A stretch of DNA of 64,000 nucleotides from Pseudobdellovibrionaceae bacterium (lineage in GTDB: Bacteria; Bdellovibrionota; Bdellovibrionia; Bdellovibrionales; UBA1609): the NCBI GenBank assembly GCA_947444305.1, contig CANEZP010000006.1:1-64000 (forward strand), in the 5' to 3' direction. Shown here in pieces: positions 1-64,000 of this stretch; positions within the stretch are counted from its first letter, which is position 1, and every line of letters starts with the position of its first letter. The notes under the pieces were generated by a model that did not search any database, was not told where the DNA came from, and worked only from the letters and a program-made list of their open reading frames with translations. The position numbers were made by a program, and so were the translations under genes.

Positions 1-950
1 AAATTTTTGGTGAAGATTTGCAAAAGGTAACCTTCTTGATCGCCGTCGACCAACACGGCGCGAGCGCGCACGTCTTCCATATTTTCTTTTACGTTCGCGA
101 CCCGGCCCGGAATGGCTTCGTAATAAGTTTCGGGGGGCGCATCCAAAAACTCGATTCCCGCTTCGCCTAATTGGGTAACGGTTTTCAAGATATCACCGGT
201 GATCATCGCCAAATGCTGAATGCCCGAGCCGTGATATTCATCGAGGTACTCTTGAATTTGCGATTTGCCTTCGGTCGGCTCATTGATCGGAATGGTGATC
301 TTGTTACACGGCGAACGCATCACCTTTGACGTCAAGCCGGTGGTTTCACCCTTGATGTCGAACTTGCGGACTTCGTGAAAGTTAAAAATATTTTTATAGA
401 AATCGCACCACTTCTGCATCTCGCCCTTGGGCACGTTGTTGGTGAGGTGATCGATCACGGTCAAACCCTTGCCCTTGGGATAACGTTCGGGCTGCAGGTA
501 TCTAAAGTCATCGTCGAAGTGAACGGGCGCGCGGTAACGGTCGACGAAATAAACCGCCGAGTCGCCGATGCCGTAAATCGCCGGGAAACTGTGACTGGCA
601 CCGTCGCCTTTAGTTTCGATCGCGCGGGCGCCCCTCTGAACCGCGAGGTCGACGGCGCGCGGGCCGCTCTTCACTCTGAAGCCGGTCGCGCAGATGGAAG
701 GGCCATGCTGCTTCGCAAATTTTGCGGCAAAGGTGCCGGGCTCGTTATTGATGACGAAGTTCACCATATTCTGGCGGTACAAAGTCACGGCCTTGCGCTT
801 GTGCACACCGATTTTTTGGAAGCCGAATTTAACGAACATTTGCTCGAGCGCCGGGACGTCCTGGGTCGCGAACTCAATAAATTCAAGTCCGTCCAACGCC
901 AATGGATTTTCGAGCTGCGCGTTGTTGGACTCCGATGTGGATTCCATCAT
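1..950 (-). CDS. hpd: 4-hydroxyphenylpyruvate dioxygenase, C-terminus cut by window edge
   Basis: Converts 4-hydroxyphenylpyruvate to homogentisate in tyrosine catabolism using Fe(II) and O2 in the cytoplasm. Translating the minus strand from ATG at 950 gives an open frame to the window edge (about 316 residues). It shows the two vicinal-oxygen-chelate halves, with the expected iron ligands His168 (in VIDHLTNN) and His246 (in GIQHLAMIT). The third ligand, a C-terminal Glu, lies beyond base 1, so about 40-60 residues are missing. The start is supported by GGAGGGA a few bases upstream of ATGATG; the second ATG (947) is an alternative. It is divergent from the rhodanese gene. The family call is firm. 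Confidence 0.93.
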   Translation of the reverse strand, partial: MMESTSESNNAQLENPLALDGLEFIEFATQDVPALEQMFVKFGFQKIGVHKRKAVTLYRQNMVNFVINNEPGTFAAKFAKQHGPSICATGFRVKSGPRAVDLAVQRGARAIETKGDGASHSFPAIYGIGDSAVYFVDRYRAPVHFDDDFRYLQPERYPKGKGLTVIDHLTNNVPKGEMQKWCDFYKNIFNFHEVRKFDIKGETTGLTSKVMRSPCNKITIPINEPTEGKSQIQEYLDEYHGSGIQHLAMITGDILKTVTQLGEAGIEFLDAPPETYYEAIPGRVANVKENMEDVRARAVLVDGDQEGYLLQIFTKN

Positions 951-1115
951 ATTCCCTCCGTAAAAAAGCGGTTAAGACGAAACAAAAAGACCATGATTTT
1001 TAAGTGAAGTAAAGAGGCGCGCGAACCTGATATCCGATGGCCGCGCGGCTACGCGAAACAGCCAGTGACACAGCCCCCTCCCCCGGGTAAATTGCCCTAA
1101 TTCGAGGAGCATTAT

Positions 1116-1490
1116 ATGGCCAGTCAATCCGTGCAGTTTCGCACCAAAACAAGCAATCCCGACAACCCCGGCGTATCGGATATCGATCCTAAGGAAGTTT
1201 GGGAGCAGAAGAGCAACGTCGTTCTCGTCGACGTCCGCCGGCCTAACGAATTTACGGATGAACTTGGTCACGTGCCCGGCGCAACGCTTTTGGTCCTGGA
1301 CAACCTTCCGCAGATGATCGGCGACCTTCCGAAAGATAAGACGGTCATTTTCATTTGCCGTAGCGGAGGCCGGTCGGGCCGGGCCGCGGCGTTCGCGCAC
1401 GAAAATGGTTTTAGCGATGTCTATAATATGAAGGGCGGGATGATTCTCTGGAATCAGCTCGGTCTCGAAGTCGAAGGCAGGAACGAATAA
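1116..1490 (+). CDS. Single-domain rhodanese-like sulfurtransferase
   Basis: A 124-residue single rhodanese domain. The active-site loop CRSGGRS (residues 81-87) carries the catalytic Cys81 that would hold a persulfide; the VVLVDVRRPNEF segment is the usual CH2A-like motif near the N-terminus. There is no signal peptide, so it is cytoplasmic. GAGGAG lies just upstream of ATG 1116. Its stop codon abuts the ATG of the next gene with no gap, so the two are almost surely co-transcribed and translationally coupled. The sulfur acceptor cannot be told from sequence. Confidence 0.9.
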   Translation: MASQSVQFRTKTSNPDNPGVSDIDPKEVWEQKSNVVLVDVRRPNEFTDELGHVPGATLLVLDNLPQMIGDLPKDKTVIFICRSGGRSGRAAAFAHENGFSDVYNMKGGMILWNQLGLEVEGRNE

Positions 1491-2903
1491 ATGGGACGCG
1501 TCTTTGTAAACCGCACATTGAATTTAAAACGAATCCGCTACCTCGGCTTCGACATGGACCACACGTTGGTCCGCTACAATAGCGAAAATTTTGAGAAGCT
1601 CGCCCACCGCGTGATGATCGAGAAATTAGTGCGCGACAAAGGTTACCCCGAGTCGCTTCTAAAATTGCCGTTTTTCTACGATCGCGCGATCCGTGGATTG
1701 ATTATCGATAAGGCCAAGGGCAACACGCTCAAACTCAGCCGTCACTCGGCAATCCGCGTGTCGTACCACGGTTTAAAACCGATCGATTACCGTGAGCAGG
1801 GCCGTTTGTACAAATCGGTGTACATCGATTTGCGCGATTCAAATTTTGTTTCGATCGATACTGCGTTTTCGATCGCGCACGCGGCGTTGTTCATGCAATT
1901 GGTTGATCTACGTGATGCGCAGGCCGACAACACGACCCTGCCCGATTACGCCCATATCGCCGAAGATTTGAATTTCGTCTTGGACCGCGCTCACCGCGAC
2001 GGCAGTTTAAAAGATGAGGTCCGCAAGAATCTTGATAAGTACATCATCAAAGACGAAGCGTTGGTCGCGGGTCTCGAACGCTTTAAGAAGCACGGTAAAA
2101 AACTATTTATCGCGACGAACTCGGACTACAGCTACTCGAAGCTGCTTCTCGATTACACGATCAATCCCTTCGTCAAAGAACACAAGAGCTGGGAAGATCT
2201 TTTCGAGATCACCATCACGTTGTCGGCCAAGCCGCGCTTTTTTATCGATAATCAACGCTTCCTAAAAATCGATCCGAAGACGGGCTTGATGTCGAACATG
2301 GACCAAAAGCTCGGGCCCGGCATCTACCAGGGTGGTTCGGCCAACGTCTTCACCAGTGACTTAGACGTCGCCCCGGACGAGATCCTTTACATCGGCGATC
2401 ACATTTACGGCGATGTCTTGCGTTTGAAAAAAGATTTAGCCTGGCGCACGGCCCTCGTCGTCGAAGAACTCGAGGAAGAAATCTCGAAAGAGCGCGAGGC
2501 GGCCCCGCTACTCGAAAAGGTCAATCACCTGATGGATCAAAAGTTCCCGCTTGAAATCAAGATCGACAAATTGATTTCGGAACAAATCGAAACGGGCACC
2601 AAAACTCACGAGGACGAGATCCACAAGATGCTCGGCGAAATTTCTGAGATCGACAAAGCGGTTTCGCCGTTGTTGAAGCAGCAACAGCAGCTTTTCAACC
2701 CGTACTGGGGTGAAGTCATGCGTACCGGCATCGAGGAAAGCTACTTCGCTTATCAAGTCGACCGTTTTGCCTGTGTTTACATGGCTAAGCTGAGCGATTT
2801 GCTCGCGACTTCGCCGCGCACGTATTTCCGTTCGTGGCGCCGGCCCCTGGCGCACGATCTGGAAATCGCAAAACACCAGCCGAAGGCCGACCTAAAATCT
2901 TAA
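1491..2903 (+). CDS. HAD-superfamily 5'-nucleotidase (cN-II/NT5DC-like)
   Basis: A 470-residue haloacid-dehalogenase phosphatase of the purine 5'-nucleotidase type. Motif I is FDMDHTLV, with nucleophile Asp21 and acid/base Asp23; motif II lies in FIATNSDYSYS and the Mg-binding motif in YIGDHIYGDVL. The long insertions and C-terminal helical part match the cN-II/NT5DC family, which hydrolyses IMP/GMP-type monophosphates; the true substrate here is inferred only. It starts directly after the rhodanese stop. The C-terminus holds a Glu/Lys-rich helical segment followed by a conserved-looking aromatic region (YFAYQVDRFACVYMAKLSDL). Confidence 0.85.
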   Translation: MGRVFVNRTLNLKRIRYLGFDMDHTLVRYNSENFEKLAHRVMIEKLVRDKGYPESLLKLPFFYDRAIRGLIIDKAKGNTLKLSRHSAIRVSYHGLKPIDYREQGRLYKSVYIDLRDSNFVSIDTAFSIAHAALFMQLVDLRDAQADNTTLPDYAHIAEDLNFVLDRAHRDGSLKDEVRKNLDKYIIKDEALVAGLERFKKHGKKLFIATNSDYSYSKLLLDYTINPFVKEHKSWEDLFEITITLSAKPRFFIDNQRFLKIDPKTGLMSNMDQKLGPGIYQGGSANVFTSDLDVAPDEILYIGDHIYGDVLRLKKDLAWRTALVVEELEEEISKEREAAPLLEKVNHLMDQKFPLEIKIDKLISEQIETGTKTHEDEIHKMLGEISEIDKAVSPLLKQQQQLFNPYWGEVMRTGIEESYFAYQVDRFACVYMAKLSDLLATSPRTYFRSWRRPLAHDLEIAKHQPKADLKS

Positions 2904-2948
2904 CGCGCCCCAAGCATAAGGACGGCTTTGGGCAGTCGAGAATTATTT

Positions 2949-2975
2949 AGACAACGCAGTCGTCTATTCTTTTTG
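2949..2975 (+). terminator. Possible Rho-independent terminator after the nucleotidase gene
   Basis: A short stem (AGACAAC / GTCGTCT, one A-C mismatch, three-base loop) is followed by ATTCTTTTT. It lies 45 bases after the nucleotidase stop. The stem is weak, so this is tentative. Confidence 0.4.
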
Positions 2976-3081
2976 TATAAAGAAAAGATTACTCGAAACA
3001 ACATCCTCCCTGAATCAGCTTTCGCCGTTCGCGACCGCGCGGCTAGCATCTAAACAAATATATTCCCGGGGGGGACAAGCC

Positions 3082-5793
3082 ATGAAAAGCACCACGCTTT
3101 CGTTGATCTCATTATTTTTGGTCACGGCCTTGGCAGGCTGCGACTCGAAAGTACAACAACAACCGTTTCAACAACCCGACGCGCGCGCTAAATCCGCGAT
3201 CGGCGATTCTTTCGGCGTTCAAAGTGTGAAACCGGCCGCGAACCAAAATGCCGGCGAAGAGCAGGCACCCGCGCAGCCGTCACCGGTCAACGTCGATAAA
3301 GCGAAGATCACGATTCAAAAGTCCGCTTTGGAAAAAGAGTTCCTGTTACAAAGCAACATGACCCTGCAAGAGGAACTACCGCGTTTCGGCGGTCTGAAGA
3401 GCCGGGTCGTTTTCTTCCGTCAGATGGACAAGAAACTGTACATGATCGAAGCTTCGCAGGGCTTGCTCTTGCCGAAGGATTACCCGCAAGTGTTGCCGAT
3501 CGCCGAGTTTGACGTGCTTTCGGAAACCGAAGGTGAAATCGTTTTCGACTTCAATACGGGCATGAGCCGCTTGTTTATCTCGAACGACTGGCGCAGCCGC
3601 GACGGTGGTGAAGAAGCAGGCTACGTATCGGCCAAGCCGGCGTTTAGCTACATCAGCAAGGCGCGCCTTACGCCGAACAATTACCTCGAAATCAATCAGG
3701 TTGCGTTACTTGAGCTCGCTCAGCGCGGACTCGCGATGAACGTTCCGGTTGAAGTTGCCTACTATCTAAAACCTTACGCACCTAACCCGGCCTTCCAACC
3801 GACGGTTGCTCCCGACACTTACGATCGTATGGGTTTTTTCGAAGTCGCTCCGCAGTTCAGCAAAGAAGGCGGCATCGTGACTTACGCCGCGAAAATGGAC
3901 ATCAGCAAACCGATCGTCTACGCCATGTCGGCCAACACTCCGCCCGAATACCGCGACGCCGTTCGTGAAGGTATCTTGTACTGGAACAAAGCTTTCGGCC
4001 GCGAAGTCATCAAAGTGGTCGACGCTCCGAAAGATCAAACGACCCCGAGCCTCGACTACAACATGGTTCAGTGGGTTGAAGTCGACATGGCGGGTTTTGC
4101 TTACGCCGACGGGCAGATGGATCCCCGCACGGGCGAAGTCTTGCACCACCAGATTTACTTTTCGAGCGGCTGGCGCCGTGCCGCCCGCGGTGAAATCAAA
4201 GAATACCTTAAGTCCGGAAAAGTTCGCCGTCAGATGAAACCGCAAATCAGCTTGGCCGGTTTCAAATCGAACAGCTTTTGTGACATGGACATCAACGCCG
4301 CCGTCGCCGGTGAAATGGGCAAAATCGCAACGACCGAACAAGACGAAGCAAAGATCCAAAAGGCCTCGGCCGATTTATTACGCGAAGTCGTTGCCCACGA
4401 AGTCGGTCACACTTTAGGTCTGCGCCACAACTTTGCCGGCTCTTTAGCCGCAAATTACCCCGTGGATCAGCGCGAACCTTTGTTCAAAGAATATTTAAAC
4501 ACCGGTGGCTCGCCCGCGACGCTCGTGACCGCGAGCACGGTCATGGATTACCAATACCCGATCGAGTCCGCGATGCACGGCGATCAGGTCTTGAAAGCGC
4601 CGAAAGCTTCGGCCTACGATGAAAAAGCGATTCGCGCTCTGTACCTTGGCGAAAAATTCGCGGCTTCCGATCTTCCCGTCTTCTGCACGGACTCGCACGT
4701 CGGCAAGTATGCCGATTGCAAACCGTACGATGCCGGTGCCTCCTACATCGAATGGATGAAGTACAGCGGTCATCACGTGATCGACAACATGCCGTACTCC
4801 CTATTCAACGCTTACATCGCGGCGAAAGCTCCTTCGTACGGCGCCTTGACCAAAGACGTTAGCGAAGTGACCATCGAGCCGAAGATCGCGGCGGCCCTTA
4901 GCTCTTATGAGTACGCGGATCTCGTCGGTCTTTTGCACGCCGACGGTTCTTTGATTTCGGTCACCCGTCACTACCCCTACGTCAACACGGTGAACGCCGA
5001 AACCGTTCGCCGCGAAACGATCGACGTTCTCCTCGCCGACCTCGCCCGCAACGGCCAATTCGAAGCGGTCATGAACCCGATCACTCCCGCACTGGCCGAC
5101 AAACTGTCGCAAAAGTTCGAAAGCTTGCTGCAAGATCCGAAAATGATCCGCGGCACGACGGTCGAAGGTAAACCGTACGAATTCACCGCCGACGAACTTC
5201 GCGTGATGAAGGCCAACGCTCGCATGTACTTCACCCGCCTGGTGAAAGAACTCTCGCGCGTCGAAGTTCAGGTTCTCAACGGCGAAGACCCGTTCATCTC
5301 TTTGATCCAAGAGCTTCTCGGCATCACGCTCATGACGGACGCGAGGCCCGCTTACGACATCAATGAACTGTCGCAGAACTTCGCCAACTACGTGCAAAAA
5401 CGCGCCGAGCATTACGTGTTGTCGACCACCGGCGAACCGCTCGTGTTCAAGCGCATCGTCGGCTCCGACTGGAGCCTCCCGCCCGGCAGCAAATCGCAAA
5501 ACTTAGGCACCGCGGGCACGCCCGAAATCACGACGCTCGCCCTTCCGCAGTTCACGTACACGCACGCACTACGCAAAGCCGCCGCGGGCCTACTCCGCTC
5601 GGAACGCACCGAAAGCCCACTCTGGGGCTACGCGGAACGCATCGCCCTCGGAAAAGCGTACGAAAACATGACGACCGAAGCTTTGCCGGGCATCCCCGTC
5701 AAAGACAGCGGCGTCATTCAGAATTATCCGCGTGAATTGACTAAGTGGATTTTGGAGGCGCGGGAGGTAAAAACCGCCATTAACAAACCGTAA
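3082..5793 (+). CDS. Exported zinc-dependent metalloprotease lipoprotein (metzincin type)
   Basis: A 903-residue protein with a lipoprotein signal peptide; the lipobox LAGC puts the lipidated Cys near residue 20. The catalytic motif HEVGHTLGLRH spans residues 439-449 (H439, E440, H443, G446, H449), the extended zinc site of metzincins. A methionine-containing VMDYQYP segment about 50 residues later fits the Met-turn. The size and layout match the DUF5117/DUF4953-type zinc-dependent metalloproteases. It is likely held in the outer membrane or periplasm and cleaves proteins; substrates are unknown. The long purine-rich upstream region (2904-3081) probably holds its own promoter. Its stop codon runs into the left end of the insertion element. 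Confidence 0.87.
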   Translation: MKSTTLSLISLFLVTALAGCDSKVQQQPFQQPDARAKSAIGDSFGVQSVKPAANQNAGEEQAPAQPSPVNVDKAKITIQKSALEKEFLLQSNMTLQEELPRFGGLKSRVVFFRQMDKKLYMIEASQGLLLPKDYPQVLPIAEFDVLSETEGEIVFDFNTGMSRLFISNDWRSRDGGEEAGYVSAKPAFSYISKARLTPNNYLEINQVALLELAQRGLAMNVPVEVAYYLKPYAPNPAFQPTVAPDTYDRMGFFEVAPQFSKEGGIVTYAAKMDISKPIVYAMSANTPPEYRDAVREGILYWNKAFGREVIKVVDAPKDQTTPSLDYNMVQWVEVDMAGFAYADGQMDPRTGEVLHHQIYFSSGWRRAARGEIKEYLKSGKVRRQMKPQISLAGFKSNSFCDMDINAAVAGEMGKIATTEQDEAKIQKASADLLREVVAHEVGHTLGLRHNFAGSLAANYPVDQREPLFKEYLNTGGSPATLVTASTVMDYQYPIESAMHGDQVLKAPKASAYDEKAIRALYLGEKFAASDLPVFCTDSHVGKYADCKPYDAGASYIEWMKYSGHHVIDNMPYSLFNAYIAAKAPSYGALTKDVSEVTIEPKIAAALSSYEYADLVGLLHADGSLISVTRHYPYVNTVNAETVRRETIDVLLADLARNGQFEAVMNPITPALADKLSQKFESLLQDPKMIRGTTVEGKPYEFTADELRVMKANARMYFTRLVKELSRVEVQVLNGEDPFISLIQELLGITLMTDARPAYDINELSQNFANYVQKRAEHYVLSTTGEPLVFKRIVGSDWSLPPGSKSQNLGTAGTPEITTLALPQFTYTHALRKAAAGLLRSERTESPLWGYAERIALGKAYENMTTEALPGIPVKDSGVIQNYPRELTKWILEAREVKTAINKP

Positions 5794-5815
5794 ACTGGCC
5801 CACCTTGGTGGGCCC
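5793..5815 (+). repeat. Left terminal inverted repeat of the insertion element
   Basis: Begins AACTGGCCCACC and ends GGTGGGCCC. It matches the reverse complement of 6761-6783 at 21 of 23 positions. It contains a perfect 8-bp stem with a TT loop, and could also terminate transcription of the metalloprotease gene. Confidence 0.7.
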
Positions 5816-5868
5816 TGGGTGAATGCCTAGCGCGCTCGGTCGGTTTTGATTTTGCTCTTGTCATTGGT

Positions 5869-6747
5869 ATGAGAGCTAAATGTGAACGATGTTGTGTTAG
5901 GCAGACTCTGGGTCCGAAACTCGTTCGGAAGGGATTCTACTTCCGGAAATCTGACGGGCAACTGATCCAAAGATATCGGTGCCCGACCTGTAAGAAAAGC
6001 TGTTCCGGAGCAAGCGACAACGCCTGCTTCGGGCAGAACAAAAGAAACGTAAACGAAATCCTAAGAAGACTGCTCTGTTCAGGAATTTCACTAAGGCGTG
6101 CCGCGATCGTCTTACGTCTCAATAGAATCACCGTCGTTCGCAAACTCGAATTCCTTAGTCGGCAAGCGGCCACTCGAAATCAAAATCTAAACAAATCGAA
6201 GAAGCCGTGCACGGTCGTTGAATTCGACGACATGGAAACGATCGAACATACTAAATTGAAGCCACTATCGATCACGCTGGCCGTGGAGCATGGATCGCGC
6301 CGGATCCTCGGCTTCGCGGTTTCTCAAATGCCTGCGAAGGGCATGCTCAGCCGCATCGCCGTTAAGAAGTACGGCCGCCGGAAAGATAAACGCCCTAAAG
6401 GCCGCGCTCAGCTTTTCGCGGCGATCGCGCCTTTCGTTGCGCGGGATGCACTGATTAAGTCGGATCAAAATCCGCACTACCCTGCCGACGTAAAAAAATA
6501 TTTTCCCCACGCTTATCACGAAAGTCACAAAGGCCGTCGCGGATCGGTCACCGGGCAAGGCGAGCTAAAGAAGGTGCGCTTCGATCCGCTGTTCAGCTTG
6601 AACCACACCTGCGCGATGTTCCGCGCGAACGTGAACCGTCTGTTCCGCAAGACTTGGTGTACCACCAAAAGACCGGATCGGCTGACCGCTCATCTCAATC
6701 TCTACGTCGAGTTTCATAACCGGGATCTAGGCTGCGGAAACAACTAG
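5869..6747 (+). CDS. DDE transposase with N-terminal zinc ribbon (IS1/IS1595-like)
   Basis: A 292-residue protein. The N-terminus has a zinc-ribbon pattern (C5xxC8, C38xxC41 in RYRCPTC), as in InsA of IS1. Then comes a helix-turn-helix-like stretch (about 72-93, GISLRRAAIVLRLNRITVVRK) and an RNase-H-fold core. Candidate catalytic acids are Asp120 (VVEFDD), Asp199 (LIKSDQNPHY) and Glu281 (LYVEFHN), which line up by eye with the DDE residues of IS1 InsB. No frameshift is needed, unlike IS1 itself. It lies between matching inverted repeats. The family assignment within IS1/IS1595-like elements is uncertain; that it is a transposase is likely. Confidence 0.75.
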   Translation: MRAKCERCCVRQTLGPKLVRKGFYFRKSDGQLIQRYRCPTCKKSCSGASDNACFGQNKRNVNEILRRLLCSGISLRRAAIVLRLNRITVVRKLEFLSRQAATRNQNLNKSKKPCTVVEFDDMETIEHTKLKPLSITLAVEHGSRRILGFAVSQMPAKGMLSRIAVKKYGRRKDKRPKGRAQLFAAIAPFVARDALIKSDQNPHYPADVKKYFPHAYHESHKGRRGSVTGQGELKKVRFDPLFSLNHTCAMFRANVNRLFRKTWCTTKRPDRLTAHLNLYVEFHNRDLGCGNN

Positions 6748-6760
6748 GTGCCCGGCCCGC

Positions 6761-6783
6761 GGGCCCATCAAAGTGGGCCAGTT
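6761..6783 (-). repeat. Right terminal inverted repeat of the insertion element
   Basis: The inverted partner of 5793-5815 with two substitutions. The stop codon and last few codons of the minus-strand gene that follows lie inside it, so the insertion may have replaced the original C-terminus of that protein. Confidence 0.7.
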
Positions 6784-7454
6784 GTCGGGCGGTGTATGAA
6801 GAGTAAGTACTCCTTCAACCCATGCCTCTCCATAACCCCCCAAAGCAGATCCGGGGCGAGTTTTCTTTTGAGGTATTTACGGGCAACTCTTTGCGATGCG
6901 CATTCGAGTTTGTGGTGGCCGTTTTCTTCGTCCGTGGCGTCCAAGCATTGCGTTTGGACATCGTCGTATTCGGGCGTCGTCACGGCTAATCTTTGAATTC
7001 CGATGGAGAGAACCGGGTGCTTTCTGCTTTTTTCGAGTTGCTTGGTCCACGATTCAGGGACGAGGTGGGAAATTTCGGTGGTGATGCCCGTGATGAGGAC
7101 GAGCTTACGTAATTTTACGGCTTCCTGAATTTTAACGAAGAAGGCTTCCTTGTCGGTCACTTCTTTGAGGGGCATGACCTCGACGGTTTGGTTATCCGTG
7201 CTCGCGGCTTTTTCGAAGCCCTGCCAGATTTGGGTGTCTTCTTCGGAGCCGGGGCTTGAGCCGAGGACGACGACCCGGTCTGCGCGAATGTTTTGGCGTA
7301 GCCTTTTGTATACGGCCGCGCCGATCAACTCGGGATCTGCAAAAGTCGTCGGACTAATAACGGGAATCGGTTTCGGCCGGAGGCCGTAACGGATAGTGAA
7401 GTAAACGCCTGTACTTACGCAAAATGCGACGATGATCCAAATCCAACGAGACAT
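6768..7454 (-). CDS. Hypothetical membrane-anchored protein
   Basis: A 228-residue protein I do not recognise. One N-terminal transmembrane helix (about residues 3-22, WIWIIVAFCVSTGVYFTIRY) is followed by a soluble domain with alternating hydrophobic strands (RVVVLGSSPG, KLVLITGIT, VLSIGIQRLAV), suggesting an alpha/beta Rossmann-like fold; it faintly recalls DUF218/SanA-type proteins. Two cysteines lie near the C-terminus. The final residues (TTGPL) are encoded within the insertion element's right end, so the natural C-terminus may be altered. It is divergent from the CoA operon. Confidence 0.6.
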   Translation of the reverse strand: MSRWIWIIVAFCVSTGVYFTIRYGLRPKPIPVISPTTFADPELIGAAVYKRLRQNIRADRVVVLGSSPGSEEDTQIWQGFEKAASTDNQTVEVMPLKEVTDKEAFFVKIQEAVKLRKLVLITGITTEISHLVPESWTKQLEKSRKHPVLSIGIQRLAVTTPEYDDVQTQCLDATDEENGHHKLECASQRVARKYLKRKLAPDLLWGVMERHGLKEYLLFIHRPTTGPL

Positions 7455-7497
7455 CCCAAAAATTTATACTTCGCGGCGTCATCCTAGCAAGGCTCGC

Positions 7498-7534
7498 TGC
7501 GCAGCACCTGATATCCGGTGCGCAGCACCCGATA
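7498..7534. repeat. Two direct copies of a 16-bp motif upstream of the CoA operon
   Basis: TGCGCAGCACCTGATA (7498-7513) recurs as TGCGCAGCACCCGATA (7519-7534), one mismatch, 21 bases apart (two helical turns). The second copy extends to a palindrome GGTGCGCAGCACC. It lies between the divergent genes at 7454 and 7643, so it may be an operator. A TTGACA (-35-like) occurs downstream at 7576-7581 without a clear -10. Confidence 0.5.
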
Positions 7535-7642
7535 ATCTCGAGGCAGGATCTTGGGCGGGTTGGATTCGGGTGGCGTTGACAAAGGTTTTTGTTGGGAGCA
7601 ACTTTGCTTTCGAACGGACTTGATCCCGAAGGACAGGTACCC

Positions 7643-8455
7643 ATGAATTTAGATCGCACGCAGTTTACATCTTTTGCTTTATTGGGCTCGGGCCACGTCG
7701 CTCGTCACTTCGCTCACTACCTTACACATTTGAATTTGCCGTTCACGAGTTGGTCACGCCGTGAGGATCCTGCTTTTGCAAAGCTAGAGGCGGTTTGCGC
7801 GCCGGCTTCACATATCCTATTGGCCGTCAGCGACTCCGCCATCGATACACTTTACGCCAAATTTCAATCCAAACTTCACACCAAAATATACGCCGAACTT
7901 CAGGCCGAACATCTTGGAGGTCGTCGGTCGGGAGATGTGCCGAAGCGGTTTGTGCACTTTTCGGGGTCCGCTTTTATCGACGGAGTGGTGGCGGCGCATC
8001 CGCTCATGACTTTCGGATCGGGTTTGCGGGATGAGGCTTGGTACCGCTCGATTCCTTTCGTGGTGGATCAAGGTGTCGATTTCGCGGAAATTTTGCCCGG
8101 GCTGCCGAACTCCTCTTTTGCCCTCGCGCGTGAACGGCGGTCTTTTTACCACGCACTTTGTGCACTCGCGGGGAATTCAACTTTTTTGCTTTGGCAAAAA
8201 ATCGCGGCGCAATTCCGGGATGAGTTGGCGCTGCCCGCCGAAGTGCTCGCACCGTTTTTAAATCAAGTCGTTACGAACGCGCTGGCGCCCGAAGCGCGCG
8301 GCATGGCGACCGGGCCGGTCGCTCGTCAGGATTGGGACATGGTGCGCGCGCATCTCTCTTCACTGCGGGATCATCCATCCTTAGCCGCGGCTTACCGCGA
8401 CTTCCTTAATCAGGCCGCGAGCGGCGGTCAGAAAATTCCGGAGGCTCTTTTATGA
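7643..8455 (+). CDS. Rossmann-like/DUF2520 protein, candidate ketopantoate reductase
   Basis: About 270 residues. The N-terminus holds a dinucleotide-binding fold (FALLGSGHVARHFAHYL, GxGxxA-type), then an ILLAVSDSAID strand typical of the NADP-dependent 6-phosphogluconate-dehydrogenase-like group, and a helical C-terminal domain as in DUF2520 proteins. I chose ATG 7643 over an upstream in-frame codon because AAGGACAGG lies just before it. The stop overlaps the panB start (ATGA). No PanE-type gene is in the operon, so this protein may supply the missing ketopantoate reduction step; that is inference from position and fold. Confidence 0.75.
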   Translation: MNLDRTQFTSFALLGSGHVARHFAHYLTHLNLPFTSWSRREDPAFAKLEAVCAPASHILLAVSDSAIDTLYAKFQSKLHTKIYAELQAEHLGGRRSGDVPKRFVHFSGSAFIDGVVAAHPLMTFGSGLRDEAWYRSIPFVVDQGVDFAEILPGLPNSSFALARERRSFYHALCALAGNSTFLLWQKIAAQFRDELALPAEVLAPFLNQVVTNALAPEARGMATGPVARQDWDMVRAHLSSLRDHPSLAAAYRDFLNQAASGGQKIPEALL

Positions 8456-9240
8456 ACATCATCGAACTTAAAAAAAGAAAAAGCGAAGGCCGTAAGCTGA
8501 GCATGGTTACCTGTTACGATGCGTGGTCGGCAAAAATTTTGAATGAGTCACCGATCGATATTTTGTTGGTCGGCGATAGCTCGGCAATGGTGATGCACGG
8601 GTTTGACGACACCATTCCCTCGACGATTGAGTCGATCGCGGTGCACACCGCGGCCGTGCGGCGTGGGGCACCGAAAAAGTTTATCGTGGCCGATTTGCCG
8701 TTCCTCTCTTTTCGAGGGGATTTACAAACGAACATCGACGGAGTTCGCAAGCTGATGCAAGCGGGCGCCCACGCGGTGAAACTTGAAGGCTTCGACGGCA
8801 ACGGTGAGTTCGTGAAACTCCTAACGGAATCGGGCGTGCCGGTGATGGGCCACGTCGGACTCACTCCACAATTTATGAACGCGTTCGGTGGCTTCAAAGT
8901 CCAAGGACGGAGCTCAGAACAGAAAAAGAAAATCATCGGTGAAGCGCGCGGGCTTGAAGAAGCAGGTGCGTTTGCGGTCGTGCTCGAGTGCGTGCCCGGG
9001 GACCTAGCCGGCGAAGTGACGTCGACGCTTAAAATTCCCACCATCGGGATCGGCGCGGGTTCGGCGTGCGATGGGCAGGTTCTGGTGCTGCAAGATTTGC
9101 TTGGGCTTACGACGGGTTTTCGCCCGAAGTTTGTTCGCCAGTACATGAACGGCGCCGAACAGATTGCGGCAGCCCTTGGGCGTTTTCATGAAGAAGTCAT
9201 CGGCGGGCAATTTCCGAACGAGAAAGAAACCTACGAATGA
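8452..9240 (+). CDS. panB: 3-methyl-2-oxobutanoate hydroxymethyltransferase
   Basis: Adds a hydroxymethyl group from methylene-tetrahydrofolate to 2-oxoisovalerate, giving ketopantoate, the first committed step to pantothenate. The 262-residue length is normal. The metal and substrate motifs are visible: VGDSSAMVMHGFDDT (Mg-binding Asp), MQAGAHAVKLEGF, and VVLECVP with the catalytic Glu; PTIGIGAGSACDGQVLV is the usual C-terminal signature. It overlaps DUF2520 and panC by four bases each (ATGA), indicating coupled translation. Confidence 0.96.
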   Translation: MNIIELKKRKSEGRKLSMVTCYDAWSAKILNESPIDILLVGDSSAMVMHGFDDTIPSTIESIAVHTAAVRRGAPKKFIVADLPFLSFRGDLQTNIDGVRKLMQAGAHAVKLEGFDGNGEFVKLLTESGVPVMGHVGLTPQFMNAFGGFKVQGRSSEQKKKIIGEARGLEEAGAFAVVLECVPGDLAGEVTSTLKIPTIGIGAGSACDGQVLVLQDLLGLTTGFRPKFVRQYMNGAEQIAAALGRFHEEVIGGQFPNEKETYE

Positions 9241-10010
9241 AATCACCCGAGCGTATAAAAAAAATCGAGACCATCGAGGAGATGCGAAAGCTTCGCCGGT
9301 CACTTCAAGGGCAAATCGGTTTTGTGCCCACGATGGGTGCATTGCACGAGGGACACCGGTCGCTTGTTGAGCGCGCACGCGCCGAGAGCGACGTCGTCAT
9401 CGCGAGTATTTTTGTGAACCCCACGCAGTTTAACGTCGCCTCGGATTTGGATAAGTATCCACGAACCCTCGAAAGCGATTTGCTTAGTTTAGAAGATGCG
9501 GGCGTCGACTACGTTTTTTTACCCCGGCCCGAGGAAATGTACGCCGACAACTACCGGTTTGAAGTGCGGGAAAAGGAACAGAGTCAGTTCCTGTGCGGCG
9601 CTCACCGGGCGGGTCACTTCGAGGGTGTGCTTACCGTGGTGCTCAAATTGTTTAATCTCGTCAAACCCGATCGCGCCTACTTCGGTGAAAAAGATTATCA
9701 ACAACTCAAACTCATTACGGATATGGCGTCCGCTTTATTCTTGGACGTCGAAGTGGTGCCCTGCCCGACCGTTCGCGAAACCGACGGCCTGGCCATGAGC
9801 TCGCGAAATCTGCGCCTCTCGGCCCAACAGCGGGAACGTGCGCCGTTGTTTTATCGCGCGTTGAAGTCCAAGGGCGCGGATCCGGCCGGCGTAAAATCCG
9901 AGTTAGAAACCGCGGGTTTTAAGGTCGATTACGTGGAGGAACGCTGGGGCCGTCGCTTCGGTGCCGCTTTTCTCGGAGAGGTCAGGCTCATCGACAATGT
10001 CGAAATCTAA
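9237..10010 (+). CDS. panC: Pantothenate synthetase
   Basis: Joins pantoate and beta-alanine using ATP. The 257-residue protein has the HIGH-like ATP motif in PTMGALHEGH (31-40), SIFVNPTQF, the pantoate-binding YFGEKDYQQL and the KMSKS-like loop region AMSSRNLRLS. It is slightly shorter than the common 280-residue form, at the C-terminus. It overlaps panB by four bases and coaBC by 14, placing it in the middle of the operon; the beta-alanine comes from PanD, encoded at the operon end. Confidence 0.95.
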   Translation: MKSPERIKKIETIEEMRKLRRSLQGQIGFVPTMGALHEGHRSLVERARAESDVVIASIFVNPTQFNVASDLDKYPRTLESDLLSLEDAGVDYVFLPRPEEMYADNYRFEVREKEQSQFLCGAHRAGHFEGVLTVVLKLFNLVKPDRAYFGEKDYQQLKLITDMASALFLDVEVVPCPTVRETDGLAMSSRNLRLSAQQRERAPLFYRALKSKGADPAGVKSELETAGFKVDYVEERWGRRFGAAFLGEVRLIDNVEI

Positions 10011-11187
10011 AGTGCTTTTCATCCTTACCGGGTCGATCGCCGCCTACAAGGCCTGCGCCGTGATTTCGCGTTTAGTGCAGGACGGTTGCGAAGTGCAGAC
10101 GGTCGCTTCACCATCGGCGCTAAAGTTTATCGGCGCGGCGACGCTTGAAGGTCTAACCGGCAAAAAGACCGGCGTCGATCTTTGGGAAGAAGGCCGGGCG
10201 ATGGATCACATCCAGTTAAGCCGCTGGGCCGATTACGGAATCGTTTGCCCGGCTTCCGCCAACACTTGCGCGGTTACGGCCGCAGGGTTGGCCGGCGATT
10301 TGGTCGGAGCGATCTTACTCGCATGGCCCAAGGACAAACCTCTGCACTTCTTTCCCGCGATGAACGTGGAGATGTACAACAATGCGGTGACGCAAGAAAA
10401 TTTAGCCAAGCTAAGCACACGGGGCTTCACCGTTCACCCGACCGGCGACGGTAGCCTCGCCTGCGGTGAAACCGGTGCGGGCCGGCTGCTCGAGCCCGAA
10501 CAAATATTAGAAACTTTAAAAACCAAAAAGTTTGGTTCAATGCTTATTACCGCGGGCCCGACCCGCGAGCCAATCGACGGTATCCGTTTTTTATCGAACG
10601 TAAGTACCGGGCAAACGGCGGCGAGCCTGGCCGATCAATTCAGCGTTATCGGTTGGGACGTCACCTACCTGCACGGTGTTGGAGCGAAACTCCCCGCAAG
10701 GGCCGCGAGGATAATTCCGTTCGGCTCGTTTGCGGAACTGGACGAAGAACTTCGTCGCGAGTTAGGCGGCAACGATTACGGAGCGGTCGTTCACGCGGCC
10801 GCGGTCAGCGATTATTCCATCGCGTCGGTCAACGGCGCGCCGGCCGATGCAGATCATAAACTCAACAGCGCCGGTGAGCTTAGCCTCGGCCTGAAAGCGA
10901 ATCACAAGATTTTGCCGCGCCTGAAAGAGTATTCGCGTTCGAAAAAAATAAAGGTGATCGGTTTCAAGCTGACGCTAAACCAAGACCCGTCGGAAACGAC
11001 GCGTATCGCGCAAGGTTTGCTCGGTGAGAATATCGACGCCGTCGTCGCCAACGATTGGTCGATGGTCGCGCAAGACCGCCGGCATCATCCGGGCGTTTTA
11101 CTTAAGCACGGCTCGGAGCAGCCCTTTGCCGACTTATCCACCTTGGCGAAATCGATTCAAATATTGCTTTACCCGGGAGGGAAATAA
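9997..11187 (+). CDS. coaBC: Bifunctional phosphopantothenoylcysteine decarboxylase / phosphopantothenate-cysteine ligase
   Basis: A two-domain enzyme for steps two and three of CoA synthesis. The N-terminal flavoprotein domain (CoaC) shows GSIAAYKA, the active-site His in [11 protein letters not shown], the PAMNVEMY motif and the proton-donor Cys in [10 protein letters not shown]. The C-terminal CoaB domain shows [19 protein letters not shown] and the ligase dimer region. ATG 9997 gives the canonical start [12 protein letters not shown]; an upstream in-frame GTG at 9961 would add residues unlike the family. The start lies inside panC, with GGAGAGG upstream. Confidence 0.94.
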
Positions 11188-11189
11188 TT

Positions 11190-11960
11190 ATGGTTCTAAC
11201 CTTAGACGTCGGCAACACGCAGATTTTCGGCGGTGTGTTTGACGAGGACAAAATCCGCCTGCGTTTCCGGAGAAATTCGCGCACGGGGGCGAGCAGCGAC
11301 GAGATCGGAATTTTTCTGCGCTCGGTCTTGCGCGAGAATGACATCGCCCACGGCGATATCAAGCAGGTCTCAATTTGCACGGTCGTGCCCGAGGTTTTGC
11401 ATTCGGTGAAGAACGCTTGCCTCAAGTATTTCAACCTCAACCCGTTCATCTTGCAGGCGGGCGTGAAGACCGGCTTGAAGATTAAGTATAAAAATCCGCT
11501 CGAGGTCGGCGCCGACCGGATCGCCAACGCAATCGCCGCCACGCACAGCTACCCGAACGAAAACGTGCTGATCATCGATTTCGGAACGGCGACGACTTTT
11601 TGCGCGGTGAGTGCCGGCAAAGAATATCTCGGCGGCGTGATCATCGCGGGCATCGGCATCTCGGCCGAGGCCCTCGAACAACGAACCTCGCGCCTACCGA
11701 CGGTTGAAATCGTTCGTCCCGAAACCTGCCTTTCAAAGACAACCGTCGAAAGCATCCAAAGTGGTTTGTATTTCGGCACGATCGGTCAGGTTAAGGAAAT
11801 CGGCGGCCGCATTATCAACGAAGCCTTCGACGGAAAAACCCCGCGGATCATCGGCACCGGCGGGATCGCGTCAATGTTTACCAAAGCCGGAATTTTTGAA
11901 GAAGAAAACCCGGACCTAGTCCTTCATGGCTTACACCAAGCCCTGAAAATGAACATGTGA
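11190..11960 (+). CDS. coaX: Type III pantothenate kinase
   Basis: Phosphorylates pantothenate, the entry step to CoA. The 256-residue ASKHA-fold protein has the phosphate-1 motif [16 protein letters not shown] at the N-terminus, [11 protein letters not shown] for pantothenate/dimer contacts and [14 protein letters not shown] with the catalytic Asp. Type III kinases are not inhibited by CoA and need a monovalent cation; this is family knowledge. The start is two bases after the coaBC stop, with GGGAGGG upstream. Confidence 0.95.
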
Positions 11961-11967
11961 GGAAACT

Positions 11968-12339
11968 ATGAGACTAACTTTACTGAAATCTAAAATCCAC
12001 CGCGCAACCGTTACCGACGCGAATCTAAATTACGAAGGCTCGATTTCGATCGATCCGAAGTTGTGCGAAGCCGCGCGGCTCATCCCGTTCGAGCGGGTTG
12101 AAGTTTACAACTGCAATAACGGCGAGCGTTTTGCGACGTACGTAATTTACGGCGGGCCCGGCGAAATTTGTTTGAATGGTGCGGCGGCAAGAAAAGTTCA
12201 CAAGGGTGATCTAGTGATCATCGCGAGCTTTGCCGAATTTGAACAAGAAGAAGCTTTTGCGTACAAACCGCAACTCGTGATGGTTGACCCTAAAAATGAT
12301 ATTAAGGAAATCCACCACGAGTACGCGCAAAAAGTTTAG
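11968..12339 (+). CDS. panD: Aspartate 1-decarboxylase proenzyme
   Basis: Makes beta-alanine for PanC. The 123-residue proenzyme has the self-cleavage site Gly24-Ser25 (YEGS), whose Ser becomes the pyruvoyl cofactor. TVTDANLNYEGSI, YNCNNGERF and GAAARKVHKGD are family signatures. It follows coaX by seven bases with AGGAAA before the ATG and is the last gene of the operon. The 64-base gap downstream holds near-repeats of GCCGACTT but no clear terminator. Confidence 0.95.
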   Translation: MRLTLLKSKIHRATVTDANLNYEGSISIDPKLCEAARLIPFERVEVYNCNNGERFATYVIYGGPGEICLNGAAARKVHKGDLVIIASFAEFEQEEAFAYKPQLVMVDPKNDIKEIHHEYAQKV

Positions 12340-12403
12340 AACTTTACGGAGCGATCCGGCACCGCCGACTTTAAACGGCAGCGCCGACTTCAGATCACAG
12401 TGC

Positions 12404-12853
12404 CTACTTCAGCCGGCAAGTTTCCGGCTGGAGCGCCTGGCGGGTCTGCTTACGTAATTTGACGTTGTCGTAAACGTACGAAACCGGCTCGATTTTACCG
12501 TCGGTCAATTTGAAATTGATCAACAGTGTTTCGAGTGGCTCAACGGGTTCGCCACCAACTAGCGGCGCATTGGGCAGCTCTTTAGGCGTGTTGGTCAAGA
12601 AAAGCTCGCCCGCTTTTTCGGGATAGAACGACGTGAATTCGGTGCGCGATTTTCCTTTCGGCTGAAACGAAAAAGTCGAACCACCGAGCGATTTGATCTT
12701 TAACGAACAGCTGCCCAGCAACGACTTCGATTTGATTTCACCTTCTTGCGCTTGTGCCCCGATGGCAAAGAACGCAAATCCCGCGACCGCACCGAATACC
12801 AGCGCGCTACGGATTTTGGCGCCGGGTTTGGCGCCTGATTTTTTAACTAACAT
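12404..12853 (-). CDS. Hypothetical secreted protein
   Basis: A 149-residue protein with a clear Sec signal peptide (basic KKSGAKPGAKIR, hydrophobic core, cleavage after AQA near residue 36). The mature part is short, beta-rich by pattern, with two Cys (GSCSLK and ETCRLK) that could form a disulfide. GGAGGAG lies nine bases before the ATG. I recognise no family. It is probably periplasmic. Confidence 0.7.
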   Translation of the reverse strand: MLVKKSGAKPGAKIRSALVFGAVAGFAFFAIGAQAQEGEIKSKSLLGSCSLKIKSLGGSTFSFQPKGKSRTEFTSFYPEKAGELFLTNTPKELPNAPLVGGEPVEPLETLLINFKLTDGKIEPVSYVYDNVKLRKQTRQALQPETCRLK

Positions 12854-12966
12854 TTCATTACTCCTCCGGGAGGGTTATCGGTCGGAGCTTAGATAAGCAA
12901 GCCCGGGACCCACCCTACCCGGCGGGTTAATCCAGCTGAGCTATAGGATTTACAGAGCGGTGACAA

Positions 12967-13698
12967 TCAGGGCACCTTTTGAAACTGCACCCTGATCTCC
13001 GGTTCATTGGCCTTTAACCAGCTTTTCGCGGCCCCGTACGCGGGATAATGCCGTTCGACGATGGCCCAAAACTTCGGCGAGTGATTCATCTGCGCCAGGT
13101 GCGCAAGCTCGTGAACGATAACGTAATCGATGACGTCGGGGGGCGCGGCTAATAGTTTCCAATTGAGGTTCAAGCGACCCTCGCTCGAACAACTTCCCCA
13201 GCGGGTCCGTTGGCCACGTACCGAAACGGAGGCCGGGTACAACTTCATCCGTTCGGCAAAGGTCGCGACCCGCTCGGCGAAAATTTCGCGCGCGCGCTTT
13301 TGCATAAACTTGTTCCACGCTACTTGGCGCTCGGCGGGTTTGCTGGTTAGGGGTGCGACCATTTCTAGTGAGTCGTTGTGCGCCCGCACTTGGATACGTG
13401 GGCTCCACGACCAGATGATTTCAAGCGGCAGGCGCTGCCCTAAATACAAAAACGATTCGCCGCTGACGAAAGTTTTGGGCGGGAATCGTTCGCTTTGCCG
13501 GCTTAGCGCCGTTAGGGATTTCTGGATGAAGCCTTCGCTTTCGCGCAGGAACGCGAAAATTTCGCTTTTGGCCACGCGACGGTGACAAGTGATTCGTAAC
13601 GCACCGTCGGGCCGCACCCGCAAATGCATATGCCGCTGCCGTGGCCGCCGCCAGATTTCGACGACGTGCTTTTCAAATTGGGTGATCTCTTTCATCAT
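12967..13698 (-). CDS. SprT/YgjP-like (DUF45) metallopeptidase
   Basis: A 243-residue cytoplasmic protein of the M48-like YgjP/DUF45 group. The C-terminal zinc site is HELAHLAQMNHSPKFW, giving HExxH plus the downstream His of the HSPKFW signature; the upstream RGQRTRWGSCSS is also diagnostic. I chose ATG 13698 (or the ATG at 13695), since longer forms would run into the divergent kinase gene. The gene and its flanks lie between two copies of TATAGGATTTA (12942-12952 and 13705-13715). Confidence 0.88.
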   Translation of the reverse strand: MMKEITQFEKHVVEIWRRPRQRHMHLRVRPDGALRITCHRRVAKSEIFAFLRESEGFIQKSLTALSRQSERFPPKTFVSGESFLYLGQRLPLEIIWSWSPRIQVRAHNDSLEMVAPLTSKPAERQVAWNKFMQKRAREIFAERVATFAERMKLYPASVSVRGQRTRWGSCSSEGRLNLNWKLLAAPPDVIDYVIVHELAHLAQMNHSPKFWAIVERHYPAYGAAKSWLKANEPEIRVQFQKVP

Positions 13699-13716
13699 CT
13701 CGATTATAGGATTTAG

Positions 13717-14733
13717 ATGAGTCGGACTACCAAGGACAATCCACAAAATTTATTTTTCCAGCTCACGCCCGATTTCGTTATGGACGCGGTGGAAAACTGC
13801 ATCTGTCCGACGACCGGTGAATACTTGCAACTGAACTCGTACGAAAATCGCGTGTTCAGCATCAAGACCGAGGTCGAAGTCGCGGGGGCCGCCGCGGTGG
13901 GCACGGCGGTTCCGCAGATTATCGTTAAGTTTTACCGCCCGGGCCGCTGGTCCGAGGCCGCCATCCGTGAGGAGCATTCCTTTCTTGAAGAGTTGAGCTC
14001 CCAAGGTGTGGCCGTCGTCCCGCCGCTAAAGCAGAAAAACGGCGACACGCTGTCCGTACAACATGGTTTATGGTTCGCGGCTTTCCCGAAATTCAGGGGC
14101 CGCATGCCGCAAGAACTTGGCTTCGATGAACTGACCCGGATCGGCCGCGTGTTGGCAAGGTTGCATAACGTGGGCGCGCAGGGGCAAGCAAAACACCGCG
14201 CGATCATGGACGCCGAACACTTCGGTCGTCCGGCACTCGACTACATTTCGGGAATGATGAACCACGAAATCTGGAATCGCTATTCAGAAGCGGCCGAAGG
14301 TATTCTCGAGTATCTCGAGAGCGAACTTGATCCCCGCTCGTTCCAGCGGATTCACGGCGACGCCCATCGTGGAAACATTTTGATGACGGACGAAGCCGGT
14401 AAACCGCCGGAATTCTTTTTAGTCGACTTTGATGATTTCGCCACCGGCCCGCCCGTCCAAGATTTTTGGATGCTGTTCCGCCACGACGAAGATGATTTCG
14501 GCGACGAGCTCGATGCGTTTTTGGCCGGCTACACGGAACTGCGCGATTTTGACGAAGATCAACTCCGCCTGATGGAACCGTTACGGGGTTTACGCATTAT
14601 TCACTACGCGGCGTGGATTGCGCGGCGCTGGCAAGACCCGAGCTTTCCTAAGATCTTCCCGAACTTCGGGTCGGATGCTTACTGGTTCGAAGAAATGCAG
14701 GCGCTAGAAAAAGTCCTGCATAAACTCAATTAA
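13717..14733 (+). CDS. srkA: SrkA/YihE-type stress response protein kinase
   Basis: A 338-residue aminoglycoside-phosphotransferase-fold Ser/Thr kinase. The catalytic loop is RIHGDAHRGNIL (Asp as base, His and Asn for Mg) and the DFG-equivalent is FLVDFDDFATGPPVQDFW. The N-terminal YENRVFSIKTE and IVKFYRPGRWS (ATP-binding Lys) are very like E. coli YihE. In E. coli this kinase protects against stress-induced killing; that role is inferred here. It is divergent from the DUF45 gene with an 18-base gap. Confidence 0.9.
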   Translation: MSRTTKDNPQNLFFQLTPDFVMDAVENCICPTTGEYLQLNSYENRVFSIKTEVEVAGAAAVGTAVPQIIVKFYRPGRWSEAAIREEHSFLEELSSQGVAVVPPLKQKNGDTLSVQHGLWFAAFPKFRGRMPQELGFDELTRIGRVLARLHNVGAQGQAKHRAIMDAEHFGRPALDYISGMMNHEIWNRYSEAAEGILEYLESELDPRSFQRIHGDAHRGNILMTDEAGKPPEFFLVDFDDFATGPPVQDFWMLFRHDEDDFGDELDAFLAGYTELRDFDEDQLRLMEPLRGLRIIHYAAWIARRWQDPSFPKIFPNFGSDAYWFEEMQALEKVLHKLN

Positions 14734-14783
14734 AACCTAAAATCAGGACCCCAGCCGAATATCCGGTGTGCCGATAAGTCATC

Positions 14784-16751
14784 ATGCCGTATTCCTTCGT
14801 CTTCACGCTTATTTTCGCTTTTAGTTTCCGATGCCTCGCCGACGCCCGCGATCCTAGCGCGAATATCCGCGTCACCGAACTCGGGAACGGACTCAAGATC
14901 GTCTACGCACCGAGCGTGACGGCCACGACCGCGCAGGTAAAAATCCGCGTCGACGCCGGCCGCTGGAACGAGGAGAAAGCGGGCGCAGCCCATCTTCTCG
15001 AACATTACATCTTCAAAGACGGAAAAATGGAACGCGATATGACCTACCTCGAGGTCATCAAAGAGAACGGCGGCTCCGGCAATGCTTTCGTCGACGACGA
15101 AACTACAACTTTTTACGCCACGGTCCCGCCCGCAAAGGCAAATTGGTTACTCGGAACCTTCGCGCGCATGATCGTGGGCAAAAAATTTAACGAAGACGAA
15201 GTTCAATTCGCGAAGAAGCCGGTTTACCTCGAGATCGGCCAACCCAATCCGTTTCATTACCTGCGTGCGGCTTTCGACCTGATTCTGCCCGAGGTTGATT
15301 TGTTCCCCGATTTCTGGCGCTCGGAATTTAATATCAAGCGCCCCGCCGGCCAAGCCGTTCCCGACCAAATTTCAACCGCGTCTTTACGGGCCGCCGATCT
15401 CGAAGCTTATTACCGCAAGTTCTATCATTCAAAAAACATGACGGTGTTCGTCTCCGGAAAATTTAACGAACGTGAAATCGAAAAATCCGCGGCCGCCCTT
15501 TTCACGGCGATGCCGTCGGGCGAAACGCTCGGCAAAAAAATCGCGTTGTCTGCAAGACGCGGCGATTACCTGCGGCTTTCGGCCACGCCGGGAACTCCCG
15601 ATTTGTCCGTGGGTACGAAGATCGCGGACGCCACGCTCGAAGAAACTATGGCGATCTACGTTTACATGGAGCATTTGAGCTTCCGCTTGATGAAGGAAAT
15701 CCGTAACGCCCGCGGTGAAACCTACACGGCCCGCGCCGACGTCAATCTTCGCCGGCAGAACGGCTACGCTTCCATCGATATGGAAGCGCCGCCCGAAGCA
15801 TTCAACCGCAACGTAAACCTCGTGCGCGACTACATCCAGCGCGAGACGCGTGATTCACAAATTAGCGCCGAAGCCTTTGCCGAAGCCCGCACTTTGTATT
15901 TAAAGAATTACGACCTGACCGACATGGACAGCTCGACCATGATGTACCTGGCCGAAAACGCGGTCGAATACCGCGAGCTTTACGGCGAGAAAGTGCGAAC
16001 GCCTTTTCAAATTGTCTCGTCCATGACCTTGGAAGATTACAAAAAAAGTTTAAAGAGAATCTTCGCATCCGATATGAAGCTCGAGAAGTTGGAGGCGCCG
16101 CCGTACGTTTGGCGCTACGAAGAATTTCTCTTACTTCTCGTGAGCGCGTGGGGCTGGGCTTGGCTTACGAGACGCCTGTTCGCTTCTCCGTTCAATCATT
16201 CGGATTTGCGGTGGGTGCGTAAGTTTAGAGTTCCACCCTTGGGGCTCTTTTACCTCCCCGCCTACATCGTCGCGGCCTTCGCCACGGCGGTGGTTGCTTC
16301 GCTATTCTTCAACCTATGGACGCAAACGGCGTTTTTGCAATCGTCGGTTTTAGTTGCGGATTACCTGCCCGCGGTCGTCATGCTCGGCGGACTTTTTATC
16401 GCCACGCAATTGTGCCTAGGCGTTATCGGCCACAAATTAATGGTGAACGGCGAAGATCTTGTCCTCAAATCCGCCGGCTACCGCAGCGAACGCATTCCAC
16501 TCAACCAAATTGAATTAGTCACGACGTTGCGTGCGTGGATTCTGATCTTCAAACCTTTGCTCCTCGCCAAATTGTTCCTGCGTTTTTATATGTACGACAT
16601 TTTCTTGTGGCGCCGTTGTCTGCTGCTGAAGACGAAGAGCGGAAAATACTTTCTCCTCGGCGTAAATAAGTCGGAAGACGCACGCAAAGATATCGAGATG
16701 TTTATTTCTTCGGCAGCGACGAAAGAGAATTCGCACAGCAAAGTCGCGTAA
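14784..16751 (+). CDS. M16-family zinc peptidase fused to membrane helices and a PH-like domain
   Basis: A 655-residue protein. After a signal-peptide-like N-terminus (residues 1-19) comes an M16 peptidase unit with the inverted zinc motif HLLEH (H70, E73, H74) and the third ligand Glu150. A second, inactive M16 half follows (to about 430). Then there are three hydrophobic segments (about 446-464, 487-510, 525-550) and a C-terminal beta-rich domain (about 556-645) resembling bacterial PH domains. This fusion is unusual, since most M16 peptidases are soluble or lipid-anchored. If the signal is real, the peptidase faces the periplasm and the PH-like part may be cytoplasmic or membrane-peripheral. 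Confidence 0.8.
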   Translation: MPYSFVFTLIFAFSFRCLADARDPSANIRVTELGNGLKIVYAPSVTATTAQVKIRVDAGRWNEEKAGAAHLLEHYIFKDGKMERDMTYLEVIKENGGSGNAFVDDETTTFYATVPPAKANWLLGTFARMIVGKKFNEDEVQFAKKPVYLEIGQPNPFHYLRAAFDLILPEVDLFPDFWRSEFNIKRPAGQAVPDQISTASLRAADLEAYYRKFYHSKNMTVFVSGKFNEREIEKSAAALFTAMPSGETLGKKIALSARRGDYLRLSATPGTPDLSVGTKIADATLEETMAIYVYMEHLSFRLMKEIRNARGETYTARADVNLRRQNGYASIDMEAPPEAFNRNVNLVRDYIQRETRDSQISAEAFAEARTLYLKNYDLTDMDSSTMMYLAENAVEYRELYGEKVRTPFQIVSSMTLEDYKKSLKRIFASDMKLEKLEAPPYVWRYEEFLLLLVSAWGWAWLTRRLFASPFNHSDLRWVRKFRVPPLGLFYLPAYIVAAFATAVVASLFFNLWTQTAFLQSSVLVADYLPAVVMLGGLFIATQLCLGVIGHKLMVNGEDLVLKSAGYRSERIPLNQIELVTTLRAWILIFKPLLLAKLFLRFYMYDIFLWRRCLLLKTKSGKYFLLGVNKSEDARKDIEMFISSAATKENSHSKVA

Positions 16752-16840
16752 ACATATTTTATTGTGAAGCACGGCGACTTGCGTGACCGTGTGAAAAACC
16801 TTTAGGGTTCTTGCACAAACAATTCAACCGTTGGAGAGAG

Positions 16841-17332
16841 ATGAACTTTTTAAATTCAAAGGCATTGCTATGCTTAATTTTCGGCTTTTGCTTTGCGAAC
16901 ACAAATGCGCACGCATTCGCCGGAACGGAAATCCCTAATTCGTTAGAAATGAACCCGCAAGAGACGCAACTCGCGACGGACGAATGGGAAAATATCCTTT
17001 CGCAAGTCGGCGTGAGTGACCAAGTCGCCGGCCCCGGTGGGCGCGCTACTTCGTGCAATATCGCTGGTATGGCTTCATACTACGGCCCGGGTTTCCACGG
17101 CCGCCGCACGGCGAGTGGGCAAACCTTTAACGCCAACGGCTTAACCGCCGCGCATCGCTCGCTCGGCTTCGGCACGCAAGTTCGCGTGACCAGCGTCAGC
17201 AGTGGCCGCGCCGTCACCGTTCGCATCAACGATCGTGGTCCATTTCATGGTGGCCGCGTGATCGACTTATCCGCCGGCGCCGCAAGGGTGATCGGAATTT
17301 CCACGGGCATGGTTCGCCTGCAGTGCATTTAG
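16841..17332 (+). CDS. rlpA: RlpA-like septal ring lytic transglycosylase
   Basis: A 163-residue double-psi beta-barrel protein with a Sec signal peptide (cleavage near NAHA, about residue 24). Family motifs are [27 protein letters not shown] and [17 protein letters not shown], the last with the catalytic Asp of RlpA. RlpA cleaves glycan strands lacking stem peptides at the division site. There is no lipobox and no SPOR domain, so it is a minimal form. I chose ATG 16841 because GGAGAGAG precedes it and the signal peptide begins there. Confidence 0.88.
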
Positions 17333-17588
17333 CTTTCTTCAGCTAGCACGACCGACCTACGTGTCCCGGGGCCTCTCGCTTCGGGATACGACAAAAACTT
17401 CGTCAAAATTTCATGATCTCAGCAAGCCGGCTGCCGAAAGGCTCCACGCTAAACGCATGCTTTCGCTCGCGATTCTTATTCCAGTACGGACTACGCAAAC
17501 ATTTTTGCTAATCCACGCGAAGAGTGAGATTATTTGGTGGCAGTATCACTGACACCAATAAACACCCGCAAGGGTAAGGGAGTTTTAG
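17333..17588. other. Intergenic region between rlpA and the fasciclin gene
   Basis: About 256 bases without a convincing gene. GGGAG sits before the fasciclin ATG. No repeat or clear terminator is visible; a promoter for the downstream gene is likely but I cannot place it. Confidence 0.5.
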
Positions 17589-18158
17589 ATGAAATCCTCA
17601 ATCGGCCGCCTTGGCCTCGTCGTTCTGACCGCTTCGTTTTGCTTAATTTCGGCCGCCCACGCGGGTTCGAAAGAAAAGACCGTAAAAGTCGGCGGGGCCG
17701 AGATGTACCCGTCGAAAGATATCGTTGAAAACGCCGTCAATTCAAAGGACCACACGACATTGGTGGCCGCCGTGAAAGCCGCCGACCTCGTCAAAACCTT
17801 GAAGAGCGACGGCCCGTTCACCGTTCTCGCGCCGACCAACGCCGCTTTCGCTAAACTTCCCGCCGGCACCGTCGAGAGTTTGTTAAAGCCTGAAGCCAAG
17901 CCCACGTTGAGCAAAATCCTCACCTACCACGTCTTGGCGGGCAAATTTGATTCGAAAGACTTATTGAAACTGGTTAAAGACGGCGGCGGCAAAGCGGTCG
18001 TAAAAACCGTCGCGGGCAATGAACTCACCCTCTCGCAAAAAGATTCCGTGCTAGTGATCACGGACGAAAAAGGCGGATCAGCTCATGTTTCGATCGCCGA
18101 CGTTCATCAGAAGAACGGTGTCATTCACGTGATCGACGCCGTTTTGTTGCTCAAGTAA
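17589..18158 (+). CDS. Secreted fasciclin (FAS1) domain protein
   Basis: A 189-residue protein with a Sec signal peptide (cleavage after AHA, about residue 25) and one FAS1 domain (about 45-188). Diagnostic motifs are FTVLAPTNAAFAKLP, ILTYHVLAGK and GVIHVIDAVLLLK. FAS1 proteins act in adhesion or matrix contact, and small bacterial ones are periplasmic or extracellular. A strong stem-loop lies after the stop. It is a lone gene. Confidence 0.92.
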   Translation: MKSSIGRLGLVVLTASFCLISAAHAGSKEKTVKVGGAEMYPSKDIVENAVNSKDHTTLVAAVKAADLVKTLKSDGPFTVLAPTNAAFAKLPAGTVESLLKPEAKPTLSKILTYHVLAGKFDSKDLLKLVKDGGGKAVVKTVAGNELTLSQKDSVLVITDEKGGSAHVSIADVHQKNGVIHVIDAVLLLK

Positions 18159-18175
18159 TTCATACCGTCAGGCTC

Positions 18176-18201
18176 GGGGTGGAGCTCTCCACCCCGCTTT
18201 T
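18176..18201 (+). terminator. Rho-independent terminator of the fasciclin gene
   Basis: A perfect 8-bp stem GGGGTGGA / TCCACCCC with loop GCTC, followed by GCTTTT. A second hairpin (GCGTTGCC / GGCAACGC, 18209-18229) follows at once. Confidence 0.75.
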
Positions 18202-18324
18202 CCGCTTAGCGTTGCCGCCATGGCAACGCTTCGCATTAGTCTTCTGCCGCGAGCCACTCGCCCCGGGCATTGAAGGATTGACTCAGACCCCCACTTCCCC
18301 GAAAACAACCTTGGTCATTATTAT

Positions 18325-18421
18325 GGCCGGGTCCCACGCAATAGCGGTTCTTGTGAACCCCGCCAGGTCCGGAAGGAAGCAACGGTAACAAGAATGCTGT
18401 GTGATGTGGGGTTGCCCGGCC
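18325..18421 (+). ncRNA. ffs: Signal recognition particle 4.5S RNA
   Basis: About 97 nt. It contains the near-universal SRP apical core CCAGGTCCGGAAGGAAGCA (binding site for Ffh) and closes with GGCCGGG pairing with the terminal CCCGGCC, giving the single long hairpin of the small bacterial SRP RNA. It lies just upstream of dnaX, a common arrangement. Ends are set from the base pairing and may be off by a few bases. Confidence 0.95.
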
Positions 18422-18428
18422 ACTCAAC

Positions 18429-18535
18429 ATTGCGGGTCGTAGGCTTACGACCCCTGGGTATCAGATATTGCGGGCTGAATGCTTTCAGCCCTTGGGTAAA
18501 GCAAACATTGCGGGTCGAGTTTACGACCCTTTCAA
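18429..18535 (+). repeat. Three tandem stem-loops between ffs and dnaX
   Basis: Three units, each starting with ATTGC and then a stem: GGGTCGTA/TACGACCC (18434-18453), GGGCTGAA/TTCAGCCC (18472-18491), GGGTCG/CGACCC (18512-18529). The first two have four-base loops and are followed by TGGGTA. The stems differ in sequence yet stay paired, so the structure appears to be conserved. They could be processing or attenuation elements in the ffs-dnaX transcript, or a REP-like repeat family. Confidence 0.75.
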
Positions 18536-18547
18536 AGGTTTAGATCA

Positions 18548-20302
18548 TTGTCTTACGAGGTCATAGCGCGCAGGTGGCGACCGCAGGATTTTCTTGGGCT
18601 GATTGGCCAAGATCATATCCGCACGACTTTGATCAACGCGCTCAAAAACAATCGCTTACACCACGCTCTTCTTTTTACCGGCCCACGCGGGACGGGTAAA
18701 ACTTCGACGGCGCGAATCCTCGCTAAAACTTTACGCTGCCCCAACGCGGTCGACTTTGTTCCCTGCAATAAATGTTCGGAATGCGACGAGATCAATTCCG
18801 GCCGTTCGCTCAACGTCATCGAAATCGACGGGGCTTCGAACAACGGCGTCGACGCGATTCGTGAGCTGCGCGACACCGTCGGCTATTTGCCCTCGAGCGG
18901 GCGCTTTAAAATGTACATCATCGATGAAGTGCATATGCTCTCGACTTCGGCGTTCAACGCTCTTCTCAAAACTTTAGAAGAGCCGCCCGGTCACGTGTAT
19001 TTCGTGATGGCCACGACCGAAGCTCATAAAATCCCGAACACGATTCTTTCGCGCTGCCAGCGCTTTGATTTTCGCCGTATCCCCACGCGCGTGATCGCGC
19101 AGCATCTACAAACCATTTGCGAACGCGACGAGGTGAAGTTCGAAGCCGACGCGCTCTGGATCGTCGCGCGCCAAGGTGACGGTTCGATGCGGGATGCGCA
19201 GTCGCTGCTCGACCAAACGATTAACTTCACCAACGGCGATGTTCGCCGCGATCTCGTCGTCGATACCCTCGGCTTAACCGATCGTGGTTTGCTCTTGCAG
19301 CTGCTCGGCGCGCTGACCGGCCGTGACGTGCCGGCCGCGATCACGGGTATCCAAAGTTTAAATAAAACCGGCAGTGACCCGAAGTTGTTTTTGCTCGACG
19401 TGATGGAGCAGCTTCGCAATACCTTGTTGCTTAAGCTCGGCGCCGACAAAGCGCTCGTCGATCTGCCCGACTCCGAAATTGAAGCGTTGATCAAGATGTC
19501 GGAGGCCTCGACGCCCGAGGAGCTGCACTTGCTCTTCGACATGGCTTTAAAAGGCGCGCAGGATTTGTCGCGCGCTTCCGACACGCAACTTGTTCTAGAA
19601 ATGATTTTGCTTAGAATGGCGGCCGCGCCGAAGGTTAGCTTCGCCGGCCATGCGCAGACCGGTCATGCGCAATCCGCCCACTCAGGACCCTCGAACGCGG
19701 CCCCGGCTCCCGTTCGCCAACCGCCCGCCCGTACCGCCCCCGTGAGGAACGCCCACGCGGCCACGCCCGCAAATACGGGCGCGGATCCGGGGCCGACGGC
19801 GCCCATGCCGACCCAAGCCCATACGCCGGCGCCGCCGCCGCCGAAACCCGAGATCGTGGCCCAAGAGCCCGACGCCGATTCGCCGGTACAGCAGCAGTTT
19901 CGATCGCTCGTCGAAAAAATCAAAGACGTGAACGGACTCGTCGGCGCGCAGCTCGAAAATTGTTTCGTGATTAAGCTCGAGGGCAAACAGCTCTTCTTGG
20001 GCGTGTCACAGAAGCACCGCTTCTTATTTGATAAGTTAAATCAGCCCGAGTTTAAGAAAAAAGTGGTGAACTACGTTTCCAGCTTCTGGGGGCCGGGTTA
20101 CACTTTGGACATTCAGCTCGGCGATTCGCGCGGGCAACCCGAGAACATGACGCCCAAAGTTTTAGGCGCCAAACTCGAGGAAGACCGCCAGTCGGCGCTT
20201 CGTAAAGAAATCGAAGCTCACCCGCTGGTGCAGTCGGCGCAATCGGTTTTCAAAACGGAAATCAAATCCATTAAAGAGGTTCCCTCAAGGAGTAAGTCAT
20301 GA
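18548..20302 (+). CDS. dnaX: DNA polymerase III subunit gamma/tau
   Basis: Clamp-loader ATPase of the replicase. 584 residues: Walker A GPRGTGKTS (45-53), zinc module with C64, C73, C76, C79, Walker B IIDEVHMLS, sensor/SRC motif SRCQRFDF. A Pro/Ala-rich linker (about 360-445) leads to a tau-type C-terminal domain. The start is TTG at 18548; it gives the canonical MSYEVIARRWRP and has AAAGG upstream. I see no clear A-rich slippery site for a gamma form. Its last codon overlaps the ybaB start (ATGA). Confidence 0.96.
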   Translation: MSYEVIARRWRPQDFLGLIGQDHIRTTLINALKNNRLHHALLFTGPRGTGKTSTARILAKTLRCPNAVDFVPCNKCSECDEINSGRSLNVIEIDGASNNGVDAIRELRDTVGYLPSSGRFKMYIIDEVHMLSTSAFNALLKTLEEPPGHVYFVMATTEAHKIPNTILSRCQRFDFRRIPTRVIAQHLQTICERDEVKFEADALWIVARQGDGSMRDAQSLLDQTINFTNGDVRRDLVVDTLGLTDRGLLLQLLGALTGRDVPAAITGIQSLNKTGSDPKLFLLDVMEQLRNTLLLKLGADKALVDLPDSEIEALIKMSEASTPEELHLLFDMALKGAQDLSRASDTQLVLEMILLRMAAAPKVSFAGHAQTGHAQSAHSGPSNAAPAPVRQPPARTAPVRNAHAATPANTGADPGPTAPMPTQAHTPAPPPPKPEIVAQEPDADSPVQQQFRSLVEKIKDVNGLVGAQLENCFVIKLEGKQLFLGVSQKHRFLFDKLNQPEFKKKVVNYVSSFWGPGYTLDIQLGDSRGQPENMTPKVLGAKLEEDRQSALRKEIEAHPLVQSAQSVFKTEIKSIKEVPSRSKS

Positions 20303-20622
20303 AAGGTATGGGCGGCGGCGGAATGCAGGCATTGATGAGACAAGCCAATCAAATGCAGGCCCGCATGAAGAAGATGCAGGAAGAGCTCGCGGTTAAAGAG
20401 TTCGAGTCCACTTCGGGCGGCGGCGCGGTGAAAATCGTCATGCTCGGCGATTACAAAGTGAAGTCGGTTGAGATCCAAGACGACGTGCTCAAAGCCGGTG
20501 ATAAAGACATGCTTCAAGATCTCATGGTCACCGCAATGAACGAAGCCATCCGGGTGGTTAAAACCACGTCTGACGCCGAAATGGCGAAGATCACCGGTGG
20601 ATTTTCAGTCCCGGGAATGTAA
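20299..20622 (+). CDS. ebfC: YbaB/EbfC-family nucleoid-associated protein
   Basis: A 107-residue DNA-binding dimer protein. Family features are the Met/Gln-rich N-terminal helix (MQALMRQANQMQARMKKMQEEL) and GGGAVKIVMLGDYKVKSVEI. It overlaps dnaX by four bases and precedes recR by nine bases, the classic dnaX-ybaB-recR operon. Known members bind DNA broadly; a role with RecR in repair is proposed for the family. Confidence 0.95.
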   Translation: MKGMGGGGMQALMRQANQMQARMKKMQEELAVKEFESTSGGGAVKIVMLGDYKVKSVEIQDDVLKAGDKDMLQDLMVTAMNEAIRVVKTTSDAEMAKITGGFSVPGM

Positions 20623-20631
20623 CAATTCCGA

Positions 20632-21249
20632 ATGCTCCAAAAGATCCCCAGCCTTAATCAATTGGTTCATGAACTGAGCCGCCTCCCGGGCATCGGCCCA
20701 AAGACGGCTCAGCGCTTGGCCTATCACCTTCTTCGTTCGCAGGATGAATACGTTCAGTCCCTGCGCGATGCTTTGAAAGGCGTTAAAGAAAAAATCAAAG
20801 AGTGCCCGGTCTGCTTTTCGTTCACCGAAGAAGAGGACATGTGCCACTTCTGCAAGGACGTCATGCGCAGCGCCGATTCGCTTTGCGTGGTCGAGGATCC
20901 GGCCGATATCGAGCGCATCGAATCGTCGGGGTCATTCCGCGGTCGCTACCACGTTTTGCACGGCGCGATCTCGCCTTTAGACGGGGTATCCCCTTCCGAC
21001 CTGAAAATTCAAGCTCTCCTAGACCGTCTAGAACCGAATCCTGACGGCACCCGGCAGGTCCAGGAAGTGATTTTAGCCCTCGATGCCGATTTGGAAGGCG
21101 ACACCACGGTTCTTTACTTGGCAAAAATCCTAAAAGACATGAATATCAAAACATCGAGGATTGCTCACGGCGTACCCATCGGTGGTGATATCGATTATAT
21201 TGATTACCGGACTTTGGGTCGCGCCATCGAAAATCGAATCATTGTCTGA
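20632..21249 (+). CDS. recR: Recombination mediator RecR
   Basis: Loads RecA at single-strand gaps with RecF/RecO. 205 residues: N-terminal HhH (LSRLPGIGPKTAQRLAYHLL), zinc finger C58, C61, C71, C74, Toprim domain starting LCVVEDPADIE, and C-terminal Walker-B-like region with IAHGVPIGGDIDYIDYRTL. The length is standard. It is followed ten bases later by mglA. Confidence 0.96.
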   Translation: MLQKIPSLNQLVHELSRLPGIGPKTAQRLAYHLLRSQDEYVQSLRDALKGVKEKIKECPVCFSFTEEEDMCHFCKDVMRSADSLCVVEDPADIERIESSGSFRGRYHVLHGAISPLDGVSPSDLKIQALLDRLEPNPDGTRQVQEVILALDADLEGDTTVLYLAKILKDMNIKTSRIAHGVPIGGDIDYIDYRTLGRAIENRIIV

Positions 21250-21259
21250 ATGGGAATAA

Positions 21260-21850
21260 ATGTCGTTTATCAATTACAACGCTAAAGAAATTCACTGCAA
21301 GATCGTTTACTACGGTCCTTCTTTGGGCGGCAAAACGACCAATCTACAATGGGTTTACCACCAGACCGCCTCGCCCGAGAAATCCGAACTCTTCTCCCTG
21401 CCCGGCGATGTCGAACGTACTTTGTTTTTTGATTTCTTGCCCCTCAACGTGGGTGAGATCCGTGGCTTCAAGACCCGTTTTCACCTGTACACCGTTCCCG
21501 GGCAGGTGGTTTACGATGCTTCACGCAAGCTGATTTTAAAAGGTCTCGACGGCGTCGTCTTCGTGGCCGACTCACAGAGCGAGCGCATGGAAGAGAATCT
21601 CCAGTCGATGGAGAATTTGAAGAAGAATCTCGAGCAACAGGGTTACGACATCAAAGATATTCCACTGGTGCTTCAGTACAACAAGCGGGATTTACCGAAC
21701 GCGATGCCGCTCAATGAGCTACGCGGCGCTTTAAACAAATACAACTCTGTGGATTTTGAAAGCACGGCTTCCGAAGGCAAGGGCGTTTTCGAATCGCTAC
21801 GTACGGTCTCGAAGTCGATCATCAACGTGCTCAAGGGCGGCGATCTCTAG
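21260..21850 (+). CDS. mglA: MglA-type small GTPase (gliding/polarity)
   Basis: A 196-residue Ras-like GTPase. The P-loop is GPSLGGKTT (19-27), the switch II region reads YTVPGQVVYDASRK and the base-recognition motif is YNKRDLP. MglA sets cell polarity and drives gliding or type IV pilus switching in myxobacteria, and has been tied to prey invasion in Bdellovibrio. No mglB is adjacent. It is probably co-transcribed with dnaX-ybaB-recR. Confidence 0.93.
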   Translation: MSFINYNAKEIHCKIVYYGPSLGGKTTNLQWVYHQTASPEKSELFSLPGDVERTLFFDFLPLNVGEIRGFKTRFHLYTVPGQVVYDASRKLILKGLDGVVFVADSQSERMEENLQSMENLKKNLEQQGYDIKDIPLVLQYNKRDLPNAMPLNELRGALNKYNSVDFESTASEGKGVFESLRTVSKSIINVLKGGDL

Positions 21851-21893
21851 AGCGCGGCCTGACGTACTGAGTAGCCTGACATCCCGAACAATC

Positions 21894-22577
21894 TTACATT
21901 CCAAACAACAACGACAAGTAATAGATCTCGTTTTGCATGCGGACCGGGCGGTTGCCTAAGGTTTCGAGCTTCTTCGTTTGCATGATGGCTTCGCGCGCGG
22001 CCAGGCGTACGCCGAAACGGTCGTTGAACGAAATTTCGACCCCACCCTCACCGTAGTAGCCCGAACCCATGATCACGTCCTTGGCTTTGTAATCCGAACC
22101 GGTGGAAGACAGCGTTGAGATGCGCGTGCCGTAAGCGACTTGATTATAGCTGCCGATGCCGCCGCCTTCGATGTATGGGCGGAACCAATAGTTATCGATG
22201 ATCTTAAACTTCACGCCCAGGGTGGCCTCGTACATCGTCGATTTAAACGGTACGTTGTCCATCGAGTAGGTCGTGCTGGAAGACAGATTGGAGTAATCGT
22301 AATTCGCTAAACCTTCGGCGCTCATGTAGTTCAAACCGAAGGTGAGATAAAGGTGCAAGATATTGAAGCCGCGTTCGAGCGCCGCCGCGAAGTAAGTTCC
22401 CCGCTCCATCTTATAATCGGCCGAAGGACTCTGGGTGCTAAAATCCGCAAAGCCTACGCCCACGCTGCCGCGAAAACCTAAACCGCTCGTAGGTAAGGTC
22501 GGAAGACCGCGGATATTTTGCGCGTGCGCCAAACCTGAACTTAGAATCACGCCGAGAAGTAATACAAATCTGAACAT
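21894..22577 (-). CDS. Outer-membrane beta-barrel protein
   Basis: A 227-residue protein with a signal peptide (MFRFVLLLGVILSSGLAHAQ, cleavage after AHA). The rest alternates aromatic and polar residues in strands (SVGVGFADFS, LYLTFGLNYMS, WFRPYIEGGG, YYLSLLFGM) as in small OmpW/OmpA-like barrels. I chose ATG 22577 because GGAGGAATT stands just before it; an upstream in-frame ATG would contain that ribosome-binding site. Function is unknown. Confidence 0.75.
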   Translation of the reverse strand: MFRFVLLLGVILSSGLAHAQNIRGLPTLPTSGLGFRGSVGVGFADFSTQSPSADYKMERGTYFAAALERGFNILHLYLTFGLNYMSAEGLANYDYSNLSSSTTYSMDNVPFKSTMYEATLGVKFKIIDNYWFRPYIEGGGIGSYNQVAYGTRISTLSSTGSDYKAKDVIMGSGYYGEGGVEISFNDRFGVRLAAREAIMQTKKLETLGNRPVRMQNEIYYLSLLFGM

Positions 22578-22795
22578 CGTGAATTCCTCCATATAAGGTA
22601 TCGACGGGACGCCGTCTTATCTTGAGACGACCCGGACCAAATTTTGAGTCGTCACGGGCCCGCGATGACCAAACCCGGACGATAGTCCGTTTACAGCGAC
22701 CAAAACTTTTACGCTCTCAAGAAGTTTAGACGGTTTTAGTGCGGTCCCCCGCTTGCAATTCATGATGGTGGGGAATTTGTTTTTTGGGGGTTACC

Positions 22796-23092
22796 ATGAT
22801 CATTCGTTTCGCGCTGCTTATGGCGGTGCTCTATTTTGTGCCCAAAGAAGCCTACGCTAAAAATATTCAAGCGCCCAAGCCCGCGCCCGCGGTTGAGGCG
22901 ACCGGTGAGGCCGGCGCCGACGCTCCGGCTGCCGACGATGATAATGAGCCGGAAGAGATCATGCATCGCAAGGGACTCGCCGTGCACTTAGGTCTCTCGC
23001 AACAGGAAGTCGTGTTCGGCAAGCCGCGCAACTTCCGTTCGGAAAGCTTGAATAACTTCGGCCTCGATCCCATCACGGATGAAGAACAATAA
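22796..23092 (+). CDS. Small secreted hypothetical protein
   Basis: A 98-residue protein with a signal peptide (MIIRFALLMAVLYFVPKEAYA). The mature part is low complexity: Pro/Ala-rich then acidic (ADDDNEPEE). TTGGGGGTT precedes ATG 22796. It ends 24 bases before nadA. No family recognised. Confidence 0.6.
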   Translation: MIIRFALLMAVLYFVPKEAYAKNIQAPKPAPAVEATGEAGADAPAADDDNEPEEIMHRKGLAVHLGLSQQEVVFGKPRNFRSESLNNFGLDPITDEEQ

Positions 23093-23116
23093 AAAGAGTG
23101 CTATACCTGGCCGGGC

Positions 23117-24073
23117 ATGGAAGATGTCACCGGCCGCATCAATAGACTAAAACGCGAAAAGAACGCGCTCCTCCTCGCCCATTACTACGAGGACGGCGCC
23201 ATTCAAGACATCGCCGATTTTGTGGGCGATAGTCTCGCGCTTGCCCAATGGGGTGAACAATCCAAACACCCCGTCATCCTGATGGCCGGCGTAGTCTTCA
23301 TGGGCGAAAGCGTAAAAATCCTTTCGCCCGACAAGACCGTGCTGGTGCCCGATCTCAACGCCGGCTGTTCGCTGGTGCAGCATTCACCCTACGAAAAGTA
23401 CCTGGCCTGGCGACGCGAGCACCGTGACGCCATTTGCGTGACCTACGTCAACAGTAGCGCCGAGGTTAAAAGCATCACGGACGTCTGTTGCACCTCAAGC
23501 AACGCCGAGAAGATCATCGACGCCATCCCGAAGGACCGGCGCATCCTGTTCGGCCCCGACCGCAACCTGGGGCGCTATCTCGCGAAGAAGCTTAATCGCG
23601 AGATGATCCTCTGGCCGGGCGCTTGCGAAGTGCACATTTTATTTTCCGACCGCAAATTGTTCGAGATGAAAACCGAACATCCCGACGCCGTCGTCATCGC
23701 GCATCCGGAATGCGACGAAGTCATTTTAAAATACGCCGACATCATCGGCGCGACTTCCCGCTTACTCGACGAGGTAAAAAACAATCCCGCGAAGAAGTTT
23801 ATCGTCGCGACCGAATACGGGATTTTCCACCAAATGCAGAAAGCACGGCCCGACGCGCTCCTGTTGCAAGCGCCGGCGAACAATTGCGCGTGCAATGAAT
23901 GTCCCTACATGAAGATGAACACCTTAGATAAAATCGCGCACGCCCTCGAGACCCTTAAGCCCGAGGTTGAAATCGCGCCCGCGCTGCTCTCGAAGGCGCG
24001 CACCAGTTTGACCCGGATGATGGCGATCAGCCGTGGGGAAAGGGTCGAATGGCCGGCGGCTTTCAACGACTAG
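23117..24073 (+). CDS. nadA: Quinolinate synthase A
   Basis: Condenses iminoaspartate with DHAP to quinolinate in de novo NAD synthesis. The 318-residue protein has the [4Fe-4S] cysteines in PDLNAGCSLV, LWPGACEVHI and the C-terminal ANNCACNECPYMKMN. LLAHYYEDGAIQDIADFVGDSL is the family N-terminal signature. No nadB or nadC is in the window. It overlaps the following phosphopantetheinyl transferase by 25 bases. Confidence 0.96.
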   Translation: MEDVTGRINRLKREKNALLLAHYYEDGAIQDIADFVGDSLALAQWGEQSKHPVILMAGVVFMGESVKILSPDKTVLVPDLNAGCSLVQHSPYEKYLAWRREHRDAICVTYVNSSAEVKSITDVCCTSSNAEKIIDAIPKDRRILFGPDRNLGRYLAKKLNREMILWPGACEVHILFSDRKLFEMKTEHPDAVVIAHPECDEVILKYADIIGATSRLLDEVKNNPAKKFIVATEYGIFHQMQKARPDALLLQAPANNCACNECPYMKMNTLDKIAHALETLKPEVEIAPALLSKARTSLTRMMAISRGERVEWPAAFND

Positions 24074-24594
24074 TATCACTCGTTCACAAACATCATCCTG
24101 AGATGCGCGCGCAAGGCACTTCGCTGTGGGGCGCTAGGGAAGAGAATTACCGCGAGCACATACGCGCCTCGATCAAGGAAGTCCTTCAGGCCGAAGAGCA
24201 CGTCGCCGATCTCGCGCGGCCGCCGCGGTCGAACACTTTTTCCATCAGTGTTTCGCACGCCCCGAACTTCGGCGGTTGGGTCGCGATTCCCCTACCCGCG
24301 CGCATAGGTTTCGACGTCGAAGAGGGCCGCCGCATTTCCGAGAAGGTGATCCAGCGCATGAGCACCGAGGCCGAGCGCAAAGACTGCCCGAATCCTTCGT
24401 TTCTCTGGTGCGCGAAGGAAGCTTACTTCAAAGCCCTCGCCCAAGACCAACCCCAAGCGATCACGCAACTCAACATTAGCGATTGGGAATTGCTCGAGCC
24501 GGATTTTTATTCGTTCCGCGCTTCACCGCACAAAGCCGGCCACGGTTGGGTTTTAAATCACGAGCCGTTTCTCTACGGCATCTGCTTCGTCTAA
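24049..24594 (+). CDS. 4'-phosphopantetheinyl transferase superfamily protein
   Basis: A 181-residue single-domain enzyme. Family motifs are SISVSHAPNFGGWVA, IGFDVEEGRR (Mg-binding Asp and Glu) and WCAKEAYFKAL (catalytic Glu and Lys). It would transfer the phosphopantetheine arm of CoA to a carrier protein; whether the acyl carrier protein (AcpS role) or a secondary-metabolism carrier is unclear. GGGGAAAGGG precedes the ATG, which lies inside nadA. Confidence 0.85.
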   Translation: MAGGFQRLVSLVHKHHPEMRAQGTSLWGAREENYREHIRASIKEVLQAEEHVADLARPPRSNTFSISVSHAPNFGGWVAIPLPARIGFDVEEGRRISEKVIQRMSTEAERKDCPNPSFLWCAKEAYFKALAQDQPQAITQLNISDWELLEPDFYSFRASPHKAGHGWVLNHEPFLYGICFV

Positions 24595-24750
24595 GCGAAT
24601 TGCTTCGTCTCAATAAGAGACCCCGATTTGACTTCTGTCGAACTCTTGTTCAGCAAAAAAAATAGAGTTGGAATCATCCTTCACCTTTGGTCCAGGCCGG
24701 CCGATGAGTCTAGTAAGACATTAGAAGTACCAGCCAGAAGGATCGATGAG

Positions 24751-25152
24751 ATGAAAGCCGAACGAAGAATCGCTACCAGAAAAGTCGTAGACCTAATTCA
24801 CGTGAATGAGCTGACTTCGCTCTCGAGTTACTCGGTGATCGCCAGCCTCGGCGTGATCGTGGATGCTTCACAAACCGGTTTTTTACTTAGCGTCGACCGC
24901 TCGCAATTGATGCCCAAAGAATATAGAGAGAATTTGTCGCTCGCGAGCTTAGTCGGTCACCAAGTCGTTATGTATTTGCCGCAAATGAATTTAGATTTGG
25001 ACGGCACCGTGACCCGCGCCGATCACGTCGGTAAGGGCAAATTCGAAATCGCGATTACGTTTTCGCCGGAAGTACCTGAATATTGGAGAGGTTGTTTGGT
25101 CGATCTTTTGCCCGCACCGGGTGAGATCGTGAACGACGATCCGAAGTCCTAG
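24751..25152 (+). CDS. PilZ-domain protein (c-di-GMP binding)
   Basis: A 133-residue protein. The two PilZ motifs are present: RxxxR within ERRIATRK at the N-terminus and DxSxxG as VDASQTGFLLSV about 40 residues later. It should bind cyclic di-GMP and act as an effector in motility or surface behaviour. ATG 24751 is favoured by AGAAGGA at the right distance; a longer reading upstream adds unrelated residues. Confidence 0.75.
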   Translation: MKAERRIATRKVVDLIHVNELTSLSSYSVIASLGVIVDASQTGFLLSVDRSQLMPKEYRENLSLASLVGHQVVMYLPQMNLDLDGTVTRADHVGKGKFEIAITFSPEVPEYWRGCLVDLLPAPGEIVNDDPKS

Positions 25153-25161
25153 TTCCTAACC

Positions 25162-25722
25162 CTACTGAGCGGCGTGCAAACGCTGCTTCATGATCTCGAG
25201 CACTTCTTCGTACGAACGGGGTTGCTCGCCCTCGCACAAAGCGCCCCACTTCATCAAGCCGGCCATGTCTTTCAAAACTTCTTTTTCTTTGTTCACGTCG
25301 ACGCCCAAGTCACTCACGAATTGTGTGGTGTACTCGGAAGGGTCGGCCGTTTCATCGATGGTGGAATAGTAAGCCGTGTATAAGCGGTGAGCATCGAACA
25401 AGCGTTGTAACTTGGATTCCTGAATTTTCGAATAGCCATAAGCGCTGCCGCCGATCGCCGTGGCGCCCGCTGAGCAAGCCACGAGACCGGCCACCGTACG
25501 GCGGAGGCCTACGCAAGCAACGCCGGCCGCGCCGACGATCGCGGCGCTGTACATAGAATTGCTTTGGCGATTTTCGATCGTTTTATGCGATTTAAAAAAT
25601 TCGGTGTTGGCTTTGCGGAACGATTTCACGCACACGCTTTCCTCTTCCGTTTGCGCAAAAGCGCCGGTCGAGAAGCTTGCCATCAGAATTACAGAAAGAA
25701 TCGTCGCCTTCGCTCTCATCAT
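25162..25722 (-). CDS. Hypothetical secreted/membrane protein with glycine-rich segment
   Basis: About 186 residues, starting MMRAKATILSVILMASFSTGAFAQ, a signal peptide. The mature part has two hydrophobic Gly/Ala-rich stretches (AAIVGAAGVACVGL and AGLVACSAGATAIGG), which could form a hairpin in a membrane, then a helical C-terminus. No strong ribosome-binding site picks the start; an ATG ten codons upstream is possible. Family unknown. Confidence 0.6.
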   Translation of the reverse strand: MMRAKATILSVILMASFSTGAFAQTEEESVCVKSFRKANTEFFKSHKTIENRQSNSMYSAAIVGAAGVACVGLRRTVAGLVACSAGATAIGGSAYGYSKIQESKLQRLFDAHRLYTAYYSTIDETADPSEYTTQFVSDLGVDVNKEKEVLKDMAGLMKWGALCEGEQPRSYEEVLEIMKQRLHAAQ

Positions 25723-25840
25723 GACGGGGACAAATTGCATTTCAGGTGCCATAGAATGTCGCTTCGGCTAAGGGTTTAAATCGATATGGCAAATCCGGCT
25801 TGTTTAACTGATTTTCGCACCGGGCATTATTTACTAAAAC

Positions 25841-26479
25841 TCACAAGTCGACGAAACCACTCAAGTTCTTCTCCGAACCGATGATGATGTTGTAGTGAAG
25901 CGGCAAAAACCAAGAAATCGCTTCGCTCATCGGCCGAAAATCTTTGGGTTTCAGGTCATTCAATGATTCGCTCGAAAACAGCAAATCGACCGTTTTAAAA
26001 TCCTGCGAAGACAGCACCGTGATCCTTGGGTGAGCCATTCCTTGCGCGTTCATGAATTCACGCATCACCTTGCGCACGAACATGGGGAGATATTGCTCAG
26101 TCGGGGCACCGATGATCATGTCCTCATTTTCGGCAATGGTGACGGAACCCGGCTTAGGCGTGAATCCGGTCGTAACGAATTGCCGGGTCATCGCGTAATT
26201 CCACAACATGCCGTAGGTGAAGACGTAATCGGGAATCATCTTGTGGGTATTCAGCGCGAGCCCTATCCCGCGGGTGGCGGTCCACTCGAGCACGGTCAGG
26301 AAAGGCTGATCGCCCTCGGGTCCGCTTTTGATCAAAAGATAGGGCCAGCCGTCGGGCCCCGCCTTGGCCTGCTCTTCAAAAATCTGGACCTTGGCCTGTG
26401 GGATAAGCGATAGGAAATCGGCTTCCCATTTATCGTCACGCTTACTCTCGGGTTGTTGCAGAAGAAGGTCCAAATCCAT
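25841..26479 (-). CDS. Hypothetical cytoplasmic protein (SseB-like?)
   Basis: About 212 residues from ATG 26479 (MDLDLLLQQPESKRDD). No signal peptide. Mixed alpha/beta sequence with an acidic middle; I see no catalytic motif. A TTG 36 codons upstream would add a hydrophobic N-terminus but would overlap the divergent ElaB-like gene, so I reject it. The resemblance to SseB-type secretion-associated proteins is only vague. Confidence 0.6.
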   Translation of the reverse strand: MDLDLLLQQPESKRDDKWEADFLSLIPQAKVQIFEEQAKAGPDGWPYLLIKSGPEGDQPFLTVLEWTATRGIGLALNTHKMIPDYVFTYGMLWNYAMTRQFVTTGFTPKPGSVTIAENEDMIIGAPTEQYLPMFVRKVMREFMNAQGMAHPRITVLSSQDFKTVDLLFSSESLNDLKPKDFRPMSEAISWFLPLHYNIIIGSEKNLSGFVDL

Positions 26480-26557
26480 GGCGCAAGAGTTACCGCTAGA
26501 ACGCTCCAGGAGCAACGGTAAAGCGCCGATAAAACAGGACAACCCGAGGAGTGCAAC

Positions 26558-26860
26558 ATGACCGGCAAGCCGAAGAATTTGTCCCAAGCGATCGACGATT
26601 TAGAGAACGATTCACAAGCCGCAACCGCGGGCATCCAAGATCGTCTTAAATCTGAATTCCATAAGATCGAGGAGACCCTCGCTTCTTTGCGCCCCCACCT
26701 CGAAGACCTGACCGGCAAATTGGGCGACGAGGCCAAAAAGGCGAAGAGCAAAGTCGAAGGCAAAGTTCAGGAAAATCCTTGGGCCACCGTCGGCATCGTC
26801 GCGATCCTCGCTTTTGTACTCGGCTTCTTTTTCGCTTCGAAAATCAAACGGGACGAATAG
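26558..26860 (+). CDS. ElaB/YqjD-like (DUF883) membrane-anchored protein
   Basis: A 100-residue protein: long amphipathic helices, then a Gly/Ala-flavoured C-terminal transmembrane helix (WATVGIVAILAFVLGFFFASKIKR). This is the layout of ElaB/YqjD, inner-membrane proteins that bind ribosomes in stationary phase. GAGGAG precedes the ATG. The next gene begins directly after its stop. Confidence 0.8.
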   Translation: MTGKPKNLSQAIDDLENDSQAATAGIQDRLKSEFHKIEETLASLRPHLEDLTGKLGDEAKKAKSKVEGKVQENPWATVGIVAILAFVLGFFFASKIKRDE

Positions 26861-27262
26861 TTGCAACTGCTCGGCCGCCTCGTTTTTTTATTGATTCGTC
26901 ACCAGGCGAAACTCCGCTTCCTAGCGAAAGCTCAAAAGACCGGTACGCTCGCTTACCTGCGAGTGCTTAAAGGTTCACGCCGGGTGCTCATGGCCTTGCT
27001 CGGGGCCTTTCTGATGTTGCAGATCATGGTGCTGGCCGCGTTCGGCTCGCTCGTGACGGGGTTTTTACTCTGGGATGCCGAGCCACATTTTAAATTACAA
27101 ATTCTGTTCGGGATTTTCCTCGCGCTTTGCGGGCTGCCCGTTTTGGTCCTCGGTTTTTTATTTTCCGAGCGGCTTTGGTACAAAGTTTCGGGCGCCGAGA
27201 AGCTGGTCGCCCACGTTCTAAAACAAAACCAAAATAGCAAACCCGACGGCGAAAAGCCCTAG
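26861..27262 (+). CDS. Small integral membrane protein (partner of the ElaB-like protein)
   Basis: A 133-residue protein starting at TTG directly after the preceding TAG. Two strong transmembrane helices (about 43-68 and 75-99) and a polar tail, like the YqjE/DUF1469-type proteins encoded next to YqjD. Its 3' end overlaps the convergent EamA gene by 45 bases. Confidence 0.65.
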   Translation: MQLLGRLVFLLIRHQAKLRFLAKAQKTGTLAYLRVLKGSRRVLMALLGAFLMLQIMVLAAFGSLVTGFLLWDAEPHFKLQILFGIFLALCGLPVLVLGFLFSERLWYKVSGAEKLVAHVLKQNQNSKPDGEKP

Positions 27263-28105
27263 CGACGTGATCAGGTATTTGCTCGGGCGCTTGCGATCGT
27301 AGGCGCACTCCATCGCCGAAGTGATGATCGGCCCCGTCACCCCCAGCGCCGAAAGAGAAGCTAGATGGCCGATTTTTATTGCGGTGAGATACAGAAACAA
27401 AGACAGGTAAGTTCCCAAGCACGCCGAGATGACCGCGAGCCTTTTACCGCCCGGCGTAAGCTTGCGCCAACCGGCCGCGAGGTTCACGGCGTAGAACCGC
27501 GAGAAAATAAAAAAGAAGACGAGCGCCGAAGAGCAGCGCACGAAGTTGGCCTGGAAGGCGGTCATCTCGGGCACTTGATCGAAGGCCCATCGCGAGAGAA
27601 TGACGCCGGCGTTATCGAACAGCACGCCGGTCAAGGCCGCGGCTAAGCCCGGTAATTCCCAATGCCCCGCCTCCCTAAATTTCTCGAGCGAAAATGTGAA
27701 CAAGCAACCGACGAAGAAAATAATCGCGAGCAAGCGATAGCCGCCGAAATCCTGACCGAAAATAAAATACGAAGCGATGCCGAGGAAGAAAGGTTGGAAA
27801 CCGTAAAGGATCAAAGTCCTCGCCGCGCCCATCCTCGCGTAAGCGTTGAGCAGAAAGATATCACCGATGCCTAATCCCAGCACACCGCTCGCGAGCAGCG
27901 CCCACACGACCTTGCTAGGAAGTTGCACCCAAAGATTAAAGACAAGGATCGTTCCCGCGAACAAAACCCACGCGACGAGCGCTTTGAAAGCATTCATCCA
28001 AAGTGGCGAGACCCGGCGTGAGATTTCGGTAAAGATAAGGCTCGCGCCCGCGAAGCAGGAGCTTGAGGCTAAGGCCAGGGCGTAGGCGAGTTGTGATGGC
28101 ATCAT
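27218..28105 (-). CDS. EamA/DMT-superfamily transporter
   Basis: A 295-residue inner-membrane protein with about ten hydrophobic helices arranged as two five-helix repeats, as in drug/metabolite (EamA/RhaT) exporters. SLSALGVTGPIITSAMECAYD near the end is the typical last-helix region. Substrate unknown. An inverted repeat (28132-28166) and a hexamer tandem repeat lie upstream, in its likely promoter region. Confidence 0.85.
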   Translation of the reverse strand: MMPSQLAYALALASSSCFAGASLIFTEISRRVSPLWMNAFKALVAWVLFAGTILVFNLWVQLPSKVVWALLASGVLGLGIGDIFLLNAYARMGAARTLILYGFQPFFLGIASYFIFGQDFGGYRLLAIIFFVGCLFTFSLEKFREAGHWELPGLAAALTGVLFDNAGVILSRWAFDQVPEMTAFQANFVRCSSALVFFFIFSRFYAVNLAAGWRKLTPGGKRLAVISACLGTYLSLFLYLTAIKIGHLASLSALGVTGPIITSAMECAYDRKRPSKYLITSLGLFAVGFAILVLF

Positions 28106-28131
28106 GTTGAGCGACAGTAGCTTAAAAAGGT

Positions 28132-28166
28132 GAAGCCGGCACGGGAGTCCTTACCATGCCGGCTTC
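28132..28166. repeat. 10-bp inverted repeat upstream of the EamA gene
   Basis: GAAGCCGGCA (28132-28141) pairs with TGCCGGCTTC (28157-28166) across a 15-base loop. No T-run follows on either strand, so it may be an operator or a leader hairpin rather than a terminator. Confidence 0.55.
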
Positions 28167-28182
28167 TAAGAAGGGGTGTTGC

Positions 28183-28218
28183 TTGCTCTTGCTCTTGCTC
28201 TTGCTCTTGCTCTTGCTC
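28183..28218. repeat. Six tandem copies of TTGCTC
   Basis: A perfect hexanucleotide microsatellite, 36 bases, in the intergenic space upstream of the EamA gene (minus strand). Such tracts can change length by strand slippage. Confidence 0.95.
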
Positions 28219-28320
28219 TGAAAGCAAATTACCCCAACCCCATGAATCTGAGCTTAGGATGCGATGAAAAGTGTTTCACTTGCGCCGCACCGGGTAGATG
28301 AGAGCCGGATCAGATTCGAA

Positions 28321-29331
28321 TCAGAATAAATTCAGCGAAGCGCTCATCCCGAAGTTCGTGTTGGCCATCTTGGCGTCGCGCGGAAGGAACTGCACGTTCG
28401 GGTAAAGATAAACGTCGCGGATGACCGCGATGCCCACGCCGACCGAATTGTATTCTTTGATGCGCAATAAACGCCAGTTCTCCTGATCACCGTAAAGATG
28501 CTTCCACCGGAAGTAAGCGAACAGCGCGCGTAAAACAAATTTCTCGTTAATTTGGTATTCGAGCGTCGGCGAAAAGGTTGTGCCCCACGAAACGCGCTTG
28601 TCTACTTTCTCCATCCCGGCTCGTTGCCGCCAGCGCGGGTTTTCGCCCGGTTCGGTACTCAAAACATCCCACCAGACCGAGGCCGTCGTACCGACGCTGA
28701 GTCGGTCGAACTTCTTCATCAACGTGTAATCGGTCGCGAAGCTCGCGTCGCGGTCGACGTTGCGCGATTCATCGCTGGTGCCGAACGATCCGTAAACGTT
28801 CCACGAGTGCTGCATCCCGGCCGCCGCGAACGTGCGGTTATAGCCCGCCATCGGATCGCCGATGTTGAGTTGGTTTTCGCCGGCGTTGACGTCGCCCTGG
28901 AACGGCGTCTTCATGCCCATGGATACCCCGAGCGATAAGCTCGAATTTTTGTCGGGCCGGTAACGCATCTTCATCGTGCCGTCGAGACTCGTGTCTACCT
29001 GGTTGTCGGGTAAACCGCTGAGATCGGGCCGTTCGGCACCGAACGGGCGCGAGACCGAACCGCCACGGTAATTCGCGGTCGCGCTGGCCGAGAACTTTGA
29101 TTTTGATCCGCTGTCCGCGCGAAGCTTTATGTTGGTAATTTCTTGATCAATGTCGCCGTCGACTTTATTTTTTCGGCCGGCGGCTTCTTCGATTTGCATT
29201 TTTGTTTCGCCGGAGCCGGAGGGTGCGGCCGGGCTCGCCGCTTCGCTGATTTTCGCAGCTCCGCTGATCTTCGCAGCTTCGCTGATTTGGGTCACAACAA
29301 TGATGAGCGCAAGACAAAGCCGTCGTCGCAT
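28321..29331 (-). CDS. Outer-membrane beta-barrel protein
   Basis: A 336-residue protein with an N-terminal hydrophobic signal and a C-terminal Phe (SASLNLF), the usual outer-membrane sorting end. Alternating strands (SLSLGVSMGM, LSVGTTASVWW, FVLRALFAYFRW, VYLYPNVQFLP) predict a barrel. The N-terminus carries three tandem six-residue repeats (ISEAAK, ISGAAK, ISEAAS). AGGGGG precedes the ATG. No specific family recognised. Confidence 0.75.
   Translation of the reverse strand: MRRRLCLALIIVVTQISEAAKISGAAKISEAASPAAPSGSGETKMQIEEAAGRKNKVDGDIDQEITNIKLRADSGSKSKFSASATANYRGGSVSRPFGAERPDLSGLPDNQVDTSLDGTMKMRYRPDKNSSLSLGVSMGMKTPFQGDVNAGENQLNIGDPMAGYNRTFAAAGMQHSWNVYGSFGTSDESRNVDRDASFATDYTLMKKFDRLSVGTTASVWWDVLSTEPGENPRWRQRAGMEKVDKRVSWGTTFSPTLEYQINEKFVLRALFAYFRWKHLYGDQENWRLLRIKEYNSVGVGIAVIRDVYLYPNVQFLPRDAKMANTNFGMSASLNLF
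29240..29290. repeat. 18-bp tandem repeat in the N-terminus of the barrel gene
   Basis: GCTTCGCTGATTTTCGCA is followed by a second copy with two changes and a partial third. It encodes the tandem SEAAKI-like hexapeptides at the signal-peptide end. Confidence 0.8.
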
Positions 29332-29398
29332 GATGAATCCCCCTGTGCCGTAGTCTTAATCGTCCGGGGTGACGGTTGCCTTTGCAACGGGACTAGAC

Positions 29399-30580
29399 TT
29401 AAGGGGCGCGCGTAAACAATCCAAATAGACTTTTCTTCGCGGGATCCATCTTCACGCGTCCCGTTTTGAAATCAGCTTTACCGTCGAGCCCGAAATCATT
29501 ATCGCTCCCGATAAGAATCCGGCCGTCGCTGAGTTCCGCGACGGCTTCGGCTTTCTCAACGTCGAAACCCGCTTTGGCTAAATCTAGAGCCTTGGTTTTC
29601 TTCAGGATCTTGATTTGCCGGCCAAGTTCGTCTTCCGTTAAGAGCTCCGGCTTCGTACCCGGTGCATTCATGATGTCGGTCGCGCCGCTCAGTTCAATCT
29701 CGTAAACATCGCGCGTGGCTTCCGCGCCCGTCTCACCGTTTTGCTCAATGACCAAAAACTTGCCCGGGCCGCTACGGGATAGGTCCCCGATTTTAAACTT
29801 TTTACCGTTCAGCTTATAAACATAAACGGCCGAGGTTTTGTCGCTTTCATTTTTAGATTTCGTGTCGATTTCGAGTAAACGGATGCTCAGTTCATTTTGC
29901 GATTTTTTAAATTCTAACGGCGACTGAAGAATGGCGAACAATTTATCACCGTCGCAGGCCAGCCCTTCAAAACCGTTGTTGCTCGGCCGGCGGGTCACCC
30001 ATTTCGGCAGACCGGCCCCCGGGCTCAGTCTTTCGAGCAAAACTCCGCCCGGTGAAAAGTGAAAAAGACCGGGCCCGTACTCATCGCTAACCCAAAAACT
30101 TCCGTCGGGGGCGGCGCAAAGTCCTTCGGGATCGATGCCCAACGGATCAGCCGCCAAGACATGACCATTCAAATCAACGGGCACTTCGATCTCACCGCGG
30201 TCTGCCGTGCCCGGCACGTAAGGTGGCCGCCCGCCGAAGGGCTTCTTAGCTGAGTCACGCAGCAAAATCTCGTCTTTGAAGAAGACGCGGCCGTTCGCGA
30301 TTTCGAGGCGCAGCCGTACCAACCGGGGCGTGTAATCCGGCAGCACAAAGGGGCGGCGTTTTTTATCTTTCCGGGCGTTGGGTCCACGGTCGGTGATGCC
30401 GATGATCTCAATATTTTCCGCATCTTGTGACACAACGTGCATCGCGGAAATTCCGCCCAGCGAAATCTTCTGGCCCGCTTTGGTGGTGCCGAGCTCAGGC
30501 GGATTGTCGAAAGTGAATTTCTTGAATTCCGCCGACGCGGAAAACGGCAGAAATACTAAGGTGAGGAAAATAGTTTTCAT
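29399..30580 (-). CDS. Secreted phytase/esterase-like beta-propeller protein
   Basis: A 393-residue protein with a signal peptide (cleavage after ASA, about residue 17). It matches the esterase-like-activity-of-phytase family: LGGISAMHV, IIGITDRGPNA, LGIDPEGLCAAPDGSFWVSDEYGP and NNGFEGLACDGDKLFAI are the propeller blades' conserved loops. Acidic residues in these loops may bind Ca. It is periplasmic or secreted; substrate unknown. GAGGGG precedes the ATG. Confidence 0.85.
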   Translation of the reverse strand: MKTIFLTLVFLPFSASAEFKKFTFDNPPELGTTKAGQKISLGGISAMHVVSQDAENIEIIGITDRGPNARKDKKRRPFVLPDYTPRLVRLRLEIANGRVFFKDEILLRDSAKKPFGGRPPYVPGTADRGEIEVPVDLNGHVLAADPLGIDPEGLCAAPDGSFWVSDEYGPGLFHFSPGGVLLERLSPGAGLPKWVTRRPSNNGFEGLACDGDKLFAILQSPLEFKKSQNELSIRLLEIDTKSKNESDKTSAVYVYKLNGKKFKIGDLSRSGPGKFLVIEQNGETGAEATRDVYEIELSGATDIMNAPGTKPELLTEDELGRQIKILKKTKALDLAKAGFDVEKAEAVAELSDGRILIGSDNDFGLDGKADFKTGRVKMDPAKKSLFGLFTRAP

Positions 30581-30644
30581 TCATCCCCTCTTGTCATAAA
30601 CCTAACTCGACCGCAACATACGCGTACTGCAAAACAGAAAGTCA

Positions 30645-31427
30645 ATGAAGCCATCGTTGTTCGTCCTTCTCATTTTTTGTGCCGGTTTTTTCAGTGCCGG
30701 CACCGGTGCGCTCGAGAAAGTCGATCTGCAGTTCGCCGTCAGTGGAAGTGAAGATGAGATTTTAAAGGCGCTCGATCTGCGACGCCGTGACGTGATCGAA
30801 CGTGAGATTTACCTCTTCGATACCGATGAGCTGGCTTTCCTTGAACGGCGTATTCAAATTCGTTTACGTATCGAAAACGACGAGGCCGAGCTCGGCGTCA
30901 AACGCTGGGGAATTGATCCGGCTGATTTCGCCAGGCTGCAAGAGCTGTTCGGCTCACAATGTGAAGTTGACGTACACGGCAGCACCCTCATTCGTTCATG
31001 CGCCGTTAAAAGAATCATCCCCGCCAAAAAAGCGTTTCACCTGGTCAGCGACGACGCGAAGTTGCTCGACGTTTTCAACCGCGAGCAAATCGCTTTGCTC
31101 TTCGAGGGCGGTTCGCCACCGCTCGTTATGCTGCGCGAAGCCCAACCATTCGGTCCGATCGGCAGCCGCTCTTGGGAGTGGCACGACGCGAACGATTCTA
31201 AGTTTTCGATCGATATCCAAAAGCTCCCGGACAAGCAGCGTTTCATCGAGCTCTCGATGAAGATCCGCACCGGCGACGCCATCAAAGAAAAAGAGAAACT
31301 CGAGAAAGACCTCCGCGCCCGCGGGCTGGCGCTCGAACCCGATCAGCACGGCCGTCGTACCGAAAAACTCACCGGCCTTCTTAACTGCGCGCGTCTCTTA
31401 AAATCTAAATCATCGCCAAAGCCGTAA
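30645..31427 (+). CDS. Secreted CYTH-like protein
   Basis: A 260-residue protein with a signal peptide (MKPSLFVLLIFCAGFFSAGTGA). REIYLFDTDELAFLERR followed by IQIRLRIEN and ELGVKRW resembles the EYFDT-L-R-R-K pattern of CYTH/triphosphate tunnel proteins, but export makes a nucleotide triphosphatase role doubtful. Two Cys (QCEV and RSCAV) could pair. The start lacks a strong ribosome-binding site. The fold call is tentative. Confidence 0.6.
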   Translation: MKPSLFVLLIFCAGFFSAGTGALEKVDLQFAVSGSEDEILKALDLRRRDVIEREIYLFDTDELAFLERRIQIRLRIENDEAELGVKRWGIDPADFARLQELFGSQCEVDVHGSTLIRSCAVKRIIPAKKAFHLVSDDAKLLDVFNREQIALLFEGGSPPLVMLREAQPFGPIGSRSWEWHDANDSKFSIDIQKLPDKQRFIELSMKIRTGDAIKEKEKLEKDLRARGLALEPDQHGRRTEKLTGLLNCARLLKSKSSPKP

Positions 31428-31449
31428 ACGCCTGGTTAAGATTTTAGTC

Positions 31450-31956
31450 ATGAAATACAAAGCGCTTGCCGTCTTGGGTGTGTTCGCGATTCTGACCGGT
31501 TATTTCCTAATGAAGAGCGGTGGCCGCGTCGTCCGCGTATCTTGCGAAAGAACCGAGAGTAACTTCCTGCCCGTTTGCCAAGTCGGCGAGTATTTCTTAG
31601 GCATCCCCAACGGCCCGGCCCGCACCGTCGCCGAGATCACTCAGCTCGCGAACGAAGGCAAAGAGAAGCGTCAGTTTTTCTTGATCCAACGCTTACCCAA
31701 CAAAAAAGTCGCGCCGATCAACCTCAACAAAGTCCGCGCCGAGGGCCGCACCGCGGATCAGGAGCCAATCGCTTCGCTCAACCGCCTCGCCGACTTCTTC
31801 CGCGTTCCCAACGAGCCGACGATCGACGTTAAGCTCACGAACGACGCCGGCAGCGTGCCTTACGGAATTCTGCTCTTCTTCGTGGGCATCGGGATTACGC
31901 TCCTTGCCCGCTGGAAAGACAAAAAAGCACCCAAAGCGCGGCGAGACCTCGTTTAA
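31450..31956 (+). CDS. Hypothetical protein with N- and C-terminal membrane helices
   Basis: A 168-residue protein: helix 1 about residues 4-22, a periplasmic-looking domain with two Cys, and helix 2 about 139-156 (YGILLFFVGIGITLLARW) followed by a basic tail. It lies 22 bases after the preceding gene and may be in its operon. No family recognised. Confidence 0.6.
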   Translation: MKYKALAVLGVFAILTGYFLMKSGGRVVRVSCERTESNFLPVCQVGEYFLGIPNGPARTVAEITQLANEGKEKRQFFLIQRLPNKKVAPINLNKVRAEGRTADQEPIASLNRLADFFRVPNEPTIDVKLTNDAGSVPYGILLFFVGIGITLLARWKDKKAPKARRDLV

Positions 31957-32028
31957 TTTCATCTGGGCCCGCAAAAACAGGCTGACAAGCCCGCGCGGCC
32001 TAATGTACTTATTATTCCTCTTCGCCAT

Positions 32029-32104
32029 AGGGAATTAGCTCAGTTGGTAGAGCGCCACCCTTACAAGGTGGATGTCGTCGGTTCGAGCCCGGCATTCCCT
32101 ACCA
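32029..32104 (+). tRNA. trnV: tRNA-Val (anticodon TAC)
   Basis: 76 nt with encoded CCA. Acceptor AGGGAAT/ATTCCCT, D-arm GCTC...GAGC, anticodon stem CCACC/GGTGG with loop CTTACAA (anticodon TAC), T-arm GTCGG-TTCGAGC-CCGGC. A small hairpin (CCAAGC/GCTTGG) begins at the CCA and may help end transcription. Confidence 0.97.
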
Positions 32105-32331
32105 AGCTTCGCTTGGCGAAAATCAATAATCGAAAATAGAAAATAAAAACACGAAGGCAAAGATCTCGGCGGGAATGCCGGGCTCGAAGGTTGAGCGCGT
32201 ACCCGCGTCGAAGGCGCCGGTGGCGCGTTCGATGTGGGGCAGCAGGCCACGACGGCCTGCTGAGCGCTCAAGCCGACAGCATGCAGGACGCACCAACCCC
32301 GCTGGGAACACGCATCTTTCGCGCCGCTCCC
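32105..32331. other. Gene-free region downstream of tRNA-Val
   Basis: No convincing gene. It holds an inverted 18-bp copy of the tRNA 3' end (32171-32188) and a hairpin AGCAGGCC-acgac-GGCCTGCT (32241-32261). Confidence 0.6.
32171..32188 (-). repeat. Inverted 18-bp copy of the tRNA-Val 3' end
   Basis: The reverse complement, TTCGAGCCCGGCATTCCC, is identical to 32082-32099 (T-loop and acceptor 3' strand of tRNA-Val). Confidence 0.85.
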
Positions 32332-33186
32332 TCAAATACTCGCTTCCGGGCTAAACCGGTTCATCGGTTGTGCGCGCTCAAGAGTTTTCACTTCAAACTG
32401 CGGAAGCGCGGTTTTCGAAGTGGAGACCGATTTTTCAATCGGGATAAAGTGCATGCGCGGAATCAAGGCGAGAACGTTGAAAACATAGCGCACGCGCGCA
32501 CTGGGCGTGAGCGACACAAAATTCTTATAGCGTTTGTAGATTGGAATCCCGCGTACCACGGCCTTGAGACGACCCGCCGCGAACAGCAAATGACCGTCCA
32601 TGTGCATCGTCTTGGTGATGTTCTCAAAATTCACTCTCGCTAGAAAGCTCCGTTTGTACGCCACCATACCGGAATGCCATTCGTAACGACGATAGCCGGT
32701 CATCACGCTTTCCAACAAGCTTAAGCCTTTGATCGTGAGGTAGGCAAAAAACGGTGTTTCATCTTTTGACCAAAATTTTGTCCAAGACCGGTAACCATAA
32801 ACAACTTCTGTCGGTCCCTGGAATTGAGCGACAAATGCGGGAATGAGCCGAGAGTCATATTGCCCATCACCGTGCAACATCATCACCCACTGAAAATTCG
32901 GATTCTCCAGCATGAGTTTGTAGGCCAGCTTCTGCGAACCCGCGTAGCCTTGGTTAATCTTGGGCTGCACAAGCTTTACCGGCTTGGGCCAACGCGCGGA
33001 TTTATTGCCGTCTAATATTCTTTGTACGGTGTTATCCGAGCTTTGGTTATCTACGACCAACACCTCGGACCGCTGCCAAAGATCGCCAGGAATATCGTCG
33101 ATGACGCCGACGATGGTCTCTGCGCAGTTGTAGCTCGGAATGTAGATCAGCAAATCCGTTTCAGAAGCAAAAAGCGATTGTTGCAA
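32332..33186 (-). CDS. Family 2 glycosyltransferase
   Basis: A 284-residue GT-A-fold enzyme like dolichol-phosphate mannosyltransferase-type GT2 proteins. IYIPSYNCAETI begins the nucleotide-binding fold, EVLVVDNQSSDNT follows, and MMLHGDGQYD supplies the DxD-like metal site. There are no clear transmembrane helices. It is divergent from a multi-helix membrane protein that may work with lipid-linked sugars. Confidence 0.85.
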   Translation of the reverse strand: MQQSLFASETDLLIYIPSYNCAETIVGVIDDIPGDLWQRSEVLVVDNQSSDNTVQRILDGNKSARWPKPVKLVQPKINQGYAGSQKLAYKLMLENPNFQWVMMLHGDGQYDSRLIPAFVAQFQGPTEVVYGYRSWTKFWSKDETPFFAYLTIKGLSLLESVMTGYRRYEWHSGMVAYKRSFLARVNFENITKTMHMDGHLLFAAGRLKAVVRGIPIYKRYKNFVSLTPSARVRYVFNVLALIPRMHFIPIEKSVSTSKTALPQFEVKTLERAQPMNRFSPEASI

Positions 33187-33286
33187 AATAAACCCCGCGA
33201 GATTAAATCAGATGACTCTAAATTGTCTTATAACAGATATCCAGTACGCCTTGGTGCGGTCAAAGTGAATTGTAGGAAGTAGGCGG

Positions 33287-34510
33287 ATGTTTGAGAATGT
33301 GAAAGCTTATTTTGCGCGAAAACCGCTCTGGTGGTTTATCGCAGCTTCACTTGCGCTCCACATCTTAAGACAGCCTCAGCAATTGATCCATCCGCAGTTT
33401 TGGGCCGAGGACGGGACAAACTTCTTCGTTCAGAATTATAATTATGGTTTAGGCGTATTTTTCTCAACGGTCGGCGGCTATCTGCATTTCTGGCCGCGGA
33501 TCGGCGCTTTCTTGGCCGGCTTATTGCCCCTGCCCTGGGTTCCCTTCGGGACAAAAATTTTCTCCCTAGCTACGCACGCGATTCTCGCGGGAATAATGGC
33601 TTCGCCCCGTTTCCCCGGCCGGCATGGCCAAAAAGCGATGATGATTCTTTTGATCGCCATTCTTCCGCAGGGCGGGGAAGTCTACATGAACTTGTGCAAC
33701 ACCAATTCGTTCTCATGCATGATTCTTATCGCGGCGACGGTTCTCACTTCCGCGCGAACCACGCTGGGCCGTTCAATGGAATTCTTGGGCTTTCTAATTC
33801 TCGCCGGCACGGGACCTTTCGTGCTGTTCCTCTTCCCGCTTCTCTTTCTCTATTGGATCCTAACCCCGGCGCCGAAATGGTCTTTCTTTGGGCGCGCGCT
33901 TGGCGTGGTGACCGGACTTTCACTCCAACTGCTGAACTTTTCCTTAGCTAGCCGTGAACGTCAGGATTTTAATCCGGCCTTTGATGTTTGGATCGGCGCC
34001 GTTCAAAGGACATTTAAAAGCCTGATCTTCGCCAAAATTCCCTTTCCCTTTTGGCTGGAATCTTTGGCCGCGCTGCTGGTCTTTGGCGCACTTGTTTACT
34101 GTTTTTGGCCATTACTAAAATTGGCTTTTAGTAAGACTCCCTCACCGTTCAAGTACGCGTCCGTATTTTTCCTAACCTGCGCGGCTCTCAACATGGCCGT
34201 TTCGATGGTGTTCGCCCGGGTTTACCTCCACGTTCTTGGCCCGTACCTAGGCGCGCCCCGCTACTTCTTCCCGACCTACCTGCTCATTCTTTGCGTACTG
34301 GTTTTAATTTGGAATGAGCCGCGGGTGGGTCGCTTGGCTAGAGCGCTCGTTGCCGTTTCAATCTTTTGTTCGCTTCTTAACTTTACGTCGACTTCAACGT
34401 ACCGAGATTTGGATTGGCCCGGTCAGGTCCGCGAATTTGAGCGATCGTCCCCGCGCGTGATGAACATCCTGCCGCCCGGCACAACCTTTGTTCTCGAGCG
34501 CCGGAACTGA
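33287..34510 (+). CDS. Polytopic membrane protein (GT-C-like?)
   Basis: A 407-residue protein with about nine to ten hydrophobic helices. The first loop after helix 1 has PQFWAEDGTNFF, an acidic loop of the kind used by GT-C lipid-sugar glycosyltransferases. This, plus the neighbouring GT2 gene, suggests a role in surface glycan building, but it is not proven. Confidence 0.6.
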   Translation: MFENVKAYFARKPLWWFIAASLALHILRQPQQLIHPQFWAEDGTNFFVQNYNYGLGVFFSTVGGYLHFWPRIGAFLAGLLPLPWVPFGTKIFSLATHAILAGIMASPRFPGRHGQKAMMILLIAILPQGGEVYMNLCNTNSFSCMILIAATVLTSARTTLGRSMEFLGFLILAGTGPFVLFLFPLLFLYWILTPAPKWSFFGRALGVVTGLSLQLLNFSLASRERQDFNPAFDVWIGAVQRTFKSLIFAKIPFPFWLESLAALLVFGALVYCFWPLLKLAFSKTPSPFKYASVFFLTCAALNMAVSMVFARVYLHVLGPYLGAPRYFFPTYLLILCVLVLIWNEPRVGRLARALVAVSIFCSLLNFTSTSTYRDLDWPGQVREFERSSPRVMNILPPGTTFVLERRN

Positions 34511-34842
34511 ATCGCGTAGTGGTCCCGCTCCTAACGCAGTACTTCTTTTCTGGAATTTAAACAGCGCAACAATTCGAATACCGTACCGTGAAATTCAACC
34601 GACGTGGACGTGACATACTTTATCTACTCAGCGTTCCGTGCGGATATATACGTACGGTAATTTTATTGTGCGCATATACGCGCACGGAATGCTGAGGGGG
34701 TATTCAGCGGTTTGGCTCAAATGGACCCTCACCCGAAAGTCTGTAACGTTCGCCCGGTCGCGCTAAGGCATTTTAAAGATGAATTTATTCCGTCGGTGAT
34801 CGACACTTCGGCTCTCAACTCTAGCTCGGACGGGAATTTGCC
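34511..34842. other. Gene-free region with a large hairpin
   Basis: 332 bases without a supported gene. The main feature is the 70-base imperfect palindrome at 34627-34696. The rest is AT-richer than its surroundings and should hold the promoter of the downstream gene. Confidence 0.6.
34627..34696. repeat. 70-nt imperfect palindrome
   Basis: The outer arms CTCAGCGTTCCGTGCG and CGCACGGAATGCTGAG pair over 16 positions with one G-T wobble. The inner arms ATATATACGTAC and GTGCGCATATAC pair mostly, leaving a 12-base AT-rich loop. No T-run follows, so it is not a standard terminator. It could be a MITE-like or regulatory element. Confidence 0.8.
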
Positions 34843-35187
34843 ATGATAAAATCCTCAGCTATCGCCTTAGCTTTCGTTCTTATGACTTTAACCCAAGCTT
34901 CAAACGCTTCGAGCCAGTGGGAAACGGCTTGCGCCCACGTCGGCAATTCGGCCGGGTGGTGTAATTATATTTACCATACCGTAGCCGGGTTCATCGTCGA
35001 GGCGGAAGAGCGTGGCGTGAAGTTCAACCACCCAGCCATCGAGATTTCGTTCGGCCCGTGGAACCCACGATCCGACGCCGCGGGAACACCGATCGGAATT
35101 CTCAGCTTTAGTGATGGCCGCGTTCGCTGTAAACAGCCCATGACCGGCTATCACGCCTCCGGCCGTCTCACCTGCAAAAGACATTAA
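34843..35187 (+). CDS. Secreted four-cysteine hypothetical protein, copy 1
   Basis: A 114-residue protein with a signal peptide ending at SNAS. The mature domain has four Cys (TACA, WCNY, VRCK, LTCK) and the motif ISFGPWNPRSDAAGTP. It is a paralog of the gene at 35674: I count about 52 identical residues over the ~88-residue mature part. No known family recognised. It is followed nine bases later by 35196. Confidence 0.7.
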   Translation: MIKSSAIALAFVLMTLTQASNASSQWETACAHVGNSAGWCNYIYHTVAGFIVEAEERGVKFNHPAIEISFGPWNPRSDAAGTPIGILSFSDGRVRCKQPMTGYHASGRLTCKRH

Positions 35188-35195
35188 GAGGTACA

Positions 35196-35597
35196 ATGGA
35201 CACGACACGGACGTACACCCCGGATCAAAAACACTTTTTCGAACGTAAAGATCTTGGGGAATCGCCGAGGGGTAGTTTCGAGATCGAAATCACAACTTCA
35301 TTCAAGGTGGACGGAACAGATTTTTTCAAGCTCGCCGACGGTGACGCTTACTTCCGGGACAACAACACCTTTGTCATCTTCGATTACCGGGGCATCGTGA
35401 TCTACTTCATCGCCGAGAATGAGGCCATGCACTTATTCCGGTCCGCCGTAGATGCAGAGCCAAAAATCTCTATTAAAGTCGATGCCTCGGACCGCAATCG
35501 CCCGATCGCGGTCTTGTCCACGCCGCGAGCGGAAGATATCCGTTTAGATATCTTCAAATCTCTTTATCACTTCTCACCTGGCCGGAACTTTTTCTGA
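35196..35597 (+). CDS. Hypothetical cytoplasmic protein between two secreted paralogs
   Basis: A 133-residue protein with no signal peptide and no Cys. Charged, beta-rich pattern (FVIFDYRGIVIYFIAE). It begins eight bases after the first paralog with AGAGGT upstream, so it is likely in one transcript with it. Not recognised. Confidence 0.6.
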   Translation: MDTTRTYTPDQKHFFERKDLGESPRGSFEIEITTSFKVDGTDFFKLADGDAYFRDNNTFVIFDYRGIVIYFIAENEAMHLFRSAVDAEPKISIKVDASDRNRPIAVLSTPRAEDIRLDIFKSLYHFSPGRNFF

Positions 35598-35673
35598 TTT
35601 CGTTTTTAATTTTAACTTCCATATCTTCATCACTTACTTTCGAAGTTCAGTCAGAAAAAGGGAGCCACTTGTA

Positions 35674-36018
35674 ATGATCAAATCTCTAGTCACCGCCCTC
35701 GTCCTTGTCTTTAGCTTCATAACGTTCGCTCAACCTTCGAATGCTTCCCCGCAATGGGCCACCGCCTGCGCCACCGCCGGAAACTCGGAAGAATGGTGCG
35801 GTAACATTGACCAAACGGTGGCTGAACTTATCGTCAAAGCCGAAAAGCTCGGGTTTCGCCTCGAACATCGCCGCATCAAAATTTCGTTCTCGCCGTGGAA
35901 TCCCCGCGCGGACGCCGTCGGCACACCCGTGGGTACTCTTCACTTCGAGGACGGCCGGGTCAGCTGTGCGCAAAAACTCGTGGGCTATTTGTCGTCGGGA
36001 CGTCTCACCTGCGGCTAG
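35674..36018 (+). CDS. Secreted four-cysteine hypothetical protein, copy 2
   Basis: A 114-residue paralog of the product at 34843: same signal-peptide layout (ending SNAS), the same four Cys positions and the ISFSPWNPRADAVGTP motif. GGGAG lies before the ATG. The 76-base gap before it may hold a separate promoter. It is convergent with the next gene. Confidence 0.7.
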   Translation: MIKSLVTALVLVFSFITFAQPSNASPQWATACATAGNSEEWCGNIDQTVAELIVKAEKLGFRLEHRRIKISFSPWNPRADAVGTPVGTLHFEDGRVSCAQKLVGYLSSGRLTCG

Positions 36019-36019
36019 A

Positions 36020-37453
36020 TTACTTTACGCGGAATAAAACGGCCTGATTGTCGACGAACCAAACGTCAGCGACATTTGAATTCCGGCCGACTTCAAGGAA
36101 CTGCCCCCACCTAAACATTTCCACGCTGCCGTAACGGCCCGCGAGTTCGACGCGGGTCCACTGGCCGGAAATTGCCGGCGCATTGGGCGTGATCAACACG
36201 TACCAATAACCGTCGCGACCGTGAAATTCACCCGCGCTGAATTGTGCTTCTAGCGGACTAACGAACGCGTTCAAATTCGAAACGACGTTTCCGTTGCCCA
36301 AGCCTAATGACGGCAAAACTGAGTGGACGAACGTTTTATCACTTAAAACATTTCTAATCGATTCTGTCGTCTGATTCCACTCGGCGGCTTCGCGGTAGAG
36401 CCCGGTTGGATTATTCCAGATATCAAACAATCCGTAAAAGTAACCACCGTCGAAGAAGTTATGGCTTGCGAAATAAGCGAAGTCCTTAATGCCATTCACC
36501 ATCGCGATATCTGAAGACCATTTGAGCTGAGCAGCTTGCGCGCACGTCGCATCGGTAACGCCGCAAAAATTTTGTAGGTACGAGATAGGCGTTGCGTTGC
36601 CTGAGGTCTGCGCGGCTCCCGCGATAACTCTTGAATTCAAGCTTAATATCTTTCCCGCAGCCCCTTGGCAGCGCGGTAGATACTGCTGACCGACGGTGTA
36701 GAAATCGAACGCTAGGTACGTCGGCTGAATAAGCTCCATCGCCTTTCTGGCGTAGGAGTTGTAATAAGCCACGTGGTCATCAATCAACCGTGGATTGACG
36801 ATATCGCCGGTTGAACAATCAAGTCCAAGCTCATCCGGTCGTTGATAGCCGAGATTCACGTGGTTCGCTAACCCGCTATGTGTCGTCGCCAGCGGTAAAA
36901 GATTTAGGAACAACTCTAAATTTCGCAATTCGGGAACCGCGCGTACACAGCGAGCCATGCTTCCTAGCTGCGCGAGCAAGGCGAAAGACGGCTCATCCTT
37001 CAAATGCAGCCCCCGGAAAGTCTTCGGAAACTTCGCTTTGAGCCGAATAAGTGTAGGAGTTCGTTGCTGGTTGAACCGAGCGCAATCGAATGTGCCGGTT
37101 GCATTTGCATCTTCGAACGACCAACGCTCCTGGGTGTAGAAATATCCGGACTTTTTCTCAATGACCGCTCCGAGCGTTTCAATATCGTTCGGCACCAATG
37201 AAGGAATTAAAAACTTATTCGATCCCAGCGCTTGGAGATTGCCTACAACCCGCTCGGCCGCAATAATGGTTTTCGAGAAATCAGCCGCGGGTAGGGAGCT
37301 CTGAAGATAGTTGTCCATGAAAACGAAACTTCCGTCCGCGTTCACGACAGACTGTGCACGGGCCGCGGAAGAAAGCGCGGCAGCCGCAAAAAAAACCAAA
37401 CCCTTGAAGTGAGATGCGGAGAGAAATCTCTGTGTATTTTTGATACTCATCAT
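36020..37453 (-). CDS. Secreted glycosidase-like protein
   Basis: About 477 residues from ATG 37453, with a signal peptide ending at ARAQ. The body looks like a TIM-barrel glycosidase: RGLHLKDEPSF (candidate catalytic acid after a strand), PTYLAFDFYTV, DGGYFYGLFDIWNN; the C-terminal 90 residues form a beta-rich module. The longer GTG start at 37498 is less likely. Family number not assigned. Its neighbour upstream is a similar protein. Confidence 0.6.
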   Translation of the reverse strand: MMSIKNTQRFLSASHFKGLVFFAAAALSSAARAQSVVNADGSFVFMDNYLQSSLPAADFSKTIIAAERVVGNLQALGSNKFLIPSLVPNDIETLGAVIEKKSGYFYTQERWSFEDANATGTFDCARFNQQRTPTLIRLKAKFPKTFRGLHLKDEPSFALLAQLGSMARCVRAVPELRNLELFLNLLPLATTHSGLANHVNLGYQRPDELGLDCSTGDIVNPRLIDDHVAYYNSYARKAMELIQPTYLAFDFYTVGQQYLPRCQGAAGKILSLNSRVIAGAAQTSGNATPISYLQNFCGVTDATCAQAAQLKWSSDIAMVNGIKDFAYFASHNFFDGGYFYGLFDIWNNPTGLYREAAEWNQTTESIRNVLSDKTFVHSVLPSLGLGNGNVVSNLNAFVSPLEAQFSAGEFHGRDGYWYVLITPNAPAISGQWTRVELAGRYGSVEMFRWGQFLEVGRNSNVADVWFVDNQAVLFRVK

Positions 37454-37520
37454 ACCAATTGATATTGCAATGACCTGACCGGCTGTTCGCCATTTCACTT
37501 GATTCGGGACAAGAACGGTT

Positions 37521-37552
37521 GTCGAACTACAAAAATCACATACTAGTTCGAC
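37521..37552. repeat. 9-bp inverted repeat between the two glycosidase-like genes
   Basis: GTCGAACTA (37521-37529) and TAGTTCGAC (37544-37552) pair perfectly around a 14-base AT-rich loop. It lies 68 bases upstream of ATG 37453 and 42 after the stop of the preceding gene, so it could be an operator. Confidence 0.6.
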
Positions 37553-37594
37553 GTTTCATTTTGATCGCGTGCAAAATCAACCGGTGCTCCGCCC

Positions 37595-39004
37595 TCAATT
37601 TCCGCTCCACTTCCTGTACATGCCTTCGAAAACTTTCAGGCCGGCGCCCTTGAAACTCTGCTCGTAACTTACGAAACCTTTGGGCCATTCACCGGCGTGA
37701 ACTACGCCGAAGGTTGCTTCACAAAGTCCTAAAGAATAACCGGGGTGAGGCGAATCATCTAAATTGAAAAGGCGCCAAAGAGTCATGATCTCGACTTCCC
37801 GGTGTACGACTTCGCTCTGCACGTAACGTAGGTACGCCTCCTCGCGCTTCGCGACCGGGATTCCACCCATCGAGGGTTCGCATTGCACCGGCAACGCATC
37901 TGCAAAACCCGTTTCTCCGATGATTAGTTTTCCGCGGAACCTCTCCGGAAGATCGGCCACGGCCGTTTGAATTCCCGATTCGTAATCTGCTACGAGCTGT
38001 TCTGCACTTAATCGCGGATCAATAGCGCCAAAATAAAGATGGATGTTCGGCCGCCCACCCGGCGAATTGAGTTCTGCCGATGCACTGTAGTAATCTTTGA
38101 GGTAGTAGCGGAGTTTATCGTATTTCCCTTGCACGGCATTTTTTAGTTCGCCGCCATAAACATTGGCGATGCTCGGTGCCGTGATTTCGTTCTTCAACTG
38201 ATTCACGTAAAAAACATAGTTGAACACCGCGGTCATGATGGCGGCTTTCTTAGGTGAGCCGGTCACATAGTTCACAAGATTGCCGTCTTTATCCGTCTCA
38301 CATGTGCCGTCGGTATTGAGCGCCGGGACGTTATCGAATTCTCCCCAAGGTGTGACGATAACGTTGTTCTGAAACCAATTCTGGTTCAACCGGGAATCTT
38401 TAGAGATGGCCAAAAAAACCGCCGCGAGTGGGTTAGCCAATTTCTCGTAAACAAATATTTCGAATCTTTTATCGTCCTTTGGAAAGCACGGCATGTTGTT
38501 CGGGTTGCCGAGAATGGGAAAGCTAAGCTCAAGCACGAGCTTCATGCCAAAGGCTTGGTAGAGTTCGAGTACACGCAACAGGTGATCCGTTGCCGAGGGG
38601 TCCATCAGCAATGCCATCGGCAGAGTTTCTTTGTGGACGCGAACTCCTTTCTGGCTGAGAGCGCTTAGAAAGCTTTTTATCGTATGGTCGGATATTGCCG
38701 GTACGTTCGCACATTGTGAGATCTCGGTGCCACCCCACAATGGGCAGCGGTAGCCGTGGGCCCGGGCATTGCCGATAATGAAAGCTTCGGCAAAACCGAT
38801 CGAAGCCATCCGAGTCCCCGCGGCCGACAACGAAGCTATCCGCGAGCCGTTAAGCGCGCCGGCAAAAAGATCGCCCGCAATTGAACCTTTTTTGCTCAGG
38901 TCAGCCGACGAAAATGGTGCGTTACAATTTTGAAAGGCGCAAAGCAATAGCAGTCCGCTTACGGCCATTACTCCCTTTTTTACGAACATCTTGGCCTTGA
39001 ACAT
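37595..39004 (-). CDS. Glycosidase-like lipoprotein
   Basis: A 469-residue protein with a lipoprotein signal (AFQNC; lipid Cys near 27). The body has TIM-barrel glycosidase features: MKLVLELSFPILG, VIVTPWGEFDNVP, LIIGETGFADALP with a Glu after a strand as in GH5/GH53-like retaining enzymes, and EIMTLWRLFNLDD. Substrate unknown. It likely acts on polysaccharide at the cell surface together with the neighbouring protein. Confidence 0.65.
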   Translation of the reverse strand: MFKAKMFVKKGVMAVSGLLLLCAFQNCNAPFSSADLSKKGSIAGDLFAGALNGSRIASLSAAGTRMASIGFAEAFIIGNARAHGYRCPLWGGTEISQCANVPAISDHTIKSFLSALSQKGVRVHKETLPMALLMDPSATDHLLRVLELYQAFGMKLVLELSFPILGNPNNMPCFPKDDKRFEIFVYEKLANPLAAVFLAISKDSRLNQNWFQNNVIVTPWGEFDNVPALNTDGTCETDKDGNLVNYVTGSPKKAAIMTAVFNYVFYVNQLKNEITAPSIANVYGGELKNAVQGKYDKLRYYLKDYYSASAELNSPGGRPNIHLYFGAIDPRLSAEQLVADYESGIQTAVADLPERFRGKLIIGETGFADALPVQCEPSMGGIPVAKREEAYLRYVQSEVVHREVEIMTLWRLFNLDDSPHPGYSLGLCEATFGVVHAGEWPKGFVSYEQSFKGAGLKVFEGMYRKWSGN

Positions 39005-39141
39005 CCCAACCCCCGATCAAACCCCTAACATGAGCTTAGTAGGAATCTCACGTCGAGAGGTCTGACAAATAAAGCGCGATGTCTCGATATGGTACATATT
39101 CTCGGCTAGCTTTCGGTGCCGATCTTGCAATCTCGTGACCC

Positions 39142-40536
39142 ATGAACAATCCCCGGATCCTCACCCTACTCGCTCTTTTCCTTGGATTAAGCGCGAATGC
39201 CGGCGCCGCGGAGCCCTGCTACCCGCAGGAACGCGCTGATGAATACATTCTCCAGTTTCAAATTGCCGCGGACACCTTTGACGGTGGGCTCGAGCTTTGT
39301 CGAACTTCCACTCCGCTCATAAAACTTTTCAAAACGATCGACTATCTTCGTGACGTGCGGTTCTCAGACGAACTTCGCCCGCCCTTCGTGCCCGGTTTAA
39401 TCCAAACGGGTTACTACGAGTATTTGAAAAGCCGGGTGCGTTTCATCAACGGGCCGCTCGCCGGGTGCCGGGGTGGTTCGGACCTCGCGTGCGCGGGCGG
39501 CCGGGGTGAGATGGTCGTGGCTAAGGGGTTCTTCGAGCTAAGAACGCCGCTCCGGGCTTCTACGCTCGTGCACGAACTTCGCCACTTGGACGGCGACTAT
39601 CGCCACGTACCCTGCACCCAAGGCAACGAGAAGGGCAATGCGCGAAGTTGCGATCAATCGTTTGTGCAAGGCGGATCGTACGCCGTGCAGATTGAATATC
39701 TCGCCCGACTGTTCCTCTTCGCGAAAGACATTTCCGACGGTGACCGGCTCGCCGCTAAAGGACTCGCGCTTTACCTTGCGCAAAACAAATTGAACGCGAC
39801 CGAGTTTAAAGGGCTGAAGGCCGTGCTGCTCGTCGAAGAAGAAACCGGTGGCGCGTTCCTCTACGACGGCACGCACCTCCGTGAGTTTAAAAGCAAATTT
39901 TTAGGTGCGACGGTCACGGCACGGGACCGCGCGTTCGTCGTCATGCACGGCGACCGAAGCAAACCCGCTTTTGTTTTTGATCCTTATTTAGCGACGGAGA
40001 TACCTTCGGTAGAAACTTCGCTTGATCCCGAAATCGTCGGGCGCACGATCGTTGAATACAATAAAACTTGGCCGGCGGAGCGTCGTTCCTCTTTATCCGA
40101 TACCATTCGCTTTGGTTCGGCGGGCGAGCAGGCGTTGCTCTTCTCCGAACACATTGACATCGCGGGACCCGCCGCAATTCAATCCTCGGCGCAAACGCTC
40201 CCACCGGTCTCGCGGTGGATCCAAGATTCGCCGTGCATGAATGAAGAGTCTCCGCTCATGGGCCGGAGCACCGACGGTCAGATCTTTGCCTTCACGGTGC
40301 AAGCCGGCGCGGTGAAAAGCTCAAAGCGACTCGCCTGTACCTGGCCCGCAGACGCTCGCGATTTTGCAAAACTCGGGTCGTTGTCTTTAATTTTATTGGC
40401 GGATGGAACGCTGGCGCGCCAAAACCAAGATCAGTCGATGACGAGCATTCCTGAATTGGTTGGCAAGCAGTTCCGGCAAATGGTTCGGCTAAAAGAGCCA
40501 TTTTTTCCCGATTTCGTGCAAACCGAATCACGCTAA
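39142..40536 (+). CDS. Secreted protein with HExxH zinc-like motif
   Basis: A 464-residue protein with a signal peptide (cleavage near AGAA, residue 23). LVHELRHLDGDYRH holds HExxH (H144, E145, H148), and SYAVQIEYLARL about 37 residues later offers Glu185 as a third ligand, as in gluzincins. Seven or more Cys occur in the first half. The C-terminal half looks like repeats of beta strands. Peptidase activity is inferred. Its stop overlaps the stop of the convergent gene. Confidence 0.55.
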   Translation: MNNPRILTLLALFLGLSANAGAAEPCYPQERADEYILQFQIAADTFDGGLELCRTSTPLIKLFKTIDYLRDVRFSDELRPPFVPGLIQTGYYEYLKSRVRFINGPLAGCRGGSDLACAGGRGEMVVAKGFFELRTPLRASTLVHELRHLDGDYRHVPCTQGNEKGNARSCDQSFVQGGSYAVQIEYLARLFLFAKDISDGDRLAAKGLALYLAQNKLNATEFKGLKAVLLVEEETGGAFLYDGTHLREFKSKFLGATVTARDRAFVVMHGDRSKPAFVFDPYLATEIPSVETSLDPEIVGRTIVEYNKTWPAERRSSLSDTIRFGSAGEQALLFSEHIDIAGPAAIQSSAQTLPPVSRWIQDSPCMNEESPLMGRSTDGQIFAFTVQAGAVKSSKRLACTWPADARDFAKLGSLSLILLADGTLARQNQDQSMTSIPELVGKQFRQMVRLKEPFFPDFVQTESR

Positions 40537-42674
40537 CGTTTCATGTACGGTGAGCTTAGAAAGTTGATGTATTCCTCGAGAGTACGGAAGTCTTCGCGCT
40601 TCCGGGCGGTCGACGCCGTTGGCCGGTGATCGCCTTCACGTGGATCAGGAATATTCGCGATCGCGCAAGCCTCCCGCTTGCCGGAGGCACACGAACCTTT
40701 GAGTAGCATCATGCCGTGCTCTTTACGGCCCCTAAGTATCGCGCGGGTTGCGGCCGGCCAACAGGACGCCGGCAGTGTAAGACAAAATTCCGGATCCATC
40801 TCTTTTTTTCGATCGATCTCCCGTTCGTAGATTCGATAGGGCGAGTACGATTGAAGAGTAATGGGGTCCATAGGGAACTCGACGGCCTCACCGGTTTCGG
40901 TGTTCCATAGTTGCTTCTTAACGGTTGAGAAAAACCACCGCCCGTCGTCGGATAAGGTTGCGCCACGAAGATCGGCATCTTTAAAACAAAATATTCCGCA
41001 AAGCTTTTTTTCGCGGCCGGCCGCAAGGTCGACGAAATACAGATCATCAAGGTCAGACTTGATGCCGACCGCAAACCGACCGTTCGCACTCTCAATGGCC
41101 GAGCGTAAACCGACCGCACGCGCGGTCGGTACACCCGGGGGTCTAAAATACTTTTCGCCCGGATCAAAAGCTTTATCTTGCGGATCTTTGAGCACGGACT
41201 CCGCTCCTTGCTTCCAAACATACCAAGTCATAGGTTCGCTGGCTTGTTCCGCAGCGCCGAACGCGACGCTGCTCCGGTCGGGTGAAAGTTGTAGAGATTG
41301 AGCATCGAGCAAAACGAACTTTCGCTCAAAGTCTACGCGTTGGCTTTCCCGATTCCAGACCTTGAACGTTGGATCTTTCGTTCCGACGATCGCCGCGATT
41401 TGCCCCGCGGTTGAGCCGACGGGCAAAGCGACGCGGGCTTCGGGCTGGAACCAACGGGCGATGATCTTTTTCTGTTCGAGATCCCAAAGGTCGACGCTGC
41501 GAAATTCGTCCCCGTCGCCCCATGTATCATCATAAACAAAAATTATAAACTTCCCACCGACGACGACCGGATTCACCTCTTGGCTTTGGCCACTTGCTAA
41601 AGACGAAAAAAAGAGCTCCGGCGTGAACGTCCGTGGGTTAATGACGACCGGGACCCAACCTACGTTAATAAATAGTCGCTCCTTAAGCGAGGTTGGCGCA
41701 TCAACCGGTTTCTGCGGTACGGCCTCGTACTTTTTGAATTCAACCGGCCGGGCGAGCCTTCGGTAAACACTTTTTTTTCCGACAAGGACGATGAAACATG
41801 TCAACGCGTAGGTGGTCAGCAAGAGACCGATGAGCATCGGTAACGAAAGAAAATCTTTGTGCCGCGAAATGAGCTCGGCTTCCTTCAGATCAGAAAGCAT
41901 ATCCGCGTGCTTCACCCGAACGGATAGTTGCCCGTGACTGTAAATCAAGGGCAAGCCGGCAGCTTCTGCCGAATCCAAATAGGCGCCGGAAGCAATGGCT
42001 CTCGCGGTCATCGCCGTTTGCTCGGACCCAACCTCCTGCATGACTTGGTGTGTGCCACCTTCAAACAATCGGCGGTGAAAAAGCGCGAGTGCGGGATCGT
42101 CGATTCGTACCGGACCGACGGAACCCGTTTTGAAACTTCCACGCGCATAAACCGGGTTACCCGCACGCAGGCTTGTTTCGCTGTAGCGGAAACCTTCCGA
42201 GTCTATCCTAAGGTCTTTAATCGCGCCGTTCAATTCAAGGAGTACCCATCGCCGCTGCTCTTCCGAAAGCGATTGCCAATCATACTCTTTGGTCTTTACG
42301 CCGAACCATACCGCCCTTGTCGGGTTGAATTCGATTCTCGCGGCGCCGCCCTCATCCACTAGATGAAACTCCGTCGGGTACCGGGTATTATCGAAAACCT
42401 TTACCCATTTACGATTTTTATTTTGCATCCCAATATTTTGCTCAATTTTTATCCGGCGAAAGACGGATCGCTCGCCCGATACCGTTAGGATGGGTGGGCC
42501 CAGTGGCCAAACGTAACCCTCTAACTCGACCCGGCCTTGCGGCGCCGAGGCGGTCTTAGAGCGCTCCGTGTCCGCGATCAGGCGATGTTGGCGAAAGCTG
42601 TTGAAGCTTTTCAATAAGATCACGCCGCCTAAAAAAAGAAGGAACAGAATTAAATTTAAATTTTCGATAAACAT
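40533..42674 (-). CDS. GIDE-like membrane protein with C-terminal propeller-like repeats
   Basis: A 713-residue protein. An N-terminal transmembrane helix (3-22) is followed by a GIDE-type domain (VELEGYVWPLG, FHLVDEGGAARIEFNP, FRYSETSLRAGNPVYARGSF), a second helix (about 277-300, LPMLIGLLLTTYALTCFIVLV), and a large domain with beta-blade patterns (KIIARWFQPEARVALP, FKVWNRESQRVDFERKF, LQLSPDRSSVAFGAA), like WD40-type repeats. The eukaryotic GIDE is an E3 ligase; this protein has no RING. The C-terminus has a Cys-rich, TPR/SEL1-like end. Function unknown. Confidence 0.6.
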   Translation of the reverse strand: MFIENLNLILFLLFLGGVILLKSFNSFRQHRLIADTERSKTASAPQGRVELEGYVWPLGPPILTVSGERSVFRRIKIEQNIGMQNKNRKWVKVFDNTRYPTEFHLVDEGGAARIEFNPTRAVWFGVKTKEYDWQSLSEEQRRWVLLELNGAIKDLRIDSEGFRYSETSLRAGNPVYARGSFKTGSVGPVRIDDPALALFHRRLFEGGTHQVMQEVGSEQTAMTARAIASGAYLDSAEAAGLPLIYSHGQLSVRVKHADMLSDLKEAELISRHKDFLSLPMLIGLLLTTYALTCFIVLVGKKSVYRRLARPVEFKKYEAVPQKPVDAPTSLKERLFINVGWVPVVINPRTFTPELFFSSLASGQSQEVNPVVVGGKFIIFVYDDTWGDGDEFRSVDLWDLEQKKIIARWFQPEARVALPVGSTAGQIAAIVGTKDPTFKVWNRESQRVDFERKFVLLDAQSLQLSPDRSSVAFGAAEQASEPMTWYVWKQGAESVLKDPQDKAFDPGEKYFRPPGVPTARAVGLRSAIESANGRFAVGIKSDLDDLYFVDLAAGREKKLCGIFCFKDADLRGATLSDDGRWFFSTVKKQLWNTETGEAVEFPMDPITLQSYSPYRIYEREIDRKKEMDPEFCLTLPASCWPAATRAILRGRKEHGMMLLKGSCASGKREACAIANIPDPREGDHRPTASTARKREDFRTLEEYINFLSSPYMKR

Positions 42675-42740
42675 AGATTAAGGATAGAGGCGGACGCCCG
42701 AAAGGCCAAGCCGTTAAACCATAGCGGCAATCGCTAGGCC

Positions 42741-44306
42741 TTACGCCGCACGGGTATCTCTTTCGGAAAGCGAATCGCCGGCATTTCTAACGGCCGGCGG
42801 GATCACATTCATCGGACCAGAGGGATGTGCACCACGGCTAACGTATGCGCTTAGCCCGCCGGTCACTTCGCGGACCTTCACGCTGAGCTCACGTACCCGA
42901 ATTGAAATCTTATAGATTTGGTCGGCGCCGTCTTTGTTGTGCGCGGCCGTTTCGTCCATTTGATCCATCGCGCGCGCCGTTTGCTCGACGCCGCCCTCTT
43001 GTTCAATCGTCGCTTCGCCGACTTGGTTCACTTTGTCGGAGACGATAACGACCTGCTTCGCGATTTCATTGAAGCGCTTGAGAGCTTCTTCGCTCACTTC
43101 TTTACCGTCGCGGACGCGACTTTGAACGGTCTCGACGATTTGAACGACGCGCCGCTGGCTATCTAAAAGCAACTGGTCGATTTCTTTCGAGGCCCCTCCG
43201 CTCATGTGCGCAAGCTTACCGACTTCTTCGGCGACGACGGCGAAACCTCGGCCGTACTGACCCGCGCGCGCCGCTTCGATCGAGGCGTTGAACGACAGAA
43301 GCTGAGTCTTGAATACAATATCGTTGATGATCTGGGTTTTCTCTTTAATCGCGAGAATAATTTCTTGAAAACTTTCGAGTTGCGAATTGGCTTGTTCAAT
43401 CGCGACCATCGAATTTTCCATGCGGTTCATGATCTGGCTACCATCGTGGGTCTTGTCATTGATCGCGGAGGTCATGCCTTGCACTTCGCGCACATGATTC
43501 GCGGTTTGTGACAGCATGCTGCGGATCTCGGCGATCGAAGCCACGCTCTCTTGCACCGCGGCCGATTGCTGGGCCGAAGCGCCCGACAAGTTTTGCGAGG
43601 CTACTTTCAAATTTTCAGACGTCAGATCATTCTGTTCCGTAAAATTATCCAACGCCTCGACGTAACCCGAGAGCTCGCGATCGATTTTCTTAGTGACGCT
43701 GAAGATGTAGACGGGTGGCAAGATCAAAGTCAGCAAGGCCACCGGCAATAACACCACCACTAAAGAGAGAAGAAACGATTGGAGGCTTGCTTCAACGTGT
43801 GCCGAGATCACTTTTGAGATCTGCTGCAAATTTTTACGAAGCGCATCGAGCTTTGCCGTCAAAATTTCTTGCTTGCCGGCCGCCGTCTCAAGATTGCCCT
43901 CGACGAAGGCCAATGCCGTTTCCCTTCCGATGGCGTCGGCGGCTTTGAAGTCGGTCCGTAATTGGCTAATGTCTTTTTGCCAGGCGCTTCCTTCGTTCAA
44001 TTTCTCAAGCTGATCGATGACGGCCATAAAATTCGCTTCGGCGCGGCGAATGACTTCAAGATGTTGGAGGCCGGCCGCCCCTTTGCTCGCGCCGATGAGA
44101 TCGAAACTTGAAGTTGTTTGCTCGAGGGATAAACGCAGCTCTAAAAAATGCTGATTATTAAGGCTTAAGATTGCGTTCGTCTGTTTGGCGGATTTCTGCG
44201 CTTGAACGATGGCATAGATCGACAATCCACTTAAAAGGAAAACAGCACAGACAACCGAAATTACCGCGCGCAGGATGCGGCTTTGGATGGTGAACCGGGA
44301 CTTCAT
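42741..44306 (-). CDS. Methyl-accepting chemotaxis protein
   Basis: A 521-residue chemoreceptor. Two transmembrane helices (about 11-34 and 175-203) flank a periplasmic helical sensor of about 140 residues, four-helix-bundle type. The cytoplasmic signalling hairpin tip is [28 protein letters not shown], which contacts CheA/CheW. No HAMP consensus is obvious. ATG 44306 is favoured because the longer frame runs into the divergent porin gene. There is no CheR/CheB-binding pentapeptide at the end. Confidence 0.93.
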
Positions 44307-44397
44307 CAAACTTATCCTCAAATCTTCGCTTCTATCGAAAGGTACCTCTATGATACTTTTTCGGTTTAAATCCAAAGGTACGGGAGAAAAAAGAAGC

Positions 44398-45633
44398 ATG
44401 AGACCGGCAATTTTGAGCGTCTTGATGTTATTGACGTGGCACCAACGGACCTTAGCCCAGGAAGACATGAAGACGACGATGTACGGTTACATCAATTCCT
44501 ATTCAGAAAAGTCCGAAAACCAAGCGATGCTCAAGGGCGCCGGTACCTCGACCACCCGAGGGCAAGCGCAAAACAACGTCGCTTACGAAGTCCGGGACAT
44601 TCACTTCGTTATGCAAAGCACGCTCGGCGACAGGTTCAAAAGTTTTCTCAATTTACGGGCGCCCGGTGCAAACGGCGTTGAAGTCAGCAACGCCTGGGTT
44701 GAAGCAAAGCTTGCGGGCGATTACCTCAGCTTTCGCTTAGGCAAGATGTACCGTCCTTTCGAAATTTATAACGAGATTCTCGACGCCGTCCCTACGTACA
44801 TCGGCATCGAACCGCCGGAATTATTCGACACCGATCATTTGATGGTCACGCGCACGACCAACATGATGTTCCACGGGATCACCGGCGCGGGCGACGGACT
44901 CATCCGCTACGCGGTCACGACGGGTAACGACGAACGCTCGAGCAATGAATTACCGGTTGGCGTCGATGTCCGTTACATCAAAGACATTAAATGGACTTTC
45001 GGAACTTCGGCCTACACCTCCGGCGGTAACGCAAAACCAATAAACGAATACGTGATCGGTGGCGGCTCGGGTTCGCCCGAAGGCGGCGTTTTGCCGTGGA
45101 TGGATTCTGATCAGTACAACGTCTACGGAGCGTACGCCCAGTACTTAGACGATCGGTTCACCATTCAGGCGTCTTACTTCATCGCCGATCACAAAGCGCA
45201 GCGCAACCTCGCGGCCGTTCAAGATATGTGCAACACCGCAAGCGGGACCCCGCTCAACCGGCGGCAACAATCTCGCTTCAACTGCGCAACGGCGGGCAGT
45301 GAAGACGTTGACGGAGATTACCAAGTGAAAGCCTGGTACGTGCGCGCGGGTTACAACTTACCCGCCGGGAATTACGGCAACGTTACCCCCTACCTTCAGT
45401 ACGACAGTTACACCAACGAAGAAACCATTCAGGATGAAGATCACGGCGGCGATAACGAAGCCGGTCAGTCCGACGATGGCCACACCGAAAAATGGACGGC
45501 GGGTATGGTTTACCGCCCACTTACCCCGGTCGCGGTCAAGGCCGACTATAGCCTCCACAATCAGGACGTGATGGGTAAAGATGGTTCTTACGGTGAGGTG
45601 CGCTTCTCATTGTCTTATTACTGGCGCATGTAG
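44398..45633 (+). CDS. Outer-membrane porin (phosphate-selective OprP/alginate-export-like)
   Basis: A 411-residue protein. Signal peptide [21 protein letters not shown]. The mature start [13 protein letters not shown] and the [15 protein letters not shown] motif resemble OprO/P-type and related porins; [22 protein letters not shown] and the C-terminal [11 protein letters not shown] are typical barrel strands. ATG 44398 is preferred, with GGAGA upstream. It is divergent from the chemoreceptor and just upstream of a PstS-like gene. Confidence 0.75.
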
Positions 45634-45641
45634 GAGTCGCG

Positions 45642-46070
45642 ATGACAAATCGTCTGATAAAAATTGTAATAGCTTATGCGTTTCTCTTTTCGGAAACGCT
45701 TTTGGCGCAAGACTACGCCATCATCGCCAACTTAAATCTAGCGCCGGTTTCCATCACAAAGTCCGAGCTAAAAAATATTATGTTCGGCAATAAAACAAGC
45801 TTCAGCGGGAGCTCGGCCGAGCCCTGCTTACTCGGCTCTAAGGACGGCAACGCATTCTTCGAAACGATTCTCGGTGTAAGCAAAATCCAGTTCAATCAAG
45901 AGTGGGTCAAAAAAGAGCTGACCGGCGCCGGCCGCGCGCCGAAGGTGCGCGAAACGGCCGAAGAAGTCATCGCGTGCGTCGCCGCCGCGAAGGGCGGCAT
46001 CGGCTTTATCCCCGCCCCGGCCGCTTCGAAGGCCGACGGCAAAGTAAAAGTCTTAACGCTCAATGATTGA
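45642..46070 (+). CDS. Small periplasmic PstS-like substrate-binding protein
   Basis: A 142-residue protein with a signal peptide (MTNRLIKIVIAYAFLFSETLLAQ). The mature part aligns by eye with the C-terminal half of phosphate-binding-type proteins: SITKSELKNIMFGNKTSF, FNQEWVKKELTG, VIACVAAAKGGIGFIPA. It is far shorter than true PstS. It lies eight bases after the porin gene, so probably in one operon; it may bind a ligand presented by the porin. Confidence 0.65.
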   Translation: MTNRLIKIVIAYAFLFSETLLAQDYAIIANLNLAPVSITKSELKNIMFGNKTSFSGSSAEPCLLGSKDGNAFFETILGVSKIQFNQEWVKKELTGAGRAPKVRETAEEVIACVAAAKGGIGFIPAPAASKADGKVKVLTLND

Positions 46071-46077
46071 TGAATCG

Positions 46078-46431
46078 CTAATCTTTTACCGCGCGTGAAA
46101 TACGAAGGTTGGCTTTGCCGGTACAAAATTGCGTGCAGCCACGAACGCTCACGCTCAGATTTTTGCCGTCTTGAAGTACGCGCAAAAAGCAACCCGGCGC
46201 CTCAAAACGCATGTCGCCCTCTTCATGTTCTTCGGTTTCTTTATTGAAGGTGCAGGTGTCATCGCCGTTCGTCGTATCGATGTGGACGACGTACTGGCCG
46301 CTGCGGGCCCGGCGTACGCTGACGCTATCGCCGTTATACTGGGAGAACCACTGCCCAACGTCGGCGGCGGAAGCTAGCGCGGGTAAGGCAAGTGCTACGA
46401 AACAGAAAGCGAATGTAACGGTACGGATCAT
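46078..46431 (-). CDS. Hypothetical secreted cysteine-containing protein
   Basis: A 117-residue protein with signal peptide MIRTVTFAFCFVALALPALASA. Four Cys in the mature domain (TCTF, GCFL, GCTQ, FCTG) suggest disulfides. TGGAGG lies before ATG 46431. Family unknown. Confidence 0.7.
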   Translation of the reverse strand: MIRTVTFAFCFVALALPALASAADVGQWFSQYNGDSVSVRRARSGQYVVHIDTTNGDDTCTFNKETEEHEEGDMRFEAPGCFLRVLQDGKNLSVSVRGCTQFCTGKANLRISRAVKD

Positions 46432-46490
46432 GGTAAACCTCCAGGACGAGCGTTTACCCGCGGATCTCCACCCCAGCAATAAAAATATAC

Positions 46491-46874
46491 TTATTTAATT
46501 TGCAGCGTCGCTTCGATTTGGCGCGTGGCTTCGGCCGGGTTCTGATTGTCGATCGCCTTGCAGGCCAGCCGGTCGTCAACGTACAGGTAAGCGGATCTGC
46601 GGTTCGTGTAGATCGCGCTGGCGGGATATTCAACCGTCGACTTATCAACCTTGTTGAAACAAAAAAATCTTCGGCCCATCGTTGCCGCGACAAGATTGGA
46701 TTGGTGGATCCTCGAATCAATCAACGCCGAATTCGGTAGACTCGTAAACAGCACGGCCGGCTCGATGGGCACCGCTTGGCTGGGTGAAGCCTGCGCGGGC
46801 TCGCGCGGCGGCTGGGTCTTACAGGCCGAAAACAACAACATCATGGCAACGCTCAAGAATAAGGTAAATTTCAT
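46491..46874 (-). CDS. Hypothetical lipoprotein
   Basis: A 127-residue protein with lipobox LFSAC (lipid Cys near residue 18). A Pro/Gln-rich linker precedes a small domain with a Cys pair (FFCFN, LACKA). It is probably anchored to the outer or inner membrane. Not recognised. Confidence 0.65.
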   Translation of the reverse strand: MKFTLFLSVAMMLLFSACKTQPPREPAQASPSQAVPIEPAVLFTSLPNSALIDSRIHQSNLVAATMGRRFFCFNKVDKSTVEYPASAIYTNRRSAYLYVDDRLACKAIDNQNPAEATRQIEATLQIK

Positions 46875-47112
46875 ATATCTATTTTGCCCGTCATCGGCGT
46901 TCGACCACAAGCTAGACTCGACCAGGATTTGTTGCCGGATTACTCGTTTTCACTAATCATTCGGAACGATACCGAAGCGTTTCGGTGTTTCAGAATACGT
47001 GTTCTATAATCAGGCGATAGGTCGGGGGATACCGGGTAGTCGGCCGAATTCAATGGAGTAAAACAGATTCATTAAATAAACTAAAGCGTAAACGTAATCA
47101 CAAAGGATCATA

Positions 47113-47835
47113 ATGAAACACTTAGTATTTTTTGTTTATTTACTTTGTGCATTCGCTTACGAGGCTAACGCCCAGGTGGCGGCTCGCTCACTGAGAGTTG
47201 CACCATTCAGAATGGCTTCCGCCCACGGAGACATAGTTTGCGATAGTCCAGCCTACGCAACGAACCCTCACGCCTGTATAAGATATCGTGATTTCCCTAC
47301 GGCAGATTTAATGGCGACCGGAACTGAAAACCTCAGCACAGGTCTTTTGCAGGCCATTCATAACGTTTACGTCAGCTTAACTAATGTATCCGGAGTACCC
47401 CAAACTTTGGACGCGTCTTTACTGCCGGGAACCAGCGCGGATGCTACATTCCAAAGTTTACCCGCTCCGGGGACGGTCACTATGAACTCAAACGTCGGTG
47501 CCGGATTTACCGTCCCGGGAATAGTGTTGGCGCCTGACCAATCGATCACGGTTATCTTCCAGTCAGTCTGTGGTTTTCTGCCTCGCACGTGTTGTCTTCA
47601 GGGAAGTGCCGGCGCCATCGCCGTGGGACCGAACTGCCAAGCTCACGCCGGCCCCGCCGGTAACGCGGCCTACGGAGTTCAGCGAAATAGCGTTTGGAAT
47701 GTTGAAATTAAAGTACGCGAAGCTCGCGGCGCGGTCTCGGGTTCAATCACCACTCAGGTGCACCGGCACGGTGGCATGAAAGACCGCTCGCAGGGTGAAG
47801 CCATCATTATGCTTAATGGAGGACGGCCTTTCTGA
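47113..47835 (+). CDS. Hypothetical secreted protein, first gene of a pair
   Basis: A 240-residue protein with signal peptide MKHLVFFVYLLCAFAYEANAQ. Beta-sandwich pattern with a Cys-rich stretch (VCGFLPRTCCLQG). It ends ...MLNGGRPF, and the next gene begins inside its last codons. Not recognised. It might be surface- or pilus-associated since pilin genes are convergent with it. Confidence 0.65.
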   Translation: MKHLVFFVYLLCAFAYEANAQVAARSLRVAPFRMASAHGDIVCDSPAYATNPHACIRYRDFPTADLMATGTENLSTGLLQAIHNVYVSLTNVSGVPQTLDASLLPGTSADATFQSLPAPGTVTMNSNVGAGFTVPGIVLAPDQSITVIFQSVCGFLPRTCCLQGSAGAIAVGPNCQAHAGPAGNAAYGVQRNSVWNVEIKVREARGAVSGSITTQVHRHGGMKDRSQGEAIIMLNGGRPF

Positions 47836-48515
47836 AAAAATTAATTTTAAGCCTGATATTTATCGGACCGGCCGCGTATGGCGCCGGCGCCTCGGATCCG
47901 CTCGCGGGCCTACCGTTTTTAAACAACACATTGCCTCACGCCCCACCCGCGACCGGACCCAACGCATTTCCGCAGCCGTCGAATTTGCCGCTTCGAAACG
48001 ACGGCGTACATGGTGGCCGCTCCGCGATTCCGAGCTGCAAAAATAATTCGAACGGCAGTTACCCGCTTCAATCGGAAGTTGGTTGTGCGAATGCGCCGTC
48101 GTGCGCTTGCGGCGCCTACCCGATTTCGGACGCCGGTTTTTGTACGGAAGGTTATGAACCTATGGACGCTTTTCGCCAGGGCGGAACGCAAGGCAAGCGC
48201 CGGATCATGAAACACGGAACGATGGATGGATTGCCGTCACGAATTGCCGTCGAAACTAATCCCGCCCGCCCTTCTGTGACGCTGATGAACGGTGGTCGTT
48301 TCGAAGTGAACGGCGGTGTTACGATTTGCGATATTGGGAAATCAGACATCGGCCAACGAACCCCGGCGAGTGATGCCGTCGCGACCTTTCAAAAAGATCA
48401 TTCAATGCTTCTTGGAACGTGCAACCGCTTTAATCCCGGCGTAGGCAGTTGCATAACCGCCTGGGGATGTACGCCCTGCCCTCCTCCTCCAGACCCTGCA
48501 CCGGCAGGACCGTAA
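47832..48515 (+). CDS. Hypothetical secreted protein, likely CTG start
   Basis: 227 residues if started at CTG 47832, which overlaps the preceding stop (CTGA). GGAGGA (47818-47823) stands eight bases before it, and the frame then encodes a good signal peptide (KKLILSLIFIGPAAYGAGA). The next in-frame candidate is TTG 47931, which would remove the signal. The mature part has several Cys (CGAYP, WGCTPC) and a Pro-rich end. It shares NGGR with the upstream product. Not recognised. Confidence 0.65.
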   Translation: MKKLILSLIFIGPAAYGAGASDPLAGLPFLNNTLPHAPPATGPNAFPQPSNLPLRNDGVHGGRSAIPSCKNNSNGSYPLQSEVGCANAPSCACGAYPISDAGFCTEGYEPMDAFRQGGTQGKRRIMKHGTMDGLPSRIAVETNPARPSVTLMNGGRFEVNGGVTICDIGKSDIGQRTPASDAVATFQKDHSMLLGTCNRFNPGVGSCITAWGCTPCPPPPDPAPAGP

Positions 48516-48528
48516 GAGACTCTCCTTT

Positions 48529-49932
48529 TCAGTAAATTATATAACCGAGCGGGTTCGTGAGTCCGCGTTCAAAACCTAAAGTACGGCTTCGTTCGACGAC
48601 TTGCTTTTGCCTGTCGTAATTCACTAAACACGTGAACCTACGGTTTAGAGCCGCATCATTGACGGTGTATTGATCGACGGGCCCGGAGCCCGGCTCCGAG
48701 ATGACCTCAGCCGTTAGGAGCTTGCCCAAATCGGTCTTCAGAAAAAAACGCGCTTGCAAATATCTTAACGAACTGAGATCTGCGGGCGGCACCAAAAAAT
48801 TGCTCATCGGATCGCTCGCGATGCCGGCGTAACCCTGACCCCAAGCCATTTCTCCGAGTTTACAAATGTTGTGGAGCGTACATACTCCACCCGTTTTTTT
48901 TACGTAACTGATAAACGTGAGCTTATCCTGACCGTGAACGATGTAGAGTTCGTCATGATTGCCGTTTGATATGATTGTTGCGTCATCGGCGTTTACGAGA
49001 GCCGCCCGGCAGTGAGGCGGAAAAACGGGTTGACCGTCGAGCGTCCCATCTTCGTTCACGAGAAACGAACTGGTGGACAGCTTGGTCAAATCAACTATTT
49101 TGCCGTCGAAAGTGCGCAAACCGAAGAAACGTTCCTTGTGTAAAACAAGCCCCGTTCCGCTCCCGACTTCTGAATATTCGGGGCAGCCCGTCCCACTCCG
49201 GTAAGGCATCCACTCTTCAAACGGACACGACTGCAGGGTTGACGGAGTTTCGGCGATGACCGTCGCCGTCGTCGAATCCATATGAGTAAGCACCGGTAAA
49301 TTGCTTTGGATAGCAAACCGATTTGTGAGCGGTTGACCCACGTTGGGTCCCGTCATCACCAATCGATATTCGGAAAGATTTCGCGTTGAAAGTAAGCCGT
49401 TGAAATAAAACCTAAAATCATGCATTTCATAATTCAAACGCAGAATCGAAGTTGCGGGTGAGCACGTGCTTGCATTCTGCGTGATCGTACATGAATTTTC
49501 AAATGTCACCCCAAGATCCGCCGCCGGCGCTAAGTTCGATAGATCCGCGTTCGAAAACGCCGTAAATCCCCCAACCGTACTACATCCGTGACCGGCATTG
49601 AGGGCACGCGGAAGATCTCTTGCTTCTATGCAACCCCGAACAAAATCGGCGTACCTTAAATTAGTCGCGCGCTGAATAGCGTAGAAAGTTTCGAGCGCCG
49701 ATTTCAAGTGAGTGCGGTAAAGCTCGCGGTCAATCGATGCGTACGTTGTACGAACACTGTTACTTTGCTGAGACAACATCACGCTGGTCACCACCGCTAG
49801 CACGGCGGCGATGATCATTACGATGAGGAGCGCTTGACCGCTTTCTGGATTATTACGGAATGGCCGCTTCAATTGAATCCCATCTTTGTCGGTCTTGAAT
49901 GCTTTGGGTGTTAAATTTCTCTTCTCGCTCAT
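48529..49932 (-). CDS. PilX/GspK-like minor pilin with large C-terminal domain
   Basis: A 467-residue protein. ESGQALLIVMIIAAVLAVVTSVMLS is a prepilin-like helix (cleavage after Gly near 33) lacking Glu at +5, as in PilX/GspK tip pilins. The C-terminal part (about 400 residues) is much larger than usual and contains several Cys. The annotated ATG overlaps the upstream gene by 80 bases; a TTG near 49872 would give a shorter leader. Third gene of the pilin operon. Confidence 0.75.
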   Translation of the reverse strand: MSEKRNLTPKAFKTDKDGIQLKRPFRNNPESGQALLIVMIIAAVLAVVTSVMLSQQSNSVRTTYASIDRELYRTHLKSALETFYAIQRATNLRYADFVRGCIEARDLPRALNAGHGCSTVGGFTAFSNADLSNLAPAADLGVTFENSCTITQNASTCSPATSILRLNYEMHDFRFYFNGLLSTRNLSEYRLVMTGPNVGQPLTNRFAIQSNLPVLTHMDSTTATVIAETPSTLQSCPFEEWMPYRSGTGCPEYSEVGSGTGLVLHKERFFGLRTFDGKIVDLTKLSTSSFLVNEDGTLDGQPVFPPHCRAALVNADDATIISNGNHDELYIVHGQDKLTFISYVKKTGGVCTLHNICKLGEMAWGQGYAGIASDPMSNFLVPPADLSSLRYLQARFFLKTDLGKLLTAEVISEPGSGPVDQYTVNDAALNRRFTCLVNYDRQKQVVERSRTLGFERGLTNPLGYIIY

Positions 49933-51094
49933 GCAGATAACGGACTTTAACCGAGGCTAGCTTCTCAAGCTTTATAAGCGAGAACTCCGCGGGCGAAAGA
50001 TTGGTGTAGGTTTCTCCGGGCAGTAAGGCGCGGTAATTCGCGGGTGTGGTCACCCTTAGCCCCGCGCAGGTTTCCGTTGTTCCTTCGCACGGGGTTTCGG
50101 CGCCGACGACGTCATACACTTGCGGGACAGGGCCGCCTCCAAGCGGAGCGGAAAAGGACATGCCCACGCGGGCCTTCAGCACATTTGCGATCTTGAGTTT
50201 CTCGTTCGCGCAGGCGAGTCGCTGCCCTTGAACGTCGCATTCGAGAATTGCGAGCCGAATCGGTTCGCTTGCGTTTGCGGCAACAACCCCGACCGATAAT
50301 ATACTGGCGTTGAAAACCCGGGTTGGAAATTGGCCGGTCGCGTTTCTGGCGTTAGGCAGAGCCGCGGCAGAAAAAAAGTTAAGGAGCTGCAACGGATTTA
50401 CGCGAATGGAATAAAAACGATTCGAGTAATTACCGTCTACGGTAAGGTCCAGATGACGTGAGCATTCCGGGTAAGTTTGCATGACCGGCGAAGAGAAAGT
50501 TTTTGTCGCGGCTACGTACGTGAAATTTAAAGGCGCCGGCGCCTGCGTAGATACCCAAAGCGACGCGTAGGGAATATCCGCGAAACTAACGATCGAGCCA
50601 GGCGCAAGGTTGACCGTACCTCCGACGCCGGCTGCACCACCACTGGTCACCGCGAAGCCCGCGCCCTGTAGCGCGACCGTGCTCATCGGATCCGCTTGAA
50701 TGTCAAAAATAACCGTCACCGGAAACGTCGGCAGGGCGCAAACCGCCGTTACGAACGGAGTGCTCTTGTCGTCAAAGTACGAGAACGCAAGTGAGACCTG
50801 ATCGGGACAAGCCGTGAGGTCCGCGCAGCGGCCGGGGAGCGGCAGAACCATCCGGTAAACTTGTTGGTTCGGATCGCTCGTAAACCCAAAAATTTGAATG
50901 TCTGAACGGCCCAGATACTTGATAAGAAAGCTTTCGAAAATTGAAACGTCGTCTAACTCCGAATGGCGTTTGACCGATGATGAAAGACTACCTTGCATCC
51001 GGTTTAGAAATTCGACGGCGCCAATCATGATAAGCGAAGAGATCGCGACGGCAATCAGAATTCCCGTGAGCGAATAACCGCGATCGGATATCAC
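49853..51094 (-). CDS. PilW-like minor pilin
   Basis: A 413-residue protein with the prepilin motif DRG|YSLTGILIAVAISSLIMIGAVEFL; position +5 is Gly instead of the usual Glu. A helical stem is followed by a large beta-rich head with four or more Cys. It overlaps the upstream pilV-like gene by four bases. Expected role: minor pilin of a type IV pilus or pseudopilus. Confidence 0.78.
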   Translation of the reverse strand: MISDRGYSLTGILIAVAISSLIMIGAVEFLNRMQGSLSSSVKRHSELDDVSIFESFLIKYLGRSDIQIFGFTSDPNQQVYRMVLPLPGRCADLTACPDQVSLAFSYFDDKSTPFVTAVCALPTFPVTVIFDIQADPMSTVALQGAGFAVTSGGAAGVGGTVNLAPGSIVSFADIPYASLWVSTQAPAPLNFTYVAATKTFSSPVMQTYPECSRHLDLTVDGNYSNRFYSIRVNPLQLLNFFSAAALPNARNATGQFPTRVFNASILSVGVVAANASEPIRLAILECDVQGQRLACANEKLKIANVLKARVGMSFSAPLGGGPVPQVYDVVGAETPCEGTTETCAGLRVTTPANYRALLPGETYTNLSPAEFSLIKLEKLASVKVRYLHEREEKFNTQSIQDRQRWDSIEAAIP

Positions 51095-51585
51095 AACATC
51101 GCCCTTCGAAAACCGAAAATCCGGGATTTATATTTGCCGTCATTGATCCACCAAACATTAATTCGCACGTCGAGCAGTTGGTTCTTAAGAATCTCCTTGC
51201 ACTCGACCAACTCCGCGCACATTTTTGCCGATGTCGCGGGTACCGTCTCACCTTTCCATCCTAGCGGAATTTTCCATAGGCGGGCGACCGGATACAACGA
51301 CGGCGTTTGCCGGCCGGCGAGCGCAGCGCCGGAAGCCAGATCGATACATTGAGAGGCCGTCCCCGTAATTTCGTCACGGCACGCGCGAAAAAGCTCGACC
51401 GCGGAAGTGTTGTGGACTTGATTGCCTAACTTTGCAACGAAGGAGTTCACCTCCGACCGTTGTTCAAGGCCGAATAGATATTGTGAAATATGAACGACCA
51501 CCTGCGAACCCACGAGCACGAAGACACTCAGAATCCCCACTGCAACTAACGCTTCGATGATTGAAAAACCATTTTTGGCCCGCAT
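51091..51585 (-). CDS. PilV-like minor pilin
   Basis: A 164-residue protein with a classical type III signal: KNG|FSIIEALVAVGILSVFVLVG, with Glu at +5. Head with two Cys pairs. First gene of a three-gene minor-pilin operon (51585 to 48529), each gene overlapping the next. Confidence 0.82.
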   Translation of the reverse strand: MRAKNGFSIIEALVAVGILSVFVLVGSQVVVHISQYLFGLEQRSEVNSFVAKLGNQVHNTSAVELFRACRDEITGTASQCIDLASGAALAGRQTPSLYPVARLWKIPLGWKGETVPATSAKMCAELVECKEILKNQLLDVRINVWWINDGKYKSRIFGFRRAML

Positions 51586-51688
51586 GACGATAGTCTATTT
51601 GATTTTTTCAATGTTGCAAGTCACCCGCGCAAGCGCTCCTATCATGCGCACGCACTCCTATAATGGTGAGCCTGCGTAAGCATAGCTA

Positions 51689-52453
51689 TTAGGATTTACG
51701 CCGATCTCTCGCGCGTAGTTTTTTAATGATGAGAAGACTCAATGTTTTCTCGCGCTTGTGACCCCGAAAATCGATCTCGAAGGTTATCCTTTTTGTGGTG
51801 AACCGGACTTTTTCGCCGGCCTCGGCGCTTATGTAATCTTGAATGAGTTCGGCACCGTCGTCACCGAAGCCGAACAACCTCGCTTCGCCGCCCACTTTAA
51901 GAATGCGGATCACTTCTTCGACGATGGCGACCTGTTCGTCGTGCTCGACATTGTTGACCAGAAGGTGACTGAAAACTTTGTCGATAGATCCCGATCGTAA
52001 TGGGATTTTTTTAGCGTCGCCTTGGATAAGGTGCGCACCGTATTTGCGCACATACTTGCGCATGATCTTGCCCGAGTAATTATCGTCAAAACCGTCGTTG
52101 TGATACCAGACATCGAGCCCCCGGGCCGCCACGCCCTGCGCTAAGAAAAAGGGCAGCAACTCGCTTACGCCCTCCCCGATGGTGAGTACCTTTTTATTCC
52201 GGTAGGTTTTTTGTACGTCCAGCTCTGTGATCCCGAGATTTCCCATGACGACCTTGAGCGGATGCATAAACTGACCGGTTACGGGAATACCGTTCACGAG
52301 AACAAAATCTTCACCGTAAATTTCAAATTCAACCGGAAGATGAAGGAGCTCCGCACACTTTGATTGCGAAGCGAAAGACGGCGTCGTAAGCGCGGTAAAA
52401 CTTAGGCAAAAGGCCAAGAGCCATACGCGCGATAATTTTAAACCGCTTAGCAT
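51689..52453 (-). CDS. Methyltransferase-like protein with signal peptide
   Basis: A 254-residue protein. The core is a class I SAM methyltransferase: motif I KVLTIGEGVSELLPFF (GxG-like), ARGLDVWY (acidic ribose loop), AHLIQGDAKKIPLRSGSIDKVF (motifs II/III) and RILKVGGEARLFGFG. Yet the N-terminus (VWLLAFCLSFTALTTPSFA) is a good Sec signal peptide. An exported SAM enzyme would be unusual, as SAM is cytoplasmic; it could be membrane-tethered facing inside, or have lost activity. Confidence 0.7.
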   Translation of the reverse strand: MLSGLKLSRVWLLAFCLSFTALTTPSFASQSKCAELLHLPVEFEIYGEDFVLVNGIPVTGQFMHPLKVVMGNLGITELDVQKTYRNKKVLTIGEGVSELLPFFLAQGVAARGLDVWYHNDGFDDNYSGKIMRKYVRKYGAHLIQGDAKKIPLRSGSIDKVFSHLLVNNVEHDEQVAIVEEVIRILKVGGEARLFGFGDDGAELIQDYISAEAGEKVRFTTKRITFEIDFRGHKREKTLSLLIIKKLRARDRRKS

Positions 52454-52611
52454 GCCGAACCCTGCCGTTGATTGTCACAGCCGGCTACCAAAAATACGAA
52501 AAAGGAGCTGATTAACGCCAGCATCGAATAGGGATGAGTCATATTGAATGTATTAAAGAATTGCAGGCCTTATGCCACGGCTCCGTCGAGAAAGCCCGGC
52601 GGTCCCCATAC

Positions 52612-53100
52612 CTACAGTCGTACCATCCGGTATTGGCTGCTGACGTGCGAGAAAGAGTTTTCTTTTTCAAAGGTCAGGATCGGGACCAAGTGATCCTCAC
52701 CGCAGCCAAATTCACCGTCGGCGTAATGCAGTTTGATTAATGCCCAGCTCGGTTCATCGCGAAAGTTATGCGGAACCAATTTCATCCGAAGCATCCGCTG
52801 ATTCAAAGTAACGAAACTGAAGCCGTCGGCGATCATCTTGTCGTTACGGTCATACCGGCTAAGACGAACCAAACGAAAACCGTTTGAGGTGATGACCGTG
52901 ATCTTCAAATCGATTTGTTCTTTATTGTCATGCTCTGAAAGTACGTAGCGCCCGGCCATCTTTTGCCAATCGACGGGACACTCTTTCGCCCAAGGAAACG
53001 GCCACGGCAGCGGCAAGCCGCTTGGCGGTTCCGTCTCGGCGTGCGCGGTCGTCAAAGCGAAGCTCAATGCCATCAAGATCGCAAACATAAAACTTTTCAT
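52612..53100 (-). CDS. Hypothetical secreted protein
   Basis: A 162-residue protein with signal peptide MKSFMFAILMALSFALTTAHA. Pro/Trp-rich start of the mature region, then a beta-rich domain with two Cys (KECPVD, FGCGED). Not recognised. Confidence 0.65.
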   Translation of the reverse strand: MKSFMFAILMALSFALTTAHAETEPPSGLPLPWPFPWAKECPVDWQKMAGRYVLSEHDNKEQIDLKITVITSNGFRLVRLSRYDRNDKMIADGFSFVTLNQRMLRMKLVPHNFRDEPSWALIKLHYADGEFGCGEDHLVPILTFEKENSFSHVSSQYRMVRL

Positions 53101-53142
53101 TTCCCTATCACTCCTGCTTTACCGTATTCCGCAATCGAATCG

Positions 53143-54267
53143 TTACTGCTCTATCGAAACTTTGGCATTCCTATTGAGGTAGTACCCATTCTTGGCACGG
53201 TAAATATACTTCGGCTTATCGAAGTCCGGTTCGATCAACTGCCGTAAGCGCTTGATCGTCACGTAAATCTTATTGTCGTGTACGGAGGGATCGTACTCTT
53301 GCTTCCACACGGCCTTGACGAGAGCTTCTTTGGAATAAACTTCGCCGGGGCTTTTCAAAAACAACTTCAACATGTCGAGCAAGATGAATTGGTTTTTGAA
53401 ATCAATGCGGCCTTTTTTGCGCTCAACGACCGAGTTCGACGTTTGATCGAAAACGAGATCGAAATTGTTCTCGTTCTTGCCGGCCAAACGTTTATTTAGT
53501 TCGTTGATCTTACGGAGCAAAAAGACAAAATTTTGAGGATCGGCCATCTGCTGCGCGAGGCGCATGTATGTCTTGGCTAGATCAACTTCACCCGCTTCGG
53601 CGTAGGCGTAGCCCATCGCGAACAGCAGCGAAACGTAGGTGTACATGTTCTTTTGGTTTTTCAAAGCCTCGAAGGCTTTCCAATAAACGTCGAGCGCTTC
53701 TTCGTAACGTTTCAATGAAACTAAAATGTAACCGTTCAGAATTTGTGACGACACTTCGAGATCGGGAAGTTTCATGACTTGAAAGAAGACGCGAAGATTA
53801 TAAATCTCTTTCAACGAATCTTCGGCGCGGCCGAGCGACCAGTAAACCGCGGCTAAACCGTGAATCGCGTAGCACATGTCTTCTTTAGAATCTTCGGCAA
53901 GCGCGAGCGCCAAGGCCTTCTCAAGAAATTCGAGAGCCTGCGCGTATTCACCACGGTACGAACAAACCAAGGCGAGCGTGTAGTAGGTCGTGGAATTCAG
54001 CTCGATCTTTTCGCGGGTGACGTAATCGTAAAGGCGGTCTTTTACCGACTGCAGAGCTTTTTGATCTTCCATCTCGGCGTACATGCGGAGGCAGAGGGTA
54101 AGGCACTTAATAAACTTTTTGTGATTTCGGTCTTTGGCAAAGAGTGCGGCCGCTTCTTCGAGCTTACCGATCGACGCTTGAAAATCGCCGAGTTCGCCCC
54201 TGAGCTTACCCATTTCGTAAAGCTCGGTGGCTTTCAAATTGGCGGACGTAACCGCTGCAATTTCCAC
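53143..54267 (-). CDS. TPR protein with C-terminal winged-helix DNA-binding domain
   Basis: A 374-residue protein. About 270 residues of TPR-like helical repeats (YTLALVCSYRGEYAQALEFL, AAVYWSLGRAEDSLKEI) precede an OmpR/PhoB-type winged helix (VYSKEALVKAVWKQEY, DNKIYVTIKRLRQLIEPDF, YIYRAKNGYYL). It has no receiver domain, so activity must be set by protein or peptide binding to the TPRs. The start is GTG 54267 with GGGGAAG upstream. Confidence 0.85.
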   Translation of the reverse strand: MEIAAVTSANLKATELYEMGKLRGELGDFQASIGKLEEAAALFAKDRNHKKFIKCLTLCLRMYAEMEDQKALQSVKDRLYDYVTREKIELNSTTYYTLALVCSYRGEYAQALEFLEKALALALAEDSKEDMCYAIHGLAAVYWSLGRAEDSLKEIYNLRVFFQVMKLPDLEVSSQILNGYILVSLKRYEEALDVYWKAFEALKNQKNMYTYVSLLFAMGYAYAEAGEVDLAKTYMRLAQQMADPQNFVFLLRKINELNKRLAGKNENNFDLVFDQTSNSVVERKKGRIDFKNQFILLDMLKLFLKSPGEVYSKEALVKAVWKQEYDPSVHDNKIYVTIKRLRQLIEPDFDKPKYIYRAKNGYYLNRNAKVSIEQ

Positions 54268-54451
54268 TTTTGGTCTTCCCCTACCCCTTGTGAATCAACC
54301 CCAGACACGGACCTAAATTGCTGTGTAAGATTTTTTAAATCCAAAGGCCGCCTTTCACAAGCGAAACTCGGAAACCCGCTCCCAATGTGCGATTTACACA
54401 GTAGAAGAGTCGGGAGGGATACGAGGCTTTCACGCTTAATGCGACGCGGCC

Positions 54452-55633
54452 TTAGGGGTTGGGATCTTTCAGCATAAGGTAGCGCAGCTTACCGGTCTTT
54501 TGCTGGTAGTTCGCGGCAAAGAACGCATAATCGGTTTGCCCGAAATAGATATCGGCGCGGCCTTTACCGTCGATCGCCCCGCCGGTGTCCTGATCCAGCA
54601 GGAACCGCGAAAACGGCTGGAACGCGATTTGGCTCGAGTCCTCTTGTTCCATGTCGTAGATTCCCGTGTCCACGGGCCGCTCGGATTCAACGAATGTGAT
54701 CAGGCCTTTGAATCCGTACAAGCTCGAATCCGTAGCGATCGACCGCCCACCCGTCACCGGCGTCGTGTCTGAGCCGACCGGTGATTTCGAAGTTCGGTCG
54801 TAAAAAATGTAGTTCGGGTTGGTCGAGTAAATTTCCTCGTGCCTCTCGGGATTGGCGTTTAGAAATTTTCTCTGCGCGGCGTTTGAGCCGTTGGTGATGT
54901 AGCCTTTCTCTTTCATGTATTTAGAAATCCACTGCCAGCGGTGATCGTTACTCGCCCGGTACGAAAGGTAAAAGCTCGAGACCGTGTTGTTCTCTTCCAC
55001 TTTAACGTAACCACCGCCTTGCACGTGCAATAGGTAGAGGTCGAATAAATTATCCGTGTAACCAAGCTCGAGGCCTTTATTCTTCAGCTTACCTTTAAAG
55101 TCGATATCGCCTCGGGTGAAGAACTGCGCCTGCCCGCTCGGCTTCTTATAAATCGGGTATTTGAACCGGGCCGTCGGCCGGCTTCTCGCTTCGATCAAGT
55201 GCGTGTGGTACCCGGTGAACAGCGTGTCGTTCTCCTCGCCGAAGCGTGGATCACCCGGCTGAAGGTCCGGCGCGAAGACATCGAAGCGGTTACGGATCTC
55301 GGCATTGAGGGATTCGTAACAAAGGGTGATCGGCGTGTTCGTACCGCAAACGTTAAAGCTCTTCACGAGTTGCAGGAACACGATCAACGATTCTTTCGCT
55401 AACTTCTGCGGGTACCGGTGCCCGCCCATGTTGATCTTTCCGCTGAGGTCCCGGGTTTGGTAGCGCTTGAGTTGACGCGTGATCGCCAGCTCTAGGTCTC
55501 GCATATTGTCGTCGTCGGTGAAAACCGGAATTTCCTGCGCGGCTAACTTCTTTAGCGGAAACGCGTAATCACGCCGGGGCTCAATTTGCGCGAAGGAATT
55601 GGACGCGACAAAAATCAATTGCAGTAAAATCAT
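54452..55633 (-). CDS. mltA: Membrane-bound lytic murein transglycosylase A family
   Basis: A 393-residue protein. The MltA barrel domain is followed by the 3D domain; FLLDQDTGGAIDGKGRADIYFG carries the catalytic Asp. FTGYHTHLIEARS and LLHVQGGGYVKVEEN are further family segments. The N-terminus is a Sec signal (LQLIFVASNSFAQ) without a lipobox Cys. It cuts glycan strands in peptidoglycan, producing anhydro-muropeptides. Confidence 0.92.
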   Translation of the reverse strand: MILLQLIFVASNSFAQIEPRRDYAFPLKKLAAQEIPVFTDDDNMRDLELAITRQLKRYQTRDLSGKINMGGHRYPQKLAKESLIVFLQLVKSFNVCGTNTPITLCYESLNAEIRNRFDVFAPDLQPGDPRFGEENDTLFTGYHTHLIEARSRPTARFKYPIYKKPSGQAQFFTRGDIDFKGKLKNKGLELGYTDNLFDLYLLHVQGGGYVKVEENNTVSSFYLSYRASNDHRWQWISKYMKEKGYITNGSNAAQRKFLNANPERHEEIYSTNPNYIFYDRTSKSPVGSDTTPVTGGRSIATDSSLYGFKGLITFVESERPVDTGIYDMEQEDSSQIAFQPFSRFLLDQDTGGAIDGKGRADIYFGQTDYAFFAANYQQKTGKLRYLMLKDPNP

Positions 55634-55762
55634 GCTGCCCCTTGTTTTGATTAAGCTAAGTTGTAGTTAAGATTAGTTTAGCAATTGCTCTAGTATTCGA
55701 AAGGCCAGGTTCCACCTTGGAACTGGACGAACGGCATATCCGTTGCAAAATTAGGTGGAGAT

Positions 55763-55788
55763 AAAAAAAGCCGGCTTTGCAGCCGGCT
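55763..55788 (-). terminator. Rho-independent terminator of lon
   Basis: On the minus strand: AGCCGGC-tgcaaa-GCCGGCT followed by TTTTTTA. Stem of seven or eight GC-rich pairs, 65 bases after the lon stop. Confidence 0.9.
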
Positions 55789-55852
55789 CAACTCAACTTC
55801 TAAATTTTAAATCGTGATCGGTAATTCGACGTCAGACTAATTCGAAGCCGGA

Positions 55853-58315
55853 CTAATGCGCAGCCTGACCCGTATGTCCCGCGTACTGTGCCTTCACGCC
55901 CGAACCGCGTTCGCCGCGGGCCTTGAAGATCTCTTTGGCGTTCTTGACGTCCAAAGCGTTAACCAAAACTTGGTCTACGTGATCGACGAGAACGATTTTG
56001 AGATCCTTCATGATTTCTTTCGGAATGTCCTTGAGATCTTTTTCGTTCTCCTTAGGGCAGATGATCGTACGGATTCCGCCGCGGTGGGCGGCCATGGTTT
56101 TCTCTTTCAAACCGCCGATGGCCAACGCTCGTCCACGCAAGGTTACCTCACCCGTCATCGCGACCGTGCGCTTAACGGGAATTCTCAGCATCGATGAGAC
56201 GATCGAAGTGACGATCGCGAGACCGGCCGACGGCCCGTCTTTGGGAATCGCGCCTTCGGGTACGTGAATGTGAACGTCGGTGTCCGCGAAATACTCTTTG
56301 TTCAAACCGAACAAAGGACCACGCGAACGTACGTACGACATTGCCGCCGAACATGATTCTTTCATCACGTCGCCGAGCTGACCGGTCACGGTGAACTTAC
56401 CCTTACCCGGAACAACCGAGACTTCGACGACGAGCATATCGCCGCCGACTTCGGTCCAAGCCATACCGTTGGTCAGGCCGATTTCGTTTTGGCCTTCGAT
56501 CTTACCGAACTTGTATTTATCGGCGCCCAAGAACTCGTTCACTTTTTTAGGGGTGATTAGGTGCCCGACTGACATCTTCGGTTTTGCGCCCGGTTTGTTC
56601 TTATGGTTCGACTTCATCTCGTCGCGCACGATGTCTTTAGCTAATTTACGGAAGACGGTCGCGAGCTTGCGTTCCAAGTTACGGACGCCGGCTTCGCGCG
56701 TGTACGAACGAATGACTTCTTTCAAAGCTAAATCGTTGATCGAAACCTTGCGGTCGTTCAATCCGTGATTCTCGATTTGCTTCGGAACCAAGTATTTCTT
56801 CGCGATGTTGAACTTCTCAGTCTCGGTATAGCCTTCCAACTGAATGATCTCCATACGATCAAGCAAAGGACGCGGTACCGGGTGCAAGCTGTTCGCGGTC
56901 GTGAAGAACAAGATTTGCGATAAATCGTAGTCCACTTCCAAGTAGTGATCTTGGAAAGTGCCGTTTTGTTCCGGATCTAAAACCTCGAGCAAAGCCGCCG
57001 AGGGATCGCCGCGAAAATCATTGCTCATTTTGTCGATCTCATCGAGCAGGATCAACGGATTACCCTTGTCGCATTTACGAAGGGCCTGAATGATTTTACC
57101 CGGCATAGCGCCGACGTAAGTTTTACGGTGACCGCGGATCTCGGCTTCGTCACGAACGCCGCCCAAAGAGATACGCGAGAACGGACGATTCAGCGAACGT
57201 GCCACGGAGCGCGCGAGCGAAGTCTTACCGACGCCGGGAGGACCGACCAAGCAAAGAATCGGACCTTTCAACTTATCGCTCAAAGTCTGAACGGCCAAAT
57301 GTTCGAGGATACGTTCTTTGACCTTCTCGAGGCCCCAGTGATCTTCGTCCAAGATGCGCTCGGCTTCGATGATGTCGTGCTTCTCTTCCGCGTAATCTCT
57401 CCAGGGAAGGTCGAGCATCCAATCGATGTAGTTACGAACAACCGTCGCTTCCGCCGACATGGGCGACATCATTTTTAATTTCTTAATCTCTTTACGAACG
57501 CGATCGCCGGCGTCTTTCGACCATTTCTTTTTAGCGGCGCGGTCTTCAAGCTCTTGCAACTCGGCTTGATAATCGTCTTTCTCGCCGAGTTCCTTCTGAA
57601 TCGCCTGCATTTGCTCGTTCAGGTAGTACTCTTTTTGCGACTTCTCCATCTGCTTTTTGACACGGTTGCGGATCTTCTTCTCGACTTCGAGAATTTCGAT
57701 TTCGCTTGTCATCAAGTTGAGAAGTTCTTCGAGGCGCGTGCCGGGATCGAAGATTTCCAAAATCTTTTGTTTGTCTTCAAGTTTCAGATTGAGTTGGGCC
57801 ACGATGATGTCGGCGAGTTCACCGATGTCGTCGATGGTCGAAACGCGCATCAAAATTTCGGGCGGGATGCGTTTGTTCAACTTAACGTAGGTTTCGAAAG
57901 TCGATTTAACCGAACGAACTAAAGCCTTTGCTTCCGTCTCATTGGCGATAACTTCGATGATGTCTTCGCACTCGACCATGAAGAAACCGTCGGTTTGCAA
58001 AAAATCTTTGATGCGAACACGGCGCTTACCTTCGACCAGAACTTTTACGGTGCCGTCGGGCAAACGCAAAAGCTGAATGATCGTGCCCACCGTGCCGACG
58101 GAATAGACGTCTTTGGGTTCGGGGCTGTTGGTTTTTGCGTCACGTTGCGCGGCCAGCACGATGTCCGTTTGCTTGCTCATGGCTTCTTCAAGAGCGTTGA
58201 TGCTCTTTTCGCGGCCAACGAATAACGGCATCATCATGTGCGGGAAGATAATTAGATCCCGCAGGGGAAGTAAGGGCAATTTTTGACTGCCGGTAGTAAC
58301 AGACTTTTCGCTCAT
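55853..58315 (-). CDS. lon: ATP-dependent protease Lon
   Basis: An 820-residue LonA. N-terminal LAN domain ([19 protein letters not shown]), AAA+ module with Walker [10 protein letters not shown] and Walker [11 protein letters not shown], and a C-terminal protease with Ser-Lys dyad: Ser696 in PKDGPSAG and Lys739 in [10 protein letters not shown]. It degrades misfolded and regulatory proteins in the cytoplasm. ATG 58315 has GGAGT upstream; a longer upstream start would add residues not typical of Lon. Confidence 0.96.
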
Positions 58316-58622
58316 TCGAATGACTCCTTGGCCATAGATATCACGAGGACCTAAATACAGTGTGAGGCCTGCGAAGGCCTTCGTCAAAGTGGCGTTTCAC
58401 GATTTTACGAACTTATTTTCGGTGAGCGATTAACCGATTTATTGCCGGACGATTCCGGACTGGACGGAGTGGAATTTCTCCCCGGTTTTCTGGCAAAATA
58501 TTCTAGATAATCGCGTTGATGCACGACCTGTGCTTGGTCCGTGAGCGAAACCGGTGCTGAAAACTAGACGACGCAGTTAGCTAGTTCTCGTCGTTACGCC
58601 CTCGGACACGCAGACTGTAGGA
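58316..58622. other. Intergenic region between lon and the DKNYY-like gene
   Basis: 307 bases between divergent genes. It holds a small palindrome AGGCCTGCGAAGGCCT near 58366-58381 in the lon leader; no other structure stands out. Both promoters should lie here. Confidence 0.5.
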
Positions 58623-59399
58623 ATGTTTTTGCTTATCTTCCTTTTCAGCCTGACCACGATGACGTTTGCGAAAGATAATCCGGATTTCACGAAGGACGCC
58701 CGCGGCGTCATGTGGAAAACGCACAAGATTAAAAACGCCGACCCCGCGACCTTCGATGCCGCATGCCCGCAAGAATACCTAGACCACAAAGGCGATGCGT
58801 TGTTTTGCGCCGTGGATGCGAAACATATTTTTATCGGCCGCGACAAAAACCCCGAACCCGGCAAAGAAAAGATAGAGATCGAAGACTACGATCGCCTACC
58901 CGTGAAGGAACTCGGCAAAAATCATTTCCAGATCGGCAAAACCGTTTTCTTCAAAGACTTCACGCACGAAATGCAAAACGCCGACTTCGCTACCTTCAAT
59001 GAGCTTGAAGAAGAAAATGAATCGGGCATCGATTCACGCCGACAATGGGCGTCGGATCACCATGCGGTGTATTGCGCGGGCGAAGTCGTCACCGGATTAT
59101 CGCCGCGTGATCTCGCGTTCTGGCCTTTTCTTTCATGGGATTGCCGCGATTTAGTCTCGACGCAAATCGGTAACACTCTGCCGTCGACCGGCTACATCAA
59201 AGACCGCGGCGGCGTGTTCATCTACATGGATTGCAAACTGCATATGCGCTTGCCCGACGCCGACGCCGCGACCTTCACCGTACCCAACATTTTGTTTCCC
59301 TCGCGCGCCCGCGACGGCAAAGGTCACTTCTACAACTGCGGCAACATGACGATGAAAAAGAAATGGGCCCGGGCGGAAGAGCCGCCGCCCGCACCTTAA
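58623..59399 (+). CDS. Secreted DKNYY-like protein
   Basis: A 258-residue protein with signal peptide MFLLIFLFSLTTMTFA. Three D-A-D-x-x-T-F units (NADPATF, NADFATF, DADAATF), each linked to an aromatic strand such as DAKHIFIGRDK, resemble the DKNYY repeat family. Five Cys. Its stop overlaps the convergent stop by two bases. Function of DKNYY proteins is unknown. Confidence 0.65.
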   Translation: MFLLIFLFSLTTMTFAKDNPDFTKDARGVMWKTHKIKNADPATFDAACPQEYLDHKGDALFCAVDAKHIFIGRDKNPEPGKEKIEIEDYDRLPVKELGKNHFQIGKTVFFKDFTHEMQNADFATFNELEEENESGIDSRRQWASDHHAVYCAGEVVTGLSPRDLAFWPFLSWDCRDLVSTQIGNTLPSTGYIKDRGGVFIYMDCKLHMRLPDADAATFTVPNILFPSRARDGKGHFYNCGNMTMKKKWARAEEPPPAP

Positions 59400-62287
59400 T
59401 TCACGGGCACGAGCATAAGCGCTTCGATTTCTAGGCCGTTTTCGCGGAAGTCGACGGCGAAATCATTGTCGCCGACATTCAGTTCAATTTGCAAAATACC
59501 GCCGGCTTTATTCTTGCCGTAATTCCACGACCATTCCTGCGATTGTGGGACGTGCCAAGGTATAGTGCTATTCCCGGACCGTACGAACGCGCTGTCGGCA
59601 TTGCCGTCCCGGGCGCGTGTCCGCGCGAAGACCGCGTAGGCACCCTGCTTCTGAACTTTCGCGTTCAATCTAAATGAGGTCTTTGGGTTCATTCGCACGA
59701 AAGCTGTTCCCGCTTCGTCAACCCCACGGTCGCCAACCGTGAGACCATCCGCATCTTGCAGCCTTAACAGAGTCCCTTCGATTTTCTCGCCCGTCGCTTT
59801 TCCGAAAACGCCGGATCGAATAACCATGCCGGAATCCTCCGCACGCACATCCCACACGCCGGAATCGCGAGCCGAATAAATGTTTGCGGAATCATAGGTC
59901 GCACTCAAGAACTTCGGACTTTGCTGCGCCGGAATATTATTGATGACGGAATCTTGGGAACCGTTATCCGTATTTTCGAAGTATATGACTTTATCCGGCC
60001 CCGCGAGCCGGCTACCGGTGTTGCGATTCAAGAACACCACCGCGTCGACGTACGTCGCCTCAGTTTTACCCACGAAAGTAATTTGATGTTTGCCTTCAGC
60101 TAGCTTGATCCGCGAGCCGGCGTCGGATGCGTTGACGTCGTACCAAAACCACGAACCTTTACGCGCGTTGCCCGTCATCGGGCGCACGACCCCGCCGTCG
60201 ATCTGCACGTCGAAATTCATCGCTTGATTCAATTTGCGATGGATAAGTCGCAGCTTAACGTCGTACTCACCCGTCTTCGGAATTTGAACGGAGTAGGTCA
60301 CCTTTGCTTTACCCGCGTTGACGACTTCTATCCCCGCCTGCGGACTATGCGCCGCACGGCCCGGCACGGGCCGCCAGCCATCCGATACGACGGCGTTAGA
60401 AAGATCGGCCATCACGTCATCGGGCTCAAGCTGCGAACGCAAGGAAGGCTCGAAGATGACCTTGTTCTTGTCCAAGGTTAGCTCATTGAGATAAGCCATT
60501 TCGCTGATGAACTTAGAGAGATTATTTTTGTAGTTCGCCGCGGAGGTTGTCACGACAACGACCGGGGAAAATGGATCGGTCGTAAGGTAAGCATCCGTCA
60601 GCGCAACGCTTGAATCTAGAGCGTGGGTTTCTTTATTGTAGTAGTCCTTAAGCGCGAAAGTGCCCCGCACGGGTTTAACCCAAACGTACACGCGTTTATT
60701 CGGTGAAGTGAAGACGAGGGCGCCCTCAGCAAGTTGAACCGAAAAGTTTTTGGTGAACGTCATATCAACGTGATTTCTGGTCACGTCCGAACCGTCTTTC
60801 GGAGAATTCATACGATCGGCACGAACGTAGTTGTACGTCATGCTTTTGCCGTTCGAGAGCGTGCGAGTGACCGGCCAGGTTTGCTGTTGGCCGCTTGCGG
60901 CTACACCAAGGCAGCGATCAAGGCCGTTAACGTATTGCGCGAAATTTTTTTGATAAATGAGCACATTGCGTTTTTGCGCACCGATAACCCGGTCAAAACA
61001 TTGTCCGTCGCCCGGGCCAAAATTAATGAACGGCGCGGCCCCGTCAGCGCCAACGTCATTCACCGCCAAGGTCATCGAGCGTGATTCAGAAGAGATCGAC
61101 GCGTACGTAAGCTGCCGGTTAAGCAGCGAACTTCCGAGGACGTAATCCGGAGTCATGTAAGTATAGTGAAATACGGCATCCTGTGGACGAACATCGCGGG
61201 TGTCCTTCGCTAAGACACCCGGCACACGCCAATTCACTTCGTAAGATTTTTGCTCGGAAGCTTTCTTCCAAAGCTTGAAGACGGTCGGCGGCGGATAGTA
61301 GCTTGTCGTCAAATACATCGGCGCCAGCGATGTGTTTGCAACGGACCGATCGTTCGTGAAAAAGAGTTTGAAAATGTGCCCGGTGCCGTCGTCTTCGGCG
61401 AATTCCTGAGCGTGTTTCCGGCTCTTCGCGCCACCGCGAATGCCGTTCGGAATGGTTTCATCCGCGGCCGTCGCCAGAATGAGGTCCGCTAGGTTGGTCG
61501 ACTGGCGGCGGATGCTTGCGTCTTCGGCAAAGTCGATCAAGTTCAAGATTGCGCTGAAGGTATATTTTGTATACGTCGGCGCTCCGACTTCGATCAGCAA
61601 GCCGTACCGAATGCGATCTTCCAGCAGAACTTTCCAGTGCTTGCTCCACCGCTCGTAATTTTCGCTAACGGTTAAGCCGTTCCCGAGTTTGCGGCCGGCG
61701 TATGCCGTGGATTTAAGAGCTTGGGCGAGTAACAGGTAAGTCGTTTGTTGCGAGAAGCGGTGGTTCTCGCTATCCATCAGCCACTTGTACGAAGCCCCGC
61801 CCGTGCTGCCCACAAACTCCGCGCCTGAGGTATCGTAAGGCATCACGATGGCCATACGGTTCATCATATCGAAAAAGATTGAATTCAATTGTTCTTCACC
61901 CTCCGGCGAGAGTATGCGTTTTGAAAATTTAGAGCGGCCCAAGCCGACGAAATACGCACGGGTCATCAACGGAAATTGTAAGTCGGGCGCGATACGGCCC
62001 GGGTCTTCCGAAGTTTGTAAGGGAGCCAACGCAATACGAATTTGTTCGATCAATTCTTTTTCGTCGAAAGCTCCGCTCATGGCCGCCTGGGAAATGCTTT
62101 GATTTAACGTTCCCCAAAAAGGTTCACTTTTAACTTTTGGAAACGGGCGTGCAGCTTGAAGAGCCAAACGAGAGTTCAGTCCGATAGTAAATTGTAATTC
62201 AGGGGAAGCCGGCGCACTCGTCGAGCTGAAATTCTGGAAAGACAGGACGAGGGCGATGCAGGCCATTAGGACGGTGGTACGTTTCAT
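59396..62287 (-). CDS. Large secreted protein, candidate polysaccharide lyase with CBM-like modules
   Basis: 963 residues from ATG 62287, with a signal peptide (TTVLMACIALVLSFQNFS). The N-terminal half is mainly helical with WLMDSENHRFSQQ and KYTFSAILNLIDFAED, which recall (alpha/alpha)n toroid lyases; the middle is beta-rich. Two C-terminal jelly-roll-like units (about 660-770 and 850-960, YSVQIPKTGEYDVKLRLIHR and KQGAYAVFARTRARDG) resemble CBM6/35. It may degrade a surface or environmental polysaccharide. Catalytic residues are not proven. Confidence 0.6.
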   Translation of the reverse strand: MKRTTVLMACIALVLSFQNFSSTSAPASPELQFTIGLNSRLALQAARPFPKVKSEPFWGTLNQSISQAAMSGAFDEKELIEQIRIALAPLQTSEDPGRIAPDLQFPLMTRAYFVGLGRSKFSKRILSPEGEEQLNSIFFDMMNRMAIVMPYDTSGAEFVGSTGGASYKWLMDSENHRFSQQTTYLLLAQALKSTAYAGRKLGNGLTVSENYERWSKHWKVLLEDRIRYGLLIEVGAPTYTKYTFSAILNLIDFAEDASIRRQSTNLADLILATAADETIPNGIRGGAKSRKHAQEFAEDDGTGHIFKLFFTNDRSVANTSLAPMYLTTSYYPPPTVFKLWKKASEQKSYEVNWRVPGVLAKDTRDVRPQDAVFHYTYMTPDYVLGSSLLNRQLTYASISSESRSMTLAVNDVGADGAAPFINFGPGDGQCFDRVIGAQKRNVLIYQKNFAQYVNGLDRCLGVAASGQQQTWPVTRTLSNGKSMTYNYVRADRMNSPKDGSDVTRNHVDMTFTKNFSVQLAEGALVFTSPNKRVYVWVKPVRGTFALKDYYNKETHALDSSVALTDAYLTTDPFSPVVVVTTSAANYKNNLSKFISEMAYLNELTLDKNKVIFEPSLRSQLEPDDVMADLSNAVVSDGWRPVPGRAAHSPQAGIEVVNAGKAKVTYSVQIPKTGEYDVKLRLIHRKLNQAMNFDVQIDGGVVRPMTGNARKGSWFWYDVNASDAGSRIKLAEGKHQITFVGKTEATYVDAVVFLNRNTGSRLAGPDKVIYFENTDNGSQDSVINNIPAQQSPKFLSATYDSANIYSARDSGVWDVRAEDSGMVIRSGVFGKATGEKIEGTLLRLQDADGLTVGDRGVDEAGTAFVRMNPKTSFRLNAKVQKQGAYAVFARTRARDGNADSAFVRSGNSTIPWHVPQSQEWSWNYGKNKAGGILQIELNVGDNDFAVDFRENGLEIEALMLVPVN

Positions 62288-62394
62288 CAAAACCCCCACC
62301 TAACTTATCGGAAAAAGCATACTGGTCTAAAGTCTCATGAACCGATTAACTATTGGAGAGTCACCGTATGCCCCGGCGTCTCTTTTTGAGGCGA

Positions 62395-63165
62395 TTAATC
62401 CGTGGGACCTTCACTTTTGAAAATCGCGACCGTCTGTGCGACCGGGAAAATGCGCTGGTATTCGACTTCCATTGAATTCGCGAAGGTCATTCGATTGCGG
62501 ATCATCGGCCAGCCCTTCCCGTCCCCGTCGGGGATAAACGTTACGCCGTCTCGGTCGTCCAACGGGGTGTTATAAACTTTCACCTGCTTCGAACTTAGAG
62601 CCCAGGCGCCCTTCTCAAAAACGGCAACGGCGTGCCACGCGAAATTTTCTGCATCGCGGTCGAAAAGCGTGAGCACCGCGGGGAAGATCATCGCCTTGCG
62701 GCCTTCCGCTAAGTCGGTGACCTGAACATTTTGGTTGGCGAAGGCATAGATCTGCTCCTTACCCTTGTTCGCTTTCTTGCGCGTCTTGAATAGCTCCGCC
62801 GCGAGTTTTCTGGCGGTTTTTGTTTCCTCATGATTGGCTTCGCGTACGACCGGCACGCCTGGTTTTGTCGCGACGGTGCTCACCAATTGAACGTCACCCC
62901 AATAGGCCGTCTCCGTCTCGTTCGGAATCAAAAAGCCGGGCTTAAGATGAACGAGGTCCGAACTTCCTTTTGTACACGTGAACTCTTTTTGCGTATCTAC
63001 GGCCCAAAGCTTTCGTTTCCCGTCGCAGAGTTTGCGAAGTTTGGTCGAGCCCTCTGGATACTCCGAGGCCTGATCCGCGGCTCCTGAATAAGCATTGCTG
63101 ATCGCAAAAAATTGCGGGACTTCACCATGAGCCATCGACGTGAAAAAGAAGAATAAAAATGTCAT
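62395..63165 (-). CDS. Hypothetical secreted protein
   Basis: A 256-residue protein with a short signal peptide (MTFLFFFFTSMAHG). Two Cys in LRKLCDGK and EFTCTKG. The rest alternates strands and charged turns; no family recognised. A longer upstream reading from 63264 adds a basic leader unlike a signal peptide and reaches into the transposase gene, so I prefer ATG 63165. Confidence 0.6.
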   Translation of the reverse strand: MTFLFFFFTSMAHGEVPQFFAISNAYSGAADQASEYPEGSTKLRKLCDGKRKLWAVDTQKEFTCTKGSSDLVHLKPGFLIPNETETAYWGDVQLVSTVATKPGVPVVREANHEETKTARKLAAELFKTRKKANKGKEQIYAFANQNVQVTDLAEGRKAMIFPAVLTLFDRDAENFAWHAVAVFEKGAWALSSKQVKVYNTPLDDRDGVTFIPDGDGKGWPMIRNRMTFANSMEVEYQRIFPVAQTVAIFKSEGPTD

Positions 63166-63242
63166 ACGATAGAGTATGTTGATTCCGTGGCTCAATCGCA
63201 AGTGTCGCAATCTTCGTGACCGTTTCCATCTGGACTTCCGAT

Positions 63243-63788
63243 CTAAGCGGAAGATTTTCGCCATGCCGAGGTTTGCGGCCCGAATTCGCGGATGATGATA
63301 TCCGCGTAATCGCGTTCGTGCCCTTGGCTTTCAAGTTGGTTAACCAAAACGTAATCTCTCACGCTTAGGAAGGCCCGAAAACCAATCACGACGCGCGTGA
63401 ACGGCCGGTAATCCCAAAACTTAGTTTTGTTTTTCTTCAATTTACTCGCGCCGGTCATAGCTAACGCAATCGTGCCGGTCACCGCGCGAATGAAAGCTTT
63501 GTACGTAAACCGGTTCGCGAGCTGAATATGCAAGTGCAGATGATTGCCAACGTTCGCGAGCGTGTGAATTTTCACTCCGTACTTCGCCGCGAAGCGATCG
63601 ATGATCCCGCGCACTTTCTTACGATGTTTTAAGAATGATTTCTCACCCTTCGCTTGGCTCGAACGCAGAACAACGTGCATGGAATGCTTCACCGCGAGTG
63701 GCCGACTGCCTTGACGACCTTTTCGCGTGTTGCGGAAAGTGCCTCCGTAGAAATTCTTTTCGGACTTTAGGAGTTTCAGCTGCTTCAT
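63243..63788 (-). CDS. HUH/Y1 transposase, REP-associated (RAYT) type
   Basis: A 181-residue IS200-like protein. The HUH motif lies in NVGNHLHLHIQL (H83, H85, H87) and the catalytic Tyr is likely Tyr146 in RDYVLVNQLE. The basic N-terminus and lack of an adjacent tnpB fit RAYTs, domesticated enzymes that mobilise REP hairpins. A REP-like hairpin lies about 100 bases upstream. It may process REP sequences genome-wide. Confidence 0.8.
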   Translation of the reverse strand: MKQLKLLKSEKNFYGGTFRNTRKGRQGSRPLAVKHSMHVVLRSSQAKGEKSFLKHRKKVRGIIDRFAAKYGVKIHTLANVGNHLHLHIQLANRFTYKAFIRAVTGTIALAMTGASKLKKNKTKFWDYRPFTRVVIGFRAFLSVRDYVLVNQLESQGHERDYADIIIREFGPQTSAWRKSSA

Positions 63789-64000
63789 CGTGACCGATGG
63801 TATATTGGGTCGTGGAAATTTGCTAGTTTCTATCTTCGAATGGGCTGATTTTGGTGGTGCGTTAGGTTGTCCGTCCTTGAGAAGGCCTTCTTCACGCCGT
63901 CCGCGGCGTGAAGACCTAGATTTTGGGGAGATTGATTTTTTAGGGGGAAAGTCGGAGAGATAGGGAGGCTTTTTGGGGTTGGTCGTGCCGTGCGTTTCGC
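63789..64000. other. Gene-free window end
   Basis: 212 bases upstream of the RAYT gene with no supported gene. Apart from the REP-like hairpin it holds several G-rich runs (GGGGAG, AGGGGGAAA, TTGGGGTTGG). Confidence 0.5.
63890..63913. repeat. REP-like hairpin upstream of the RAYT gene
   Basis: CTTCACGCCG pairs perfectly with CGGCGTGAAG, loop TCCG. A short palindrome GAAGGCCTTC directly precedes it. Position next to a RAYT gene suggests a REP element. Confidence 0.7.

Follow-up and report, generated by a model that had tools for sequence, protein, structure and literature searches.

What are the three tandem hairpins that lie between the SRP RNA gene and dnaX in this bacterium, and do they belong to that site? 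In the 64,000-nt stretch of Pseudobdellovibrionaceae DNA that we analysed (the window), the SRP RNA gene ffs (18325–18424, plus strand; Rfam RF00169, 72.1 bits) lies directly upstream of the array. The dnaX gene for DNA polymerase III gamma/tau (18548–20302, plus strand) is an ORF with a TTG start that matches Pfam PF13177 and PF12169. A preliminary description had taken the hairpins, with covarying stems and shared flanks, for a selected RNA structure or a repeat family, at a spot that links ffs to the replicase operon. We confirmed three tandem hairpins at 18429–18529, all on the plus strand and head to tail within the spacer. Unit 1 (18429–18453; ATTGC-GGGTCGTA-ggct-TACGACCC) and unit 2 (18467–18491; ATTGC-GGGCTGAA-tgct-TTCAGCCC) form perfect 8-bp stems with the loops GGCT and TGCT, and 3 of their 8 stem pairs differ, with compensation on both sides. 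Unit 3 (18507–18529; ATTGC-GGGTCG-agttta-CGACCC) follows the plan of unit 1 minus 2 nt in the 5' arm, so that only 6 bp are paired. The observation that stems vary yet pair was therefore correct. The flanks are shared in part: ATTGC precedes all three units, but TGGGTA follows only units 1 and 2, while unit 3 has TTTCAA behind it and next to that AAAGG (18534–18538, plus strand), the probable ribosome-binding site of dnaX.

The pattern ATTGCGGGN{8,16}CCC matched three times in the window, each time in the ffs–dnaX array, against a shuffle mean of 0.46; none of 100 window shuffles reached three matches. A 141-nt fold of the region gave z = -3.4. At Rfam gathering thresholds, only the SRP RNA and one tRNA passed in the window, and the array units matched no family. 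No promoter-like or terminator-like site was called at 18150–18650, so ffs and dnaX may be co-transcribed. Along its whole length the 5' arm of unit 1 (18434–18441) can pair with the 3' arm of unit 3 (18522–18529), which offers a long-range alternative fold; the folding energy was -38.3 kcal/mol for the three local hairpins alone and -49.9 kcal/mol for the alternative with this pairing. As the hairpins lie between the 3' end of the SRP RNA and the dnaX ribosome-binding site, any effect would fall on SRP RNA 3' maturation or on dnaX expression, and they would separate the SRP RNA 3' end from dnaX translation. A T run directly behind the SRP RNA 3' helix is seen in several relatives (L010, L015, L019, L021); none is present in the own genome (18418–18428) or in the same-genus genome G002 (L005).

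The unit proved to be dispersed. A blastn search with the array region brought up further single hairpins in the own genome, whose stems differ, and ATTGCGGGN{8,16}CCC gave 26 rows genome-wide versus 13 for the reversed control. The pattern ATTGCGGG-N14-CCC gave 12 rows genome-wide, with complementary inner arms in 9 of them, fully so in 8; this pairing test is independent of choosing paired copies. We then built two covariance models, R1 from 14 units and R2 from 40. R1 gave 37 own-genome matches at E <= 0.01, and R2 gave at least 47 rows at the same threshold, representing at least 46 distinct hairpins, a lower bound because 150 of 1,288 first-look candidates were scored in the R2 search; training units necessarily match the model that they helped to build. 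In an unfiltered R1 scan of the window, units 1–3 were the only matches at E <= 0.001 (units 1 and 2 being among the 14 training units), and the next two matches were ffs–dnaX hairpins on the other strand. Searched in the own genome, units 1 and 2, both R2 training units, reached R2 E values of 3.4e-7 and 5.3e-8, while unit 3, a training unit of neither model, reached 0.0065 with R1 and 0.0039 with R2. In 378,540 bp of own DNA, 10 of the 60 strand-flanks of perfect 8-4-8 hairpins had TTGC before the stem, and no other tetranucleotide reached more than 2; in a sample of the same-genus genome G003, TTGC was not among the top tags. The pattern counts, the shuffles and this enrichment rule out chance hairpins. 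Counting the tag with one mismatch on contig C3 gave 50 occurrences versus 34–45 in a Markov control, no excess, so degenerate copies cannot be counted in this way.

To describe the unit we used an alignment (A5) of 40 gap-free units, including four added from a scan of contig C3. The unit opens with an unpaired tag (A-T/C-A-TTGC), continues with an 8-bp stem that begins with GG or GC and encloses a 4-nt loop N-G-Y-N, and closes with a T-rich tail; a single copy lengthens its site by about 36–39 nt. The 8-bp stem and 4-nt loop hold for all 40 units, other geometries having been excluded: unit 3 (18507), L071:1021 with a 3-nt loop and L146 with a long stem. Palindromes that reappeared on the reverse strand were also left out, as were L092 and rows of weak or irregular form (L145, L148, L150, L151, L153, L154, L155, L081:1443-1476, L072:1582, L088:1440, L074:1437 and L091:1437). 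The tag lies outside the stem, at one end only, and its TTGC columns are conserved in 36–39 of 40 units (T 37, T 36, G 36, C 39), as in the unpaired motif of the REP class. The first stem pair is G-C and the second loop base G in 38 of 40 units each, and the first tail base is T in 39.

All eight stem pairs are changed on both sides in some unit, yet 99.1% of the 320 stem cells are paired and only 7 of 320 are not Watson–Crick. The covariation score was 0.852, versus 0.05–0.16 when partners were slid by 1–3 columns; as many A5 units had been picked with pairing in view, the ATTGCGGG-N14-CCC result is the fairer test. On the sense strand the cells outside Watson–Crick pairing comprise 4 G-U and 3 C-A, near-equal numbers that give no sign of selection for RNA rather than DNA pairing. 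Since pairing is kept across paralogous copies, the sequences leave room for a role as RNA. Multi-unit arrays run head to tail, and neighbours within them share 68% of stem positions 3–8 versus 45% between loci (permutation p 0.006), a likeness expected if arrays grow locally.

The placement of the copies is strict. We examined 37 loci, each represented by the first unit of its array and including the doubtful L092, L213 and L214, with genes called by a home-made caller and tRNAs by ARAGORN. The copies are dispersed and mostly intergenic, as in the REP class, with one of the 37 loci inside a predicted ORF. The upstream feature was on the same strand in 33 of the 37 loci and on the opposite strand in 3; one of these fell away, leaving two, once the gene for ribosomal protein S21, which lies 79 nt before the stem and had escaped the caller, was counted. 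At 26 of the 37 loci the stem starts 5–15 nt past a stop codon or RNA 3' end. By comparison, random intergenic points with random orientation (3,001 draws, contig C3) gave 38% same-strand and 5.9% same-strand within 20 nt. At co-directional junctions, 23 units were sense versus 1 antisense. The one clear antisense unit, L092 (G000, the own genome, contig C3:234788-234820), lies immediately after the stop codon of a gene on the other strand; this position and the extra DNA relative to G003 ruled out a false match inside a gene. At L214 (G000 contig C11:140676-140708), the unit lies inside a predicted ORF at a site where the own genome is 36 nt longer than G003, a possible in-frame insertion into a protein.

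The genes that precede the units are of kinds generally known to be highly expressed. By Pfam they include seven ribosomal proteins (L27, L21, S11, S9, S12, S18 and S21), chaperones and core proteins (Hsp70 (DnaK), Cpn10 (GroES), Cpn60 (GroEL), enolase, an HU-type DNA-binding protein and DnaN), F1 ATPase beta (AtpD), SecF, ExbD three times, CsrA and FtsA, as well as a class II tRNA synthetase, a rhomboid protease, an exonuclease and a LuxR-type regulator; two small upstream ORFs had no Pfam match. Among RNA genes, units follow those for two tRNAs (Ser, Trp) and ffs. If ribosomal genes number 54 among 3,767, the binomial probability of meeting seven of them at 36 loci is 7e-7; the total of 3,767 is an extrapolation from contig C3, and the loci at rplU and rpmA belong to a single operon. 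That operon, rplU-rpmA-obgE (L071 1021-1596), carries six units, two after rplU and four after rpmA, and a terminator-like hairpin with a T run lies between the first and second of the four.

We found no comparable family in relatives. R1 matched none of 57 relatives at E <= 0.05, and in the three same-genus genomes (G001, G002 and G003) the best R2 match under normal filters had E 0.51. Across the phylum, R2 at E <= 0.01 found one or two weak matches (E 5e-4 to 0.01) in each of 8 of 367 other genomes, where about 4 genomes are expected by chance with the strict filters used and at most 19 candidates scored per genome. No similar DNA was found in phage and plasmid records. The three same-genus relatives keep ffs beside dnaX without hairpins, and the spacer of 123 nt here measures about 28, 16 and 31 nt in G001, G002 and G003; the locus can thus do without them. 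A DnaX scan of named genomes covered eight loci, one from a Bdellovibrionales MAG and seven from distant genomes. The stretch that separates the aligned groES and groEL flanks measures 108 nt here, against 33 nt in G001 and 29 nt in G003. Twelve sites had alignable G003 flanks, among them ffs–dnaX, groES–groEL, atpD–atpC, dnaN and rpmA–obgE; at these the own genome is 36–165 nt longer, and no tagged unit was seen in G003. At the single-unit sites L082, L092 and L214 the excess over G003 is 39, 36 and 36 nt. The nearest relative is too distant for any clear target duplication or exact ends to be made out.

These comparisons support the preliminary description in part. The search of the rest of the genome and the covariance models bore out a repeat family, now at least 46 hairpins genome-wide, whereas the conserved, locus-specific RNA element fails with the absence of the hairpins from close relatives. 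The proposed link to the replicase operon does not hold either: ffs–dnaX is 1 of 37 loci examined, and the relatives have the same gene pair with a spacer of about 16–31 nt and no hairpins. The hairpins at ffs–dnaX are real, and they are members of a genome-wide family with strict placement and no special tie to that operon.

REP sequences are known beside RAYT genes, and the own genome encodes 24 Y1_Tnp (RAYT-like) genes versus 10, 6 and 6 in the three same-genus genomes. None of the 24 surroundings contained the unit at E <= 0.05 (best E 0.066), which rules out a RAYT-flanked REPtron for all 24 genes at that threshold. A different covarying hairpin, whose stem varies but stays paired, lies upstream of 19 of the 24. 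The Y1_Tnp gene in the window (63405–63686, minus strand) has such a hairpin upstream at 63889–63914, with an 11-bp stem ending GCCG and a loop TCCG or CGGA.

How does the family compare with known palindromic repeats? In published accounts, tagged REPs (GTAG etc.) are short intergenic palindromes with stems of 5–13 bp and compensated variants (PMC3733652; PMC8266576); they lie near ORF 3' ends, and some families are confined to a single species (Di Nocera et al. 2013, PMC3733652). The units resemble GTAG REPs, BIMEs and RAYT-associated REPs, as described there, in being tagged palindromes with compensated stems, intergenic, behind ORFs and, like some of those families, limited to one species. 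They differ in their tag, ATTGC rather than GTAG (or GYAG, GYRG, GTRG, GTMG, GTGG), and in that GTAG REPs flank RAYT genes, whereas no unit lies beside any of the 24 Y1 genes. The same survey, in its part on REP pairs, gives head-to-tail pairs as absent, under-represented or negligible and opposed pairs as dominant (PMC3733652); the arrays here are in sense and head to tail, which differs from GTAG REPs and from CGTC REPs alike. With CGTC families, for which the survey's account gives no dedicated transposase (PMC3733652), the units share that lack, the position behind ORFs and an 8-bp stem with a 4-nt loop, as in CGTC-1 (8–9 bp/4–5 nt). The tag is again different (not CGTC, TGTC or CCTC), CGTC stems are described as almost always starting with two A-T pairs while the units start with G-C in 38 of 40, and the described CGTC tail is CCA while the tail here is TT-rich with T as first base in 39 of 40. 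A literature search on palindromic repeats in Bdellovibrio and Bdellovibrionota and on REPs at highly expressed genes yielded no such family among the matches listed.

Could the units instead be weak intrinsic terminators or attenuators, in which the stem and T-rich tail end part of the transcripts and tune the ratio of upstream to downstream product? They do share with terminators a stable GC-rich hairpin (mean -13.4 kcal/mol over the 40 units), a place just past a stop codon or RNA 3' end, and a tail that contains some T, beginning with its first base. The T run is weak, however, with 3.1 T of 6 on average and five or more in only 5 of 40 units, and no terminator-like call was made at the ffs–dnaX locus (18150–18650). 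Units also lie inside operons, e.g. groES–groEL and atpD–atpC, and carry a conserved unpaired 5' tag that a terminator does not need. Given the T-poor tails and the terminator-like hairpins with long T runs that stand beside some units (L071, L073, L079), terminator action is less likely, and we regard a terminator family as improbable. We give equally little credence to the idea that mutation rather than selection keeps the pairing, through quasi-palindrome template switching that copies changes from one arm to the other. Compensated changes are common, cells outside Watson–Crick pairing are rare (7 of 320) and the wobbles show no asymmetry, all in favour of this process; tag conservation, sense orientation and gene preference are left unexplained by it, and it could act together with REP-like spread. 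Less probable still is an element selected specifically at ffs–dnaX to control SRP RNA maturation or dnaX expression. Three units in one spacer with pairing kept, and an alternative fold joining units 1 and 3, would suit it, but the same repeat unit occurs at dozens of other loci, and the relatives without hairpins rule out a conserved element there.

We therefore favour, with a probability of roughly 0.7, the reading that the hairpins are copies of a REP-like family, tagged, palindromic and mostly intergenic, that recently spread in its own species. The family itself, its geometry, the compensated stems, the absence from relatives and the extra DNA at orthologous sites were observed directly, as were the sense orientation, the placement just after stop codons or RNA 3' ends, and the head-to-tail arrays of similar neighbours. 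The family is best read as young, species-restricted and REP-like, with a new tag, and as transcribed into hairpins behind highly expressed genes. TnpA-REP enzymes are reported to bind DNA as folded single strands, and with strand specificity (PMC8266576). By analogy, copies may move as folded single-stranded DNA, perhaps with a tyrosine HUH transposase acting in trans on a strand exposed by heavy transcription, and arrays would grow afterwards by local duplication. Both the orientation and the preference for certain genes would follow if folded strands were inserted at 3' ends that are heavily transcribed. For E. coli, PMC12306157 reports that a REP hairpin within 15 nt of a stop codon stalls ribosomes and that REPs protect mRNA from exonucleases. 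A role of the hairpins as RNA is plausible on this analogy: the transcribed units may hold the terminating ribosome, block 3'–5' exonucleases and dampen read-through.

For dnaX, the array is a record of insertion history and not conserved control. A more tentative reading, and in our view an unlikely one, is that transcription directs the spread: folded single-stranded units would enter the non-template strand where it is exposed, at the 3' ends of the genes with most transcription, and almost always in the sense orientation. Transcripts of ribosomal-protein, chaperone, tRNA and SRP RNA genes would in this way come to share one RNA hairpin. If this were true, one species would recently have gained de novo a 3' element common to its growth genes, which a single protein or RNase could read. 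Set beside the GTAG and CGTC families as the survey presents them (PMC3733652), the family offers a third kind of tag, head to tail, strongly sense-oriented and behind core genes, and it is young enough that relatives keep unit-free sites. That survey leaves the spread of CGTC families and the action of REPs as RNA as questions; the present family is a compact system for studying how palindromes of this kind spread and how they affect the genes that precede them.
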